Of a stretch of DNA of 64,000 nucleotides, positions 1 to 64,000 are shown one piece after another. Positions within the stretch are counted from its first letter, which is position 1; each line of letters begins with the position of its first letter. This stretch comes from Schizochytrium sp. TIO01 (taxonomy: Eukaryota; Sar; Bigyra; Thraustochytrida; Thraustochytriidae), in NCBI GenBank assembly GCA_004764695.1, contig SMSO01000036.1, positions 2,144,001-2,208,000 on the forward strand, given 5' to 3'. The translations under genes were made by a program, and so were the position numbers. The notes beneath the pieces are model-generated. The model saw only the letters and a list, made by a program, of their open reading frames with translations, was not told the origin of the DNA and made no database searches.

Positions 1-203
1 AAATAAATCTATACTATAGAGAATAGCAAACTTAACTGAGTTAATAAAATTATGAGTAATTATTATGAAGCAAATCTGAAAATAGAGACGTATCTAATAC
101 ATCTACTAGCTATAGCATTTTATACTATTTTTAATTAAAAAGGGTCTATTTTACAAATAGGCCGCCTCTAAATTCTTTCTCTCACCTTCTTCTTTTGTTG
201 CAG

Positions 204-1472
204 AAGCAGTCGAAGAGCTTTCACAGGCAGCAGTGGGTCGGTACCTGGCAACAAATCAAACCTTTGAAGATCTCGCTAACGATATATCAGTGGAGACCTT
301 GAGGTAATAGAGACTGCGTTAGCTGAATTAATTGTTGATTTTGCAGCTGGAGTTGGAGCTGCTCTGGTTTTGCCACACAAAAGGATATTCAGGTTCGCCC
401 ATCGGTAATCAACTTGCCGAGACGAGAACTGCAACTAGAACTAGCGGGTTGCCTTTTGAAAGATACTGCACGTGAATTTGCAAAGAAAATGTTGAAAGAG
501 GAACAACGGAATGCTCTTGAGGAAGTGGCGGGAAATGTCGAAGCATGGCTTGAAGAAAAGGGTGTAAAGCTTGATGTGAGCTGGCCTGCGGACGCGACCG
601 TCCACGATGTTTTGGAGCAGACGCTGCAAGAAGTCACCAAGCTGCGTCAAGAGAATTTCTCAGCATGGACAAAGAAATGGTCAAACAAAGACGGACAAAC
701 TGTATCGATGCGCCAATTTGGTCACAATGGTTGCAAAACTATTATGTCAACCACGTCTCTTAATACAACCCAGGAAGAGTTTGGCGTTTTTGCGAATGAT
801 AAGCGTATGTTTGATGTGGCAAAAATCTGGGATGCTACTTTCAAGACAGCGGAAACAATTGCAGAGCTTCCGCTTGGATCAAAGGAGAGTCCTCCCCACG
901 CTTCGACAGCACGGATTGTGCGCTGGCAGCTCAATGCCTCCCCTCTCTGGCCTCGCGAAATTTTGTACGTTATCATCCCAATTAACAATGGCTTTGGAGG
1001 GACTTGTTACGCCTATGCTGGCCTGCAAGGCCTTCCGACATCGCCGGGGTTCGTGAAAGCTCGCCTTCAAGCGCCATCTTTTGATGATGTAGCGCCCGAA
1101 AACAAAGAGGACTCATCAAAGCTTTCGCTTTTACATGCGTTTACTTGCGAGCTTGGTTTACCAGGGTTTGTCCAAAGATGGGTTATTGACCCTGCGGCTG
1201 CAAAACATGCCCGGGAGGAGGCAGTGGAGATTGTAGGGACTCTTTACTTCGGAGGCGTTCAGGTCCATTTCTGGATCACCAACATCCACAAAATAAGCCT
1301 CTTCATGAACAAAATAATCACAAAAGCATTTTACGTTGTTTTATCTGTTGCCATAAACGCGATTAACTTCATAGCTCGTTTCGCGGCACTACAATACTTT
1401 TTTGCTTTTTCTATCAATCCGCTTCCTCCTGGCTATAAAGCCTACAGCTCCGCTAACTTTCTGGTTCTATAA
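204..1472 (+). CDS. START-like lipid-binding domain protein, 5' end missing
   Basis: The 3' part of a gene whose beginning lies upstream of the window or in unrecognised exons. The main exon (347-1472) is joined in phase to an upstream exon (204-303) by a 43-nt GT-AG intron; unspliced, the frame meets TAA at 305-307. The upstream exon is preceded by a pyrimidine-rich acceptor ending at 203. The middle has the look of a START-type hydrophobic lipid pocket: an R-W segment followed by SPLWPREILYVIIP, then GFVKARLQAPSFDDV, then a small/hydrophobic C-terminal helix region around ELGLPGFVQRW. This pattern (PRD/E-hydrophobic, GxVxA, PSFD) is typical of START proteins that bind or move lipids. The last 60 residues are hydrophobic and could be a membrane anchor or intron read-through. 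Family assignment rests on motif memory only. Confidence 0.45.
304..346 (+). other. 43-nt GT-AG intron in START-like gene
   Basis: The donor reads GAG|GTAATA and the acceptor TTGATTTTGCAG. Removing it joins the flanking exons with a Ser codon split two bases/one base. Without removal the frame stops within the first codons of the segment. Confidence 0.6.
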
Positions 1473-3791
1473 ATAGCAAGATATAGGCTCCACCCACGAA
1501 CGAATTCGCTGATTTTACAATACCTACTATATAGCAAAACGAACATTTCAGTGATACTTTCTGGCTAACTCTTCGGTTTAAGCGGCAACAACCTTCCAGG
1601 TGAGTACCAAAAGCAACACCATACTACCCTTTTGCAGGAAATGGCCCGGGCATACCTTTGAATTTCCCCATGATTTCATAAATGATTTATGGCAGTAGAC
1701 GTGGCTATGGTTTTCGTGACATCTAAGCTACAGTCGCGCCAGGAGTGTGCTCGTACGAGTTACGCCAACATCGATATCTTCCAGTTTGCTGTTGTCGCGA
1801 ATATAAGTTGCATACCAAGTACGGTTATTGCCAGAATGTTTGCGTCGTAAAGCAGGTTTTCAAGTACGTTTGGGAACAATTGGGAAGCTTGAACAACAGC
1901 CAGCTCTATGAACAAGCGATCGAGGTTGTTGCTTGCAATATTGCGTCTCCGACTAAACTTGTTACCTTGCTCTTTAGGAAAATGAGGTTGCTTAGCCCTT
2001 CGTCCCATTCGTTCTAGTTCTTCTTGCTGGGAAGTTCTAAGAAGCTAATTAAATTCAGCTTGAGGTGGTGTTCTGGATGGCGTGACTTCATGTGTGTCTC
2101 TATTTTGTGCTATGCAAGAACCAAGATTACAAAGTAAGCCATTTTATTTTGTAGTGAAAGAGACGTACTCCCAAAGCAAAAAATGTAACTTTTTTCTAAA
2201 ACTTTTTTTTTCAGAGTCTTCGTCACAAGATCATAAGAGTTGCCAGGTTACACAATTAGCTAATACGCGATGATAAACGACCATATTATATTGATGTTGG
2301 CTTTGCCTCCGACCTATATGGATTTACTTTGAGTTTGGTTTTGTGAAAAGAGAAGCTTTCTCTGTGCTCAGGATCTGGTTGAGAAAGTTACGCGAACGAT
2401 CCGCATATGTTCTTATTTCGTGACTAGCCCCGCAAGCACCTTTAAATTCAATCAGTTAGCCTGACAAATCCATGACCATGATAACACTCTTGAATCTGCT
2501 GAAGCTTCCAGGTGCAAAGACCGCTGATATATGCTGAAGAGATCAACTCAGAGAATTTGGGCTAGAATTGGTTCCTATTCAAGTTGGTTTCAAGATATTA
2601 CAAAAAGAAGCTCTAAAAAAATAAAAATATCTATTTTTCTTTCTTTCTACTACCATGATCCAAGTAAGAAGTAAACTAAAATTCAAAATGACGGAAACGA
2701 GTGCAGATGTGGAAAAGGACACCCCAACGAAACCTAACCTACAACAATATTGGACTCTATTGGCTTGGACCCTAAATGGTTATCCTCCTGGCGCGAGAAG
2801 TCAATGATTCACCCGACAATAAGGAGTCAGATGATCTTTAGGCGTGTGTGCATTTCTGGATAGATAAGCTGTAGCTTCACAGGGCTGCGAAACCTGGCAA
2901 GATCTTCGGATTCGGCTCTGCTGTCATTCTGCCGATTCTACCGGCCGTCAGGATATTCTCAGCATCGAACAGAGAAACACAAATCGAACAGGGAACCAAG
3001 ACCCGGAGATGTCGTTCTCATCGCCGCATGCCACCGATATTACAATTTCGTTCGTGTTCATGATCTCGATCAACTTGAACCTTGTCAAGAACATAGAACA
3101 TTGCCAGACCCTCCACAAGCGACACTGCGTGCGTCTGTTAAGCCACCGTGACTTCCATCCATTTGCAGTCGCTCTTCAAACCCCGCGAACCTCGTGCCTC
3201 AAACAGCCTCGAACGAGCTCATGAATAGAGAATCTGGGAAAACCTTCGTCCTCCAAGTTCCACGCAAGCAACCCAGCTCCCGCCTGCACGCATCCACACG
3301 CACACATCCACTGCTCGCACGCAGTTCCTTGTTCTCGCCCGAGCCCGCCCTCGAGGCTTGAGTTTTTCCCGAGGAACTAACCTCTCTTCAAGGTTTGCTT
3401 CTGCTCAAGATGTCCTCCATCTGGAACTCGTCGCTATTGGCTTTGTCCAACGAAGCGAAGTGAGAGCACTTTGGTCCATGTTGGCGGCTAAGAGGTGCTA
3501 TAGTTTCGGCTAAGAGGTGCATTTCCAACTGCCGCAATTTGAATTCGAGATTTGAATTAATAGGGATTAATAGGGGCGGTTCCGCGGGCAAAGCGACGAG
3601 GAGAAAGTCCAAAAACGAAGAGACCCAAAGCAAATCCAGAACTCGAAGAACTGCGAGAAGAACAAGGACGACGAGGAGGAGGACAGCAACAGCAAGAACA
3701 ATAACAACCGCAGGAGAAGCAGCAGAAATAGGTTGGAGTGCTTGCGGGTTGAGGCAGAGGATCAGGAACTCGGGGGGGGACTCGGGGGAGG
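1473..3791. other. Intergenic, no gene recognised
   Basis: About 2.3 kb of AT-rich sequence with only short, low-complexity or overlapping open frames and no recognisable protein. From about 3600 to 3780 it becomes purine-rich (AAGAA and GAGGA runs), probably the 5' untranslated region of the gene that starts at 3792. Confidence 0.6.
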
Positions 3792-4658
3792 ATGGCGGAA
3801 ATGCTCTCTAAGTTGGACCTTTCGGATACGAGCGTGCTTGCGACGCTTGCAGTAGGGGCGATTGGACTTGTAGGCGCGTTGGTGTTCTTGAGCTCGCGTG
3901 GAAGCAAAACTCCACGACCCGGTGAACTCCTGCCTGGAGAGAAGAGAGACACGGTCTACTTTTATGCGTTTGCGCCGTGGAAACATGGACCCAGCGCGTC
4001 AGCACCGTGCCTCAAGCTTGAAGCTTACCTCCGCCTTGCAAAGATTGAATACGTGCACAAGAAAACTCTGAAGGGTCACCCGCGCACCAAAAAACTCCCG
4101 TACATTCGCTACAACGGCGAGTGTATCTATGACTCGAATTTTATCATTTCTTATCTGGTGAAGAAAGCTGGAACTCTCGACATGGACGCACATGTCTCGG
4201 CGGAGCAACTTGCGATCAACCGCGCTGCTGCATCTATGGCTGAAGATTCTCTCTACTTTTGCGTTGTTGTTGAGCGCTGGGTCAACAATATTGACAACTT
4301 CTCCGCAAGTCTGCACGATGCGAAGTCTCCCCCTTACTGGCTCTTCCGTCTTATCTTCCGCTATCTTGTACGTCCAGGTGTTCAGAAGCAAGTATATTTC
4401 CAAGGTACTGCTCGGCTCACCAATGACCAGATTGAAGAACGAGTAGATGGCCAGTTGAAAGCATTTTCTGGAATTTTGGGTACCAAGGACTTTTTTGGAG
4501 GAGACAAGCCTTGCACTGCAGACCTGACCATTTTCGCAAACCTGAGTACTATGTATTATGTGCCTTGGTCCAAGCTGGGTCTTTTGCTCAAGAAATACAA
4601 CAACCTCGCAGCATATGTCGAGCGAATGCAATCCCTTGCTTTTCCTGAGCTGAAGTAA
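3792..4658 (+). CDS. FAXC/metaxin-like GST-fold membrane protein
   Basis: A 288-residue protein with one N-terminal membrane segment (about residues 16-36) followed by a glutathione S-transferase-like fold. The thioredoxin-like half (about 54-125) contains YFYAFAPWKHGPSASAPCLK and then LPYIRYNGECIYDSNFII, which matches the failed-axon-connections (FAXC)/metaxin branch: a bulky substrate-site loop, cis-Pro in LPYI, and a D-S step before a helix. The second half is all-helical and ends with the family pattern of a GDKPCTADLTIFA helix cap. Members are membrane-attached, often on mitochondria. Catalytic GST activity is not implied. The ATG at 3792 follows a purine-rich leader and is the first in frame before the membrane helix. 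Nearest animal name would be FAXC; a metaxin-related outer-membrane role is an alternative. Confidence 0.75.
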   Translation: MAEMLSKLDLSDTSVLATLAVGAIGLVGALVFLSSRGSKTPRPGELLPGEKRDTVYFYAFAPWKHGPSASAPCLKLEAYLRLAKIEYVHKKTLKGHPRTKKLPYIRYNGECIYDSNFIISYLVKKAGTLDMDAHVSAEQLAINRAAASMAEDSLYFCVVVERWVNNIDNFSASLHDAKSPPYWLFRLIFRYLVRPGVQKQVYFQGTARLTNDQIEERVDGQLKAFSGILGTKDFFGGDKPCTADLTIFANLSTMYYVPWSKLGLLLKKYNNLAAYVERMQSLAFPELK

Positions 4659-5385
4659 AACCTCTTTTCCTTTGCAAAAGCTTTAAAATTTAAACATTAA
4701 AAAATCAGATTTTCGTCAAATATTTTTGGGTATGGTTATGTGTATGTTTCGTTTCTGATGGATCGCTATGAGATGGACGCACTCAAAAATGGTCTTACCT
4801 TTCTCGTTAGTGATTCTCCTGGATTTTTACTGTTTCCTCGTGCGTTTAGACTGCGCTTATTGTGAGTGACAACCTTAATCCTGACACGAGTTTGTTGAAG
4901 CTAGACATTCGTTGACTCAGTAAAGTCTAGCGCCGAGAAGAGGCAATGCTCAACATATGGGTCACCATGTTTCTCATTAAGAACCACTAAACAATCACTT
5001 CTCGTTTTCACTGCAAACTGAAGCGACGAATGGAAAGAGAGTACTTTAGGTGTGTTCCACAGAAGATTTTTTTCCCTTCCCACCACAAACCTATGCTGTT
5101 TTTGTTTTTTCTTTTGAATGAAAGAGCACAGAACTCGCTTTGCTTCAAGTGTCTTTCATCTCCTGCCGCCATGTAATGTCCACATCGCTTCTGACCTCGC
5201 CAGAGTCTAAAGGTCGTGCTTACGTACTTTCTTTTCCACTGGTTTCTTGAAAGGCCAATTCTTCGAAATAATTGAAGATAGAACATGACATGACACAGAT
5301 TGAGAAATAATTGAAACGAATGGAATGTATCACCCAAATCTACTAAATCCAAATTGGAGGCACAAGAGCCTGTCGCGAAGACGAC
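4659..5385. other. Intergenic between two same-strand genes
   Basis: About 730 bp, AT-rich in its first third. It must hold the 3' end of the FAXC-like transcript and the promoter of the next gene. No clear signal or conserved reading frame was seen. Confidence 0.5.
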
Positions 5386-8300
5386 ATGGAGAACGTGGAG
5401 GTCCTTCGCGGACTAGAGGCGGTTCTGGCAGAGGATTTCTGGGACGAGGTGGTCGCTGGAGGCGATGATCCCTTCGCGCCGCTTGCCCAACTCCCAGGTG
5501 CTGTGCCCCTCGTCTCAGATGGTAGCCTCGCTGCCTTGAGCGCCACCCTCGCTGCAGCCAAGACCGAAGGCATTCCCGGTCAGCGTGACGCAGCCGCACA
5601 GCCTAGTGTTTGGAGTGAGACAGCTGTAGACCTTCCTGCCATGGATCCGCCAGAAGCTGGCTGCATCCACATCGGCGAAGAAGACGTTGTCGAGAGCGCC
5701 GTGAAAACAGAGCTTCAAGACGTCTCACGAAACATTCGCCACCAATTCCAGATTAGAGGAAACGCAACCAATGAACATAACTTTGGAGATCATCTCGCGC
5801 TTTGGCTTGTGGAAACTGGTGTGCTCGAGCAGGTCCACGATAAGCTCCGCGAAAGCCTTCCGGAACATCGCGCTATGCCAATCGATGTCACCGTGTACTT
5901 CGTGTACTTGCTCCTTAAAAGAGAGGCCCAAGATCTTCCCGAAAGTGCCTTTTTCGGCAGGCAAGCGAGACACTATGAACCTGAAAGGATTGGAGAATGG
6001 AAATTTGATGCGGCACAGTTCAGGAGACTCTTTGATGTCGTGGCTTCGACTACATTGGCACCAGCGGATGTATATTTGGGCGCGGGAGAAACAAATTCGG
6101 CAGAAACGGGGCGATTTCCAGTCATGCTAGAGGATTCAAGCTCGGAAGTGCAGACATGCGCAGAAAAGTTTGCAAAATTTGCGTGTGAGATGTGCTTCTC
6201 GAGAACCGCTATCGTGGCACTGGACAGGGAAAAATTGCTACCCAATGGGACCCAACCGTTTGATAGCTGCCTCTCGGCGCGGTCAACGACTACCGGTATT
6301 ATTTTATCGCAAGAGTATTTTGAATCGTCTGCAGTCAATGCTAATTATCTTTTGCAAGTCCTTGGACCTCTCTCCCTGCATCAAAACGTCCCACTCGATA
6401 GCTTTTCCACTGGGCCGCATATTTTGCTAGACTCGTCGATGAACCCGTTGCAAGTTGCCCAAGATCCTGCCATGAGAAATTTAAATATTGTTACGACCTC
6501 TGTTAAGCCAGTAGATGTAGCCAAAGGCCGGCGATGGAATGCAAATTGGTCCCGGCTTTCCTCAAGCGACCAGGAACTCTTTCAACTTGATTATGCCAAC
6601 GGGACTGGCAGAGTCTTAACTTTCCGATTCTCTGATACGCGTTTTGCTCCTGACCAGTGGTCGGCGTTAGCATATCCACGATACCCTAATCGTCATGTAC
6701 ATGAATTGCAATTGTCATACTCATCGTCCTCCTTATCTAAGGGTAACGTGGCGTTAGATTCTCTTAATAATATGCATGCTTCGCATAATACTGGATCTGG
6801 CATGACTAGTTCTGGAGATAATATGATGGATTCAGGAGGTCACACTCTTCACTCAAGCTCGCCAATGCCTTATGCATGGCCTGCACTCGCTAATAAACTC
6901 TTTGTTGAGCTTACTTCTGGGCAACGAGATGTCTGGGGAAATTTCTTCCACTCGATCGGAAGAATTAACAATGCAACGCTTGCTCCACTATTAGCAACCT
7001 TTGCCTTCCATACTGCTTGCCTTGACGCTGAAGAAGACACCAGCACAGATAAACCTGGTAACAATGCTTTGGAGCGCGAGCGATTACCCGATGCCGTCCG
7101 CACTGCAAGCTTAAACGTTCTCTCCCTCACTGGCAATATGGCTACTTTAACTGAGACCATGCACAACACAAGCTCACTCGAGGAGTGGCCTCTTGAGCAA
7201 CTTCAACAACTTGCCAAAACCCTTGGTGTACCTATCAGTTTGAACATGTCCAGTGAGGAACTCATTTCAGTGTGTCAGACAATTATGTCCGGAAATCTCA
7301 TGCAAGCATCTCTCATGTCCTCAATACTGCGACCTATCAGTAGACAACCAACGAGGACCAAATTGACGATCGACAAGGCTCTTGACTCTCTGCGTGGTGA
7401 GCTCGTTCGCTGCAAGGTAGCGAGCGAAGTTTTTGGGCAGAAACGTTTTGGGCTTGTGCGCACCGCAGAATTCTCGGCCCATTGCACCATGCTCGAAAGT
7501 GTACTTGCCTTCCGTCCCATAAATCGTGACGATCCCCTGGCACCCCCCGTTGCCGTTGATTCGCCAGAGCAAAATGGACAAGGTCAACTTGTGCAAAAGG
7601 TATCTGACTGTGCTTTACGTCACGCATCGCGTTCAATGGAATGGATTCAAGACCAACAGGTCCAAGATCCTTCCAATTCTGTATGTTTTGCTGCTGTTGA
7701 TATAGTCCTACGGCAATCACAAGCATCTTTGATTGATGAGCCATATCAGCACGACGATACACAATCTGTCCCGGCCATCCACAAGGTTGTGCTTGACTCT
7801 ACATCACTTTCTTATGCTCAAGAGTTGGCAACCTTTTACGAATTAATTCCCCGCCGATCCGAGCGCTGTAGCTTATTTCAACATACAGCAAGTGGCCTCC
7901 ACGACGTCTTGCATGTTGTTGTGGCCAGTGCTGCCGCTAATGGGCTGCAAAGCCATGCTGGGCGAATTCTGAAAATTGTGCATGTACGCTTCGCTCCAAG
8001 GCTCGTGCAAGACCTTGCTTTAGTAGTTGGATATGTAGGTGATCGATATTTGGAGTGGGTACTGAATCCCGCTCAACCAGCTCCACCAAGTGAGCAATTA
8101 GATTTCCTTCGTTCAAGTTGGGGACTTTCACCAAGTGACATTCAGACTCGGCGCTGGCAATGTACACAGGTACAGGAGCATCCTAGTTTACATCTTGACC
8201 ATCACTCCCCAGAATCTCCTTTGCGTATAGTACACAATATTGTTCCTCGGATTGTTGATTGGTGCGCTTTAGCATGCTGGTACCAATCTCATGTGTTTTC

Positions 8301-9399
8301 AGATTCTGTACGCTCTGGTATTCACAAGCATGCAGGCTCCAAAAGTTGGCTATTGCATCTGCTTTTCTCAAGCAGTAATAATGCTGCAAACACATATCTT
8401 GTTATGAGTGCTGCAGCTTCGCAGCATGATTGGCATACTGCTGAAGCTTGGCTCATGCATCGAAGGGAGCGAGGCTCTCTCGCACATCTCGTGGACTCAA
8501 AATTGGAGTGGTCGTCATTTCGAGAGGCTGTTCGAAGATTGTTGCCGCGCGAACTAACAGATTATACCCCCGATATAAGCATCCCTGCATCAACAACCTC
8601 ATCTCAGCAAATACTTCATCATGTGCAACATCAGCAGCACATTCATCAGCAACAGCAACAGCACCAACAATCCCAGCAACAGCAAGGAATGCTATCAAAT
8701 CATGGTGCAGCTTCCATAGATTCAGAGCGAGGCTTGCATTCCGTTCTGCGGTTTCAAGGTGAGGTCTGGGATCCGGAGCATAACTCAGCTCAAGCTGAAA
8801 TGTTGCGGGCTTCGACTGAAGCACTGATTGGAAAATCACATTCCGTGCGAATGCGTCTTTTAGCAGAAGATGAACTTCTTATCTTTCTTCGTAGATCGCA
8901 CAACATGGGCGTACGCCATACAGCATCGAACATTGAAATGGACATTTATGGTCAGGATTTGGAGAAGAGCGTTCGCCGAGATGGTATTCCTTGTTATTTG
9001 TGCTGTTCTGAGTGTGAGAAGAAGTCGAAACCTGGCCATACGTCACGTCGTGCTTATCATACAAAGACGTGGTGCGTGGACTGTGGTTTGATCCCTTTAT
9101 GTACAACAGGGCGTGCTATGTGGAATAATCGCACATGTTTTGAAATCTGGCATGATATCAACGTAGATGAGAGACGAAATGGAAACCTTGACCTTTGCCC
9201 CTGCCAGAATCAGGCCAATAAACATGGTGACCCTTTTGATGACCAAGGAGAAACCACAGAGTCTTCCACAGCACGTCTTTTCCCTCGCCATCTTATCACT
9301 GACACCACAACATTCTTGCAAAGAAGCTCTCGGAAGCGTCGGCGTACAACAGGTGTAGTACCTCTTCCTACAACCACCGAATCATCTATGGCCCCTTAA
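5386..9399 (+). CDS. Large orphan protein with C-terminal piggyBac-type zinc ribbon
   Basis: A single 4-kb exon coding 1337 residues, not recognised over most of its length. The C-terminus (about residues 1203-1256) has the spacing CYLCCSEC, then RRAYHTKTWCVDC, then LC and CFEIWH. This is the order of the zinc ribbon found after DDE transposases of the piggyBac class (CxxC, R-T-x-x-W/F-C-x-x-C, LC, CFE-x-x-H). The DDE catalytic core itself was not found. A SAP-like helix pair may lie around residues 600-630 (EEWPLEQLQQLAKTLGVP, then SSEELISVCQTIM). A Gln/His-rich tract lies near residues 1079-1104. The tail after the ribbon is basic (SSRKRRR), a possible nuclear signal. A DNA-associated nuclear role is inference only. 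The ATG at 5386 is the first in frame and sits in ACGACATGG. Confidence 0.7.
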   Translation: MENVEVLRGLEAVLAEDFWDEVVAGGDDPFAPLAQLPGAVPLVSDGSLAALSATLAAAKTEGIPGQRDAAAQPSVWSETAVDLPAMDPPEAGCIHIGEEDVVESAVKTELQDVSRNIRHQFQIRGNATNEHNFGDHLALWLVETGVLEQVHDKLRESLPEHRAMPIDVTVYFVYLLLKREAQDLPESAFFGRQARHYEPERIGEWKFDAAQFRRLFDVVASTTLAPADVYLGAGETNSAETGRFPVMLEDSSSEVQTCAEKFAKFACEMCFSRTAIVALDREKLLPNGTQPFDSCLSARSTTTGIILSQEYFESSAVNANYLLQVLGPLSLHQNVPLDSFSTGPHILLDSSMNPLQVAQDPAMRNLNIVTTSVKPVDVAKGRRWNANWSRLSSSDQELFQLDYANGTGRVLTFRFSDTRFAPDQWSALAYPRYPNRHVHELQLSYSSSSLSKGNVALDSLNNMHASHNTGSGMTSSGDNMMDSGGHTLHSSSPMPYAWPALANKLFVELTSGQRDVWGNFFHSIGRINNATLAPLLATFAFHTACLDAEEDTSTDKPGNNALERERLPDAVRTASLNVLSLTGNMATLTETMHNTSSLEEWPLEQLQQLAKTLGVPISLNMSSEELISVCQTIMSGNLMQASLMSSILRPISRQPTRTKLTIDKALDSLRGELVRCKVASEVFGQKRFGLVRTAEFSAHCTMLESVLAFRPINRDDPLAPPVAVDSPEQNGQGQLVQKVSDCALRHASRSMEWIQDQQVQDPSNSVCFAAVDIVLRQSQASLIDEPYQHDDTQSVPAIHKVVLDSTSLSYAQELATFYELIPRRSERCSLFQHTASGLHDVLHVVVASAAANGLQSHAGRILKIVHVRFAPRLVQDLALVVGYVGDRYLEWVLNPAQPAPPSEQLDFLRSSWGLSPSDIQTRRWQCTQVQEHPSLHLDHHSPESPLRIVHNIVPRIVDWCALACWYQSHVFSDSVRSGIHKHAGSKSWLLHLLFSSSNNAANTYLVMSAAASQHDWHTAEAWLMHRRERGSLAHLVDSKLEWSSFREAVRRLLPRELTDYTPDISIPASTTSSQQILHHVQHQQHIHQQQQQHQQSQQQQGMLSNHGAASIDSERGLHSVLRFQGEVWDPEHNSAQAEMLRASTEALIGKSHSVRMRLLAEDELLIFLRRSHNMGVRHTASNIEMDIYGQDLEKSVRRDGIPCYLCCSECEKKSKPGHTSRRAYHTKTWCVDCGLIPLCTTGRAMWNNRTCFEIWHDINVDERRNGNLDLCPCQNQANKHGDPFDDQGETTESSTARLFPRHLITDTTTFLQRSSRKRRRTTGVVPLPTTTESSMAP
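8623..8700 (+). repeat. CAG/CAA-rich tract coding Gln/His
   Basis: Imperfect CAA/CAG/CAT codons inside the 1337-residue gene encode a run of Gln and His. The mixed codons suggest an old tract rather than a freshly expanded microsatellite. Confidence 0.8.
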
Positions 9400-9804
9400 T
9401 TAGCATCCTCTTGATTAATTGAAGTTTTCATTCTTACTCTTTCGACACTTCTCCTTGTATAATTTTTCTTAGGTGAGGTATTTTCGGGTTGTCAACCAGC
9501 TGGCGTAGCTTGATGTGGTGTATCTACGTAAAGTTTTTAAGCGAATCTGTGTTCCTCAGCTTGCAGCTGAGGATATTCGAAGTTCTTCGAGAACTGGTGC
9601 ATTTGCATCTTCTTCGAATAAGTGCAGGGAATTTTTATTAGGACCAAATGATTGGCGAAGAACTTTAGAGTCACATGAATTAAAAGTCAAGTCTCTTAAG
9701 AATAGGTCATGAATTTCCAAAATAACGTGAGTTAACGAAAAAGAAAAAACGGGTTGAAACTAGTAATTTAATCAAACTGTTAATCAGCTATTAGTATAAA
9801 GATT
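9400..9804. other. Intergenic between convergent genes
   Basis: About 400 bp between two stop codons facing each other. It is AT-rich and should hold both 3' ends. No gene is seen. Confidence 0.6.
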
Positions 9805-12800
9805 CTATTTGCGACTATTTTCAGGCGACTCGAGCGGTAGGGGAGACATTTCATCAGGTCCCTCAGCAAGAATAGCAAGGCGCCGCTCAATTTCAAGGCG
9901 ATCACGAAGCATTGCAAGTGCAGGCCATGTCATTCTAGCACCTGTACGTAAATAAACTCCCATAGTACGTGGTGTATCTGGATCGGCCACTAGATGTACA
10001 TATGACCACATTCGAATTGGAGGCACTAGGGTCACTGTGCCACGAGTGTTACCTAAGAAGACGGAGCTTGCATCAACTGACATAACACGTGGCATTAGAG
10101 AAAAATCTCGAACAAGCTCAAGCCACTTACGCAGGTCTAATTTGAGTAGACGCTCAACATATGAAAGCGCAAAACCACCTCGCCAGCCCTTACCACGGCC
10201 ATGCGCCACAGGCTTACCGGCACTACCTCGATGGGAGTAAAAGAATGGACTCAAGTGTGGTTCGACTTGAGAAACAATTGTGAATGTGACATTAAAAAGC
10301 TGTCGTAACGCATCGAAGGGAAGCTCATTCTGGAAACTACCATCACGCCAGAATCGTCCAAAAGAATGGTACGGTGTGATATGGCCACGGGCGTCCTTCC
10401 GTAAAAGCTCAATGGGTGGGAGAAGGCGCGGAATTGCTGAACTAGCCAGTACAGCACTATAGATTACTACATCCGGGGTGGTGCGATGACAAAGGACGCG
10501 CGTGTGCTGCTTACCCTTTTCATCAATGTTATAAACTGGAATGATAAGAGCTTTGTGCGAGCGCTCATAGGCTTCCCGGAAAGTAAGATCACCACAAACC
10601 TGTTTCACTAGCTTTGGGATCCAATCCGTGGTTTCAAAAATGTTTCCTTTTTTCATCAAATTTAAGAACATGCTGTAGTAACCAACAGAGCATGGGTTGA
10701 ATACTTTGCATAACACCTCGGGTCGCATTTGCTCCCGAAGCTCTTCATCAGTACGCGTGCACACATACGATCCTACCAGGGCACCACCAGAGGCTCCAGT
10801 AATGTACTCAGGGAGCATGTCTCGGTCTACAAGTGTTTTTACTACACCAAGATGGTAAAATGCGTTTCCAGCACCACCGCTAAGGCATAATGCTGTTTCG
10901 CCATAGGTGTGGGCTAACTCAGAAAAGAAGCGGCGCTTACTTTCCCAGAAAGCAGACTGAAGTTTACCTTCATCAGTTTCAGGATCTGCAACAGTGCGCT
11001 CAGGGGACGCCTCGCTGATGCCTTCACTTGTGGTGTCACCATATTCCTTGTCAGCTTCGGTATCTTCATCTTCATCTTCGTCGTCTTCCTCGAGCAAAGG
11101 CCGGTGCAAACGATGTTGACTTGGCCTTCTATGCATAGTGATCGGATTTTGCGCGAGCGGTTTGCCATTTCCGTCTGCAGGGTGAACAGGCGGTCTGACC
11201 TTGTCAGATAAGTTTGAAGAAGTCTTTGCACTAGACTGCGGGCTAGGGTTGCCACCATTGGCTTTCTCATGATCTTGTGAAGTCCACCTAGCCAATAAAG
11301 AGCCGCCCCCATTGGTGGGCGAGTTGTTTATGCGAGATAAAGTTGCTCGCATTGGAGATGTCCATTGACTAGCTCGGGCTTGCAAGCCACCGATAGCACG
11401 TTCGGCGAATTCTGCCATGCTAGCACGACGTAAACGTCCTCCACCAGAGGTAAACTTGCGCTTAATTTTCGCATAGTGCTTGAAGTGCAAGAGCTCGGGA
11501 TTTTCGCATGCATCGACTTCATCCAGAGCATCGAGAAACGTCGTGACAAGTTGGCGCATCTCAAGGTTTGTACCCATGTGGTTAAGAGCATATATTTGCT
11601 CATTTGCAAGCTCATTAAGAGAAGTAGCACTTGCACGCAAAACTCCAAGGATCTCGTGTTCCGCCTCTTTCTCCTCCATCATGTTTGTTGCACTGTTAGT
11701 TGAAGTAACAGATGCAGTCTCATCATCATCTAGACTGGGTCGGTTTTGTCCTACCGCACCCATTTCGATCGCAAGGTGACGAGTAGCGCGACGGAGAGCG
11801 CGGAGGTGATGCTTGAGCGTGGGAACATGATCTAGACTTCCACTAGACTTCCCTTCTTTCACGTCCATTTGTCTAGCGCTACGCCTCCAAGTAGAGTAGC
11901 TTGTCGCCTTGGTTAGCTGGTAATATTCCTCACGGTTTCTTCGGAAAATCATCTCAAAAAAGTTGACGAGTTGCCGTACCATGATATACATGGCAAGTTC
12001 GAGGAAGATGATACCAACAGTAAAGATTAGCAAGGGGAATTTGGCAATTGTGTAGAACGGGCCAGTGCCGTGATGCCCTTCAAGGTCAAGCGGAAGATTA
12101 TCTATGGTGTCTTCCGCTTCATCTACAGAATCGGCCATATTGCGTGCCTTCCGATGCCAGATGTGACGATGATTATTGTACACAGCAGCCTTGAGGAATT
12201 CTTTAGCGGCTTTAAAGCTGTCCATTTCTACCGGAAGAATGTTGTAGAGCTGTGGTAAGTGCGTCATTACGCTCGGCTCCACAAAGAGAAGGAATTTTGT
12301 TTGTACATTGTCTTCATTTGCTTTCCACAAGCAAGCCCTGAGCGCAGAATCAAGAGCCTCTCCATGGATGACCTCGGGCCCTAACTCATCAAGGATGAGA
12401 ACGTCAACTCCGGCCTCGAATGCACACATGATCTCCTCACGAGCCCATTCATAAATATCCTCCAGATCATAGTCCAGCGCCTCTTCAGAGGGTAGCCACC
12501 GTACTTCTCCTGAAGTGAGGCTGCGGAGGCATTTGCGTCGAAGAGGGGCTTTATCACGAATACGTGCAGCATCTGAAGCCCGAAATCGCCATGTGGGGCT
12601 AGGGCTGTCTTCCCCGGATGATTGTGATGCTAGAGATCGGGTTGTAGCCTCCATGGTAAGAAGCACGACGCCACCGACCTTTGCTCGCTCGTGCTGCTTG
12701 CCGTTCATCTTTCGCGCCCAGCGCAGGACTTCGGCTCGGTCTTCGCTGACCTGGTCACTTGCTAATACAAGAACGTCGCCATTTTGCTGGGGTTTTTCAG

Positions 12801-12873
12801 TCTGGGCACTGAGCGGGTTTGTCACCAGCCTTGGTGGCCTTGCAGTCGCATCGCTGCTTGTGGGAGCTGTCAT
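9805..12873 (-). CDS. Patatin-like triacylglycerol lipase, SDP1/TGL type, with extra N-terminal domain
   Basis: A 1022-residue single-exon protein. The C-terminal half is a patatin lipase: a glycine-rich oxyanion loop (LCLSGGAGNAFYHLG), nucleophile elbow GASGG with Ser695, and dyad Asp844 in FWRDGSFQNELP. Before it lie one membrane helix (about residues 280-305) and a region with a tyrosine/tryptophan pattern (EYYQLTKATSYSTWRRSARQ) that fits the DUF3336 segment of the SDP1/TGL3-5 triacylglycerol lipases. These act on lipid droplets to release fatty acids. The first about 230 residues are not part of the usual family layout: they contain a strand-helix pattern and VLILDELG (158-165), resembling a Walker B region of THEP1/DUF2478-like proteins, but no P-loop is visible. 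An acidic linker (Glu/Asp-rich, about residues 590-620) precedes the catalytic domain. Start is the ATG ending at 12873. Confidence 0.85.
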   Translation of the reverse strand: MTAPTSSDATARPPRLVTNPLSAQTEKPQQNGDVLVLASDQVSEDRAEVLRWARKMNGKQHERAKVGGVVLLTMEATTRSLASQSSGEDSPSPTWRFRASDAARIRDKAPLRRKCLRSLTSGEVRWLPSEEALDYDLEDIYEWAREEIMCAFEAGVDVLILDELGPEVIHGEALDSALRACLWKANEDNVQTKFLLFVEPSVMTHLPQLYNILPVEMDSFKAAKEFLKAAVYNNHRHIWHRKARNMADSVDEAEDTIDNLPLDLEGHHGTGPFYTIAKFPLLIFTVGIIFLELAMYIMVRQLVNFFEMIFRRNREEYYQLTKATSYSTWRRSARQMDVKEGKSSGSLDHVPTLKHHLRALRRATRHLAIEMGAVGQNRPSLDDDETASVTSTNSATNMMEEKEAEHEILGVLRASATSLNELANEQIYALNHMGTNLEMRQLVTTFLDALDEVDACENPELLHFKHYAKIKRKFTSGGGRLRRASMAEFAERAIGGLQARASQWTSPMRATLSRINNSPTNGGGSLLARWTSQDHEKANGGNPSPQSSAKTSSNLSDKVRPPVHPADGNGKPLAQNPITMHRRPSQHRLHRPLLEEDDEDEDEDTEADKEYGDTTSEGISEASPERTVADPETDEGKLQSAFWESKRRFFSELAHTYGETALCLSGGAGNAFYHLGVVKTLVDRDMLPEYITGASGGALVGSYVCTRTDEELREQMRPEVLCKVFNPCSVGYYSMFLNLMKKGNIFETTDWIPKLVKQVCGDLTFREAYERSHKALIIPVYNIDEKGKQHTRVLCHRTTPDVVIYSAVLASSAIPRLLPPIELLRKDARGHITPYHSFGRFWRDGSFQNELPFDALRQLFNVTFTIVSQVEPHLSPFFYSHRGSAGKPVAHGRGKGWRGGFALSYVERLLKLDLRKWLELVRDFSLMPRVMSVDASSVFLGNTRGTVTLVPPIRMWSYVHLVADPDTPRTMGVYLRTGARMTWPALAMLRDRLEIERRLAILAEGPDEMSPLPLESPENSRK

Positions 12874-13537
12874 TTAAATCTAGAGGCCAGCAAGTTTGCC
12901 GCGTCCCCGCAAGTCTCAAGCACCTCAACTTGGCACAGCAAAAAATCCAGAAAGAAGGTTTCAGCAATATCGATGCGCTCCTCGCCGTTGCCTGTATGAG
13001 GCTGATTTATTGGCCTCAGGGCCTTGTTTCGTTAAACTCGTGAGGTCTTGGCGTCAGCCGGAGACCAAGATCGAGTGTTTCAAGGCGTCGAAGTTTCGCC
13101 ACCTTTCTTCCAAAGTACACTTAGGTAAAGTCAGTTCCCTAGTCGTCGCTGCAGTGCTCCAAGGATGGAGTCACCTTCGTATCGGCGCTCGGTTTACCCG
13201 GTGCTCGCCGTGCCCCCTAGGCCTTCTGTGCGTGCGTTGTGGCCTCCGGAATCGTTGCGGATCTGCTTTCACGCCAGAGCATCGACGCTTCTATTCCTCC
13301 TTTCTTTCTTCCTTTCTTTCTCCGTCTCAATAAACATATAAGCACCATCGAGTGAGTGACTCCTTAGCAGTCCCTAGTGCCATCTACTAGTTCTTTTCCT
13401 CTTTTCATTCCCCCACTTTTATTATTTATTTATATATTTATTTATGTTTAGTAATGTTTTTTCCATTTATTTATTTCTATTGATTCATTGATTTCTATTG
13501 ATTCCTATATATTTATTTTTGTTTTGTCGTCGATGAT

Positions 13538-13538
<1 letters not shown>

Positions 13539-13573
<35 letters not shown>
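13539..13573. repeat. (GATT)n microsatellite
   Basis: Nearly nine uninterrupted copies of the tetranucleotide GATT lie 15 bp upstream of the short coding-like frame at 13588. Confidence 0.95.
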
Positions 13574-13587
13574 CGTGTTCCTCAATC

Positions 13588-13752
13588 ATGAGTCTTCGCG
13601 ATGATGAAGATCTTCAACATCCCGCTTTCAAGCACGCTCGTCCTTTGAGCCCTTCACGCTACGGCGCTTCGGTCGAGACCTTCTGGAGCTCTTTTCTGTA
13701 TCCTCGGACTGTCTCGGCAGCGACGATCATTCAGGTTCACATAGATAGATGA
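13588..13752 (+). CDS. Possible small gene or first exon, unrecognised
   Basis: A 54-residue frame begins MSLRDDEDLQHPAFKHARPL. Its codon choice is more coding-like than the AT-rich flanks. ATTCAG|GTTCAC near 13734 could be a splice donor, with an acceptor ending at 13803 (TTGGCAG), but no homology is known and the downstream continuation is low quality. It may be chance. Confidence 0.2.
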   Translation: MSLRDDEDLQHPAFKHARPLSPSRYGASVETFWSSFLYPRTVSAATIIQVHIDR

Positions 13753-15953
13753 ATAGAATTTGCATTCTTCAGAAAGAACAGAACAGCGCCATAACATTGG
13801 CAGGTGTGTCGAGGTTTCTTGAAAGCCGTGAAACTGGAGCAAGCAAAGCTGCCAAACCAAGCCTCCCCTCGCCTTCTCGTGGTGGCTTTCCAGGCCTCGT
13901 GGCCCTGCCTGCGTGGGCATACGGCTGTTCACCGCTGCGATCGTCGCTTGCGCGATAGCTCATTCGAAGCGGAGGTTCTTCTCGAGTTCTTCTTTGGCTT
14001 CTCCTTGAAACTTTCTTTCTTCTCCCCTCTTTTTATCATAAGAACGCTCTTTCCGCCTCTGTTTCTCTGAACAGCACATTCGTACTTTCCTTTTCCTCTC
14101 ATCATACAATATTTTTATCTTTAAAAATAAAAGATAAGAATAAAATGAAATGATTAAAAATTTACAACAACAAATAAATAAGTAACATAATAATGATGAG
14201 ATTTCGAGGAGTTATATATAATTCATTTTGCTTAGAAGTTTGCAGAAATAAATAAAGAAAGAAAGTAAGAAATGAATGAATATCGTCAAATGGTATTGAA
14301 ATCGATCATCTAATGCTCCAGCCCAATGTGAGCTCTGATCTGGGCCGCACTCGCATGCAATACTTTCAGAGACCTCCGCTCTCTCATGGGTCACTGTCGA
14401 AGGGGTTATCGTCTTCTTCGACTCTTAACTGTGGGCACTGCAAACCTCTCATGCGATCTATCTTTCTAAAACACGAACTCCTTCGGGGTAATAACTATGA
14501 AAGTCGATACTGCAGTGGTGGAACCTCAGTTGAATCGAAGCGGGCTCTTCGCTCGTATTGCAGAGGCTGCGGGTGCTCGAGGAAGGGCAACACGCATTTA
14601 TGCAACGGAGCTGACTGCTCGAAAGAGTCTCAAGAAGTTTGAGAATACCGAATCAGCGATGTTTTTTTTTTTGTTTTTTTGTTTTTTCTGGGAAAAAGAA
14701 AAAAGAGAAGAAAAATAAATGAAGCTCACCTAGCTAGAGGTTAGAAGGCACTACCAGGTACTACCAATTTCGTTAATATGGGGTTTAAAATTCTCTAATC
14801 TGTCTTTTATCCAAGTTTTAATTTGGTTTGGGGAAAAAAAAAGGGTCACCATTACTATTGCTTATTTCCTCATCAGGCTAAAAAGAAACTAAAGACTTAG
14901 AACTAAGAACTGGAACTCTAAGAAGGTACGTAAGATTGCAGCGCAGGCTATGGCCGTGCATTCTAACTGTATTATTGGCGCTGCCGCAAGCGTTGCGATG
15001 CGTAGCGCAGACTAACAGTGGCACCGGGAGCGGCTTGAAGCTTTGCAGAGCCTGCAGCGAAGACCTAGCTAGCTAGGGCTTAGATTTTGGTTTCTCAGTC
15101 GGACCTCGTAGTAGATAGATTACTTACCTTCAAGTCGTTGTAAGATGCATGCAATTTGCCCCCCTTCGCAAGCCTGAATGCAAAGGTTCAGTTGTGCCCG
15201 CATCGCAGAGTTGGCAAGGCGTCTCTGTCTCTACCCTGTTGTCTCCCGAACAGCAAAATAGTTTGTTTGTCAGTGTATCGAAGTTCTTCAGAGATAGATC
15301 CAAAGCACCATGAACCAATAGAAGTCCGCCAGCAACGCACGCATGGACTAGCCTCTACGTTATATACTTTCGTCTGAGTCTGATAAGAGGTTATTCGAGA
15401 CCCAGGGTTTCTGAAAAGGTTAGGTAGGAAAAAGAGTTTAATTCATATATCAATTTGTTTGTTACCAGGAATTAACAAATACTAGATAGTTGAAGGGTCC
15501 ATGAAGAGAAAGAGCATATGCGGAAAAACAGGAGCTGCGCATAAGTTTATAGCTTGACGTGTTTGTGCTGGCAAAGCCCCTAGGAGATGAGCATCGTCGA
15601 TAGCAAAGAAAGTGTGCAACTTGTACATGGAAGCGGGAAGAACAGCAACGAAAGTGTATTGCAGTACAAAGCGATTGTCAATCTTGTGGGACGCACGGGT
15701 ACCATGAATAAATTGACAATTAAAAGTAGGTGCAGCGAGCTTGTCCTTCTTGTAAGAGGTGAGGATAAGGAAGGTGATTCGATAAAGTTGAAGAAGGTAG
15801 TAGTATATAAATGCAGGTTACTTACGGTAAAGAAGAGCCAATGGACTGTGTCTTGGGTTGTTTTGAGAACAGAAGATAGAAATATGTTCAAAAGGCCCCA
15901 CATAAGCACACAGCAAAGGCTTCATTCAAATTCGTCCATGAAAGCTCGAGGTC

Positions 15954-17879
15954 TTATTGAAAGTTCTCAATGGCATCAATAAGAAGCTTGCTTTCTTGAA
16001 CATAGTCGACGGGAGAAACACTCATAACAGAGCACTTCTGGCGCGTAGTTTCATTGTAAGTCTCCTCCTTTACACGGAGGCGGAAGTTGTATTGCTGGAA
16101 GACACAGTCGTTGACAAAGCTCTCAAACTCAGATTCGCTTTGGTTCTTCAAGTTCTCAAGTTCATCAGCGGTCTTGTTTCCCATGATGATCTGAGCACCT
16201 TCGTTAAAGCTGGTTGCGTAGACAGATCCGGTGTAGTCGGCAAGAACAGTCCGCAAGATATAGCGGTTCTCCTTTGTAGTGTAGGTTTGTGCTGTCGGCT
16301 CGCAGAACCAGGTTCCATCAGCTTGGCGTGTGACCTTCTTGTTGTTACCTTCCTCGGGGCAAGCTTCGTACCACATCTTCTCGTGGGGAATATGCTGAAT
16401 GGTGGCCTTCACGTCTACGTAGTCTGGTTTTTCAGACTTGCCAAGCTGCATGTCCTTAATACCTTGAAGAGAATAACGCTCACTAATGGGCTTGACACCG
16501 CCACGGGCTCCCGCACCGCCAGCGCCAGCGGAGCCAGAAAGGGCCTGGAGACTGTTAGCACCACCATTGGCAAACCACTGGCGAAGCTGTTGTGTCCTGG
16601 GGAGCTCGGGCTCAATGACGATCTGTGAAGAAGCACCAGTACTGAGTGTGCGCCCACCCCAGTCGCTCACCTTGCAGTTCTTAATACCCACGACCGGGTT
16701 TTCGGAGCTCTGCAATTTGAGTGCAGTGTCCTTTGCCTTGTCGCCCCAGAGTGTGACGCGGATGGTTGCCTGGCTATCATCAGCCATAACAACCTCGCAT
16801 TTGGTGAGAGCGCGTCCAGCCTTGGAGGTGAACTCCTGCACCTCGCCAACATCCATAGCAATACCAAGGATATCCACCGTAGCGTTAGCAGCCGTGTCAG
16901 CGATATTGGCGATCGAGGTTGCCTCCAGGTGGACCTCGGCGATGTTGCCATCGTCCTGAACACGCGTGATGTTCGCGTTCTGGTCAAAAGTCAGCTCATA
17001 CTCGTTACGTGTGTTGTTAAAGCTCTTGTTTGCAAGCTTTACGCGGCCACCGGAAAGCGTGTAGACGCCGTTGGGTTCAATCATGTCAAAGAACCTGTCA
17101 ACTGCCTCCCTGAAGAATGTTGCACGAATCTCTGTTCCCTCCGAGTCCATGATCTCCATCGAGAAGAGCTGGCCCTGCTTGTTCGGGCCCTTATCCCAGC
17201 GTCTGATGTCGCTCTTGTTGATTACTCGACCCTTAATCACCCATCGGCTCTGGTACATATTGAGCGCCCTAATCGGCAAAATCCTTTCGTTGCCAGCACC
17301 TGTGTTCATCTCGCGCTGCTGCACAACAGGACCATTCTGACGGTACCCTCCCTGCTGGGTCTGATTCACAGGGTTCTGCTGTTGCTGCTGCCCAGGCTGC
17401 GCGTACTGCCGAGTCTGGCCAGATTGTTGAGGACGCAAGCTCTGAGGGGGTTGGTTCGCGTTAGCTCGCATTGCCGGGGGCGGGTTCACAGCTCCGTGGG
17501 AGTTGTTGGTGTTGTTAGAGGCGTTGTTGGAGCCTGCGCCAGCGACCTGGGGGTTGCCGATGACAGCGTTGGCCTTGCCAAGAACGCTGACACCGATTAC
17601 AATGATGACAACCTTGCCACCCACGTTGCTGACAACCTTGTCATCAACGCAGATAATGGCATTTTCGCGGAGCTGGCCATCAAGGACAAGGTCAGTGAGC
17701 TGGGTAGCAAGAATCGCCTGGGTGCTAGTGACTCCATCGGAAATGAGGGCCTTGAAACGCTTGGTTTCACCCTTTGTCATCTTGTCAAGCTGGAGCACCT
17801 GGAGAACCGGTTTCTCGACCTCCTCCTCGCGGAGGATACGCTCAAGGGCGCCTGTGGTGAGCTGAGGAAGTCCGGCCAT
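15954..17879 (-). CDS. RPA1: Replication protein A 70-kDa subunit
   Basis: A 641-residue single-exon protein of normal length for the large subunit of the single-stranded DNA binding complex RPA, which acts in replication, repair and recombination. Order: N-terminal OB fold (DBD-F, about 1-110, ending GVSVLGKANAVIGNP), a Gln/Asn/Pro-rich linker (about 115-190), DBD-A (from about 195, ALNMYQSRWVIKGRV), DBD-B (about 310-440) and DBD-C (about 465-641). DBD-C normally holds a four-Cys zinc ribbon. Here Cys507 and Cys526 are present, but the positions of the second and fourth ligands are Asn512 and Thr529. Spacing between the retained cysteines (19) is the same as in the human protein, so this is substitution, not deletion. 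The rest of DBD-C, including ENRYILR and DYTGSVYATSF, is well kept, so the gene looks functional. Confidence 0.95.
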   Translation of the reverse strand: MAGLPQLTTGALERILREEEVEKPVLQVLQLDKMTKGETKRFKALISDGVTSTQAILATQLTDLVLDGQLRENAIICVDDKVVSNVGGKVVIIVIGVSVLGKANAVIGNPQVAGAGSNNASNNTNNSHGAVNPPPAMRANANQPPQSLRPQQSGQTRQYAQPGQQQQQNPVNQTQQGGYRQNGPVVQQREMNTGAGNERILPIRALNMYQSRWVIKGRVINKSDIRRWDKGPNKQGQLFSMEIMDSEGTEIRATFFREAVDRFFDMIEPNGVYTLSGGRVKLANKSFNNTRNEYELTFDQNANITRVQDDGNIAEVHLEATSIANIADTAANATVDILGIAMDVGEVQEFTSKAGRALTKCEVVMADDSQATIRVTLWGDKAKDTALKLQSSENPVVGIKNCKVSDWGGRTLSTGASSQIVIEPELPRTQQLRQWFANGGANSLQALSGSAGAGGAGARGGVKPISERYSLQGIKDMQLGKSEKPDYVDVKATIQHIPHEKMWYEACPEEGNNKKVTRQADGTWFCEPTAQTYTTKENRYILRTVLADYTGSVYATSFNEGAQIIMGNKTADELENLKNQSESEFESFVNDCVFQQYNFRLRVKEETYNETTRQKCSVMSVSPVDYVQESKLLIDAIENFQ

Positions 17880-18253
17880 TGTGAACGAACGCAGTGAGTC
17901 AGCCGGCGGTTGCCTTCAAGAGCAAGTGCGTTTGCTAACTGCGAGAGCGACGCAACACGGATTCCGCAAAACCTCGCAATCTAGCAGCCCAACTTCGCTT
18001 CGAGGAGAGAGCAGCGGCGGCAGCTTCGGCCTTCGCTAAGTCGGCGAGTCGGCAAGAGGAACAGAGAGGAGGGCTAGGTGCCGCGCCCGTCGTTGCCAGC
18101 AGAGGCCCGACGGTCGATCGATCAATTCGAGTTTGGAGTTGGTGCTCGCAGTTAGTGACCTCGATAGTTAGATAGATAGTTAACTTATTATGGTCCATAC
18201 CATAATAAGAGTTAGTTCCTCCAATCTAACTACCATGGTCCTCATATTGTTGC

Positions 18254-18316
18254 CATACATACATACATACATACATACATACATACATACATACATACAT
18301 ACATACATACATACAT
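18254..18316. repeat. (CATA)n microsatellite
   Basis: About 15 perfect copies of the tetranucleotide CATA. Shorter runs of the same unit occur near 33940. Confidence 0.97.
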
Positions 18317-19158
18317 GCAATCAGCAACAAACTTTGCGACGCAGATCAGAGAAGCTCTCAATCAAGTGAGCCAGATTCGTTCAACACAGAGAGACCTCTT
18401 GACTGACAGCTCCAAACTCAGACTTTGCGCTGCGAATGCCAGAAACTCAGAGGATGAAGAGTCTGCTGGGTAGTTAAGTTGCGTTGAGCCGCTCCGTTCT
18501 ATTGAAGAGGTGTTCTTTGGAACAAACTGTTGGGAACGAAACAGCGTTCCATAAGTTCCAGCGGTAGGGTTGCGGAACACAATGTTTGCGTATATATTAT
18601 ATATATCGATTGTGAGAATGGCCAAATAACTGGAATGGGACTTGAAGTTGAGGACGCAGAATCGAATGTCGGAGACCAGAACTGGGAAATCAGACTCGGA
18701 GTATGGAAATGAGGGTATGCATGAAGGGGAAGGTTGTAGCTTGTTGGGAAATGAAAGCTCGCATGAATGTAGATTAAGTTTCAAGTGTGTTGCGGGGTGA
18801 GGATTTGGAAAAGGTTGCGCAAGGTTGCGAAGGACATTATTCAGCTGCTGTCAAAGCACTGTAAGGAAATCATCGTCTCTTCAAAGCGCAAGGAGGTTAA
18901 TTGAATGCCCTTGGAGTGTATTAACAGACCATACCCATGTCCACTGCATTCAGGAATCACCAGAGTCTCCGGCAAGAGCAAATACTGAGATTCCTTTGCA
19001 AACAAAGTGCGTAGGCCTGGGTAGCAAGGACATGCACCACCAACAAGAGTGTGATAGTTTGATTATCTAAAAGGAGAGATAAAATCAAGAGGATTACATG
19101 AACCATTAGAATGGTAACCGATAAAAAGATAACCATGTTAGAGGAAGTTGGGAAGGAG

Positions 19159-19240
19159 GCATCAGGGCATTAAAGCATCAAAGCATCAAAGCATCAAAGC
19201 GTCAGAGCATCAGAGCATCAGGGCGTATGAGCATTCAAGC
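19159..19240. repeat. 9-bp minisatellite, unit GCATCARRR
   Basis: About nine consecutive units of a 9-bp motif (GCATCAAAG, GCATCAGAG, GCGTCAGAG and similar), with point differences between units and decay toward the right end. Confidence 0.85.
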
Positions 19241-19387
19241 GTAAGACTTATGATAGAATGAGATTGAAACATCGGAAAAAAACATTAATGCTAACCTAAA
19301 CTAAGCAGAGGAGAACATAGCAGCAACACACAGAAAAACAAAACCCATGAACTCTGGTGTGGGTGACCATGTCTTGTGGTGACAATT

Positions 19388-20570
19388 TTATGCTATGAAC
19401 TCAGCAAGAGGTGGAATCACGTCAAAGAAATCATCAGGCAGGTCTTCGCAGTCAATCATCTGTGGATATGTGTCGCTGAAAGCCTGCTCTGAGAGGGAGT
19501 TCTGCACTAGCTCTTTTGCCAGCCCCGGCGCAAGCAATTTTGCCTTATTTGCCAGCATCCGTAGGCACACGCAGTCTTCCGGAAGCTCGCGCCCGTCCGA
19601 CACATACACTGACAAACGATTTCCCACCAACAGCATGCGGCTCAGGGCTTCCCGAGACCAGTTTGCTCTGAGCACATTGTTGTATAGCGTTGCTGGACAG
19701 TGCGGCATGTAATACAAAGTCCTCAGTCCCTTTTTAAGCCCTGATCCGCTAACACTTACACTTTCAGCCACTCTGGGGCCATCTCCAGAACCTTTCTATA
19801 TGCCTTAACTTTGCGTGTGTGCAGTTACCCTTGCGAGATGCGGTTGTGGCATCAAATTCTTCTATATTGTCCTCATACTTTAATGCCTCATCCAACTTCG
19901 CGTCATCCCCATATCCTCTTCCGCCCATCTTTCCGACGGTGCTTCCTCCCTCGTCACCAAGTTTGGCCTCCTCGTTACCACTCTCCTTTCCTCCATTGCA
20001 TCTGCTCTCTTGGTCATGGTTTTCACCATCATCGCCATTCTCGACGCTATTTTCACAGTTCTCGTCAACATCATCCTCGTCGATGTCGGCAGCGTGGGCC
20101 CTCTCTGCAAGGGCTGCGTCGGATATGACGTGGATCCCTAGCGCACGAAGAACGGCATTGTCATGTTTGTCTGAGAGTGGGTCGAAGGCGTCTACAGCTG
20201 CATCGGGAAGCACCAAAGCAGCGTCGGCGCGAAGACTCTGTAAGAGTGCGAGTTGACGAGTCCCGTTGCAGGTCCAGACATGGCCGAGGCCAAGGCACAC
20301 TACACGGCCACAAGGGGGGCCTGAAGCCACCGCAGCGTTCCGCAGGGAGGTCGCAAATGCCTCTCTTCTTAGCGTCTCAGCGACGCGAGCCAGCGGAGCG
20401 CTAGCCTCTTGTGCCCATGTCTGGGCATCGAGGCCACTGAGTGGATCTTCGGCATGCTCTCCGAGGAGACGCTGCTCGGCAGCAGAGGCGCGAGGGTGAG
20501 CACGTGGGCGCGACTTCGTACGCCGTCCGCGCCTTCCGACGTACGTCCACTCGTCGGAGGTGTCCGCCAT
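19388..20570 (-). CDS. SRR1-domain protein, two exons
   Basis: The SRR1 domain (named for a plant light/clock regulator, also in fungi and animals where it affects heme-related regulation) is split over two frames. Exon 1 (20570-19829) has the start of the domain: VVCLGLGHVWTCNGTRQLALL, then a DPLSDKHDNAVLRALG segment. Exon 2 (19740-19388) has its end: TLYYMPHCPATLYNNVLRANW and MLLVGNRLSVYVSD. An 88-nt GT-AG intron (19741-19828) joins them in phase and gives 364 residues. The link between the halves is a long Asp/Glu/Gly/Asn-rich insert (about residues 165-240), unlike the compact family. The start is the ATG at 20570, three bases inside a longer open frame. A frameshift or pseudogene is possible but less simple, because a phase-correct intron exists. 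Confidence 0.75.
19741..19828 (-). other. Probable 88-nt intron in SRR1-type gene
   Basis: On the minus strand the donor is AAGG|GTAACT and the acceptor GCGGATCAG|GG. The two exons sum to 1095 nt, an exact multiple of three, and the join reads RKGLKKGLRTLYYMPHC. The pyrimidine tract before the acceptor is weak. Confidence 0.55.
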
Positions 20571-21714
20571 CACTGACGCTACTGCCTTAGAATGGCACTC
20601 TACAAATATGCGGAATCACGAGTTTATTGACTCGGACCCCAACACCCCCATTCCACACCAAGTTTCACGCATCCGACGCGGTGGCAGCAGAGCCAGATGC
20701 CAGGCCTGGGGTGCTGTGGATACGCCGTCCGAGTGTAGCGAGAGGGCTTCTACAGTGCGCCATGAGAGTGGCGAGCGATCGGAATTTCACATTGTCAAGA
20801 TTTCAAATGGCCTTTTTCTCTTTTCTCTTCTTCTTCTTTGTTCAAAGTTGTTCAAAGTTGTTCAAAGTTGTTCAAGGTTATTCAAAGTGTTTTCGACTTC
20901 GGCGCAGCAAACTCGAGACAGCGAGCGGCCGCTAGCGCTGCTGCTGCTGCTACGACTCTGACTGATAGTGCTGCTGGCTTCGCTGCTGCTGAAGTGCTGC
21001 TGAAGGCGGCGCATTGCGGCTTCTCGCTTTCCGGCCGACCGCCAGACTAGCGCTGGGCCGCATCAGCTTGACCGCCTGCCTGGCCGTCATCCAATCTTGG
21101 AACGAGCGATATCGAACACTGTTGCTCTCCACGCAGAGCCTTGAGAAAGCCACCTCTTCAGAGGCTAGGCTCCTGAAAGAGCGTATACAGGTCGAAATTA
21201 AGTCGTGAGGTCGAAGTGGTGCTGAGAAGGACGTGAGAGTTCTTATATATTGCAGTCGTAGGATATTACGCAGGACGGGAAGGGCGTGGCGCGTAGCGCG
21301 AACAGAAGTCTAGCTCAAAGGTTGTGTCTTTTATTGTTGTCCGCCAGATCTAACATCGTCGATCGTCCTGTGGTGTTTAGGATTTTCATTGAGAAGATCG
21401 CCTTGCTCGTAAGATATTTGGAGATCTGGTGTGAAACGTAGCTACACAAGGATTTTTAGTTGCCTTCGCAAGATTCATTTAGTCAAAATTTATCGTTACC
21501 TGTATATTTCTGTTCATCACACATAATTTAATAGCAGCTCTGGTGTTCCAGTCCAGGCGTAAGCAAGTGCAAGGAAGGAACAAATAAAATTTAACAGCAA
21601 CGACAACTGTGGGAAAACATTGGAGACTGTATCATTTCAGTTTGGTGACAGAAATCACATCAACAGGCAAATTAGGTAGAATAGAGTTTACAAGACAATC
21701 GTGAACTTGCCAGG
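20571..21714. other. Intergenic between divergent genes
   Basis: A 1.1-kb region between the SRR1-type gene and the PP4R1-like gene, likely to hold both promoters. It contains a 10-bp tandem repeat, GCT/CTG-rich patches (20935-21005) and no credible coding sequence. Confidence 0.55.
20841..20889. repeat. 10-bp tandem repeat, unit TTCAAAGTTG
   Basis: Three perfect copies of TTCAAAGTTG, then TTCAAGGTTA and TTCAAAGTG, lie in the divergent intergenic region. Confidence 0.9.
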
Positions 21715-23955
21715 ATGTGGGGTAATGATGATGACAATGATACTCTGACGCCGACCTTTGAGGACCTTGCGATCGATCCAGAGATGGATGACGTGACACG
21801 ATTGGAGAGGTTCTGCACAGGAAGCGTGGAGCTGCAAAGGCTTGTTCATGTGATGATGCTTAGCGACACAGCACAAATGGCAGGGTTTAAAACTGCCAAA
21901 GCAAGGCTCTTTCCCCTTGCCAAGAGGATTTGCAGAGACCAAGAGTTTGTAGTCCGGCAGAATCTGGCTGTACAGCTCTCAGCTATGTGCCAGTTCTGTC
22001 ATGAAGAAGGCACGCCCGATGCCTATAAGGCTATGATTGGTATCCTCTTACCGAATTTTCGTGTTCTCGTCGCTGACAATGTAGACGAGGTCCGCGAGGC
22101 AGCTAGTATCCATCTCATCAAGTCTGCGGCGTTCGTGCGGGAAGAGGATCTCATGGAACATGTGCTTAGCATTGTGTTAGAACTTGCCCACGATGAATCT
22201 GACGAAAACCTTCGTGTCACTGCTGCAGGTCTCATGAATGGTCTGTCCCCTCGATTCGGTCCTGAGCTATGTGTACAGTTTGTTGTCGCAGAGCTTGTCT
22301 CGCTTTCGCAGGACCCAAACTTCAAAGTCCGCAAGGCCGTTGCCCTGAGCATGGATAAAATTATGCGAGTTGCACAATCTTGCCACACACGCCTACTTCC
22401 GGCCTACGAACGTCTTAGCAAGGACTCGATCTGGGGTGTTCGCAAAGCCTGCGCAGACTCATTGGCGCTTCTTGCGGAAAGCCTTGACGAGTCGGTGCGA
22501 GTGCAGCGCCTATTGCCTCTCATGCGTCGATTTGTACGCGACAACTCAAAATGGGTGCGCGGTGCCCTCTCACAACGTCTTGGACGTTTTATTGCAAGCC
22601 TACCAGATGACCAGATCACAGACGAGGTTCTAGACCTTTACTTGGGGATGACTGACATTCATTCATCAACTTGCTGGATCAACTCTAATCTTCCGGCCAA
22701 TGAAGCAGGCTCTAATAACAGTGGTGGCTTGGCCAATGCGCACTATACTTTGGCTGCGCCAATGGGGGGCGCTCGCGGAGGACCGCCAGAAGGCGTCCTT
22801 GTGGGTGGCCAAAACGCCCCAAATGACTTTGCGAACAATATTATGTATTGCTGTGCTTATAGCTTTCCAGCAGTGGTGCTCAAGGCAGGTGCAGCACGTT
22901 GGGGGAAACTCCAGCCAGCGTTCTATACATTGATTAACTGCGACAATCAACTTGTGCGCCGCGTGATGGCTTATTCTTTGCACGAACTCGCCCAAATTTT
23001 AGGTCCTGCATATACAGAGGATGATCTCTTTCCTGTTTTTATGACATTTTTACGAGACGTCGAACAAGTCAAGACTGGTGTGCTTCTTTCTATTGCTAAA
23101 CTCTTTGCGTGCCTTCCAGAACGCTCTCGCGAGTCACGCGTGCAGATTCTTATTGATGTTTTTGATGAGTCATCAGCCCGAAACCGCAGTGCATCCATGA
23201 CGATTCACGAACTTACAGCAAATGCTATGGGTGCTGTCGCACCTGGCCCTGTTGCAAATCTGACAGGGTCTACCAACCGCTGGCGCTTCCGTAGAATTAT
23301 CGCCAGTACTTTAGCAGACTTTGTCACAATTCTCAGCGTTCAAACTGTCTTTTCATACATTGTACCGCTTGGCATGAAGCTGTTGCATGATGATGTCCAC
23401 GAGGTACGAGAGGCTGCGCAAGACATGGTTGGCCCATGTCTGCGCCGTTTGCGAGAGGCAGATGAGAATAATAACTACCAAACCTACCAAGACCTTCTGC
23501 TCCGTTTGGCCAGAGGCTCATACTTTGCGGATCGCCAACATTACATTTGGATATGTACTAAACTGGCGCTTTCCTACGACTTCTGTTCCGAATTGACTCC
23601 AGTTCTGGTAGATCCCTTTGTGGCTATGGCTTCGGATGCTGTGCCAAATGTTCGTCTGGCTTACGCTCGTGCTCTCCAAGATATTCTCATGTCCTCAAAC
23701 ACGCCGCCACCACCTTCTCTAGACAATGCTACAGATGCAGAAGACAATCAGAAAGAGGATGATATTACGGATAACGTAGCAATTACTGCTTCCAAGGAAG
23801 CTATAAATTCTTCTGTGGCGGGCGATGGTTCCACAGAGAAGAAATTGCTTGAACGTTTTCCTTCTTTGTTACTGTCCCTCGATACGCTTGTTCGCGACGG
23901 TGATCGAGAGGTGGTGAGGACAGCTCAGAATATTCGCACGCTAGTCCTGTCATAA
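21715..23955 (+). CDS. PP4R1-like HEAT-repeat phosphatase regulatory subunit
   Basis: A 746-residue protein made of helical HEAT repeats, closest by eye to PPP4R1, the scaffold/regulatory subunit of protein phosphatase 4, and more distantly to the PP2A A subunit. Typical repeat cores are VRQNLAVQLSAMCQF, VREAASIHLIKSAAF, VRKAVALSMDKIM, WGVRKACADSLALLAES and WVRGALSQRLGRFIASL, followed by a second block from about residue 380 and a third from about 530. A Gly/Pro-rich insert (about 345-370) separates the first two blocks. An acidic, Ser/Thr-rich loop lies near the C-terminus (about 665-705). The N-terminal acidic MWGNDDDNDT is unusual but the ATG at 21715 is the first in frame. PP2A A subunits are shorter (about 590 residues), which favours PP4R1. 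Confidence 0.8.
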   Translation: MWGNDDDNDTLTPTFEDLAIDPEMDDVTRLERFCTGSVELQRLVHVMMLSDTAQMAGFKTAKARLFPLAKRICRDQEFVVRQNLAVQLSAMCQFCHEEGTPDAYKAMIGILLPNFRVLVADNVDEVREAASIHLIKSAAFVREEDLMEHVLSIVLELAHDESDENLRVTAAGLMNGLSPRFGPELCVQFVVAELVSLSQDPNFKVRKAVALSMDKIMRVAQSCHTRLLPAYERLSKDSIWGVRKACADSLALLAESLDESVRVQRLLPLMRRFVRDNSKWVRGALSQRLGRFIASLPDDQITDEVLDLYLGMTDIHSSTCWINSNLPANEAGSNNSGGLANAHYTLAAPMGGARGGPPEGVLVGGQNAPNDFANNIMYCCAYSFPAVVLKAGAARWGKLQPAFYTLINCDNQLVRRVMAYSLHELAQILGPAYTEDDLFPVFMTFLRDVEQVKTGVLLSIAKLFACLPERSRESRVQILIDVFDESSARNRSASMTIHELTANAMGAVAPGPVANLTGSTNRWRFRRIIASTLADFVTILSVQTVFSYIVPLGMKLLHDDVHEVREAAQDMVGPCLRRLREADENNNYQTYQDLLLRLARGSYFADRQHYIWICTKLALSYDFCSELTPVLVDPFVAMASDAVPNVRLAYARALQDILMSSNTPPPPSLDNATDAEDNQKEDDITDNVAITASKEAINSSVAGDGSTEKKLLERFPSLLLSLDTLVRDGDREVVRTAQNIRTLVLS

Positions 23956-25881
23956 TGTCGGCTGCAAGCAGGCCTATTTTGCTTACTTCTCGTTTTTCAT
24001 TCTTTATTTTTCTTTTCTTTTTCTCTTTTTGATATTCGTTGTGTACTTCAAGGATTTCTGCACACAGCCATTTGCTTCGACTATAATGAGTGTTGCATAT
24101 AGAGGGCGAGGGTGTGTCTTGCACATTATTGCTACTAATTTCAACAATGGTACTAATTGCGATAACACATCCGCTTCGGTCCAGTAAATTTTATAGCATT
24201 TTATTTGAACGAAAACTCCTTTTCGAACACCGTGACCAGTAGCACTAGATGACCAGGAGTATTAGATGCAAATGCAAATGGAAACTAAGGAAGTCAAAAG
24301 CTATTCGTTATTTTATTATCCTGCCTCTAAGGTTAATTATTACATCTTGCTACGCAGAACTGTGGTTAGAGTCTATCTCTAAACGCCGGGTTTAGAAGTT
24401 CTTTGTTTTGTACTAAAGGTAGTTGATCGTTTTAAGACACTGAGAAATAGCTAGATCCAACCGACCATTGCGCTGTTTTTCTCATTTAATAAAAGTAGAA
24501 AAGCTGCGCACCATTGCATGACAACTGATTCGACTCAGTGACTCCTAATCTTTGACCTACCAACGCATAAAATTTTAAAAATAGCCTAATAATCTATTTT
24601 TCCAAAGTTTGATTCTCTTTGCAACTTCAACTCGAAGCAAAGGTTGTAAAAGCTAAATCGATCCAGCATCCAAGTGTTCAACACGACTCCAGGAAATACT
24701 GTATCATAACGCAATCAGTTATAGTCATAGTAGCTGCGAGTGCAAAAGATTTTATAGTAATTTGCACGTTTGCCGAGATTGAAAGACCATTGCGTCATTG
24801 CGTATAATAAAAAGTTTTCGTTCGTCCAAGTCAAGTTATCTTTGCTATTTTCTATTTCATGCAACAAAGAAAAGTCAATGCCAAACAGACCTTTCACACT
24901 GATTAGCCAGAGGCATTTCGCATGTTTGTTGGAAGATACTTGGCAACATATGCCTTATCTGTTGCTGTGGAATTCACCGGAAACAAGTCTACCACCTACT
25001 CCATTTTTATTTTTTTAATATTCTTTTAATTCTATTATGATGTTAATTTACTACGTAGTACTTTTTCCTACAATCATACAGAGTACATTAGCTTAACGAA
25101 TAAACTAATAGGAGTATGTCCAAGCTTACCAATTGCGACAGCATATTCAAAGTGTGCCAATGTTTGCACGTCTCCATCTTAAGATCTACTCCATGTTTAC
25201 TTTCTAGAATTGATAGAGGTTCCTTTAAGATGAACAATAAGCAGGAGGGTTTAAACCCTACTTCTGACCCTTTCACACAGCGCGAATAATATCAAAGGCG
25301 AAATTATGTTTTGATACTCTCTTATTTTTTTTTGAGAGTGTGAAAAATCATCTTGTAGGTTTTACCCATAATTAAAGTTGATCTATGGTGCTCTAGCGCC
25401 TGCGCAAATATAAAAAAGAAGAAAAGGCCAATCAAAGATATACATAACCTGGGCAGTTTTCAACGCATCCACATAGCTAGTAGAGGCGTTTTTTGTATTT
25501 TGTTTTTTTAAATGTCGCCTTCAAAGCTCTTCCCGACCCCTGCTAATCTACGATTAGATTCACTCCCAACACCACAAGTATTTGAAGTGTTAATTTTTAC
25601 CATAACTTTCGAGTATATTAATGTTTCCCCAATATAAAGATAGAGAAACCTTTGATATTGGCATAAACTCTTTAATAATGTGTGCCGAATGACGAATAAT
25701 AAGACTGCATGAATTTAGACTGAAGTTTTTTTATTCTTACGTTTTCGCAAAGCAAACCCGAAAGTCTAGATCATCGGCATTCGTAAAAAAAATAACACGG
25801 GTCAAACATTAACATATTGTATACTCTGTGTAGTTGTATGTTTTGATCAATTCTTTAGTAGGTTTTAAAATCAAGTTCAAC
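23956..25881. other. Intergenic, 1.9 kb, AT-rich
   Basis: No gene is recognised. It contains many short A/T runs and only chance-length open frames. The region just before 25882 should hold the promoter of the dehydrogenase gene. Confidence 0.6.
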
Positions 25882-26940
25882 ATGGAATTTATGTGCCTCG
25901 AAAACAATGGCCTTCTTCTAGCCGCGGCAGCACTCTTCGTAGCGCGAAGTGCCGGAGTGTCTTTACTCCGTGGAAAAATCACTGGTTTAACGCCAACGCT
26001 TCTTGGCATTGCCTGTGTCATTTTTCTTCATATATCAAGACCCACCTTTGAAGTGCCAGTCCCTGCTGAGAGCAGCGTTCTTGTAACTGGAGCAAGCCGT
26101 GGACTTGGAACTGCTGTCGTACAGGCTTATGCTGACCAAGGATTCCTTGTGTATGCTGGCGTTCGATCTGAGAGCGATGGTAGGAAGGTTGCAGAAGAAG
26201 GCCGTGTAGTACCGATTCTTCTCGATGTCACTAAGCCTGAACAAGTCGCTGCTGCTCGAGATAAAATTGCCGCCGACAAGACTCGCAAGCTCATCGCAGT
26301 GGTTGGCAATGCTGGCATTTTGGGCCCTGTGCGCCCTGCAGAGCTTGTCAGCCTTGACGAGTATCGGTGGATTTCGGATATCAACTACCTCGGAAATGTG
26401 AACTTGGCCCACTATTTTGGTCCTCTTCTCCGTAAAAGTGGTGGTCGCTTTATCATGTCTAGCTCTGTACTTGCAAACGCCGTCATGCCTTTCTATGCAG
26501 GGTATCAGGCCTCAAAGGTGGCTTGTGAGGTATTCCTTGAGACTTTTCGCAGAGAAAACCTCAAGATGGGAACCCCTGTAGCAGTGTCGTTGATTCGCAT
26601 TGGGCTTACCAAAACGGACATGGTAACTGGCTGGACTGATCCTGTGGCCCCCAAATCTCCTTCTGATTTCAATGTAACAATGCCCCAGGACGACTTGGCG
26701 TTTAGCTGGTATATTGAAAACTTTGACGACATGCAAGAGAAGCTGAGGACCACAACAGAGCAACATGCTGTCCCTGTGGAAGACGTTCAACCTGCATTTA
26801 TTGATGCACTTATGTCTTCCAATCCTCTGACACGATACTATATTATGCCGGAACACAAGGTTCTCAGCTTTTTTATCCAGCTTCTTCCGGATCACATTAT
26901 CGATATGCTTTATGCTCTATCTTTCTACACTAAAGTCTAA
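25882..26940 (+). CDS. Membrane-anchored short-chain dehydrogenase/reductase
   Basis: A 352-residue NAD(P)-dependent oxidoreductase of the classical SDR family. Two hydrophobic helices at the N-terminus (about residues 9-27 and 35-51) anchor it, probably in the ER. The Rossmann core follows: TGASRGLG (69-76) binds the dinucleotide, LLDVTK is the adenine-side Asp, NAG (in VVGNAGILG) stabilises the fold, SSS holds the catalytic Ser and YQASK the Tyr-Lys pair. A C-terminal hydrophobic stretch ends the protein. The layout resembles membrane SDRs acting on sterols, retinoids or fatty acyl derivatives (11-beta-HSD and retinol dehydrogenase types), but the substrate cannot be read from sequence. The ATG at 25882 was chosen because the 16 codons before it have no ATG. 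Confidence 0.85.
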   Translation: MEFMCLENNGLLLAAAALFVARSAGVSLLRGKITGLTPTLLGIACVIFLHISRPTFEVPVPAESSVLVTGASRGLGTAVVQAYADQGFLVYAGVRSESDGRKVAEEGRVVPILLDVTKPEQVAAARDKIAADKTRKLIAVVGNAGILGPVRPAELVSLDEYRWISDINYLGNVNLAHYFGPLLRKSGGRFIMSSSVLANAVMPFYAGYQASKVACEVFLETFRRENLKMGTPVAVSLIRIGLTKTDMVTGWTDPVAPKSPSDFNVTMPQDDLAFSWYIENFDDMQEKLRTTTEQHAVPVEDVQPAFIDALMSSNPLTRYYIMPEHKVLSFFIQLLPDHIIDMLYALSFYTKV

Positions 26941-28137
26941 GCAAAATTAGTATATATAAATCAATTATGTTTCGACACAACTATTACATAGGGGCGTTTA
27001 GGAAAAGTCCTAAACTCCCCATTCAGAAGCGCTCCTGAAATAAAATTCCAAGGTAGGAGAGGCCCCATCCCTCATTCAGAAAATTTGGAAAGAATATAGA
27101 ATATCGTCTGTTTTAAGGTTAATATATACAGAAACGACGTAATTTTGCAAATCCATAGTAAAGATTACCTTTTCGTATTTAGTAACACACACAGAAACAC
27201 TTTTCAGTTCTTTCCTAAGGCAAATGGAATTGTCATGTCGTCAGCTACTTAGTTGGCTTGTATTTTCTGCGTGTTGCATAAATCGAGTTTTCGTCGGCTG
27301 AATCACTTCGAAAACCGCAGAATGCACATATATTAATTATTTATTTTTCTAACCTTCTGGGACAGCAATCTCTGCTCCCACCCTCTCGTAATACTTAGTT
27401 TGGGTCACCTGAATTCCATCTCTCCGACCAATCTACTAAGCTAGCTATAAAAGCTTCTATCAAAAGCTCTAAGATTCAGTCTAGATAACACTTCGTTCCG
27501 GTTTTTGCATTTTTTCATTTTTTCATTTTATTTATTTATTTATTTATAGTACCTTTCAATTAAAATAATAAAATACTGGTAGTCTGAAATTGTATCGACT
27601 TGTGCTTGAGAACCAGAGTTGCCAGTCCAACCATTGCCAACTCGTGTTTTGGACTCGCTTCCCATGCATTGGCTTCATCCCATGATAAATTGCGAGCAGG
27701 GCTCGTACCTTAGCGGCAGTCAAAGTCATGGCCATTTTTAGACTACTTGGGACATTGAATTTCGCTGGCTCTAAAGAGCATGGTGTAGACTCTTATAATT
27801 TCGTATAGTTATTTATCAAGGACAAAGCTCTGGTGTACTAGCGCTGAATGATGGGCGTGGATTCAGAGTATCTGATGACCACTGTGGCATCCTTGTCAAT
27901 TTGCTCAAACTGGAGCTTATAGCAACAAAATTAAATTAAGAAAGAAGAACCAGCGATGTAATTATTACTTCAAATATAGATCATTCTTAAACGCTGCAAT
28001 TGAAGTTCACGAGAACTAGTCGGAGAAGCAAAACTGCAACTCGAAAATCCTCAATCGAAAGGAAGACAATCAAGAAATCAAGCATTCATCAAGGAATAAT
28101 TGAAGCAACGTAAAGACGATAAGCAAGAAGGATAACA
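26941..28137. other. Intergenic, 1.2 kb
   Basis: It contains the dehydrogenase 3' UTR with a strong hairpin and an AATAAA at 27039-27044, then AT-rich sequence with TTTA repeats (27530-27547). No coding sequence was seen. Confidence 0.6.
26991..27020 (+). other. Strong 13-bp hairpin in dehydrogenase 3' UTR
   Basis: Arms at 26991-27003 and 27008-27020 pair over 13 positions with a single mismatch and a four-base loop (AAAG). It begins 51 bases after the stop codon and lies upstream of AATAAA at 27039, so it should be in the mature mRNA. Confidence 0.8.
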
Positions 28138-29325
28138 ATGATGATGAGCTCTATCGCAGCGATTATCATGATGCTTGCTCTTGGCTCAGCATCTGGTACA
28201 CCTTGCGAAGTAACCTCCTCAACTTACTGTGCAAGTTGGATTATGAACCCAGGCGAAGAATATTCATCTGCGCCCTTCCTGGATCATATTCTAACTGACG
28301 TTCAGTCCATAGATATTGATGGCGACTACCTTCGTGTAGTTGCATCTGGAATTCCCAAGTTTGAGACACTTATTACAAACGAGGTATATGATACCCTAGA
28401 GTCTCGTCCAAAGGCGTCTAGCGACTTCCCAAATGGCATTCCCATTGTTCAAGTTGGGGATGAAGTTTCCTGGGGTACTAGTGTTGGTTATCAAGGAAGT
28501 CATGGTTGCGCTGATGGTTCGAGTGGGTATTGGCCGACAGGTCCAAGCTGCCCTGCTGGCGATAACAATAAGACAACCTACCTACCTTTACAGCCTCGAA
28601 AGACCTTCAAAAGGTGCTACCAGCCTATGGGGTCGATTGGACTATTTTCCAATGGTGTAAATTTCTTCGGGTATCTTGACGGTACAAGTTACAATGATGA
28701 GAGCATATGGAATAGCCTTGCCGTCAAATTTGAAGTTTACGATGTTGATATCAATGGCGGGCACGCCACAAATTACGGGCAATATCATATCCACGGTACG
28801 ACAAACATGCTCCCTGTTCTAAAAGGTGAGAATGGCACTGACCAGAAGAGCTCGGTGTGGGGTTTTGCTGCTGATGGCTATCCAATTCTAGGCCCTTATG
28901 TGAAAGATGGGGTTGTAGCTCAGTCTTGCTGGAAAGCTCGTGATTACTTTGACCCGGCCAAAGGAGGTTGTGGCTTTACAGGTGAGCGTACGTGTGTTCT
29001 GGTGGATATGTTCAATGTGTCTAAAGGCACAGTAGAAATCGATTTGATCGGACCCAATGTTACTACGACGGTGACTACGCAGTCAGACAACACGATTTCC
29101 AGTGAATCTGGCATTTACCTTGAGGACTATTACTATGACGCTTCCTGCACAGAGCAGGGTAATGAATATTTGGACGAGCATAATGGGCGTGTTGATCCCA
29201 AATTGGGCTATGTATATCATATGACCTCAGCTTTTCCTTACAATGTAGGTCCCACTTTCAGGGGCAAACTTCACTCTAATGGTCTTGTGGCCTCTTGTCA
29301 GACAACAACAACCTCAACCAACTAG
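28138..29325 (+). CDS. Secreted YHYH-domain protein
   Basis: A 395-residue protein with a clear signal peptide (about residues 1-20, hydrophobic core AAIIMMLALG, cleavage near SASG). The body fits the YHYH family, named for a Tyr-His-Tyr-His motif. Here it reads YHIHG (216-220), so the second Tyr is Ile. The usual companion block follows: SSVWGFAADGYPILGPYV. Several Cys pairs and N-x-S/T sites agree with secretion. Function of the family is not established; the clustered His suggest metal binding, which is inference. The start has three ATG codons in a row and the first is taken. AATAAA at 29435-29440 is a likely polyadenylation signal. Confidence 0.85.
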   Translation: MMMSSIAAIIMMLALGSASGTPCEVTSSTYCASWIMNPGEEYSSAPFLDHILTDVQSIDIDGDYLRVVASGIPKFETLITNEVYDTLESRPKASSDFPNGIPIVQVGDEVSWGTSVGYQGSHGCADGSSGYWPTGPSCPAGDNNKTTYLPLQPRKTFKRCYQPMGSIGLFSNGVNFFGYLDGTSYNDESIWNSLAVKFEVYDVDINGGHATNYGQYHIHGTTNMLPVLKGENGTDQKSSVWGFAADGYPILGPYVKDGVVAQSCWKARDYFDPAKGGCGFTGERTCVLVDMFNVSKGTVEIDLIGPNVTTTVTTQSDNTISSESGIYLEDYYYDASCTEQGNEYLDEHNGRVDPKLGYVYHMTSAFPYNVGPTFRGKLHSNGLVASCQTTTTSTN

Positions 29326-29434
29326 ATGCTGCTAAAGAATTAGCTACGGTCTAATGACAGGATCTATTTTTAGACCTCTTCTTCAGGAATCTTCCTTTTC
29401 AAGATCGACAAGTTTGCAACGAAGAGGGAAGAAG

Positions 29435-29440
29435 AATAAA
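29435..29440 (+). promoter_or_regulatory. AATAAA polyadenylation signal
   Basis: It lies 110 bases after the stop codon of the YHYH gene and 65 bases before the end of the facing gene. Confidence 0.4.
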
Positions 29441-29504
29441 ATTTCTAGGCAGTACTAAATATATCGAAGTAACCCATTTTAGCTTGGAAAGAAACTAGAA
29501 TTGT

Positions 29505-32500
29505 CTAAGCAAAGAAACGTGCTAGAAGACCTTGATGTTCAGGATGGAGAGCAGTTGTTTCTCCATTTCCTGTGTTGTTAGATTCCGCAAGCTCGGATAG
29601 AGCAACCCATTGTGCCCCTTCTGGGAGAATTCCAAGATTACCAAGCTCTGCTTCTATATCATTTTCGACATACACAGTTCCAATAAAGAGCTCAGTCTTT
29701 TCAAAAGGAAATGTAAGAGAAGATGGCGAGTCTCGCGATAGAGACTGAGGAATTAGAGAAAGAACTAAACCTGACACTTCTTGAGCTAGAACCTCGGCCA
29801 CATGTAAAGAGTTTTCACCACTGTATAATCTTTGGCAAGGGAGCTCAAACATATGATTGGAAGAAGCTGTTTGTGTTGGGGGGGAATGAGGAGCCCGAAT
29901 TTTCATCTTTGGCACCTTTATTTGGTGGTAAAAGAAGTACGCTTTTATCTTCTTCAGCACAACCCTGAGCAACAACAAGAAGCAAGACTCCACGGGATGA
30001 AGTACTGAGCAAAGCGTTAGCATTGTTACTTGTATGCGTAGATACTTCTCCGGGCCTGGTAACCGAACCGCTCATGAGTAGGACACCTGGACGTGCATGA
30101 TCGAAGTCAAACCCAAGATCTCGTGCCTTGCTAGCTCTATCAAGTTCTTCTGCGCCTAGACGGATCCATACGCGCTGCACATCTGGATTCATTCGCCATG
30201 CCTCTACGGAATGACGAAAGGCTACAGCAAATGCGTCGAGGTCGTCATATGGCTCATCCTTTGGAACTTGGAGGAGTTTACCCCCATGCCAGTCGGTGGC
30301 AAAGTCTGCAAGTGGTACTTCCTCCTTTAATGATAGAACTGAGTTGGCATGCTCTACTAACTTGGCAAGTTCTTTATCTTCGCTCAAGATTGTATGTGGA
30401 ATTTCATTGTCCATGCGGCGAGCTTCTTCTGCGGCATCAATTTCTGCGAGAGCATCAGTCAAAACTTGGAATTTTAGTAGAGGAATTCCATTTCTTAGAC
30501 GTTGGCGAATCGAATTGCGCCAAGATGTTTCCATTTGCTCTGCGTCCGCTAGTCTCTTTTCTTCATAATCTGCAGTTGCTTTGGCAAACTTTCGCTTAGC
30601 CGTACGACGAGCACCTGTGTCCATGTGAACAAAGCGCTTCAGCATGCGCTGAAACTCATTTTCAACAACTTCGGGTGGATCGTCCATGAGGACTTTGGCT
30701 TTGACTTGGCCGGCATTTGCAGCTGGTGATGTCCACTTTCGGCGGCGAGGAGACCAAGGCGGGGCATGAGGTCTGAGTCGGAACTCAACTTTCTTTTGAC
30801 CGTTGCTGGTTGTCGTGGTGATGCTCACACTTTCGCAACTGTCTTTGCTGCCAGCTGACATTGCCGTACCGGGGGGACAGGAAGATGTCGTAGCGTTTGA
30901 TTCACTTGCATCATCTTCGGCATCACTGTCGTTAGTTGTTATCTTAAGGGAGTGTCCCAAGGTCCATCGACTTTCGCATGAATTTTTCCGTTTGACTGGG
31001 CTGAGAGGTGGCATGCCAGGGCCACGACGTGGAGTTTGAGGACCTTCTTGTTTGGTAGCGATATTAGGTTGAAAACTGACTTCTTGAGGTTGGATCTGTA
31101 TAGCAACCTTTTTCTCAGATTTACTTCCCTCATTTTGCTGTTGTTGCTGCTCCATCGTTAGGGCTTGAGACAGTGGCTGGGCTTGAGCTTGAGGCTTGGG
31201 AGGGAAACCACGCTCTGGAAGTGGAGGCTTTCGTATAGAAGCAGTTACAGATGTATTAATGTGTTCATCGAGTTTCTTTTGAGGAGAATTGTTGCTTTCA
31301 TCACACCCACTTTCAGATGTAGAAAGGCTCATGGAGTCCTCACTTTCTGACCTCACGGAGCGTTGCTCTTTCCTTTTCTTCTTCATTTTCTTCTCACGTT
31401 TAGAAATTTTGACTTCCCAGCTTGCCTCGGCAATGAGAAATTGTTCATCATCGTCACCGGTGGGGCTTGCAGGCTGAGTTGGTCTGCCAACAACTCCAAG
31501 GGTTTGTGTAGACTCAACGAAAACTACATTTCCAGCAGTATCCTGCGCATCTTTGCTGTTAGAGATCTTAGAATTATCTGAGCGAAAATCTTGTCCTTTT
31601 TTCCGTTCGTAATGCTGAGCATTAGCAGATGTAGATGACGGTGTATCGATGTTCTGGGATGTAGAGACCTGCATCTTTTTTGAAGAAGAAGAAGAAGAAG
31701 AAGAAGAAGAAGAAGAAGAAGAAGAAGAAGAAGCTGGTTGTCCCTTGCTATTTGTACTAGAAGGAGCTGGGCTAGTGAGTTGCCCACGTTTTTTCTTCGC
31801 ATGGCTCTTCTTGAAAGGAGATGTTTTGTTGTTGGGATAAGCTCCGTTTGAACCGGATTTTGCGCTTTTTTTAGCCTTATTTGAAGTTTGAGCTTCGATA
31901 AGGCGAAAGTCGCGCTCGAGACGCTCAAAGTCCTTCTGAGCTAACTCTTTTGCCCTGCGGCAATCGTCGGCCTGCTTTTTGCGGGCAGCCTCCGCTTGAA
32001 TTCTTCGTGCTTCCTTTTCGGACTCTTTGTTCAGATGAAGGATGGCGAGATAGGAATCTGGACATTTTTCCTGTCGCGCCACTTCGCCGAGCGTAAGACC
32101 TTGGATAGTCCTGCTTCCGAATAAGCTAGGATAGTTATTAAAGAAAAATTTGAGCATTGCACCTTGGTTACAGCCTGCAGCTGTATGTGCTGCGTTCCAG
32201 CCTCGCTCTGCGTCACAGGCCATTGGGTTTGCGCCGCAGCGTAATAGAAGTTTGACAGCATCGGTGCGGCCCTTAGCTGTGGCGTAGAGCAGTGGCGTGA
32301 CATCGATTTTGGTTCGTGTGTCAACGTGCGCACCATGATCGAGAAGCCACTGCATAACTTCGATATGACCGTAACCAGAAGCCAAGTGAAGCGCCGTGTC
32401 TCCGCGGTCGTCTGCCGTATTGACGTCCACATGTTGTTCTTCGACAAGCCATTTGATGCATTCCAAGCGTCCAGCTGCGGATGCTTCGAGTATAGGTTCT

Positions 32501-32811
32501 CCGCCACGAGCGTCGCGAACGTTTACTGGCATACCTCCAATGCTCGTGAGTATTTTAAGCATGTCAAGATCGCCTTTTTCAGCAGCAATGTGGAGCAGAG
32601 TCAACCCGTCTTGATCGAGTTGGAAGAGCACTTTGTCATCTGACTCGGGACCGACGTGGGCTGATGATTGAAAAATGCGCTTGACCTCAAGAGCGGCACC
32701 TTTTTGAACAAGTTCACGGAGGTTGCGAGTGAAATCTGTCATGGCACAAGTGTGCTCCATGGGTACAGCTTCGTAATTCATAATTGAGGATTTGGCGGTG
32801 TTGGTCGCCAT
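29505..32811 (-). CDS. Ankyrin - pre-Nudix - degenerate Nudix fusion, two exons or frameshifted
   Basis: The long first frame (32811 to 29845) encodes about five ankyrin repeats (about residues 65-235), a charged coiled segment, a Ser-rich linker with a poly-Ser run, a basic/Ser-Pro region and then a pre-Nudix domain (about 830-935) of the NUDT6 type: AFRHSVEAWRMNPDVQRVWI, then GFDFDHARPGVLLM. The Nudix fold that should follow continues in another frame down to 29505: FELPCQRLYSGENSLHVAEV, then ELFIGTVYVEND and GAQWVALSEL. A 97-nt GT-AG intron (29867-29963) joins the two in phase and gives 1069 residues with normal Nudix loop spacing. A one-base slip in the G7 run at 29878-29884 is the alternative. 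In the Nudix box the catalytic R-E-U-x-E-E positions read V-L-A-Q-E-V, so hydrolase activity is doubtful. Confidence 0.75.
29867..29963 (-). other. Candidate 97-nt intron in ankyrin-Nudix gene
   Basis: On the minus strand the donor is CAGG|GTTGTG (weak) and the acceptor ACAAACAG|CT after a C-rich stretch. Exon lengths 2848 and 362 sum to a multiple of three. Splicing brings the strand GVLLLVVAQ close to FELPC, as in typical Nudix proteins. Confidence 0.5.
31682..31733. repeat. (GAA)n trinucleotide tract coding poly-Ser
   Basis: About 17 GAA units on the plus strand are read on the minus strand as Ser codons inside the ankyrin-Nudix gene. The near-perfect unit suggests recent length change. 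Confidence 0.95.
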
Positions 32812-35099
32812 TACTAGCTAGAATAGGATACTGGGAGTCTGCGTAGCCGGCTCGCGTATTATAAATTAAGTCTTTTCAGAACCTTTGACAAAATTGAAAC
32901 GGAAAATCCTTGCGGTCTAACTTTTGAAATATGATATTGACCAAGTCTGAGCTCGTTAGTCCTGATATTTTTGTATTTTTCCCGTCGACAATTCTTTGCT
33001 GCGAGTTAGGTTTCATCAAGATACAATTGATCCTGGCTAAATACATATTCTCTGCTCTATCGCCCACTTGGTTTTAACTTAGCGAAACGCTCCTCTGTCT
33101 TCGTGATGGCTGCCTCGCTAACTTACCCTGTCTACCGATGCCAACAGTAACTTTGGCCTGATGACGCTTTCTTACAGACTTTCAACGAAACGAGGAGCCC
33201 AGCAGCTTCTTTTAGAAGTTGGCGGCTCCCAGCGCGAAGGCGAAGCGGGCACCACCTCGCGATCCCAAGTTTTTCAAGCGTATCACTTCGCTTGTCTTTC
33301 GCAAATGTACGAATGCGCGAATTGCGAAATCAACGCAAGTCCCGCGAGTCCCAATTCCTTCTGTACTACTTTTTTTTGTTTCGTTTTTTTATCATTTTCA
33401 TCATCCCATTATTATTATGGTTCTCTCTAAGAATAAAAAATAAATAAAATAAATAAAATAAACGTAGTTAGTAGGTACTACTATTGCAATGTTGAAATTA
33501 GCACTACAAATCACTCATGAAATGAGGCTACCAGCTGTTTTTGTTTATGCTATTCACGTTATCATGATGACATGGCCTACTATTAACATGATATTTATTT
33601 TAACAAAAACCAAAACTAAAACTAAAACCAAAAATCAAAACTAAAAACTAATAATAACAAGAATAATCCGGCAGGTCATTTAGAAACGTACATTTTTCAC
33701 TCCTAGTTCTTCTCTTAGGCATCGCTTATTCTCTCACCTCTACTCATCAAGCTGTTATTAAATTGCGTTTTGTATGTTTGCACTTGATCCAATGCCCTTC
33801 AACCAACTTAAACAGGAAAACGTTGGAGCGCACTTCGTTCTTCTTTAACGGAATAACAATTCGGCGCGTTTGTGCGCCGTAACTTACCCTGAACAACCCC
33901 TTTGCCTCCATATTTGCGTTGCCCAAAAACACCCCTCTTCATACATACATACATACATACATACAGCCTAAAGAAGTTAGCTGGTCTTCATGTAACCGCT
34001 ATCTACTGTTTACTATAACCTGTGGTATCGTGTAGCGTTTTCACTATACATACGGTGCTATGCGGTGCTCCTATAACATTGCTAGGCGGAATCCTACCTA
34101 AACTTGATTGGGCTCCAATGGACGGTGGTGGCGTTTGGTAGCCTTGGGCTATAGAAAAGGGTAGCACGCTGCTTAAGAGGGGGGATAGCACGATATTGGT
34201 TTTGTTAGGGGTGCTAAGGAGGCGAGGTAGTTAGCTTCTCTTCAGGATTTCTGCATTTCATGACGGATGATTTGGACGATGGAGCTGTCTATGGTCGCAG
34301 CTTGACCATGAGCGTGCTGCTGCTGGTGGTGCTGGTGGTGGTGGTGAGAACCTTGCAAGAGCTTGTAATTTCTGCGAAAATCTGCCAAAAAATCTGCCCA
34401 AAAATCGCCTCATGAGACCCTGAAACACCGGGCGAATGCAGGAATACATCGCTCAGGAATTAATTGACTTGACTTGAAGAATTTGCAAACGGCACATGCA
34501 CAGCGAAATGAAGTTTATGAAATTTACCACGATGGTGGCCACTTAGCTCGCTTGCTAGTTTGCTGCTGTCACATGAGCAAGAGAATCAAACTTTGGCAGC
34601 CAAAGCGTGGCGGAGTCGACGAGCGCATTATGAGCGTGTGTCTTGGCGGAGTGGTTGATCACTCAGGTGGTCTTGGAGCCGTGCGTATTGTGTCTACCAA
34701 TGATAGCCAACAATCCGCCACCTCAATCGACCAAGAGCACTTGGAAGTGGTTTATAGAATGGGCATACAGTGGAGTATTTATTTATAAAGTAGACAATTG
34801 CAGTGGCGTACTATAGAGCAATTGGTCGTATACTGTAGAGTATCACTCTTGGCCGACACTCAATCGTCACCATCGCCGCCCTCCTCAAGTATCTGCGGCT
34901 TGTTGTTCTCGTGTGCCCCCTTCTCTAGACCTCATCCTCGCTGCCTCGGATCGCAGGCGAGTGAGTGATTGATCGACCGAAGTATCCGTCGATCGAGCGA
35001 GCTTTGCTCTCCGTTGCTAAGTCTCCGTGCCTTGCTCTTCGACTTGAGATCGAAGGCATCTGCAAATCCATAACTAAGTAGTCTATCTCCAAGGCGATC
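32812..35099. other. Intergenic between divergent genes, 2.3 kb
   Basis: It should carry the promoters of the ankyrin-Nudix and eIF3d genes. It contains A-rich and AACTAAAA-like stretches (33600-33650), a CATA microsatellite at 33940-33964 and only chance frames. Confidence 0.55.
33940..33964. repeat. (CATA)n microsatellite
   Basis: About six perfect CATA units. Confidence 0.95.
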
Positions 35100-36806
35100 A
35101 TGGCGTCCTTCCCTCTCCCCGAGGTGCACGTGAACATCGAGGGCTGGGGTCCCACGACCCTCCCCGAGAAGTTCGTGCGTCTTCCTTTCGCAAGCTTCGG
35201 TAAGAACGACCGTCTCGGCCGTGCCGCAGACTTCTCCGCGTCCAAATTCGGCCGTGGTCGCTTCCAGCGCGAGCGGGAGGCGCAGCAGGAGCGCGAGCGC
35301 AGCAACAACGATGGCGAAGCGGAAGCCTCGTTCCAGATGGTCGAGGACCCCGACAAGAAGGCCAAGAACATGCGCTCCATGCGTGGAAGGTCCTTCAGAG
35401 GCCGTTACCAGAGCAACCGCAGGTGGATCGCCAAGCGCAACGAGGCCGAGCCGGAGAAGTTGCTCCAGGGCAAGAAGGCCAAGTACCTTGTGCAGCACGC
35501 CAGACGTGGCAAGCAGTGGAAGGGTCGCCGTGGAGGCCCTGCCAGACAGAGGTTCAACCAGCGCAACTTGCCCACCGTGGAGCCTTCGATCAAGGTTGGT
35601 GCAGAATGGCGCAAGCTTGAGGAGTTTGAGCTGCCGGCATTGACTAAGCTTCAGATGGCACCGCCCAAGGCAGAGGACCTCAAGACCTGCGGTCACCTCT
35701 ACCGTTATGATGACAAGTTCGACCGCGTGAGCACCAGACTCCCGCTCAAACTTCAGAGATTCAACAAGGTGCAGTTCAACGCTACCACCACTATCGACGA
35801 TCCCGTCATTCAGGAGTACGCTCAGGAGTACGCTCGCAAGGGAGGCAACGAACGCGTGCTCTTTGCCACAGATGAACTCCTCGCACACCTTATGGCTTCC
35901 CCGAGGTCTGTTAACCCGTGGGACGTGTACTTCACTCGCATGGAGAATGGACTTATGTTCCTCGATAAACGCGAGGACTCCGGCCTCGAGATGCTCTCAG
36001 TGAATGAGACTGTGTCGCAGCGCCAGGTTCAGGACAACGAGAAGCTTACCATTGCGGCCTACGACCAGCCGGACAAGCTCTCTATTGAGGCTTCTGCCAT
36101 CAACCAGAGTTTTTCGCAGCAGGCTGTCAACAAGGAAGGCAAGCAGAAGACCTTCGCCGCGCCGAACCCGTTTTGGGATGCCGAGGAGGAGGAGCCTGGT
36201 ACGGAGCCGGCATCCTTTGCGTACAAGTACCGCAAGTGGAAGCTCGCTGATGACTTTACGCTGATTGCCCGAACGGAGGTTCATGGCTACATGCGCAAGA
36301 ACCTTCCGGGTAAGAAGGGCAACAACTACCTGACCATGTTTGCCATCAACGAGGCAAACCCCAAGATCTCTGGCGCACAGCCGTGGCGCTCTAAGATTGA
36401 CTCTGCTCGCGGAGCTGTCATTGCTACTGAGCTTAAGAACAACGCATGCAAGATGGGCAAGTGGACCGCACAGTCCCTCGTCTCCGGTGTGGACTTCATG
36501 AAGCTCGGATTCGTGAGCCGTGCAAGTGTCAAGGACCCCTTCAACCACGTTGTTATTGCCACCCAGAGCTACAAGCCCAAGGACTTTGCCGCGCAGATCA
36601 ACCTCCAGGAGACCAACATGTGGGGCATCATCAAGTCTCTCGCCGACATCATCTACAAGCAGCCCGCCGGAAAGTACGTCTTGCTCAAGGACCCTAACAA
36701 GCCTGTTATCCAGATCTACGCTGTGCCCATGTCCTACGCCGAGCAGGACAGTGAGGACGAAGAAGAAGAAGACGAAGAGGACTACGACGAAGAGTACGAG
36801 CAGTAA
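35100..36806 (+). CDS. EIF3D: Translation initiation factor 3 subunit D
   Basis: A 568-residue single-exon protein matching eIF3d along its whole length. The N-terminus has the family signature LPEVHVNIEGWGPTTLPEKF followed by GKNDRLGRAADF. A basic RNA-binding stretch (about residues 85-165, RGRFQRERE onward to RRGGPARQRFNQRN) follows. The cap-binding core covers about 190-540 and includes ATDELLAHLMASPRSVNPWD, RKWKLADDF and the NPKISGAQPWRSKIDSARGA region. It ends in a Glu/Asp-rich tail (about 545-568), as in other eukaryotes. The protein sits in the eIF3 complex in the cytoplasm and can bind mRNA caps. Codon use is markedly GC-ending compared with the neighbours, as expected for high expression. 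Confidence 0.97.
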   Translation: MASFPLPEVHVNIEGWGPTTLPEKFVRLPFASFGKNDRLGRAADFSASKFGRGRFQREREAQQERERSNNDGEAEASFQMVEDPDKKAKNMRSMRGRSFRGRYQSNRRWIAKRNEAEPEKLLQGKKAKYLVQHARRGKQWKGRRGGPARQRFNQRNLPTVEPSIKVGAEWRKLEEFELPALTKLQMAPPKAEDLKTCGHLYRYDDKFDRVSTRLPLKLQRFNKVQFNATTTIDDPVIQEYAQEYARKGGNERVLFATDELLAHLMASPRSVNPWDVYFTRMENGLMFLDKREDSGLEMLSVNETVSQRQVQDNEKLTIAAYDQPDKLSIEASAINQSFSQQAVNKEGKQKTFAAPNPFWDAEEEEPGTEPASFAYKYRKWKLADDFTLIARTEVHGYMRKNLPGKKGNNYLTMFAINEANPKISGAQPWRSKIDSARGAVIATELKNNACKMGKWTAQSLVSGVDFMKLGFVSRASVKDPFNHVVIATQSYKPKDFAAQINLQETNMWGIIKSLADIIYKQPAGKYVLLKDPNKPVIQIYAVPMSYAEQDSEDEEEEDEEDYDEEYEQ

Positions 36807-37353
36807 TCAACCCCCAATCAACCCTAACCATTTAACAAAACAACCAACACTATTCATTCTTTTACTTGTTTATCTACTCGTCTTACTATTGCACGTGCTC
36901 TCTTAATTTGCTTTACTTCGTTAGTTGCTTTGTTATAGCGCAAAATAACTATGTAAAGCTACAATCCCTACGAACAATCAGGTATGGGCATTTCATCAAT
37001 ATCAATTGTTATTATGCACAACACAAAGCCCCATAATGCCAACCTTGAAATTGAAGTAACTACTTTTCATTACAGATTCATCCAAACTAATTCCCCTCAC
37101 AACACTCGATTGCACAAGCTTAATATATGAACGCAACAATAGCTTCTCCTTCAAAAATGAAGAAAAGAAAATTACTCAAACAAAAATATCACATAAAAAC
37201 GCGACACAAAGAGATATATCGAACTCGAAAGAATATGTTACAGAGTCGACGACCATCAAAAAACCCAATGTTTGGAATCTGTGTACTTTACCAAATCTAA
37301 TTGTTCTACCAAAAGAACAAGAGAATGGTAGGTTGAATTTTGAAGAACAAGAT
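36807..37353. other. Intergenic between convergent genes
   Basis: About 550 bp of AT-rich sequence holding the 3' ends of eIF3d and the ankyrin-FN3 gene. Nothing else was seen. Confidence 0.6.
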
Positions 37354-40332
37354 CTAAAAGCGACGTGTTGTACGATAGACTTGAGAAGCCAGCGAGAAAT
37401 TCGACCAAATGCCGTTGATGCTCGCTCGAACCCGAAAATGATACCCCGTGACAGGCTGCAGATCCGTAATGGAAACAACATTCTCTGCAAGATCGCGACC
37501 AGACTTTGGCGTAATCCATTCGGCAAGAGGTTCAAGACAATCATTTGCAAGATTGAAGCTACGATTGTCCAAATCTTCAACAACCTTCACTTGCACTTCA
37601 TAACGAATTTCTATCCCAGATCGAACACTGAAAAGTGGTTCCCACTCAAGACGTACCACAGAATCAGTACGGGATATAAGATGTGGCACCTGTGGGGGTT
37701 CACTTGGTCTCGTTGCAATTGGCTGCCCAGGTGACGAAAAGGAGCCCCATCCCATTTCATTATGTGCACGAACTGCAAAACGATAGCTACATCCCGGATC
37801 CAATCCACGGACTACCTGAGACTCATACCCTGGGTCTGCAGACAACTCGGGAGCATAATTAACCTGACTCGGAAATATAGATCGCCATGTTCCAAGCACG
37901 ACATCAGCACATCGTATATGAAATTTATCAATCGGATTGCCATTGTCACGAGGTACGCGCCATGTAATCCGTACAGAATCATGCCAAACATCGGTCAACT
38001 CCACATCAAATTCCTTCCCTCGACTTACAATTGGGGCCAAGGGTTCATTTGGGACTGCCATATCCGTCATCAAACCAATCGAGACCGGACACTCGTTCCA
38101 AGGCAGCGAAGCACAGTTCTCATCGCGAAAAGTTGGACGCACCCTTATATAGTACATTGTAGCTGGCGCCAGATCACGTACAATAAAGCTGTGCTCATCA
38201 CCCACAACTTGCGTTGTTACAGTTTCCCAAGGAGCCTTACGCCAGTCATACGCTCCATCATCTTCCAGCTCCTCAACATCTTCCTCATCCAGCACCTCTG
38301 ACGTCGAAGCATCTGTTGGCATCGCTTCTTTCATTGAAGCGTTTCCTGACTCCTCTGTTGCGGGCTCACTGATAATAGTCTTTGCTCCCGGATTTGTCTT
38401 AGCACCAGACCTCGCAGTCGGAGGAACAGTACGTTGAAGCTCCCAACGCACAATGCCACGTTGACGCATTTTCTCATCAATACTCTCAGACCAGTCAACC
38501 CCAAGCTCACACGAAGTTGCAAATATCCCACGCGCCGGTGGACGAGTACTCATTGGTTGACTCTCTGGGCCAAACTTAGAAGCTCCAATCTTATTTCGAG
38601 CGCGTATACGAAAAATGTAACTTGTGTCACTCTCAAGCCTGTCTGCTGTGTACTTTACTATACGAAATTCGTTATACACTCTTCGGTTTCCTGATTTCGC
38701 ATTTACCACACCTTGCGTGCTTCCTACAATCTTCTCTGAAACTGAATAATAGCATTCCTCCCCATCAGCGGCACGACGGGCTTGAAGCTCATAAGTATCA
38801 ACAACAAAGCCATTATTGGAATGTGGCGCTGGCCATTCCAGGTCTATTGAAACACAAGTAGCTCCTGTTTCAGATATTTTGGCTTTCCCAGGTGCATCTG
38901 GAACATCTGCAGCAGTAGTTACACGAAGTCGTTCGCCAACTGCTCCCCAGCCTGCTACACTCCTTGCTCGAACCGAGATGCCGTACTCTGTGCTTGGCAT
39001 TAAAGTTTTATCGAAGCTGTAAAGGACACGCGCATGCGCCCAGGAGGACTCTACGTCAGTTTTCTGGGACCTACTCACATTGTGGTTTCTGTTCCCATCA
39101 CCCTTTATCTCCGTTACGCTCTCGTCAGGCCCTTCAGCATCCCCGTCTTCCTCATCACTGCTGCTATCATCATCGACATCATCGTCATTCTCATCGTCCG
39201 GAAACCCAGAGCGAGATCCAAACGATGAAGAGAGAGAGAGCCTGCTTTTTGACTGTGCACGCTCAAGCCTTCGTTTCTGTCGCAACAGTTTGGCTTCTTT
39301 CGCTGCCTTCTTTTCGAAACAAGCTTGTAATGCAAGAGCTCGTCTCTCTGCATGTGGATTTGGTCCAAAGTCAGTTGCACAAATTAAAGCAGTTTTCACT
39401 ACTTCACCTCGATCTGGGTACAGCGCTGCCTCAACACCCCCGATTGGAAGCCAAGAAATCTCGTACTCTATTATTCTGACACCATGGTCATCTGGAATGT
39501 CCCATTCAATAGTAAGTGAGCGAGTCTCAGGAATCCCGCGCAAGCTGATTGTGTCAATTCGAGCTGGGGGTTCGCGAAGAGTATCCATGATCAGATCATG
39601 TGAATTTTCACAGGCAAGATCATAAGCCATCAACCCATATGAATTTTTCCGTAGCTTGTCTATTCCTGCTTCGCGTACAAGGAAAGTGACAAGTGCAGCT
39701 TGACCATTTTCTGCAGCCATGTGTAACGGAGTATTCCGTGTTCCCTTCTCTTCACAATGGATATCAGCCCCTCTTTTCACCAAAAATTTAGCAACTTTAA
39801 GTTGGCCATACATAGCAGCTGCATGCAATGCCGTATAACCAGTTCCTGTGTGTTGTGCATCAACGCTTTGTCCATTGCTCAGCATAGACTTCAGCTTGTC
39901 AATTTGGCCTGTTGCTGCAGCATCAATGAACAAATCGGACTTTGGGCTATGCAGCTCATGCTCTAGCATTTCCACAACACGACGAGCCAGCCGAGCAGCA
40001 AGTTCAACCTCTTTACCGGAGCCTTTGTAAGCTTCGATGAGTAGTCTTGCCACGGCGCCAGGTTTGTCTCGGAATGCGATACCCGCAGGCAGATTCTTTG
40101 GTTTCGGAGCCACATAAAAGTGCGGGATCTTCTCCAAATGAGGAGAAAAAACAGAGGTCACACCAATACCTAAGGTGTCGCTTTCTGCAAGACTTTTGCG
40201 TGTCTCTAATCGTTGCTTCCTAGTGGCTTCTGCAGACCGCCTTTCGAGTTCCTCGTCGAGGTCTCCACGACCAGGCACTCCACCTTTTGGCTGCCTCCAT
40301 CGTGAGCCACGAAGGTCACGAAGAGTGGCCAT
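37354..40332 (-). CDS. Ankyrin and fibronectin type III repeat protein
   Basis: A 992-residue single-exon protein with no signal peptide or membrane helix. Two to three ankyrin repeats lie at about residues 130-255 (GYTALHAAAMYGQLKVAKFL, NTPLHMAAENGQAALVTFL). About five fibronectin type III modules follow to the C-terminus, recognisable by W in strand B, YEL/YEV strands and the Y-x-F-R-V-R-A strand F pattern (YIFRIRARNKIG, YYIRVRP, YRFAVRAHNEMGWG, YHFRVRASINGIW). The first FN3 is split by a long insert (about 320-440) that is basic coiled at first and then strongly acidic (Asp/Glu/Ser). The third has another acidic insert. The layout resembles ANKFN1-like intracellular scaffold proteins of animals, but with more FN3 modules. 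Partner and process are unknown. Confidence 0.85.
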   Translation of the reverse strand: MATLRDLRGSRWRQPKGGVPGRGDLDEELERRSAEATRKQRLETRKSLAESDTLGIGVTSVFSPHLEKIPHFYVAPKPKNLPAGIAFRDKPGAVARLLIEAYKGSGKEVELAARLARRVVEMLEHELHSPKSDLFIDAAATGQIDKLKSMLSNGQSVDAQHTGTGYTALHAAAMYGQLKVAKFLVKRGADIHCEEKGTRNTPLHMAAENGQAALVTFLVREAGIDKLRKNSYGLMAYDLACENSHDLIMDTLREPPARIDTISLRGIPETRSLTIEWDIPDDHGVRIIEYEISWLPIGGVEAALYPDRGEVVKTALICATDFGPNPHAERRALALQACFEKKAAKEAKLLRQKRRLERAQSKSRLSLSSSFGSRSGFPDDENDDDVDDDSSSDEEDGDAEGPDESVTEIKGDGNRNHNVSRSQKTDVESSWAHARVLYSFDKTLMPSTEYGISVRARSVAGWGAVGERLRVTTAADVPDAPGKAKISETGATCVSIDLEWPAPHSNNGFVVDTYELQARRAADGEECYYSVSEKIVGSTQGVVNAKSGNRRVYNEFRIVKYTADRLESDTSYIFRIRARNKIGASKFGPESQPMSTRPPARGIFATSCELGVDWSESIDEKMRQRGIVRWELQRTVPPTARSGAKTNPGAKTIISEPATEESGNASMKEAMPTDASTSEVLDEEDVEELEDDGAYDWRKAPWETVTTQVVGDEHSFIVRDLAPATMYYIRVRPTFRDENCASLPWNECPVSIGLMTDMAVPNEPLAPIVSRGKEFDVELTDVWHDSVRITWRVPRDNGNPIDKFHIRCADVVLGTWRSIFPSQVNYAPELSADPGYESQVVRGLDPGCSYRFAVRAHNEMGWGSFSSPGQPIATRPSEPPQVPHLISRTDSVVRLEWEPLFSVRSGIEIRYEVQVKVVEDLDNRSFNLANDCLEPLAEWITPKSGRDLAENVVSITDLQPVTGYHFRVRASINGIWSNFSLASQVYRTTRRF

Positions 40333-41377
40333 GGCTCAGCAATGAGCTTTTCTTGTTGGCCGATTTTACAACCTTGTCAAACTGTTTATCAAGTCATAAA
40401 ATGAGAGCTTGCTACTGCTTGCTTTCTTCCACTAGCTTTGAAACCACCATCGCCAAAGGTGTGTACTCCCTTTACGTTTACGACACAGGACATTACCTAT
40501 CTGTCCAATAGGAGCAACGGCTATGATTTTCCATAGAACTAATAGGGTACACTATGTACTAGGAGTAGATATATGCAGAGTTAATAGTGACCGATACAGT
40601 GTTTGTTGTACAGACGGCATTCTAATAACTTGCAACGCTGAACGTCTGATGGTCCAAAGAGAGAGACACGCTGGCGGCCATTAACAAAAGCTGTTCGACA
40701 GTTTTATAAAGCTAGGCGAGCAGAGCACTATGAGAGATTGTGCTGTAATATTCCCTTATGACCTTCTGATGTGAAGACCTTATCATTGTTTTACGAAATT
40801 ATATTGCTGATTGATTTCGAAGGTGGCAGTCCCATTTCTCCTGCTCCAGTTATTTTAAAGTTCTAACCTATCTCTAATACAAAGAACTACTGTGTGTTTC
40901 GCTTCGAAGATTGGCTGCTCTGGGTGAGAAGCTATCCATGTTGTTTTAACGAGCAAATCATGGAGTATGATTTCAAGATTATGACTACTTTTGTAAATAC
41001 TTAAAGTAAACTGAAGTACAACACTCGTTCCTATTTTACCGTGGCATGATTTCTTGATATACTTATGTTTGCTTGAGAAAATTATTAAGTGTTTATTCAT
41101 TCCAACGTTATTAATATAAGCAAGAAGTTCTGCGTGGTTGCTCAAAAGTTTAGCGCAAAAGTAGATATTTGATTTTATTCATTACTTCTATAGACTTAGG
41201 ACAAAACAAACCAGGAAATGCTAAAAGTGGGAACTAATTATTTATTTTTATCTAAATAAGTTTTTTTCCTATCAAAATATTATCTACCAATATAAATTGT
41301 AGAGTACAACATTATTAAGCCATCTTGTCAGAGAGAAGGAACCCAGGAGTACTCTAGTAAGAAACGAAACAATGGGT
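40333..41377. other. Intergenic, 1 kb
   Basis: AT-rich sequence upstream of the ankyrin-FN3 gene and downstream of the CLPTM1-like gene on the same strand. Only short chance frames were seen. Confidence 0.6.
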
Positions 41378-43105
41378 TTACTTTGTCTTTTTCGATTCGA
41401 CACGTTTATTGTCAGCTTCGTTAGCTAGATCATCGAATTCCTCTGTATCAAGTCCCTCACGACGTGATTTATCAACTGGGTAAATCCAGCGCTGGTACAT
41501 ATAAACGAAAAAGACAAGATCGTCACGAAACACCGCTGCACGATGCATAGTTGGCATCCGGATAATGAAAGCAAAGAGGTCATCAATGAATGTGTTGGTG
41601 GCTTTGTAGATGAAGTATTCCCATGGGAGCTGCGCGACGCTCTTTAATTTATAATTGATGAAAATTTGTGGGGTCATCATTACGAATCCAAGAGCATAGA
41701 CACAGGAAGCAAGACTACCAACCGCCCATGAATAAAAGCCGGGGTGCTTCATTCTCACCAGTGAGTAAACCGCGTAGGCCAGGATCATAGGAACTAGCGC
41801 AAGTGCAAGCTTTAGTGTGGATGAAGAGTCTAGTGCGGAGGTATCTTCTGACCCACCAATACAAAAAGCTCGGTGAACTTTCCAGATCTGAACAAGGACA
41901 CCAACAGCGCTCGGGCCTAGCACAAGAAGCGATGCGCTTTCTTCATGAAGGTATGCCAAAATGATAATTTGCGAAACTAGTTCGATAACCAAAGGACGAA
42001 TGGCCAAACCACGTGTGCTTTTTGTTGATGCCCAAAACGCAATGTCTGAACGAAAGGCTAGCACATCGAGCAGCAAGTGAGTTAGTGATACGAAAAGGGT
42101 AACACCGAGTAGAGTTGGATCCGTCTCAGTGAGAACATAGCGCATGTCATCAATATCCTTTTCTGAAGCTCCGAATTGTTGCTGAAGTTTCAAAGATTCT
42201 TCCATGTGTGCATTAAACTGCCATCTTGCAATAGACATGGGCCCAATTTCGATGCGAAGAGGCAGGACCTCATTAGTAGTGTTGATTTGAATGAGCTTTT
42301 CCTTTGTAAGCCCGAGCTGATCAGAATAAATCACAGGGAGGTATGTACTAGGTTTCTGCGGGTCGATTGGAAGGCTGCCACGCACAATTGCAGGAGTGTG
42401 CGAGGAACGTGGCCATTGTGTCCAGTCCGCAACAAGACGAGCTGCAGCAATTGGTGTCCAGAACCCAACATTTGTTTCACTTTCTGAAGCAGGAGTGTTT
42501 TCTACCTCACATGCATCGTCTGGAACGAATTGGCCGAGAACTGGCCAACCTTGAACGAGGTAGCGTGTAGGCCGTTTCACAGGAACTTCAATATGCTTTA
42601 CAAGCGGAGTGCTGACACACTGCTCATTGGTGTGCGATGCTTGAAGACAAAATACTGCATAAACAATCTTGTTCTTAGAGAGTTGGTCCCAAAGGAATTC
42701 AGAAGTTGCTGCACGTGAAAGGTTGAAGTCTTTTGCAAAAAAGATGGCCTTGTCCTTATCAAAAACGAGCTCTTGGCCAGGCTCAGAGCCCCACAGCTTT
42801 ACAAAAGTGTCGGTTTTGCCGGAATTGGTATCCTCTTGCTTGTCCTTCCGGTATTCCTGGAATGTACTGCTGGATCTAGGTGTCCTGCGTGTCGGCTTTT
42901 GCGTGAGCCACACACTTGCCTTGAACGTTTGGCCTGGAGACCAACTTGGATCCCAGGTTGGTATTCCAGAAGCAGCAAAGTCTTGAGAGGCTAGAGCAGC
43001 CCCGGGATTAAGAATGTAGTAAAGTTGATGAGAAACAAAAGCAATGTAGCCAAGAAACAGCGACAGCGTAATCCCTCGGAAACTAAAGATGGAAGGCACT
43101 CCCAT
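41378..43105 (-). CDS. CLPTM1 family multi-pass membrane protein
   Basis: A 575-residue member of the cleft lip and palate transmembrane protein 1 / CLPTM1L family, ER and Golgi membrane proteins linked in animals to GABA-A receptor trafficking and lipid scrambling of glycosyl-PI intermediates. One N-terminal membrane helix (about 10-30) is followed by a large lumenal beta domain (about 30-340) with WDQLSKNKIVYAVFC and FNLSRAATSEFLW. Then come several membrane helices: DPTLLGVTLFVSLTHLLLD, a Leu/Ile-rich helix near 405, and the diagnostic YALGFVMMTPQIFINYKLKS and LPWEYFIYKATNTFIDDLFAF block. The end contains MPTMHRAAVFRDDLVFFVYMYQ and a charged tail. The ATG at 43105 was chosen over longer upstream frames because it directly precedes the N-terminal membrane helix. 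Confidence 0.92.
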   Translation of the reverse strand: MGVPSIFSFRGITLSLFLGYIAFVSHQLYYILNPGAALASQDFAASGIPTWDPSWSPGQTFKASVWLTQKPTRRTPRSSSTFQEYRKDKQEDTNSGKTDTFVKLWGSEPGQELVFDKDKAIFFAKDFNLSRAATSEFLWDQLSKNKIVYAVFCLQASHTNEQCVSTPLVKHIEVPVKRPTRYLVQGWPVLGQFVPDDACEVENTPASESETNVGFWTPIAAARLVADWTQWPRSSHTPAIVRGSLPIDPQKPSTYLPVIYSDQLGLTKEKLIQINTTNEVLPLRIEIGPMSIARWQFNAHMEESLKLQQQFGASEKDIDDMRYVLTETDPTLLGVTLFVSLTHLLLDVLAFRSDIAFWASTKSTRGLAIRPLVIELVSQIIILAYLHEESASLLVLGPSAVGVLVQIWKVHRAFCIGGSEDTSALDSSSTLKLALALVPMILAYAVYSLVRMKHPGFYSWAVGSLASCVYALGFVMMTPQIFINYKLKSVAQLPWEYFIYKATNTFIDDLFAFIIRMPTMHRAAVFRDDLVFFVYMYQRWIYPVDKSRREGLDTEEFDDLANEADNKRVESKKTK

Positions 43106-46100
43106 GATAAACTTTTCACTGCAGGTTTTCCACCTTCCGAAACCCAAGCAGCAAAGGTTTGACACCAGCAGGCTCTTTCTGAGAAAAAACGAAATTGCAA
43201 TGAATTTCTCAAAGTATTCAATTGTAAACAACCTAACGTGTAATACTGTATAGGTGTATTGCACTGAGAGCCCTTTTTTTCACTACTTTGCACTCAACGA
43301 GTAGGCTGGTTGCTCCTGGTCACCCAATCGACCACTGAGCAGCACACTATGTGTAAATACCGGGTTCGCTCAGGCCGAAGCTAGGCCCAGGTTATTTAAA
43401 CCAGGACAATAGTCCATATGCAGGCCTTCACAAACGTTGCAAACCACCTACAGCTTCCAGTGATAATAAGTAAAGTTGGTTTGAGCGCTAGCTGCTGTAT
43501 TTTCTGCTCTTCTTCTTTCCAGCGCATCTCTAGAGGTTATTTACCTACCTAAGGTATCTATTAATTAGGTAGTAGATACTACTAACTGCATCATAGATAC
43601 CTATACTATTAGCGCAACGCATTTCAAAGGGACTTTAATAATATACCATAATTCTTTACTAAAGTGGTTTATTTACCTTAAATAGATCGGTTACGTTCCT
43701 TCTAGTGTGGGCGATTGTTTCTTGGAAGATGCTGGCGTCGTTATCGCAGATTGAGGAGTTAGCTTCTGCATGCTGGCGAAGCCTTGGCTACGGTGGTTTT
43801 GGTTTATCCGTAGCCTGTGAGGTGTTTACCTTCTGCGACGCGGCCCTGAACTCGACCATTGTATCAAGACGACCGAATCTGGGTGGCAGCTCCTCCCGCG
43901 GATTAGCGCGGAAAGACGCTCCTTGCCAAGTCTAGCCTTGTTTAATACTCATTTAATCAAGGGAGAATTATGAATCATTTGGGCGATTCTGTACATATTT
44001 TGCGTGCGTTAAATCATGCATGCAGCGCTAAACGCTATACTCTGGACGAGGTAAAAAAAATGTTTTTTTACCAGATGCATGAGAAGTACAGAGTACTAAG
44101 ACAATGGAGGCTGCAACACATGAAGTTGTCTTTACTTCTCCTCCACCTCTGCATCTGAGTTCTCAATGATTCAAAGGATGGACTCAAGTACGGCTTGTAT
44201 TATATTTTTAGGAATAAAGTTGCAAAGTGAGTGAAAAGTTCCTTAACTTGTGAAAGTTTTCACATTAAGCATACATCTTTATTTCTCCAAGAAACAAGGG
44301 AAGCGGCCCAATCAATGTTAAAGGTACATTAGGTACCTTCGCGAGTTTGTTGTGAGGATGGACTAGCGTATATATCGTGAGACCATTTTGGAGAATGGAC
44401 AACCTAGCGACACATTTTAGCTTTTCCTCACAGGAATCAGCTGCGCGGATCTGGTATCATCAATAGTCTATTTCTTAGACTCAGTCTCTACACACGTACT
44501 CGGTGTAGTTATGTGGTTTCTCACTTCGTCCACTGCATTTTACATACGATTGGAACCTCTCGACGCCAGTGCCGGCTCCGTCCGCCCATGCAACCGTACT
44601 TGCAATTGCTGGTTCAAGTTTGATAACCAATAATAACAGGACTTCATTGTTTTAATCCTTGCTTCTATGTATTTTCTATCCTGTTCCACTTGAGGTGCTT
44701 ACCGACTAAGTCTTCTACCTTTTTCCAAACCAACGTATGTCAACGTATGCTGTCCAAGGAGTGATCAAGTCTCCAATTCCCATCCAACACTACCTCAATA
44801 TTCACTGCAGAACTAAGTTCCTCCAACTTGAACGACTCTTGTAAATGGTCACCACATATGGCATGAAATTGGCCACGATTCGACCCTTTTTGCCATTCAC
44901 CGCCGTCACCCAAGAAAGTGGATTCGTTTGTTTTAGAATTCTTCTTTTAATTAAAATATTATTATTTTTTAATCAAAAAATAAAATATTATATATTTTAA
45001 TCTATTTAAAAGACTTTATTGGCCTATATAGTTAAAGTTCCCGTCTCCTTAATTTACAAACGAAACATAAACTTGTACATAGTAATAGGAAAAGCAACAG
45101 GAAAACCTAAAGCCTAGTCATGGTTACAGCATATATATATGTGGAAGACTAGTTTCCGCTGGTGACATCTTTTTTAATTCCATGAGTGTGCGCAGCCTTT
45201 CGTTTTTTGTTCCCTAAGCTAGCCCACGATGCTCGTATTCTCGCTTGTTCTCACGAAAGAATTTTCTTGAGCACGTGGTATGCGCCACGCAACGTTTATT
45301 GGAATTCCGAATCAACCTGATGAGTGTTGTGGCTACCAAAAGGTAAATACAGAGTTCCTTCTTTATAATCAAGTTCCCAGGAGTCCTGTTGACACAAAAT
45401 GTATGTCGCTGTTTCTTTACGAGGTAATATGCTTTCGTTCGAGGCACTACCATGAAGATGCTGGAAAAAACAAACAAAAAACTCTTCTTTGTCTATGTAT
45501 TTATGGTACACATTTGTAGTCTCGATTTTTAAAGAACACTGGGCATAGCGCGGGTTTAGAGTACTCTTCGAAATCTCAATATGAAATACGAAACCAGTTT
45601 TAAAACTAAGCGGCAAGCCTTGCGTACCTCGATTGTAAAACAAACAAAGGTGATCCGCTACTCTCTGAGCCAATCACTATAGTTACTTCAATAGTTATGT
45701 GAGTTTTCTACTTACGAGGAACGAGCTTGCCTCTGTGCTAAGAATGTCCAGCTCAGGTCAAGAATATTTTGTTCCGCGGCATTCCCAGTTTAGGTCCTGG
45801 TACCTACTATCGAAATTCGTAGTGCCCCTATCCTCGTTATGACTTTCCTGCGAACATGGAGCTTGATGTAGTTCTATTCGTCTTTCAGGCGAGAGACCCT
45901 GTGTTTGCAAGATTCTCAACATTGCTTAGAGGTCACACATAGTGAATATACTTATCCATTCAAAGGGGGTTTAAAAATAAAATGAAAATAATATCATGAT
46001 ATCCCGGTTCCATGTAATTGTTGTTGTTTTGTTTATCTGAGAGAATCTTCAAATAAAGGACAACCATAATTCTACAAAGCTATTGTAAGGAGTGTTGCAG

Positions 46101-48193
46101 ATGCTCTCCCGGGCTATACCACTCCGGGGGAACAATGTTGCTAGCATAGTTCATGGGGTGTAGGATTAGTCATGACTCAATGAACAGCCCGCCTCAACAT
46201 TTTATTTCACACGTACGTCTGTGAATTTATTTCAAAGCTAAAGTTGACAGCCTGGTTTGAAGAGCAGAACATCTTATCATCGAATCCATTCTGGCAAGGC
46301 CTATTAATTCATTTTGCTTGTCAAATGAATAACTCTCCTTTTTAAATATACTACTTTACACCTTTGAAATCTATGTCACCGCTCTTTTCAGGGAGACGAC
46401 TATAACTTGACTCAAACACTTTAGCTTTAGACAGAAGGAAGAAAAAGCAGGTCACGAAAGCAAGCAGCAGGTTTGAGCAATCCTGTTCTCTCTGTCACTA
46501 TTTTTTTTTTTTAAAGCCAAATTCCACAAAAGCAAGTTGCCTGCGGAACACAATATTCGCCCAATAGAAACTCGTTAATTTCCTGAAGCGATATGGCGCA
46601 TATGGTGCCAATAAACTCACCTGTCTTCGTTGGTTTTAAATGTTATCGCCATTGCGGCGAGACTGACCAGAGACTAACATTTAAAAAAAAAAAAAAGGGT
46701 CTAATCAAATCAATTTCTGCGAATTGAAGTTTGATAAAAGGTTGCATATATTTGTACAAAGTTGAAAACAAAGCAAGTGTTTTACTCTAAAGGGAGAGCA
46801 TCGGCATCAAAACAAGAAATACTACTTCTTTTTCTAAAATTTGATTTAAAAAAACAAAAAAAACACTAGAAATAGTATACTACCTATATTATTATCAATT
46901 AAGAATTAAAAATTAAGTCGAAGGGAGTAAATAAAAACAGAAACTGGCAACATCAAAAATTCGGCCCAAGCGGAAGTCGATGTCGAAGCTAATCATTGCC
47001 TCCGTCTGCCGCATATTTTGGCGCGACAGAGTTTGCTAACATCAAGCTAGGGGCAAATATACAAGGCTGGCATATTTAGAATCATTGTTGTACTTCGAAT
47101 AATTTTTATCCGTTGTCACGCTCCCGTTCTAAGCTCCTTGCTGTGGGTGGTCTCAGGTGTTAGACCAGGATGGAGGCGCGGAGACTGCGCGATAATGCGC
47201 GCGGAGGGAACTGGATTTATTGAGGTGGCAATGAAAACAGGGGCGAGCCGAGGCGGGCAAGAAAAATACTAGAAACGTGAATTGATGGTACCTCCGTGGA
47301 TTGTGCAGATAAAGGCTTAAGTAGCGATGGATCAATTTTAAAATTACAAATATTCATTGACTTTTTACTATTAACTAAAGAAACGAATACAAAATTAAAG
47401 GAAGAGGAAATGGAAAGGATCAATAAAAAGCCATCGGTTTTAGTAGCCATTGGTTTGACTATTCTATACTCTACCGACTTTAATGCCATGCATCAATTTG
47501 ATCTGCCAGTCAATTTCGTGAGAGTGCGGCCATCTGTGTAACCTAGCTTCGAGCCGCGCCTGAATCAGAACAGTCAACTTTAGGCTTCCGTCTAATATCC
47601 ATAGACCTTCACTGGGGGATAAAAAGGTATAGAGAGGGAGAGAGCAGCCTAGGTCGTGGTGCGGAGAGTCGAAGAGAGGCGGGAGAGTGGCCTCGTCCAG
47701 AGACAGAGAAGACAAAGGAGGTCGAGAGAAGCACGAGAAGTGTGAGAAAGTAGCACTCCACTTCGGGATTCATGAAAATAGACTCCTTTCTTCTCAATCT
47801 CTGTTAATCTCAAAACAACTTTTTTTCTTTGAAAGAAAAAGAAAAAGAAAAAATATTTTAGTGTTTTTAGAGAGTAGGAGAGACACAGAGTGATGGAGAG
47901 CTAAGGAAAAAGGAATAACAAGGAAGCAGGTACATCACTACGCGCAAGCAGTTGATAAGGAAGTGAGAGGGTCTAGGTAGGTGAGTCATAACATAGATGG
48001 CTGGACTTTAACCGATCAATTGCATGTGCTCGATGGTCTGTGGAAGCAAATCCGAAACCTCGAGACTTCAAAAGCCTCCAAACAAACAACTTAATCGTTC
48101 CTCAACTCGCGTTTGCCCAAAGCATCAGCTCAGCAGCAACCGCGCCTCAGGGTTTGCCAGCACCGTATTTCAAAAGACAAGAAAACCAGCACC
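43106..48193. other. Gene-poor AT-rich region, 5 kb
   Basis: The longest stretch without a gene in the centre of the window. It contains very AT-rich DNA (44935-45005), T and A homopolymers (about 46501-46513 and 46683-46697), several short inverted repeats and only short, compositionally poor frames. No tRNA, rRNA or transposon signature was recognised. The last few hundred bases are purine-rich and lead into the small gene at 48194. Confidence 0.55.
43553..43601. repeat. Nested inverted repeats
   Basis: Outer arms GGTATCTA (43553-43560) and TAGATACC (43594-43601) surround an inner near-perfect palindrome TAGTAGATACTACTA (43570-43584). Confidence 0.7.
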
Positions 48194-48676
48194 ATGGGTG
48201 GAGCCGTTTCCGTCGCATCGCTCGATGAGCAGGCCACCGTTCAACACGCTGCCGCACTCGAGGTCGTCGAGACTATGGTTAACGAGATGGAGGATGGCTC
48301 CAAGAAGACAAAGGACGAGATTGCCGACGTTGTTGCCGCGCACGAGGGTAACACACTCACCAAGGAGGAGGCTCTTGAGCTTCTCGCCAAGATTGGTGAT
48401 GGGGAGAATGACGAGTATGAGAAGGAGCAGCTCGCTGAGTACTTGAAGGCCGCAAAGGCCCCTGCTGAGGGCGAGGCCGCCCCTGCTGAGGGCGAAGCTG
48501 CCCCTGCCGAGGGCGAAGCAGCCCCTGCCGAGGGTGAGGCCGCCCCTGCTGAAGGTGAGGCTGCAGAGGCAGCCCCTGCTGAGGCCGAGGCCGCTGCTGA
48601 GGGTGAGGAGGGTGAGGCCGCCAAGACTGAGGAGGCCGCCCCTGCAGAAGGCGAGGCTCCGGCAGCTAGCGCCTAA
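48194..48676 (+). CDS. Small acidic Ala/Glu/Pro repeat protein with possible N-myristoylation
   Basis: A 160-residue protein of unknown family. The start ACCATGG context and the N-terminus MGGAVSVAS fit an N-myristoylation site (Gly2, Ser6), so membrane attachment is plausible. Residues 10-85 are helical and charged (VVETMVNEMEDGSKKTKDEI, LTKEEALELLAKIGDGENDE). The C-terminal half is built from tandem APAEGEA units, five nearly exact in a row (48458-48562) and then degenerate copies, giving a strongly acidic tail. Codons end mostly in G or C, unlike the surrounding AT-rich DNA, which suggests high expression. The repeat may form an extended spacer. No enzymatic motif is visible. Confidence 0.8.
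   Translation: MGGAVSVASLDEQATVQHAAALEVVETMVNEMEDGSKKTKDEIADVVAAHEGNTLTKEEALELLAKIGDGENDEYEKEQLAEYLKAAKAPAEGEAAPAEGEAAPAEGEAAPAEGEAAPAEGEAAEAAPAEAEAAAEGEEGEAAKTEEAAPAEGEAPAASA
48458..48562 (+). repeat. 21-bp coding tandem repeat, five units
   Basis: Five consecutive 21-bp units each encode APAEGEA. Differences are mostly synonymous third-position changes (GAG/GAA, GCT/GCC, GGC/GGT), which points to selection on the peptide. Confidence 0.92.
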
Positions 48677-50783
48677 TTCCGCACGCAAGCAATTCAATAT
48701 GATGAACCTTTTCTAGCAAGTTTATACCAACCCACGGAACGTTAGATACAAGGCATCCAGATCACAAATCTTGTACCCATCCGCGATCATGTCAAGGTGA
48801 GAACTGAACAAGCCGTCATTCCAAGTCAGTCTTGTCCATACAAAGCTTTGTTAGACAGCTGTTTCCCTTCACTTCTCTTTGTGTACAATAATTAATATGC
48901 TTGCAATCGCCGAACATTTGTTTTAATTCCTTGTAAACCTCACTATTCCCCATGCTTGCCAATACATATGTTTCTTGACCGACAGTTCATATAATTTGAA
49001 TGTCAAACGTCAATTTTCTATATATACGTCCAAACATAAATCTCGTTTTGGCAACTTTATATTTTTATATGCGCCATTCCTTGCTGATTTCACTTAATAT
49101 CACTAAGGCCTCTGGCGTTATGTTGGGTTGGGTTTTAACCAGTTAGTGCTACACCATAATATTTTGGTAGCAGCGAAATGAGAAAGAACAAAGTTGATTT
49201 TAACAGAACAAATTGTGCTGAGGCGTTTGTGTTTCTTTCAGTGATTGATAACGAACATGGCACGCACGTATCCAATCTAGAATGTCTTGCGACTGAGCAA
49301 CACAGGCAAGAAGACCTATTTCCATAGTTTTTTGAAATTAACCTAGTCCATATAACATATGATTACTCTTCCTTTTGAGAATACTTGGCATGGCTGTGAT
49401 TAGTTTATTCCTTCATAAAGATCCAATAAGTGAATAGAGTGCGGATAGGCTGTGCGATGTTGGATTTAGCGTGCTTTAAACGGTATAGCAGATTCGTATA
49501 TTGAGACAGGACTTTTAAACCGCCATCAAAACTTTGCATCCTGGCATCGGCAGGAAAGCGATTCCTTTATTTTGCATTCAACGGTATGTCCAACAATAGC
49601 ATCATATGAAGATCTGCATCATAAAAAGTAACCCAGTTCGAAGCCCTAAGCTTCAATGTTATCTGTTAAGGTAATGACTTTCGATCATGATCGAGGTCTT
49701 CACTTTATTTTCTCCATCGTCAAGAAGTTGGAAAGGAAGAATTATGCATTAGTACCCTCAGGCTTTCTTATAACCCCTCTTTTGCCCCGGTCCTTTCGGA
49801 GCGTTGGAGAACACGATTAGTATCTATTTTATTTCAAAGCAAGAATCCAATGGTTTTAATTTCTCGAACAATATAAATAAAAATGCTGCAGAAATTTGAA
49901 GAAGATTGAAGAAAAATCTTCGCTGCCATTTTCGTACACCTACACCTTCGTTGCGCATCTGCCGTTTTTGTCATGAAGTGCCTTCGTCAACACTAAACCT
50001 TGCGGAGTCAAAATCCTCAATCCGCTAATGCGGATAGTCTATTCTCTCCCGTTGAGAAGGGGTTTGCTGTTGATTTCCACCCTTCAACAGAGATATTCAT
50101 CGAAGATGCGCTGCAACTGTCCTCCCAGCCAGCCAATGACCTCTTCTCACCCACCTAGTATTCACTGCTTCTTTCGCTTCGCGAGACCTTTCTTGAAACT
50201 CTTCGCTCCGACTGCTCTTGGTCCCCGGCTACTACTACAGTTTTGCAAGCTGGCACGTGCCTGCGTCTGGCTCGCACCCGTAGCAACTAACTATCTAGTA
50301 TGAGTGCGGTCCATAATCGCCAGCTTCAACAAATCACAGCTTCAACAAATCGCAGGCCTGACCAGGAGCCGTCTGGGCACTGGGGGGATAACTTTCAGGG
50401 CTCAATGACATCTTGGTGTTGCCCACCCTGCCACTCGGACCCTTCGAGAGTCGCCCAGGCTCATCGCAATCTTCAACCTCTCGCGCATTCATTCCCTCGC
50501 TTCAATCTAAATGTGCCGCAATTGCACGTCTCTATCTTTCTTAAAATCAAATTTTAATTAATTAAAAAAAAGGAAAAAGGAAAGGGAAAAAGGAATGAGA
50601 CTGATTCCTATAGGGTATCCATGGTAACCCCTTTCCTACTAAATAAACTACGACTGTGACGTGAAAAAATATAGCAGTTTACCATGATTCACGGTGGAGG
50701 CACAGCGGTGGCCTCCTATCCGATACTATAGCACCTCCTACCTACGTCCGCTCTAGCACAGATTGTGGACCGCTCTTAAAAGC

Positions 50784-50888
50784 ATAAATGAATGAAATAA
50801 ATAAATAAATGAATGAATAAATGAATGAATAAATGAATGAATGAATAAATGAATGAATGAATAAATGAATGAATGAATGAATGAATGA
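50784..50888. repeat. (AATG/AATA)n tetranucleotide repeat
   Basis: About 26 tetranucleotide units alternate between AATG and AATA blocks in a higher-order pattern. Confidence 0.93.
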
Positions 50889-51065
50889 CTAAAGGTTGAA
50901 GAAACTGCGATGGCAAATCCAAAACAGTTTGCGAGGTAAGTCCAAGAGACGCCGAAGTCCACGAGGGCTGCGGAGGCCGCTCTCCTCGTCGCAGGGAACG
51001 CCTCTGCGGACACGACTCTACGCGTGTTCCGCCTGTGCCGGGGGGTAAGAGTTGAGCTGGTGATG

Positions 51066-51086
51066 GATAGATAGATAGATAGATAG
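51066..51086. repeat. (GATA)n microsatellite
   Basis: About five perfect units. Confidence 0.9.
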
Positions 51087-51518
51087 TTGGAGATGGCTCA
51101 TGCATGCCGCAGAGATCCTGCTTTCGTATGCCACCTTTTCAGGCAGTTACCTCTTGCTTGGGGAATTGAGGTCCACCCAGACAGCCCTGTGCGGGTCGAA
51201 GAGAGGAGCACGAGGCCTGCGCCAGAAGCCGGAGAGTGAGACCGCATCGTTCCCTGGCGTGCCTTCACCCGGTGTGGCGCGGTATCGAGGGTGCTGGTGG
51301 CCACGCGAAGTGCGAGCGGAGGAAACATGAGTTCCAGAAGTTGCCAATGTTCCAAGCGTTCAACCCCTTTTTGCTTTGCAGATTGCACTACAAGTTGCCT
51401 TAGGGATCCTAGATATCTTGTAGCAATACGTACAAAGCAGCGAGGTGGGGGTGACCTTGGGGCCCTCGTGTTCTACCCCGTTCTCCATTGGGCTGTGATT
51501 TCTGGCGTTTCTGCCTCC

Positions 51519-51568
51519 TTTTCTTTTCTTTTCTTTTCTTTTCTTTTCTTTTCTTTTCTTTTCTTTTC
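51519..51568. repeat. (TTTTC)n pentanucleotide repeat
   Basis: Ten near-perfect 5-bp units. Confidence 0.95.
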
Positions 51569-52028
51569 AAGTTCTCCCGTTGCACGATCCTCCTCACAGG
51601 CTCGTGTGAGGGGGTTGCGAATCAGCATTGCGCCCTGCCTCTCATCCGCCACTGCACTTTTCTGTGCCACGGCAGTCGCAGTGGGGATGTGAGCGCAAGA
51701 TCCACGTCTGTTGCTTTGAAAGTGTGCTTTCACAGGTCACTTGCCTATGTGAGTAGACAGAGAACCAATGTCCCCCGGAGGCAATAGACGGAGGTATTTA
51801 AGATGTAGGGTTGTTTTAGCGTAAACTGCTAAGTGGGTGTGGCAGAACGGTCTTTGAAAGTTTTGAAGATTGTTTTCAAGTTGAGAGAGAAAAGAAAGAA
51901 AGAAAAGTAAAGAAAAGAAGAAAGGAGGAAAGTAAGGGAGAATAAGCTTGGAAATGTAATGCGTGTGAAGTTGAATGAACGAGGTTTGAGAATTATGGAA
52001 AGCAGAATCCTAACTTAGCATTGGAACG

Positions 52029-52715
52029 ATGCTGCGCGCAGGTTTGGGACAGGCGTCGCGTACGGCGGCGGCCTGGCGTGGACTTAGCACGATGTCTAAG
52101 CGTACGCGGTATGAGATCAGCGAGGAGACACTCCATGGCGCGAACATGGAGGCCAAGACCCTGATGGAGGGCGACCTCATCAAGCTCGACGAGCTCAAGG
52201 GCAAGGCTGTCCTTGTGTCGAACGTTGCAACAACGTGAGGCACGACTACAATGGGGTTTAAACTTGCCAACGAGCTCAAAGAGCAGTATGGCGACAAACT
52301 TGAGGTTCTCCTCTTTCCGTGCAACCAGCATGGTTACCAGAACTACCACGACAAGCAGGAGATCCTCAACTCACTCAAGTACGTCCGTCCGGGCGAAGGC
52401 TTCATCTCCAACTGCACTCTGATGGAGAAGTGTGACATCGCAGGTGAGAACATTCATCCTTTCTGGAAGACTCTCATCACCTCGATGCCGCTCCGTAACA
52501 CCACACCCACGTACGAATTCGAGAATCCGTTTGGCATCCAGAACAACAGCACCTTCCGCATGGCCGGTTGGCACCCTGTTGTTCCCCAGGATGTGATCTG
52601 GAACTTTGAATGGTTCCTCATCGGCCCTGACGGCAGACCTATCCGGCGCTACCACCCGCACCCGGAGAAGTTTGTGGAGCCTATCAAGGAGGATCTTAAG
52701 GAGCTCCTTGGCTAA
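52029..52715 (+). CDS. Selenocysteine-containing glutathione peroxidase (UGA at 52236-52238)
   Basis: A 228-residue glutathione peroxidase read through one in-frame TGA. It reduces hydrogen peroxide and lipid hydroperoxides with glutathione. The UGA codon (residue 70) falls in the active-site motif NVATT-U-GTT, where selenoprotein GPx has Sec. The frame is conserved on both sides. Downstream are LLFPCNQHGYQ (Gln100), EILNSLKYVRPGEGF, EKCDIAGENIHPF and IWNFEWFLIGPDG (Trp191, Asn192), which complete the Sec-Gln-Trp-Asn catalytic set. The long loop and RPGEGF block resemble animal GPx1-type enzymes rather than the Cys types of plants. The first about 20 residues (MLRAGLGQASRTAAAWRGLS) are Arg/Ala-rich and look like a mitochondrial presequence; Met22 could give a cytosolic form. 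A SECIS element is expected in the 3' UTR but could not be assigned by eye. Confidence 0.93.
52236..52238 (+). other. Selenocysteine UGA codon
   Basis: TGA in frame with both halves of the glutathione peroxidase, at the exact position of the catalytic residue. Confidence 0.92.
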
Positions 52716-54753
52716 ACTACTTTAGTCCTTGCGAGCTGCCGCTCCTTGTGCCAAGTGACCTTTTCTGTTGACCCTCTGATCTTTGTTATTTTATTATCGT
52801 GTGATGAGTTGAACTTTGCACGTAATTAACAACAAAGGCTGAGTTGTAGACAGGCAGGGTAGTTTTTCAAATCTTAAGAAAATCTGCACAAGATTTTGAT
52901 AGATATTTTCACGCGTCCTTTGTGATGCCCGAGCAAGTACCCACTGATGACGATGATGTTGTGTAAATTGAGTTGCTCTTTGCGAGCAAACGCATGGCTT
53001 CGTCCGAAAACAGGATGACGGATAGGGGGAGCGCATAAACCCACGTAAACCTGATGCCAATTCCTACCGGGACCACTTGCCGGCCACACCTTGGTCGAAG
53101 ATTTTGTCTACATCTTCTTGTCCGCTTGTTGCCTTTTTTCTTCTTCTTTTCTTTTCTTTTTTAAAATTGGAATAATATCTTGCTTCTTTTTTTATTAGAT
53201 ATCGCAATAATTGAAGAATCTATTACGATCTTCAAGATCAGCCATACACCGCTTGTCCATTTTGAAATTAATAACAAAATCACCTTTCTCCTGAATGAGC
53301 AGCCAAACGTCTTGTTTTGCTTTTGTCTTGAGGAAACAGAGACTCCATCATAATTTGAACTTTAGTTTTATTATTCTTTGAGTATCTCCACCCTATTCAA
53401 ACGCACTGGCCGCGACTTTTCGATGGACACGCATCTCACATTCTTCGCACTTCAAAGGGAACGCTTCATGTCGATATCAACCTATCTATTGGCAATGTTC
53501 TATCCACCATATATTTTGACTCATTGTATACCAAACGAGGAACAATCGTAGAGCCCAAACGGAGCTCCCTCTCCATGCAAAATGTCTTCGGTCGTGCCGT
53601 GAATGTCAAAATTGACCAAAATATATTTCTCAGAATTTTGCTAGTAGCAGCTATGACGCTCAGGTTCGAGGCAGAGATTTATCTGTCAATTTTGCCCGGC
53701 ACATTCACTTCGGCAAGTGCGAAGTACTTAGCATTAAGTCAAATCATAACCCGAATGCAATGTACAATCATACATGAGTGGCATCTTTATGAAAACTTAT
53801 GAAGGAACAAAAGAAGAAATGGAGTGGCTTTTGTGCCGGCTAATATGTTTGATAATCTTTGCTGCCGAGTTCATCAGTGTTGAGGCAGTGCCAAGATCGA
53901 CCGACACTCATTTAAGCATTGCAAGGAGAAATCTTATTTCTTCCGAAGTTGCTAGCGAAGGGATTTACACTTTACATAACCAATGCAAAGGAGTTGGAGA
54001 CGTGACGCTTCTAGACCTAGCCTCTTAGCCTTTGCAACAACTAGAGAAGCAAGCTGGAATTAGAATCCTATCTTTACATTTCATCAATCCAACAACTTGA
54101 AAATTCCAATGCTTAAAAAATAATATAAAATAATAATAAAATATCATGACGGTGTAAATTCTGTTTATTTATTTTTTCAAATAAAATAGTTAGTATTCAA
54201 GTTTTCTTTTTTTAAAGGTGGTCACAGTGGCTTTAGACAAAAAGTTAATTTTGAGAAAATGAACTTAAACCTTTGACCTTAGGAGGTCTTAATACATACA
54301 CAATGGTCTCCCCCTCAACTTCCTCGATTAATGATGAGGCGCTAGCCAAGGTTAAAGAAATACAACTGCAGTGAAGCTTTCCTTATTTACAGCTGTTCCT
54401 CCTTTCCAAACGTCGACCTCACTCTCCTGGAGTTCTTGGCGACGCCGATACCAGCTTCAATGAATCTGAGTGAAGCTAATGCCGATATTGTCCTCAATTA
54501 ATATTATTACTAATTATATATAGAGAGAGAAAATTTAATTTTAAAACGTATCTACTAAGACACTTACAAGCAGCTTTAAAGACAACAATGTTTCCAGCAC
54601 ATGTGCAGGTACAGATTGGGTTGATGCTCACAACTAGACAATTGTCATGATGTGCTAGATGTCGCCTGGAGAACAGACCCGGCTCGATTCTCTCTATGGC
54701 CCACTGAGTTTCTTCCATCTATTTAATTATTTTATTTATTTATATATAAATAC

Positions 54754-54755
<2 letters not shown>

Positions 54756-54785
<30 letters not shown>
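54756..54785. repeat. (TA)n microsatellite
   Basis: About 15 TA units in an AT-rich surrounding. Confidence 0.95.
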
Positions 54786-54788
<3 letters not shown>

Positions 54789-55890
54789 CAGATAAAATAA
54801 GCTTCAAAGGCCTTCACCAAGCCATCGTAGGGAGGTTCTTACACATTGTTAACTCAAAACGAGGAGCGTTGGTCATGATCATTATATAGAACCAATAGTG
54901 TCCAAAGTTTGGTGATTTGCCGAAGGTTTTCACTTTTTGTCTAGTCACGTTTTCGAAGTGGAAATTGAAGTTTAATTGAGTTCACTTTCAAGTTCGAGAC
55001 AAGTCTCGAAGTCAGGTTCTTAGATAATCTTACTCCATGAAGGTCGGCCAGATCATGTTCAATCCTGGTGTGTTGTCATGATACATAACATCGATGACAA
55101 GCATGATGATCACGCTCATAGGTACAACACCCCTAGGGCTTCCTAGACCGAGGCAGCCACTCTGCCAGTCAGGTTTGCCCTGGCTGTGCAGCACAGCGAC
55201 GTTCAGGCCGCCAGCACAGCACAGTTCTCTCTTCTCTCTGACTGCTAGCGATTGCGTGCACAAGACTGACGACAACTGCAACTGAAGGATGGATGACGAG
55301 GGTGAGAGATGTAAGTGCTGGTAGTGACTAGCAGGGAGGGAACTCGGAACTCAGACTCTTAGAGCCAAAGCGAGTGTTCTTCGCTGTTCAGGAGTCCATT
55401 TGTTTCTTACGTACATTGGGATCAGAGTTGCCTGCTTTACAGGGACTCTGTTCCGGTTCCTGTACCTTGGCACTGAGTGCCCACATCGCCAGTCTTCGCT
55501 ACCGCGAAGCAAGACCAGCGAGGGGTTGAGAAGAGTTGGCAGCAAACCCGCAACTCGCGTGCAGCAGGATCGTAGGCTCGAGCAAGGCGTGGCTTTGTCA
55601 AACCTGAGTTTGGTCTCAACGCAGTCCTGTGCCACAAGAACCCACTCAACGTGTTTGAGAGAGTGAGTCAATCAATCAGTCAATCAATCGACAAGGCGAG
55701 AAAACAAGCAAAAACTAAACCTGAAGAAAACAAATTCTCTGCTCAGGCGTGAATAGATCTATTGCCCTGGCAAGGGCGTGAAGAAGGCAAACCCGTAACA
55801 GGCCTTCGAATTCAAGGGCCTGAGTGAACGGAGGCAGTTGAGCAACAGGTACCTAGGGCAAGAAGTCTGGAATCTTGAAATTGAGCTTGC

Positions 55891-55976
55891 CAGAGGAAAA
55901 GAGAACAAACGAGAAAGAAAGAAAAGAGAAAAGAAAAGAAAGAAAGAGAAAAGAAAAGAGAAAAGAAAGAAAAAAC
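55891..55976. repeat. Purine-only (AAAGA)-like tract upstream of SelO
   Basis: An almost uninterrupted A/G tract with AAAGA and GAAA units ends about 50 bases before the chosen SelO start. It is probably 5' UTR or promoter; read as protein it would give only Lys/Glu/Arg. Confidence 0.85.
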
Positions 55977-56027
55977 TTTGACAGTAAGTATAGCAAAGCG
56001 CTTTCTATCATTTCTTTCTGTGGTTTC

Positions 56028-57956
56028 ATGTCGCAGCAGCATATCCGACTGGCAGCCCTCCGTGGCGGCCCTTCTTGCTGGACTTCTTCGTCCCGCGCAC
56101 GAACCCTCTCTACTCTTACCCCCCCTCCCTTTCCTGACCTCCAACCGAAGCGCAAGGTCGCTACTTCTGCTGTCAGAGACCCGTCTAATCGCAGCATGGC
56201 TTCCGATGATCAGACCTTGCGCCCTAGCGTCTCTTCAGCCGACGCAGGGCCTCTCGCTCCATTCCTCGGTCGCCTCCAGAACACCTTCATCAACGAGCTC
56301 GATGCTGACCCACAGGAGCGCGATTGCTTTCCTAACCGAAAGTCCCGGCCCATCCACTCCGGCCACTTTGTCCGCATCGAGCCCACACCGCTCAAGAAGC
56401 CTTTCCCGATCGCTGTTTCCGACGATATGATAACTCGTCTTGGCCTTTCAGAGGCCGTCCAGAGCGAGCAGTTCGAGCGCCTCTTCTCGGCACATGGCGA
56501 CCTGGTGGATTCTTGGTGTACACCATACGCGGTGTCAGTGTATGGGTACCCCATCGAGTCCCCTGACCCGTTTGGCGGAAAGGGCTATGGAGATGGACGT
56601 GCGTGCAGCATTGGTGAGTTTGTGGGCACAGATGGACAAAGGTGGGAGCTACAGCTGAAGGGATGCGGGCCGACGCCGTTTGCACGTAATTTTGATGGAC
56701 GAGCGGTGCTGAGGTCAAGCGTGAGGGAGTTTCTGGTGTCGGAGGCGATGCACCACCTCGGGGTGCCGACGACGAGGGCTGTGACGCTGATGGCATCTGA
56801 AGAGGAGTTCGTGCCAAGGGCATGGTATAGAGACACAACGCCGGCTTCTAGTTACGACTACCCACCAGATGCGATGCGAAAGGAAAGATGTGCAATTGCT
56901 TGCCGCGCTTCAAGCTCGTTTCTGAGGGTGGGACAAGTGGAACTCTTTAGTCGCAGACTGGCGAGGGGAGATGCCGGGGCGCAAGAGGAGTTTGAAAAGT
57001 TCATGAACCACTGCATCAGGGTAGAGTTTCCAAACCTTGTGCCCAGTGTCAAGGCCGACGGACTTCCTCACGTGCTGGTGGAGATGCTAGGTGTTTTTGC
57101 GGAACGCCAGGCTACTCTCGCTACAGAGTGGAACCGCGTAGGCTATGTGCAGGGTAACATGAATTCAGACAACTGCCTGCTTAACGGAGTCACGATGGAT
57201 TATGGTCCCTTTGGATTTATGGAATCCTACCATCCGCTGTGGACCCCGTTCACAAGTGACCCTGATCGCAAGTTTGGATTTGAGCGCCAGCGCACGGCGG
57301 CCCAAGTGAACCTTGCTACACTTGCAGAGGCACTTACACCACTCCTGAAGCAAGGTGATCCTGATCTGATTGTGCGTGCTAAGGAAATTGTGAGTGAATA
57401 CTACCCCTCCGTTCTTGAAGCTAAGCGCGCCAAGATGACTCGTGCGAAACTTGGTCTGCAGAAGGATTGGAACTTGGAGATGGAGAAGAGACTCTGGCAG
57501 CCACTGTACACCGGCTTGATCAACCTTGATTACACAATCTTCTTTCGTGAGCTCTCTAACGTTACAGACGAAGTCATCAGTCAACAGAACCCCAAGGCAC
57601 TCATTTCTATGTTGGAAGAGCGTGCGTCTTACGAGCCGCTCGACGACGACCAACGTGAAACGATGGAAAGCTGGGCTCAGGAATGGCTGAAGGAAGTCAG
57701 CAGTGACTCCTTCTCGGAGAAGGACCGTCTTGCATGTATGCGAGCGGCCAACCCAAAATACATCCCTCGTGAATGGATGCTGAAGGAAGCCTATGAAGCT
57801 GCCGAAAGCAAGGACTACAAACCCTTGCAAACGCTTCAAAAGTTGTTTGAGACACCATATGACGAACACAGCGATCTAGAGAGTGCCTTTTACAAGCGTG
57901 TTCCAGAGAGTTCTCGCCGCAAGCCTGGCGTTGCTTTCTTTTCATGCTCTTCTTAA
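56028..57956 (+). CDS. SelO-family protein AMPylase (pseudokinase), Cys form
   Basis: A 642-residue SelO/YdiU protein. SelO has a kinase fold but binds ATP in reverse and transfers AMP to protein Ser/Thr/Tyr, in mitochondria, in redox control. Visible motifs: YGDGRACSIGEF, ELQLKGCGPTPFAR with the ATP-binding Lys211, the DGRAVLRSSVREFLVSEAMH helix with its conserved Glu, and the metal site GNMNSDNCLL (Asp381, Asn382) followed by DYGPFGFM (Asp391). In animal SelO the antepenultimate residue is selenocysteine; here that position is Cys640 in FFSCSS. The N-terminus from the ATG at 56028 (MSQQHIRLAALRGG, then ARTLSTL) looks like a mitochondrial presequence. The open frame continues upstream through a Lys/Glu repeat, which is non-coding-like, so this ATG was preferred; Met at 56196 is another option. 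Confidence 0.93.
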   Translation: MSQQHIRLAALRGGPSCWTSSSRARTLSTLTPPPFPDLQPKRKVATSAVRDPSNRSMASDDQTLRPSVSSADAGPLAPFLGRLQNTFINELDADPQERDCFPNRKSRPIHSGHFVRIEPTPLKKPFPIAVSDDMITRLGLSEAVQSEQFERLFSAHGDLVDSWCTPYAVSVYGYPIESPDPFGGKGYGDGRACSIGEFVGTDGQRWELQLKGCGPTPFARNFDGRAVLRSSVREFLVSEAMHHLGVPTTRAVTLMASEEEFVPRAWYRDTTPASSYDYPPDAMRKERCAIACRASSSFLRVGQVELFSRRLARGDAGAQEEFEKFMNHCIRVEFPNLVPSVKADGLPHVLVEMLGVFAERQATLATEWNRVGYVQGNMNSDNCLLNGVTMDYGPFGFMESYHPLWTPFTSDPDRKFGFERQRTAAQVNLATLAEALTPLLKQGDPDLIVRAKEIVSEYYPSVLEAKRAKMTRAKLGLQKDWNLEMEKRLWQPLYTGLINLDYTIFFRELSNVTDEVISQQNPKALISMLEERASYEPLDDDQRETMESWAQEWLKEVSSDSFSEKDRLACMRAANPKYIPREWMLKEAYEAAESKDYKPLQTLQKLFETPYDEHSDLESAFYKRVPESSRRKPGVAFFSCSS

Positions 57957-58878
57957 TTGAAAGGAATGCACTCTCAGGATGCATGTTTCATGAAAATGTT
58001 TGTCCAAGAATCTAAATTTAATTGACACTATCCAAGAGTGATTGATTCTAATTGCAACCCAAAAGCTACTGTCGTGTTGGTGGCATTGTACAAGCATCGA
58101 GAATACATGTTTTGCCATTCAGTATAATATCGTTGCAGAAGAGGCAGTACATAACTACTGGTTGCCTGCCTAGACATGTGCACTCTTCATGCTTTCGTTT
58201 TCTCTCTCAAACGAAATTTTCGGAAAAAAATAACCTGTAAAGCAAATCTGAAGTTACATTTTTGATCAAGTTTTCGATTTGGTTTTTCGTGATTATCTTT
58301 ATACTAAGATAGTAAAACATTCTCATGAACTGTTCCAACAACAACTTTTCTAGCTTGACAAAGAACACATAAATGGGAAAGGACTAACGGTGAGTTAAAG
58401 GAGAACAGACATCAAACATAAAAAAAGAGCTGTAAACATATCTTTCGCCTTTTGAAGCTTACTAGGTGTTTTTTTTTTAATGGTTCATCTCTGCTACTCT
58501 CTAGAATTCTCTACTACAGCCCAAAGTCAACATCGAAGCTGATGACCAAAGAGCGTATGTCTTAACTGGTGTTGGAGGCATACCTTTAATTCTTTTTTCA
58601 CTTCCAGAGAGGTGGCACAGGGTGAAAACAAAAGACAAATCCATCAATAAGCACACAATTTGCGAGGTCTTTGTTTAGGTGCACGACTTGAGCGATCTTT
58701 TTGCCACTTGATTGATCAATGAAAGCCTGTACATGGCCAAGAATTAGCAAAAGGTTGATGAAGACGGCATGTTAAAAGATCCAGAGGTACCTGAGAGGCA
58801 GGCTAGCGTGTTCCTACCACCCAAGACATGAAAGAAAGTAGATTCCCACAAGGGATTCTGTATCTGCTGGGGTCTAAT
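57957..58878. other. Intergenic between convergent genes
   Basis: About 920 bp of AT-rich sequence between SelO and the cytidylyltransferase-like gene. Nothing else was recognised. Confidence 0.6.
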
Positions 58879-59322
58879 CTACTGGTTGGGGTCGGCCTTG
58901 ACCTTAACCTCCTCGCCGCGGCTGCGAGCAAGAAGCCAGGAGCTAGACTGGACCTTGCCACCAAGGCCATCGACGAGCTCAATGCCGAGCTCTCTGCATA
59001 CAGATGCCTCAGGGATGGACTCGTTGGTCTGATCACCACCGTTGGTGAAGGCATCCGGGTGAAGCATGCGGAGGGTTTTGCACACAGTGCGGTCATCGTC
59101 AACAGCGATCACAGCGGCATCAACACAATCCAGGGCGCGCACAAGGCGAACACGTTCACGCTCGTGCATAAAGGACTGACCCTTCTTCATGGAGGCCTGC
59201 TTGTCACTGTTCACGATAACAACGAGCTTGTCACCCTGGTCCTTGGACTTCTGCAGGTACTCTACATGACCGTAGTGCATGGGGTCAAAGTACCCAGAGC
59301 AGACAACGACGCGCTGAGACAT
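58879..59322 (-). CDS. Small cytidylyltransferase-like nucleotidyltransferase
   Basis: A compact 147-residue nucleotidyltransferase of the HxGH superfamily. The nucleotide-binding loop GYFDPMHYGHVEYL (His16 and His19) is intact, and VIVNSDKQASMKKG matches the conserved second strand. The end has ELGIELVDGLGGKVQSSSWLL, a GG-K-SSS pattern like that of the glycerol-3-phosphate cytidylyltransferase / RfaE C-terminal group in place of the classic ISSTxxR. These enzymes activate a sugar or alcohol phosphate with CTP or ATP. Stand-alone small members occur in bacteria, archaea and scattered eukaryotes, so the substrate is open. It is well GC-biased at third positions and has no presequence, suggesting a cytosolic enzyme. 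Confidence 0.85.
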   Translation of the reverse strand: MSQRVVVCSGYFDPMHYGHVEYLQKSKDQGDKLVVIVNSDKQASMKKGQSFMHERERVRLVRALDCVDAAVIAVDDDRTVCKTLRMLHPDAFTNGGDQTNESIPEASVCRELGIELVDGLGGKVQSSSWLLARSRGEEVKVKADPNQ

Positions 59323-60103
59323 CTTGCTAGGTGGGAAGAAGTCTAAAGGAAGGATTTACAGAAATGTACTAAGACGGTCTGTGAGATTCCACCAGAATCC
59401 ACCATTCATCAAAATATTTGCGACACGTGGCATAGAAACAAGGTCATACCAAAATCCATGTACTCCTCGATCAAGTCAGTCATTGATTCAACTTTCAAGT
59501 ATTAGAAATCGCACCCTATCCTTCTGGTACAATATTTGAAACCATGCACAAAGAAACACCGCCAGCTCGTTTTTGCTTGTCGCTTTTCGTGCCATTTGTG
59601 TTTCCAGCGCAAGAAGAATAGCCAAGACCAGGTTGGATAGATGTTCAAAGTCACCGGTCAATCGCCGACAGCTGTCCATGTACCTTCACAGCGCCACCTG
59701 ACCTTCGCGATCCTCACACCCACAAGAATCACCACTTGACGGTGGCAACTAGGCTACCCCGTGCCCAGTCCTCCCGGCATCTCCCAAACTTACGCGACTA
59801 GAGCACTGGAATCTCAGTTTGCTTGCTGGTTTGATCTGTCTGCTCCGCTTGCTTATCTGGCACTCTTCAAAAACTTACTTTTCATCCACGATAAACAATA
59901 ATCAATAAACAATAAACAGAAACAAATAAACAAAACAAACAAACAAACAAAGAATACCTACCTACCTACCAGTAACCATGAGACCTCGCTAGCTAGCTAG
60001 CTCGATCTTCTTCTTTTATTTTACTCTCTACTGAGAAGAAAGTATATGATATATATCAGCAGTATCTATGATCGCTCAGGTACTAAGACTGTATCTCTTT
60101 CCT

Positions 60104-60328
60104 TCAATTCCATTCTGCGGATTCTTGTAAACAAAGCTTGAGCTTGGAGCGCAGAACTTGGGTCGCAGTGGCCTTCTGCGAAGGGACCAGCACGTTGCTG
60201 AGCATGGCCATTGTGAGCGAAGCAGCTTCATCAGAGGTCTCCTTGCTTTTGGTTTGTGCATGGCTTCTTCGATTGGGAAACTTAGAGTCGAAGATTGTCA
60301 AGATCTGTCTCTTTAGTTCGTGACACAT
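60104..60328 (-). CDS. Possible small protein, unrecognised
   Basis: A 74-residue frame starting MCHELKRQILTIFDSKFPNR. Its second half uses G/C-ending codons (CTC, AAG, GTG, ACC), like real genes here and unlike the flanks. The end LRSKLKLCLQESAEWN is amphipathic. An acceptor-like pyrimidine stretch lies further downstream, so a second exon is possible. No family was recognised. Confidence 0.3.
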   Translation of the reverse strand: MCHELKRQILTIFDSKFPNRRSHAQTKSKETSDEAASLTMAMLSNVLVPSQKATATQVLRSKLKLCLQESAEWN

Positions 60329-63307
60329 CGACTCCCGCACAGATTCGATGCAGCACCTTAAACTGCACCCCCCTTCTCTCCCCCTTACCCTCTGCTTACG
60401 CACCCTTCTGTACGACTCGAACCTCCTTAAACTACACTGAGTTCCAATATGACCCTTCTGGGAAAAGTCGGGGGTTTATCCTCACAAAAGCTAATATGTA
60501 ACGGCGAAGATATTGGGGGCATATATTGTAATTTAAAGGCAGTGTTAAGCAACACTTAGTGGCGTTAGTAGAAGGATAGTGCACAAGTCGACGGGAACTG
60601 GAACTCAAAACTTGTGAGTGTATATGTATACTACAGATACTATTTTACGGGGGGCTGCTGCGAAGATGATGCTTCCTTGCTCTTCTTCCCGAAGGCATTT
60701 TCGAATGGAGGTTATCGCATCGAAATCAAATGCGAACACAAAAACTTATCAGTTTCTATATCAGTTCATGTATAATATATCCCAAATTTACAAGTTAAGT
60801 TTAACCATACTTTCATAGCATAAACGCCTAGATTAACATTGAACCCATATTTTAACAAATCTTTAGTCGATGGAGTCAAAGGTCCATGCGGTGCAGCTAA
60901 ACAAGTACAATGAGGCTCGGCAACCTGGACACTACGAATCTTAAATGGCAATCATTCATGAAAACATTGATCAGAATGAAAATATGAACCAACAGGTTAA
61001 AACAGAATGAAAACAACAGCTGCCTCATCCTCTGATACTAAAACGTCAAAATTAAATGCTTTGAAATATGTTCTATAAGATGAATATGGGAACATTACTA
61101 TGCAAACAACTTTCTGATTGGTTGATTGCTATTTTGTGCGTTCTTTAAACTATTCTGTGAGCTGTTGTAAATTCATATTATTAACGGCTAAAATCGTATT
61201 TTTGTAATGGATTGTGTATGATGGATAAAATATGGTACATTTTGCTTTAACCCAGGCATCCGTGGAGATAGCTGACAAAAATTGTAAGCAGAGTATGTTT
61301 CGGCAAAAAATGTTCATGGGCTTGAATCTATGAATAAATCTATACAGTACGTTTGCAATCTTTCTACAAATTCTCTATTCATGTTTCAGATAACAACAAG
61401 TACTTCAAGCTCTCTTTTGAGAAACCACATGAAATGGCATCATAATACATTTGTTTGAACCGTCTTACCTCCTTTCTTTCCACGAAGTTTAGCTTTGCAC
61501 TATTTATCCATGTCAACATTGTCACATCAACAGATTCATGGTGAAGAAAAGTGGTAAACGAAAAATTAGGCGTGTAAGATCAAAGTTAAATTTGGCCAGA
61601 TAAAATAGTAAAAGATGCAATGACCAAAGTTGCACTTTCGAAACTACAAGAATGTTTTCCATTTTCGGAAAAGGTACGGAAACAAAGTTGACTAATGGGA
61701 ATTCACCGTAAGATAAAGTGGGGCGCGACTCGCATATACTCTCTGCGCCCCCTCCCCTCTACGATCTCTCATTTTGAGTTCAAGCCACGCCATATATTAA
61801 TTTTGTACAGCAGGATGCAACTTCGAGTTGCCAAATAAACCTCCTCATTTTGCTATAGAATATCTCTAAAAATGCAGTAGGTACTCATCCCTCTTCTACA
61901 CTTCTCAAAGGCTGTGCCTCCGAAATTACGTACATATTAATTGACCATGACTAGATGAAGGGATCGGCGCTATGGCAGTGGTCGTATTGTTTCTGTCATA
62001 TTGTAGAGAGGTTAAATCACGCGCCCCCACTAGCCAGAGTACCAACCTGCGCAGTGCTTCAACTTTAAATGGAAAGTATACTTGAGCAAACCTCAAGTAT
62101 AAGTAAAAACTCTGCATTCTCGCCTCAGGAGCCCTCCTCAGACTGTGGCACAATCAACCTTATTTTCCGAAGATATACTACCCAGCTTGGGGGGGCTTCA
62201 GGGAGTGTGCGCAACGCAAAAGCACACGAGTGGCCACGCGTCAATTTAGCAGCGTCGAATTTGTAAGTTGCTTTGTGCAGCTGGCTGCAGACTGTCAAAA
62301 GGGCCACGGTCTGTGCACCCACCAAGTCGCAGATTCGTGCTCATTTGGAGCACGCCTTGGGCCTTGTGAAAAGCTTGCTCGAAAGACGACCCTCCGCCTC
62401 AATGATGATGAACGATTTCGTCATCATCTTATTATTGCCGTTCTTCACTCACTCACTCACTCATGAAATCGATTTTATCGATTGATTAGCACACAACGCG
62501 AGATGGCAGTAGCACTTGTCTGTGCACGTGCTGCTGGTTTGTTTGTTTGTTTGTTTGTTTATGCACGATGACACTTATGGACGGTGGTTTTGACGCCAAT
62601 CGCAGCGAATCGATGATGGATCGATTGATGGTGGGGCTGCCGAGGAGTAGGAGGTGCCCCACCTTGCTTCGTTCGCTTCACGTGCAGGGGGTGCCGGCGA
62701 GTCGTGGCATCGTAGGGACGTGCATGCATTGGCGAGCACCATGAAAGCCGACGGGTGTCATCTGCACGACTTGCTTGGGCGTCTATCGCTCTTTCATCTA
62801 AGCAAGCAATTCGTTCATCCAGTGGCTGCGAACGAGCTGGGCCACTGCTTGGCGTTCTGGCCGTGAACAGGCAGGAGGCAATCGTGGCGAGATAACTTTG
62901 ATGACAGGGAGGGAAGAACCTGTTCGAGTGTCTGCTGTCGTCGCGCGGAACTTGGTGGGGGCGGGGAGGATGGATGAGATGTCCTGATGGGTGCTCTGTT
63001 TGACTATCGTAGACCTAAACGAACCTGCGCTAACGACCTGCAATTGCATCGAGCGGCACCCAGCAAGCCAAGCAAACGAGGCAGCAGGCGGATGCAGACG
63101 ATCACAGCCAAGTAATAGCTGCATACCTGGATGAAGTCATCTCCTTCGTGAGCTTAGTAGCCCACCTCAAGCATCGTCATCTTGTAGAGCAACTGTCTGT
63201 CAAAGGAGGTTTCAAATTACTTCTTCGATGGCCCAAAGTTGCGCAGGTCTGCCTCCAAAGTGAACGTGTTTATAGACGGGCAGAGAACCGAGCCAACATA
63301 AGACGAA

Positions 63308-63445
63308 CTCCATCGCAGAGGCACCTACCTCACCACGAAGACTTCGTCAACAGGCTGAAGAACTCCAATCCAAAATAAAACTAGCTCCGTCGAAGAGGCG
63401 CCTAACTCAAGAAGACCTCGTCAACAGGCTGAAGAACTCCAATCC
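63308..63445. repeat. Diverged tandem duplication, unit about 75 bp
   Basis: Two copies start at 63308 and 63385. The right 35 bp of each (63337-63371 and 63411-63445) differ at one position only, while the left parts differ more. Confidence 0.85.
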
Positions 63446-64000
63446 GAAGAGCTGGCTGCAACGACAGGACTCAGCCTCCTCGAAGCGGGCTCGCTCAAGA
63501 GCTTGAAGCTGAACAGGTCTCGCAATGCGGGTTCCCGCAAAAGTGCGTGAGGTGGCACGGCCTAAAAAGAGGCCTATTTATCCGCGGCGACTGCCTGGCA
63601 CGATGATGACAAATCTGTCAAAGCCAACTTGATGATGCTACTCGTAGCCGTGTATGTTCGGGCACATCCGGATGCCAGGGCGCACCAAGGGCGAGTCTAG
63701 GCAGTTAGTTTATGTTGTGATGGCGTGCTGGACTGGTACTGCTTTCATGAGCTTGTCTTGGGTTTACAAGATTCCTCCATTTTATGAAGAACTTGCAATT
63801 CAATCGTTTTTTTTTTTGTTGTTTTTTTTTTCGCTTTTTTGTTGGTTTTCTTCGTTTCAACTTGAAAATTTTACAAAGAAGAACAACAATAAATTGTTTG
63901 TTTTCTGTAAGTCTCGTCGATCGATTCCGCCTTGAGACCTGAGCCGAGGGCAGCTGCTACGCCAGGTGCAAGGTTGCCAAGGCCGAGAGGGACCAGGGAT

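Follow-up and report, generated by a model that had tools for sequence, protein, structure and literature searches.

Ankyrin repeats are combined with a Nudix domain in the adaptor protein KRIT1, where a Nudix domain apparently without hydrolase activity (a 'pseudo-Nudix' domain) is accompanied by NPxY/F motifs, ankyrin repeats and a FERM domain, according to the available part of the source (PMC7729028). The Nudix family of KRIT1, PF16705, is given as animals only in the accessible sections of a further study (PMC12210691), which place the pre-Nudix domain PF18290 ahead of NUDIX in eukaryotes and bacteria and report it as absent from the fungi studied. Ankyrin repeats are also found N-terminal to Nudix in some NADH diphosphatases of the NUDT12 type (PMC6856373, from the portion available). 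Non-catalytic Nudix homology domains have been reviewed (PMC5389931, in excerpt), and the NUDT9-H domain of TRPM2 is likewise described as non-catalytic in the excerpt at hand.

The gene examined here lies on the minus strand of the window (the whole stretch of 64,000 nucleotides of DNA that was analysed), and its product resembles KRIT1, as portrayed in the available part of PMC7729028, in that ankyrin repeats are combined with an apparently non-hydrolytic Nudix domain. Unlike in KRIT1, where the Nudix domain is N-terminal and of another family, it is C-terminal in the protist protein; a motif scan found no NPxY/F motif in the 1085-residue reading of the gene, and Pfam gave no match to FERM. 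AtNUDT7 and human NUDT6 share with it a pre-Nudix domain recognised by sequence, the domain order and, in a model biased towards it by its input alignment, a Nudix fold, whereas the protist protein adds ankyrin repeats and a long linker, has lost the Nudix box and is undetected by PF00293. Enzymes of the NUDT12 type differ in possessing a catalytic box, a zinc ribbon and a QPWPFP signature, none of which was found in the protist protein (Pfam and motif scan). TRPM2 NUDT9-H and DBC1/CCAR2 are similar as Nudix homology domains described as non-catalytic (in the source excerpts available), but have different partner domains and belong to different Nudix subfamilies. The sequence-only reading knew of no described ankyrin plus pre-Nudix pseudoenzyme. 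None was found in the open-licence literature among the matches listed, which is weak evidence of absence; that statement is uncontradicted there, but ankyrin repeats with a pseudo-Nudix domain are already known from KRIT1 (PMC7729028, available part). The reading that we favour, by a modest preference, is that of a scaffold composed of ankyrin repeats, a pre-Nudix domain and a catalytically dead Nudix domain, the last acting as a pseudo-Nudix docking domain, with the product reading through a run of seven C (C7).

The gene is laid out in two frames (Table 1). Frame A opens with an ATG at 32811, and frame B, offset from it by one base, has its open stretch between 30071 and a stop at 29505 (minus strand). 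The last 119 codons of the gene belong to frame B, are stop-free and show codon usage of coding type. With a codon-usage training set of 12 window stretches, including frame A of the same gene (32811-30400), frame B scored 27.0 over 29864-29508, where training stretches of equal length averaged 23.9; the score of frame B is reached by 19 of the 3876 overlapping six-frame stretches outside the training genes, some of which may themselves be unannotated genes. The coding signal of frame A persists to about 29911. Past the 3' end lies a convergent neighbour encoding a YHYH-domain protein (PF14240; 28123-29322, plus strand), and genes of eukaryotic type in the window include those for eIF3 zeta and RPA. 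The YHYH neighbour led to a diatom source being considered; this was discarded, as no silicon transporter was matched and one frame on contig C4 carries ten tandem acyl-carrier domains.

Table 1. Features of the ankyrin and pre-Nudix gene, with positions in the window
Feature	Position	Strand	Basis
Whole gene	29505..32811	minus	Frame A of 988 codons (32811-29848) with its stop at 29847-29845, followed by frame B up to its stop at 29507-29505
Block of about five ankyrin repeats (residues 65-235)	32107..32619	minus	Pfam Ank_2/Ank_4/Ank and PDB ankyrin matches
Charged stretch, then low-complexity linker	30295..32106	minus	Composition and motif scan
Pre-Nudix domain PF18290, about residues 840-916	30064..30294	minus	Pfam profile
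Putative Nudix-derived domain spanning the frame switch	29508..30006	minus	31-sequence profile; AlphaFold, Foldseek, VIA
Alternative 49-nt GT..AG stretch, donor GTGCCA, whose removal joins the frames (1085 aa)	29867..29915	minus	Sequence inspection
C7 run (minus strand) within the frame-change stretch	29878..29884	minus	One of four C/G runs of at least 7 in the window
Nudix box remnant, PCQ..GE..VLAQEVSGL	29766..29840	minus	MAFFT, 21 sequences

The sequence-only reading had placed ankyrin repeats and a NUDT6-type pre-Nudix domain in one protein, and both were recovered in frame A by Pfam: Ank_2 scored 110.1 bits against a cut-off of 27.3 (E 8e-32), and PF18290 28.9 bits against a curated cut-off of 26.5, its match covering residues 840-913. 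Matches of the ankyrin block to ankyrins in the PDB had E-values down to 3.5e-73, and an NCBIfam search returned mainly ankyrin-type matches, all far under their cut-offs. The Ank_KRIT1 profile gave 35.2 bits, below its cut-off of 80, and scored 23.1 on a different ankyrin gene in the window. A second ankyrin protein is encoded close by (37357-40335, minus strand), fused to fibronectin type III repeats. The linker that follows the ankyrin block carries a run of 17 Ser at residues 361-377 (composition scan) and basic K[KR]x[KR] patches at residues 339, 471 and 477 (motif scan).

For the C-terminal module alone, PF18290 scored 28.5 and 28.3 bits, and 31 bits in the genome search (64.06 Mb, 37 contigs). 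Among PDB sequences, AtNUDT7 matched the module best (E 5.9e-5), the aligned part stopping before the box. PF18290 was matched three times in the whole genome, in the ankyrin gene and in two proteins (299 and 292 residues, each in a single frame) in which PF18290 is followed by NUDIX and no ankyrin match occurs. These two paralogues keep canonical Nudix boxes, PGGLVDQQEDLRDAVVREVFEETG and PGGLVDPGELLPEGACREVREETG, and score 73.8 and 80.4 bits with NUDIX (PF00293). A genome search using the module itself returned the ankyrin gene as sole locus, in both its frames; as it missed the two paralogues, this search excludes close copies only. A scan of 65 candidate stretches for relatives of the paralogues gave one, bacterial (L012). 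Viral contigs contained no relative detectable with the paralogue alignments or with the window module, and 27 Nudix loci when a Nudix-only alignment was the query.

The tail beyond the pre-Nudix domain looks Nudix-derived, and at the sequence level this is visible only to a purpose-built profile of 31 sequences. Pfam NUDIX (PF00293) gave no match in the tail at E<=10, with filters that discard most matches above about 0.1, and the locus is absent among the 18 genome matches to PF00293, its cut-off not being reached. A profile of three sequences scored -0.8 bits, a level that 171 shuffles also attained among the 1422 scored (2000 made), and hhalign returned a probability of 0.3%. Summed global alignment scores were at chance: under BLOSUM62, 486 of 1000 shuffles did as well, and under BLOSUM45, 885 of 1000. 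The test is a weak one that gave z below 1 for some true Nudix controls too. The designated box scored -11.9 bits with an eight-box matrix, under the mean best shuffle score of -6.1 (n=5000), i.e. at chance level.

The larger profile was built only after these weaker tests had failed, from NudA, NudB, L012, five further proteins of the same genome and 23 viral proteins. Eight Nudix loci had been fetched from the genome (L001 being NudB and L002 NudA), of which L006 was dropped, the ORF search giving no box; the viral set derives from the 27 loci less two without a matching box and two duplicates. With this profile, the form spliced at the 49-nt intron scored 8.5 bits, reached by none of 2000 and none of 5000 shuffles, while the read-through form scored 5.7 bits (2 of 5000 shuffles) and the part in frame B, by itself, 5.9 bits (4 of 5000). 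Window proteins, cut into 235 overlapping segments, reached neither the spliced nor the read-through score (maximum 4.8 bits). True Nudix domains, tested by leave-one-out for 10 of the 31, scored 41.0-88.0 bits. The signal comes from the strand preceding the box and the W-strand following it. With the box masked, 5.7 bits remain in the spliced form, against a shuffle maximum of 2.5 (n=1000), and when only the box was shuffled 8.5 bits were reached in 19 of 1000 cases. The earlier assignment of a C-terminal Nudix domain is supported by this profile, but not by the box itself or by Pfam. That only the pre-Nudix domain is real, with a C-terminus unrelated to Nudix, would agree with the failure of Pfam NUDIX, the three-sequence profile, hhalign, global alignment and the box matrix; against the profile signal, the predicted Nudix fold and the description of PF18290 as preceding PF00293 (PMC12210691, accessible sections), we regard it as very unlikely.

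Structure prediction had been proposed as a check. Supplied with canonical Nudix proteins as its alignment, AlphaFold predicted a Nudix fold, towards which that input biases the model. In this model the pre-Nudix part had a pLDDT of 40-58, and the structural match to AtNUDT7 had a TM-score of only 0.30 (rmsd 10.3 over 266 columns). The alignment-free model reached a pLDDT of only 33.8. Of the 27 viral loci, 19 entered the structure alignment. NrtR and AraR came first among structural matches for the Nudix part, tied with other Nudix proteins. NrtR and AraR are bacterial transcription regulators in which a Nudix domain is joined to a DNA-binding part.

Alignment of 21 sequences with MAFFT reproduced the ungapped register first proposed for the box, together with its substitutions. 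P172, G179-E180, E192 and G195 are kept, GG is replaced by CQ (PCQ for PGG), and R-E-U-x-E-E reads V-L-A-Q-E-V (R to V188, E to L189, E to V193), leaving one of three catalytic Glu. An alignment of four sequences placed gaps in the box, and either register leaves at most one of the three; the consensus GX5EX7REUXEEXGU with its metal-binding Glu is not present. Conservation was measured at positions invariant in three canonical relatives (NudA, NudB and L012). Of these, 8 of 18 survive in the pre-Nudix part, 4 of 12 in the box and 5 of 18 elsewhere in the Nudix part. By this count, box decay is no greater than decay in the rest of the domain, so a selective loss of catalysis with preserved fold, as initially suggested, is not demonstrated, and the description of the following strands as well kept was overstated.

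Every simple solution for joining the two frames is a frame shift of one base modulo three. Reading through at C7 gives a product of 1101 residues, removal of the 49-nt intron 1085, and removal of a 97-nt intron (29963-29867) the 1069 residues originally proposed. The 97-nt intron is probably wrong: its donor is atypical, and it would remove KSVLLLPPNK, a likely Nudix strand, along with a part of frame A that carries coding signal. It scores 5.9 bits with the Nudix profile, and when 453 gene models were ranked by profile it came 82nd (6.3 bits), the profile not being decisive for the choice of model. Excision of the 49-nt stretch instead is an explanation to which we give rather little credence. 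It has GT..AG ends and the higher profile score, which points the opposite way from an indel; yet it ranks only 11th of the 453 models, behind implausible ones (7.8 bits on a longer segment), no GTAAG or GTRAG donor was found on the minus strand over 29401-30200, and the intron candidates in three split chaperonin genes, which have GTAAGT donors, are far longer, at 259 nt, 362 or 374 nt, and 386 nt, with ends that are approximate. Introns look rare in the genome: 15 of the 18 NUDIX matches cover at least 110 of 134 profile positions in one frame, and for the myosin head 32 of the 67 matches extend, again in one frame, over at least 590 of 679. These 67 are matches and not genes, and point to an apparently large myosin family for 64 Mb. 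In one myosin-head gene (L058, C31:2412149-2412168) the frame changes inside the domain (2412164) beside T5 and G5 runs, possibly a homopolymer indel of the assembly. Because of the C7 run, the lack of a typical donor, this precedent and the rarity of introns, an indel in the C7 run, most likely an assembly error, is favoured over a short atypical intron, and the real product would then probably read through.

The frame change could also be real, in which case a 988-residue ankyrin and pre-Nudix product would end short of the box, leaving the Nudix tail as a decaying remnant. The stop at 29847 is present in the assembly and the Nudix half is diverged throughout, in the box (4/12) as in the rest (5/18); but all 119 codons of the tail are free of stops and fully coding-like in their usage, and a homopolymer lies in the switch region, as short homopolymers do where the myosin-head gene shifts, and we think this unlikely.

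If the product does read through, it would be a large scaffold-type protein whose N-terminal ankyrin repeats, to judge from the repeat family, may bind a partner, and whose long linker with basic patches, probably disordered, would separate them from a C-terminal module derived from a pre-Nudix plus Nudix hydrolase of the AtNUDT7/NUDT6 type. At the level of sequence comparison this origin is established for the pre-Nudix part; for the Nudix part it is supported by the profile and the fold prediction. As the box lacks the GG, the Arg and two of its three carboxylates, the Nudix half would not be expected to hydrolyse nucleoside diphosphates. It would most likely be a pseudo-Nudix docking domain for protein partners, with residual nucleotide binding possible. 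A sensor role resting on nucleotide binding still kept by the domain (ADP-ribose, NAD(H)), of the sort that has been described or predicted in NrtR, TRPM2 and DBC1, is improbable to our mind, much of the domain having diverged. We suggest tentatively, and with considerable doubt, that this is a second, independent ankyrin-linked pseudo-Nudix scaffold, arisen in a protist from an AtNUDT7/NUDT6-type hydrolase and not within the lineage of KRIT1; its dead Nudix domain would be a partner-binding or ADP-ribose/NAD-binding sensor. If real and conserved, it would represent convergent conversion of a Nudix enzyme into an ankyrin-linked binding module outside animals. The genome's pair of intact paralogues offers a simple comparison, against which binding or cleavage of ADP-ribose and NADH by the module could be set.

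Elsewhere in the window, a glutathione-peroxidase-like frame on the plus strand, running to 52712, contains an in-frame TGA at 52236-52238 (...VSNVATT-TGA-GTTTMGFK), which from family and position we take to be the site of Cys or Sec in glutathione peroxidases. Rfam found no SECIS in 52000-54000 at E<=5; the frame possibly encodes a selenoprotein. In another contig of the genome, ten tandem acyl-carrier domains occur in one open frame of 2172 residues (C4:611495-614707), an arrangement typical of thraustochytrid PUFA synthases.
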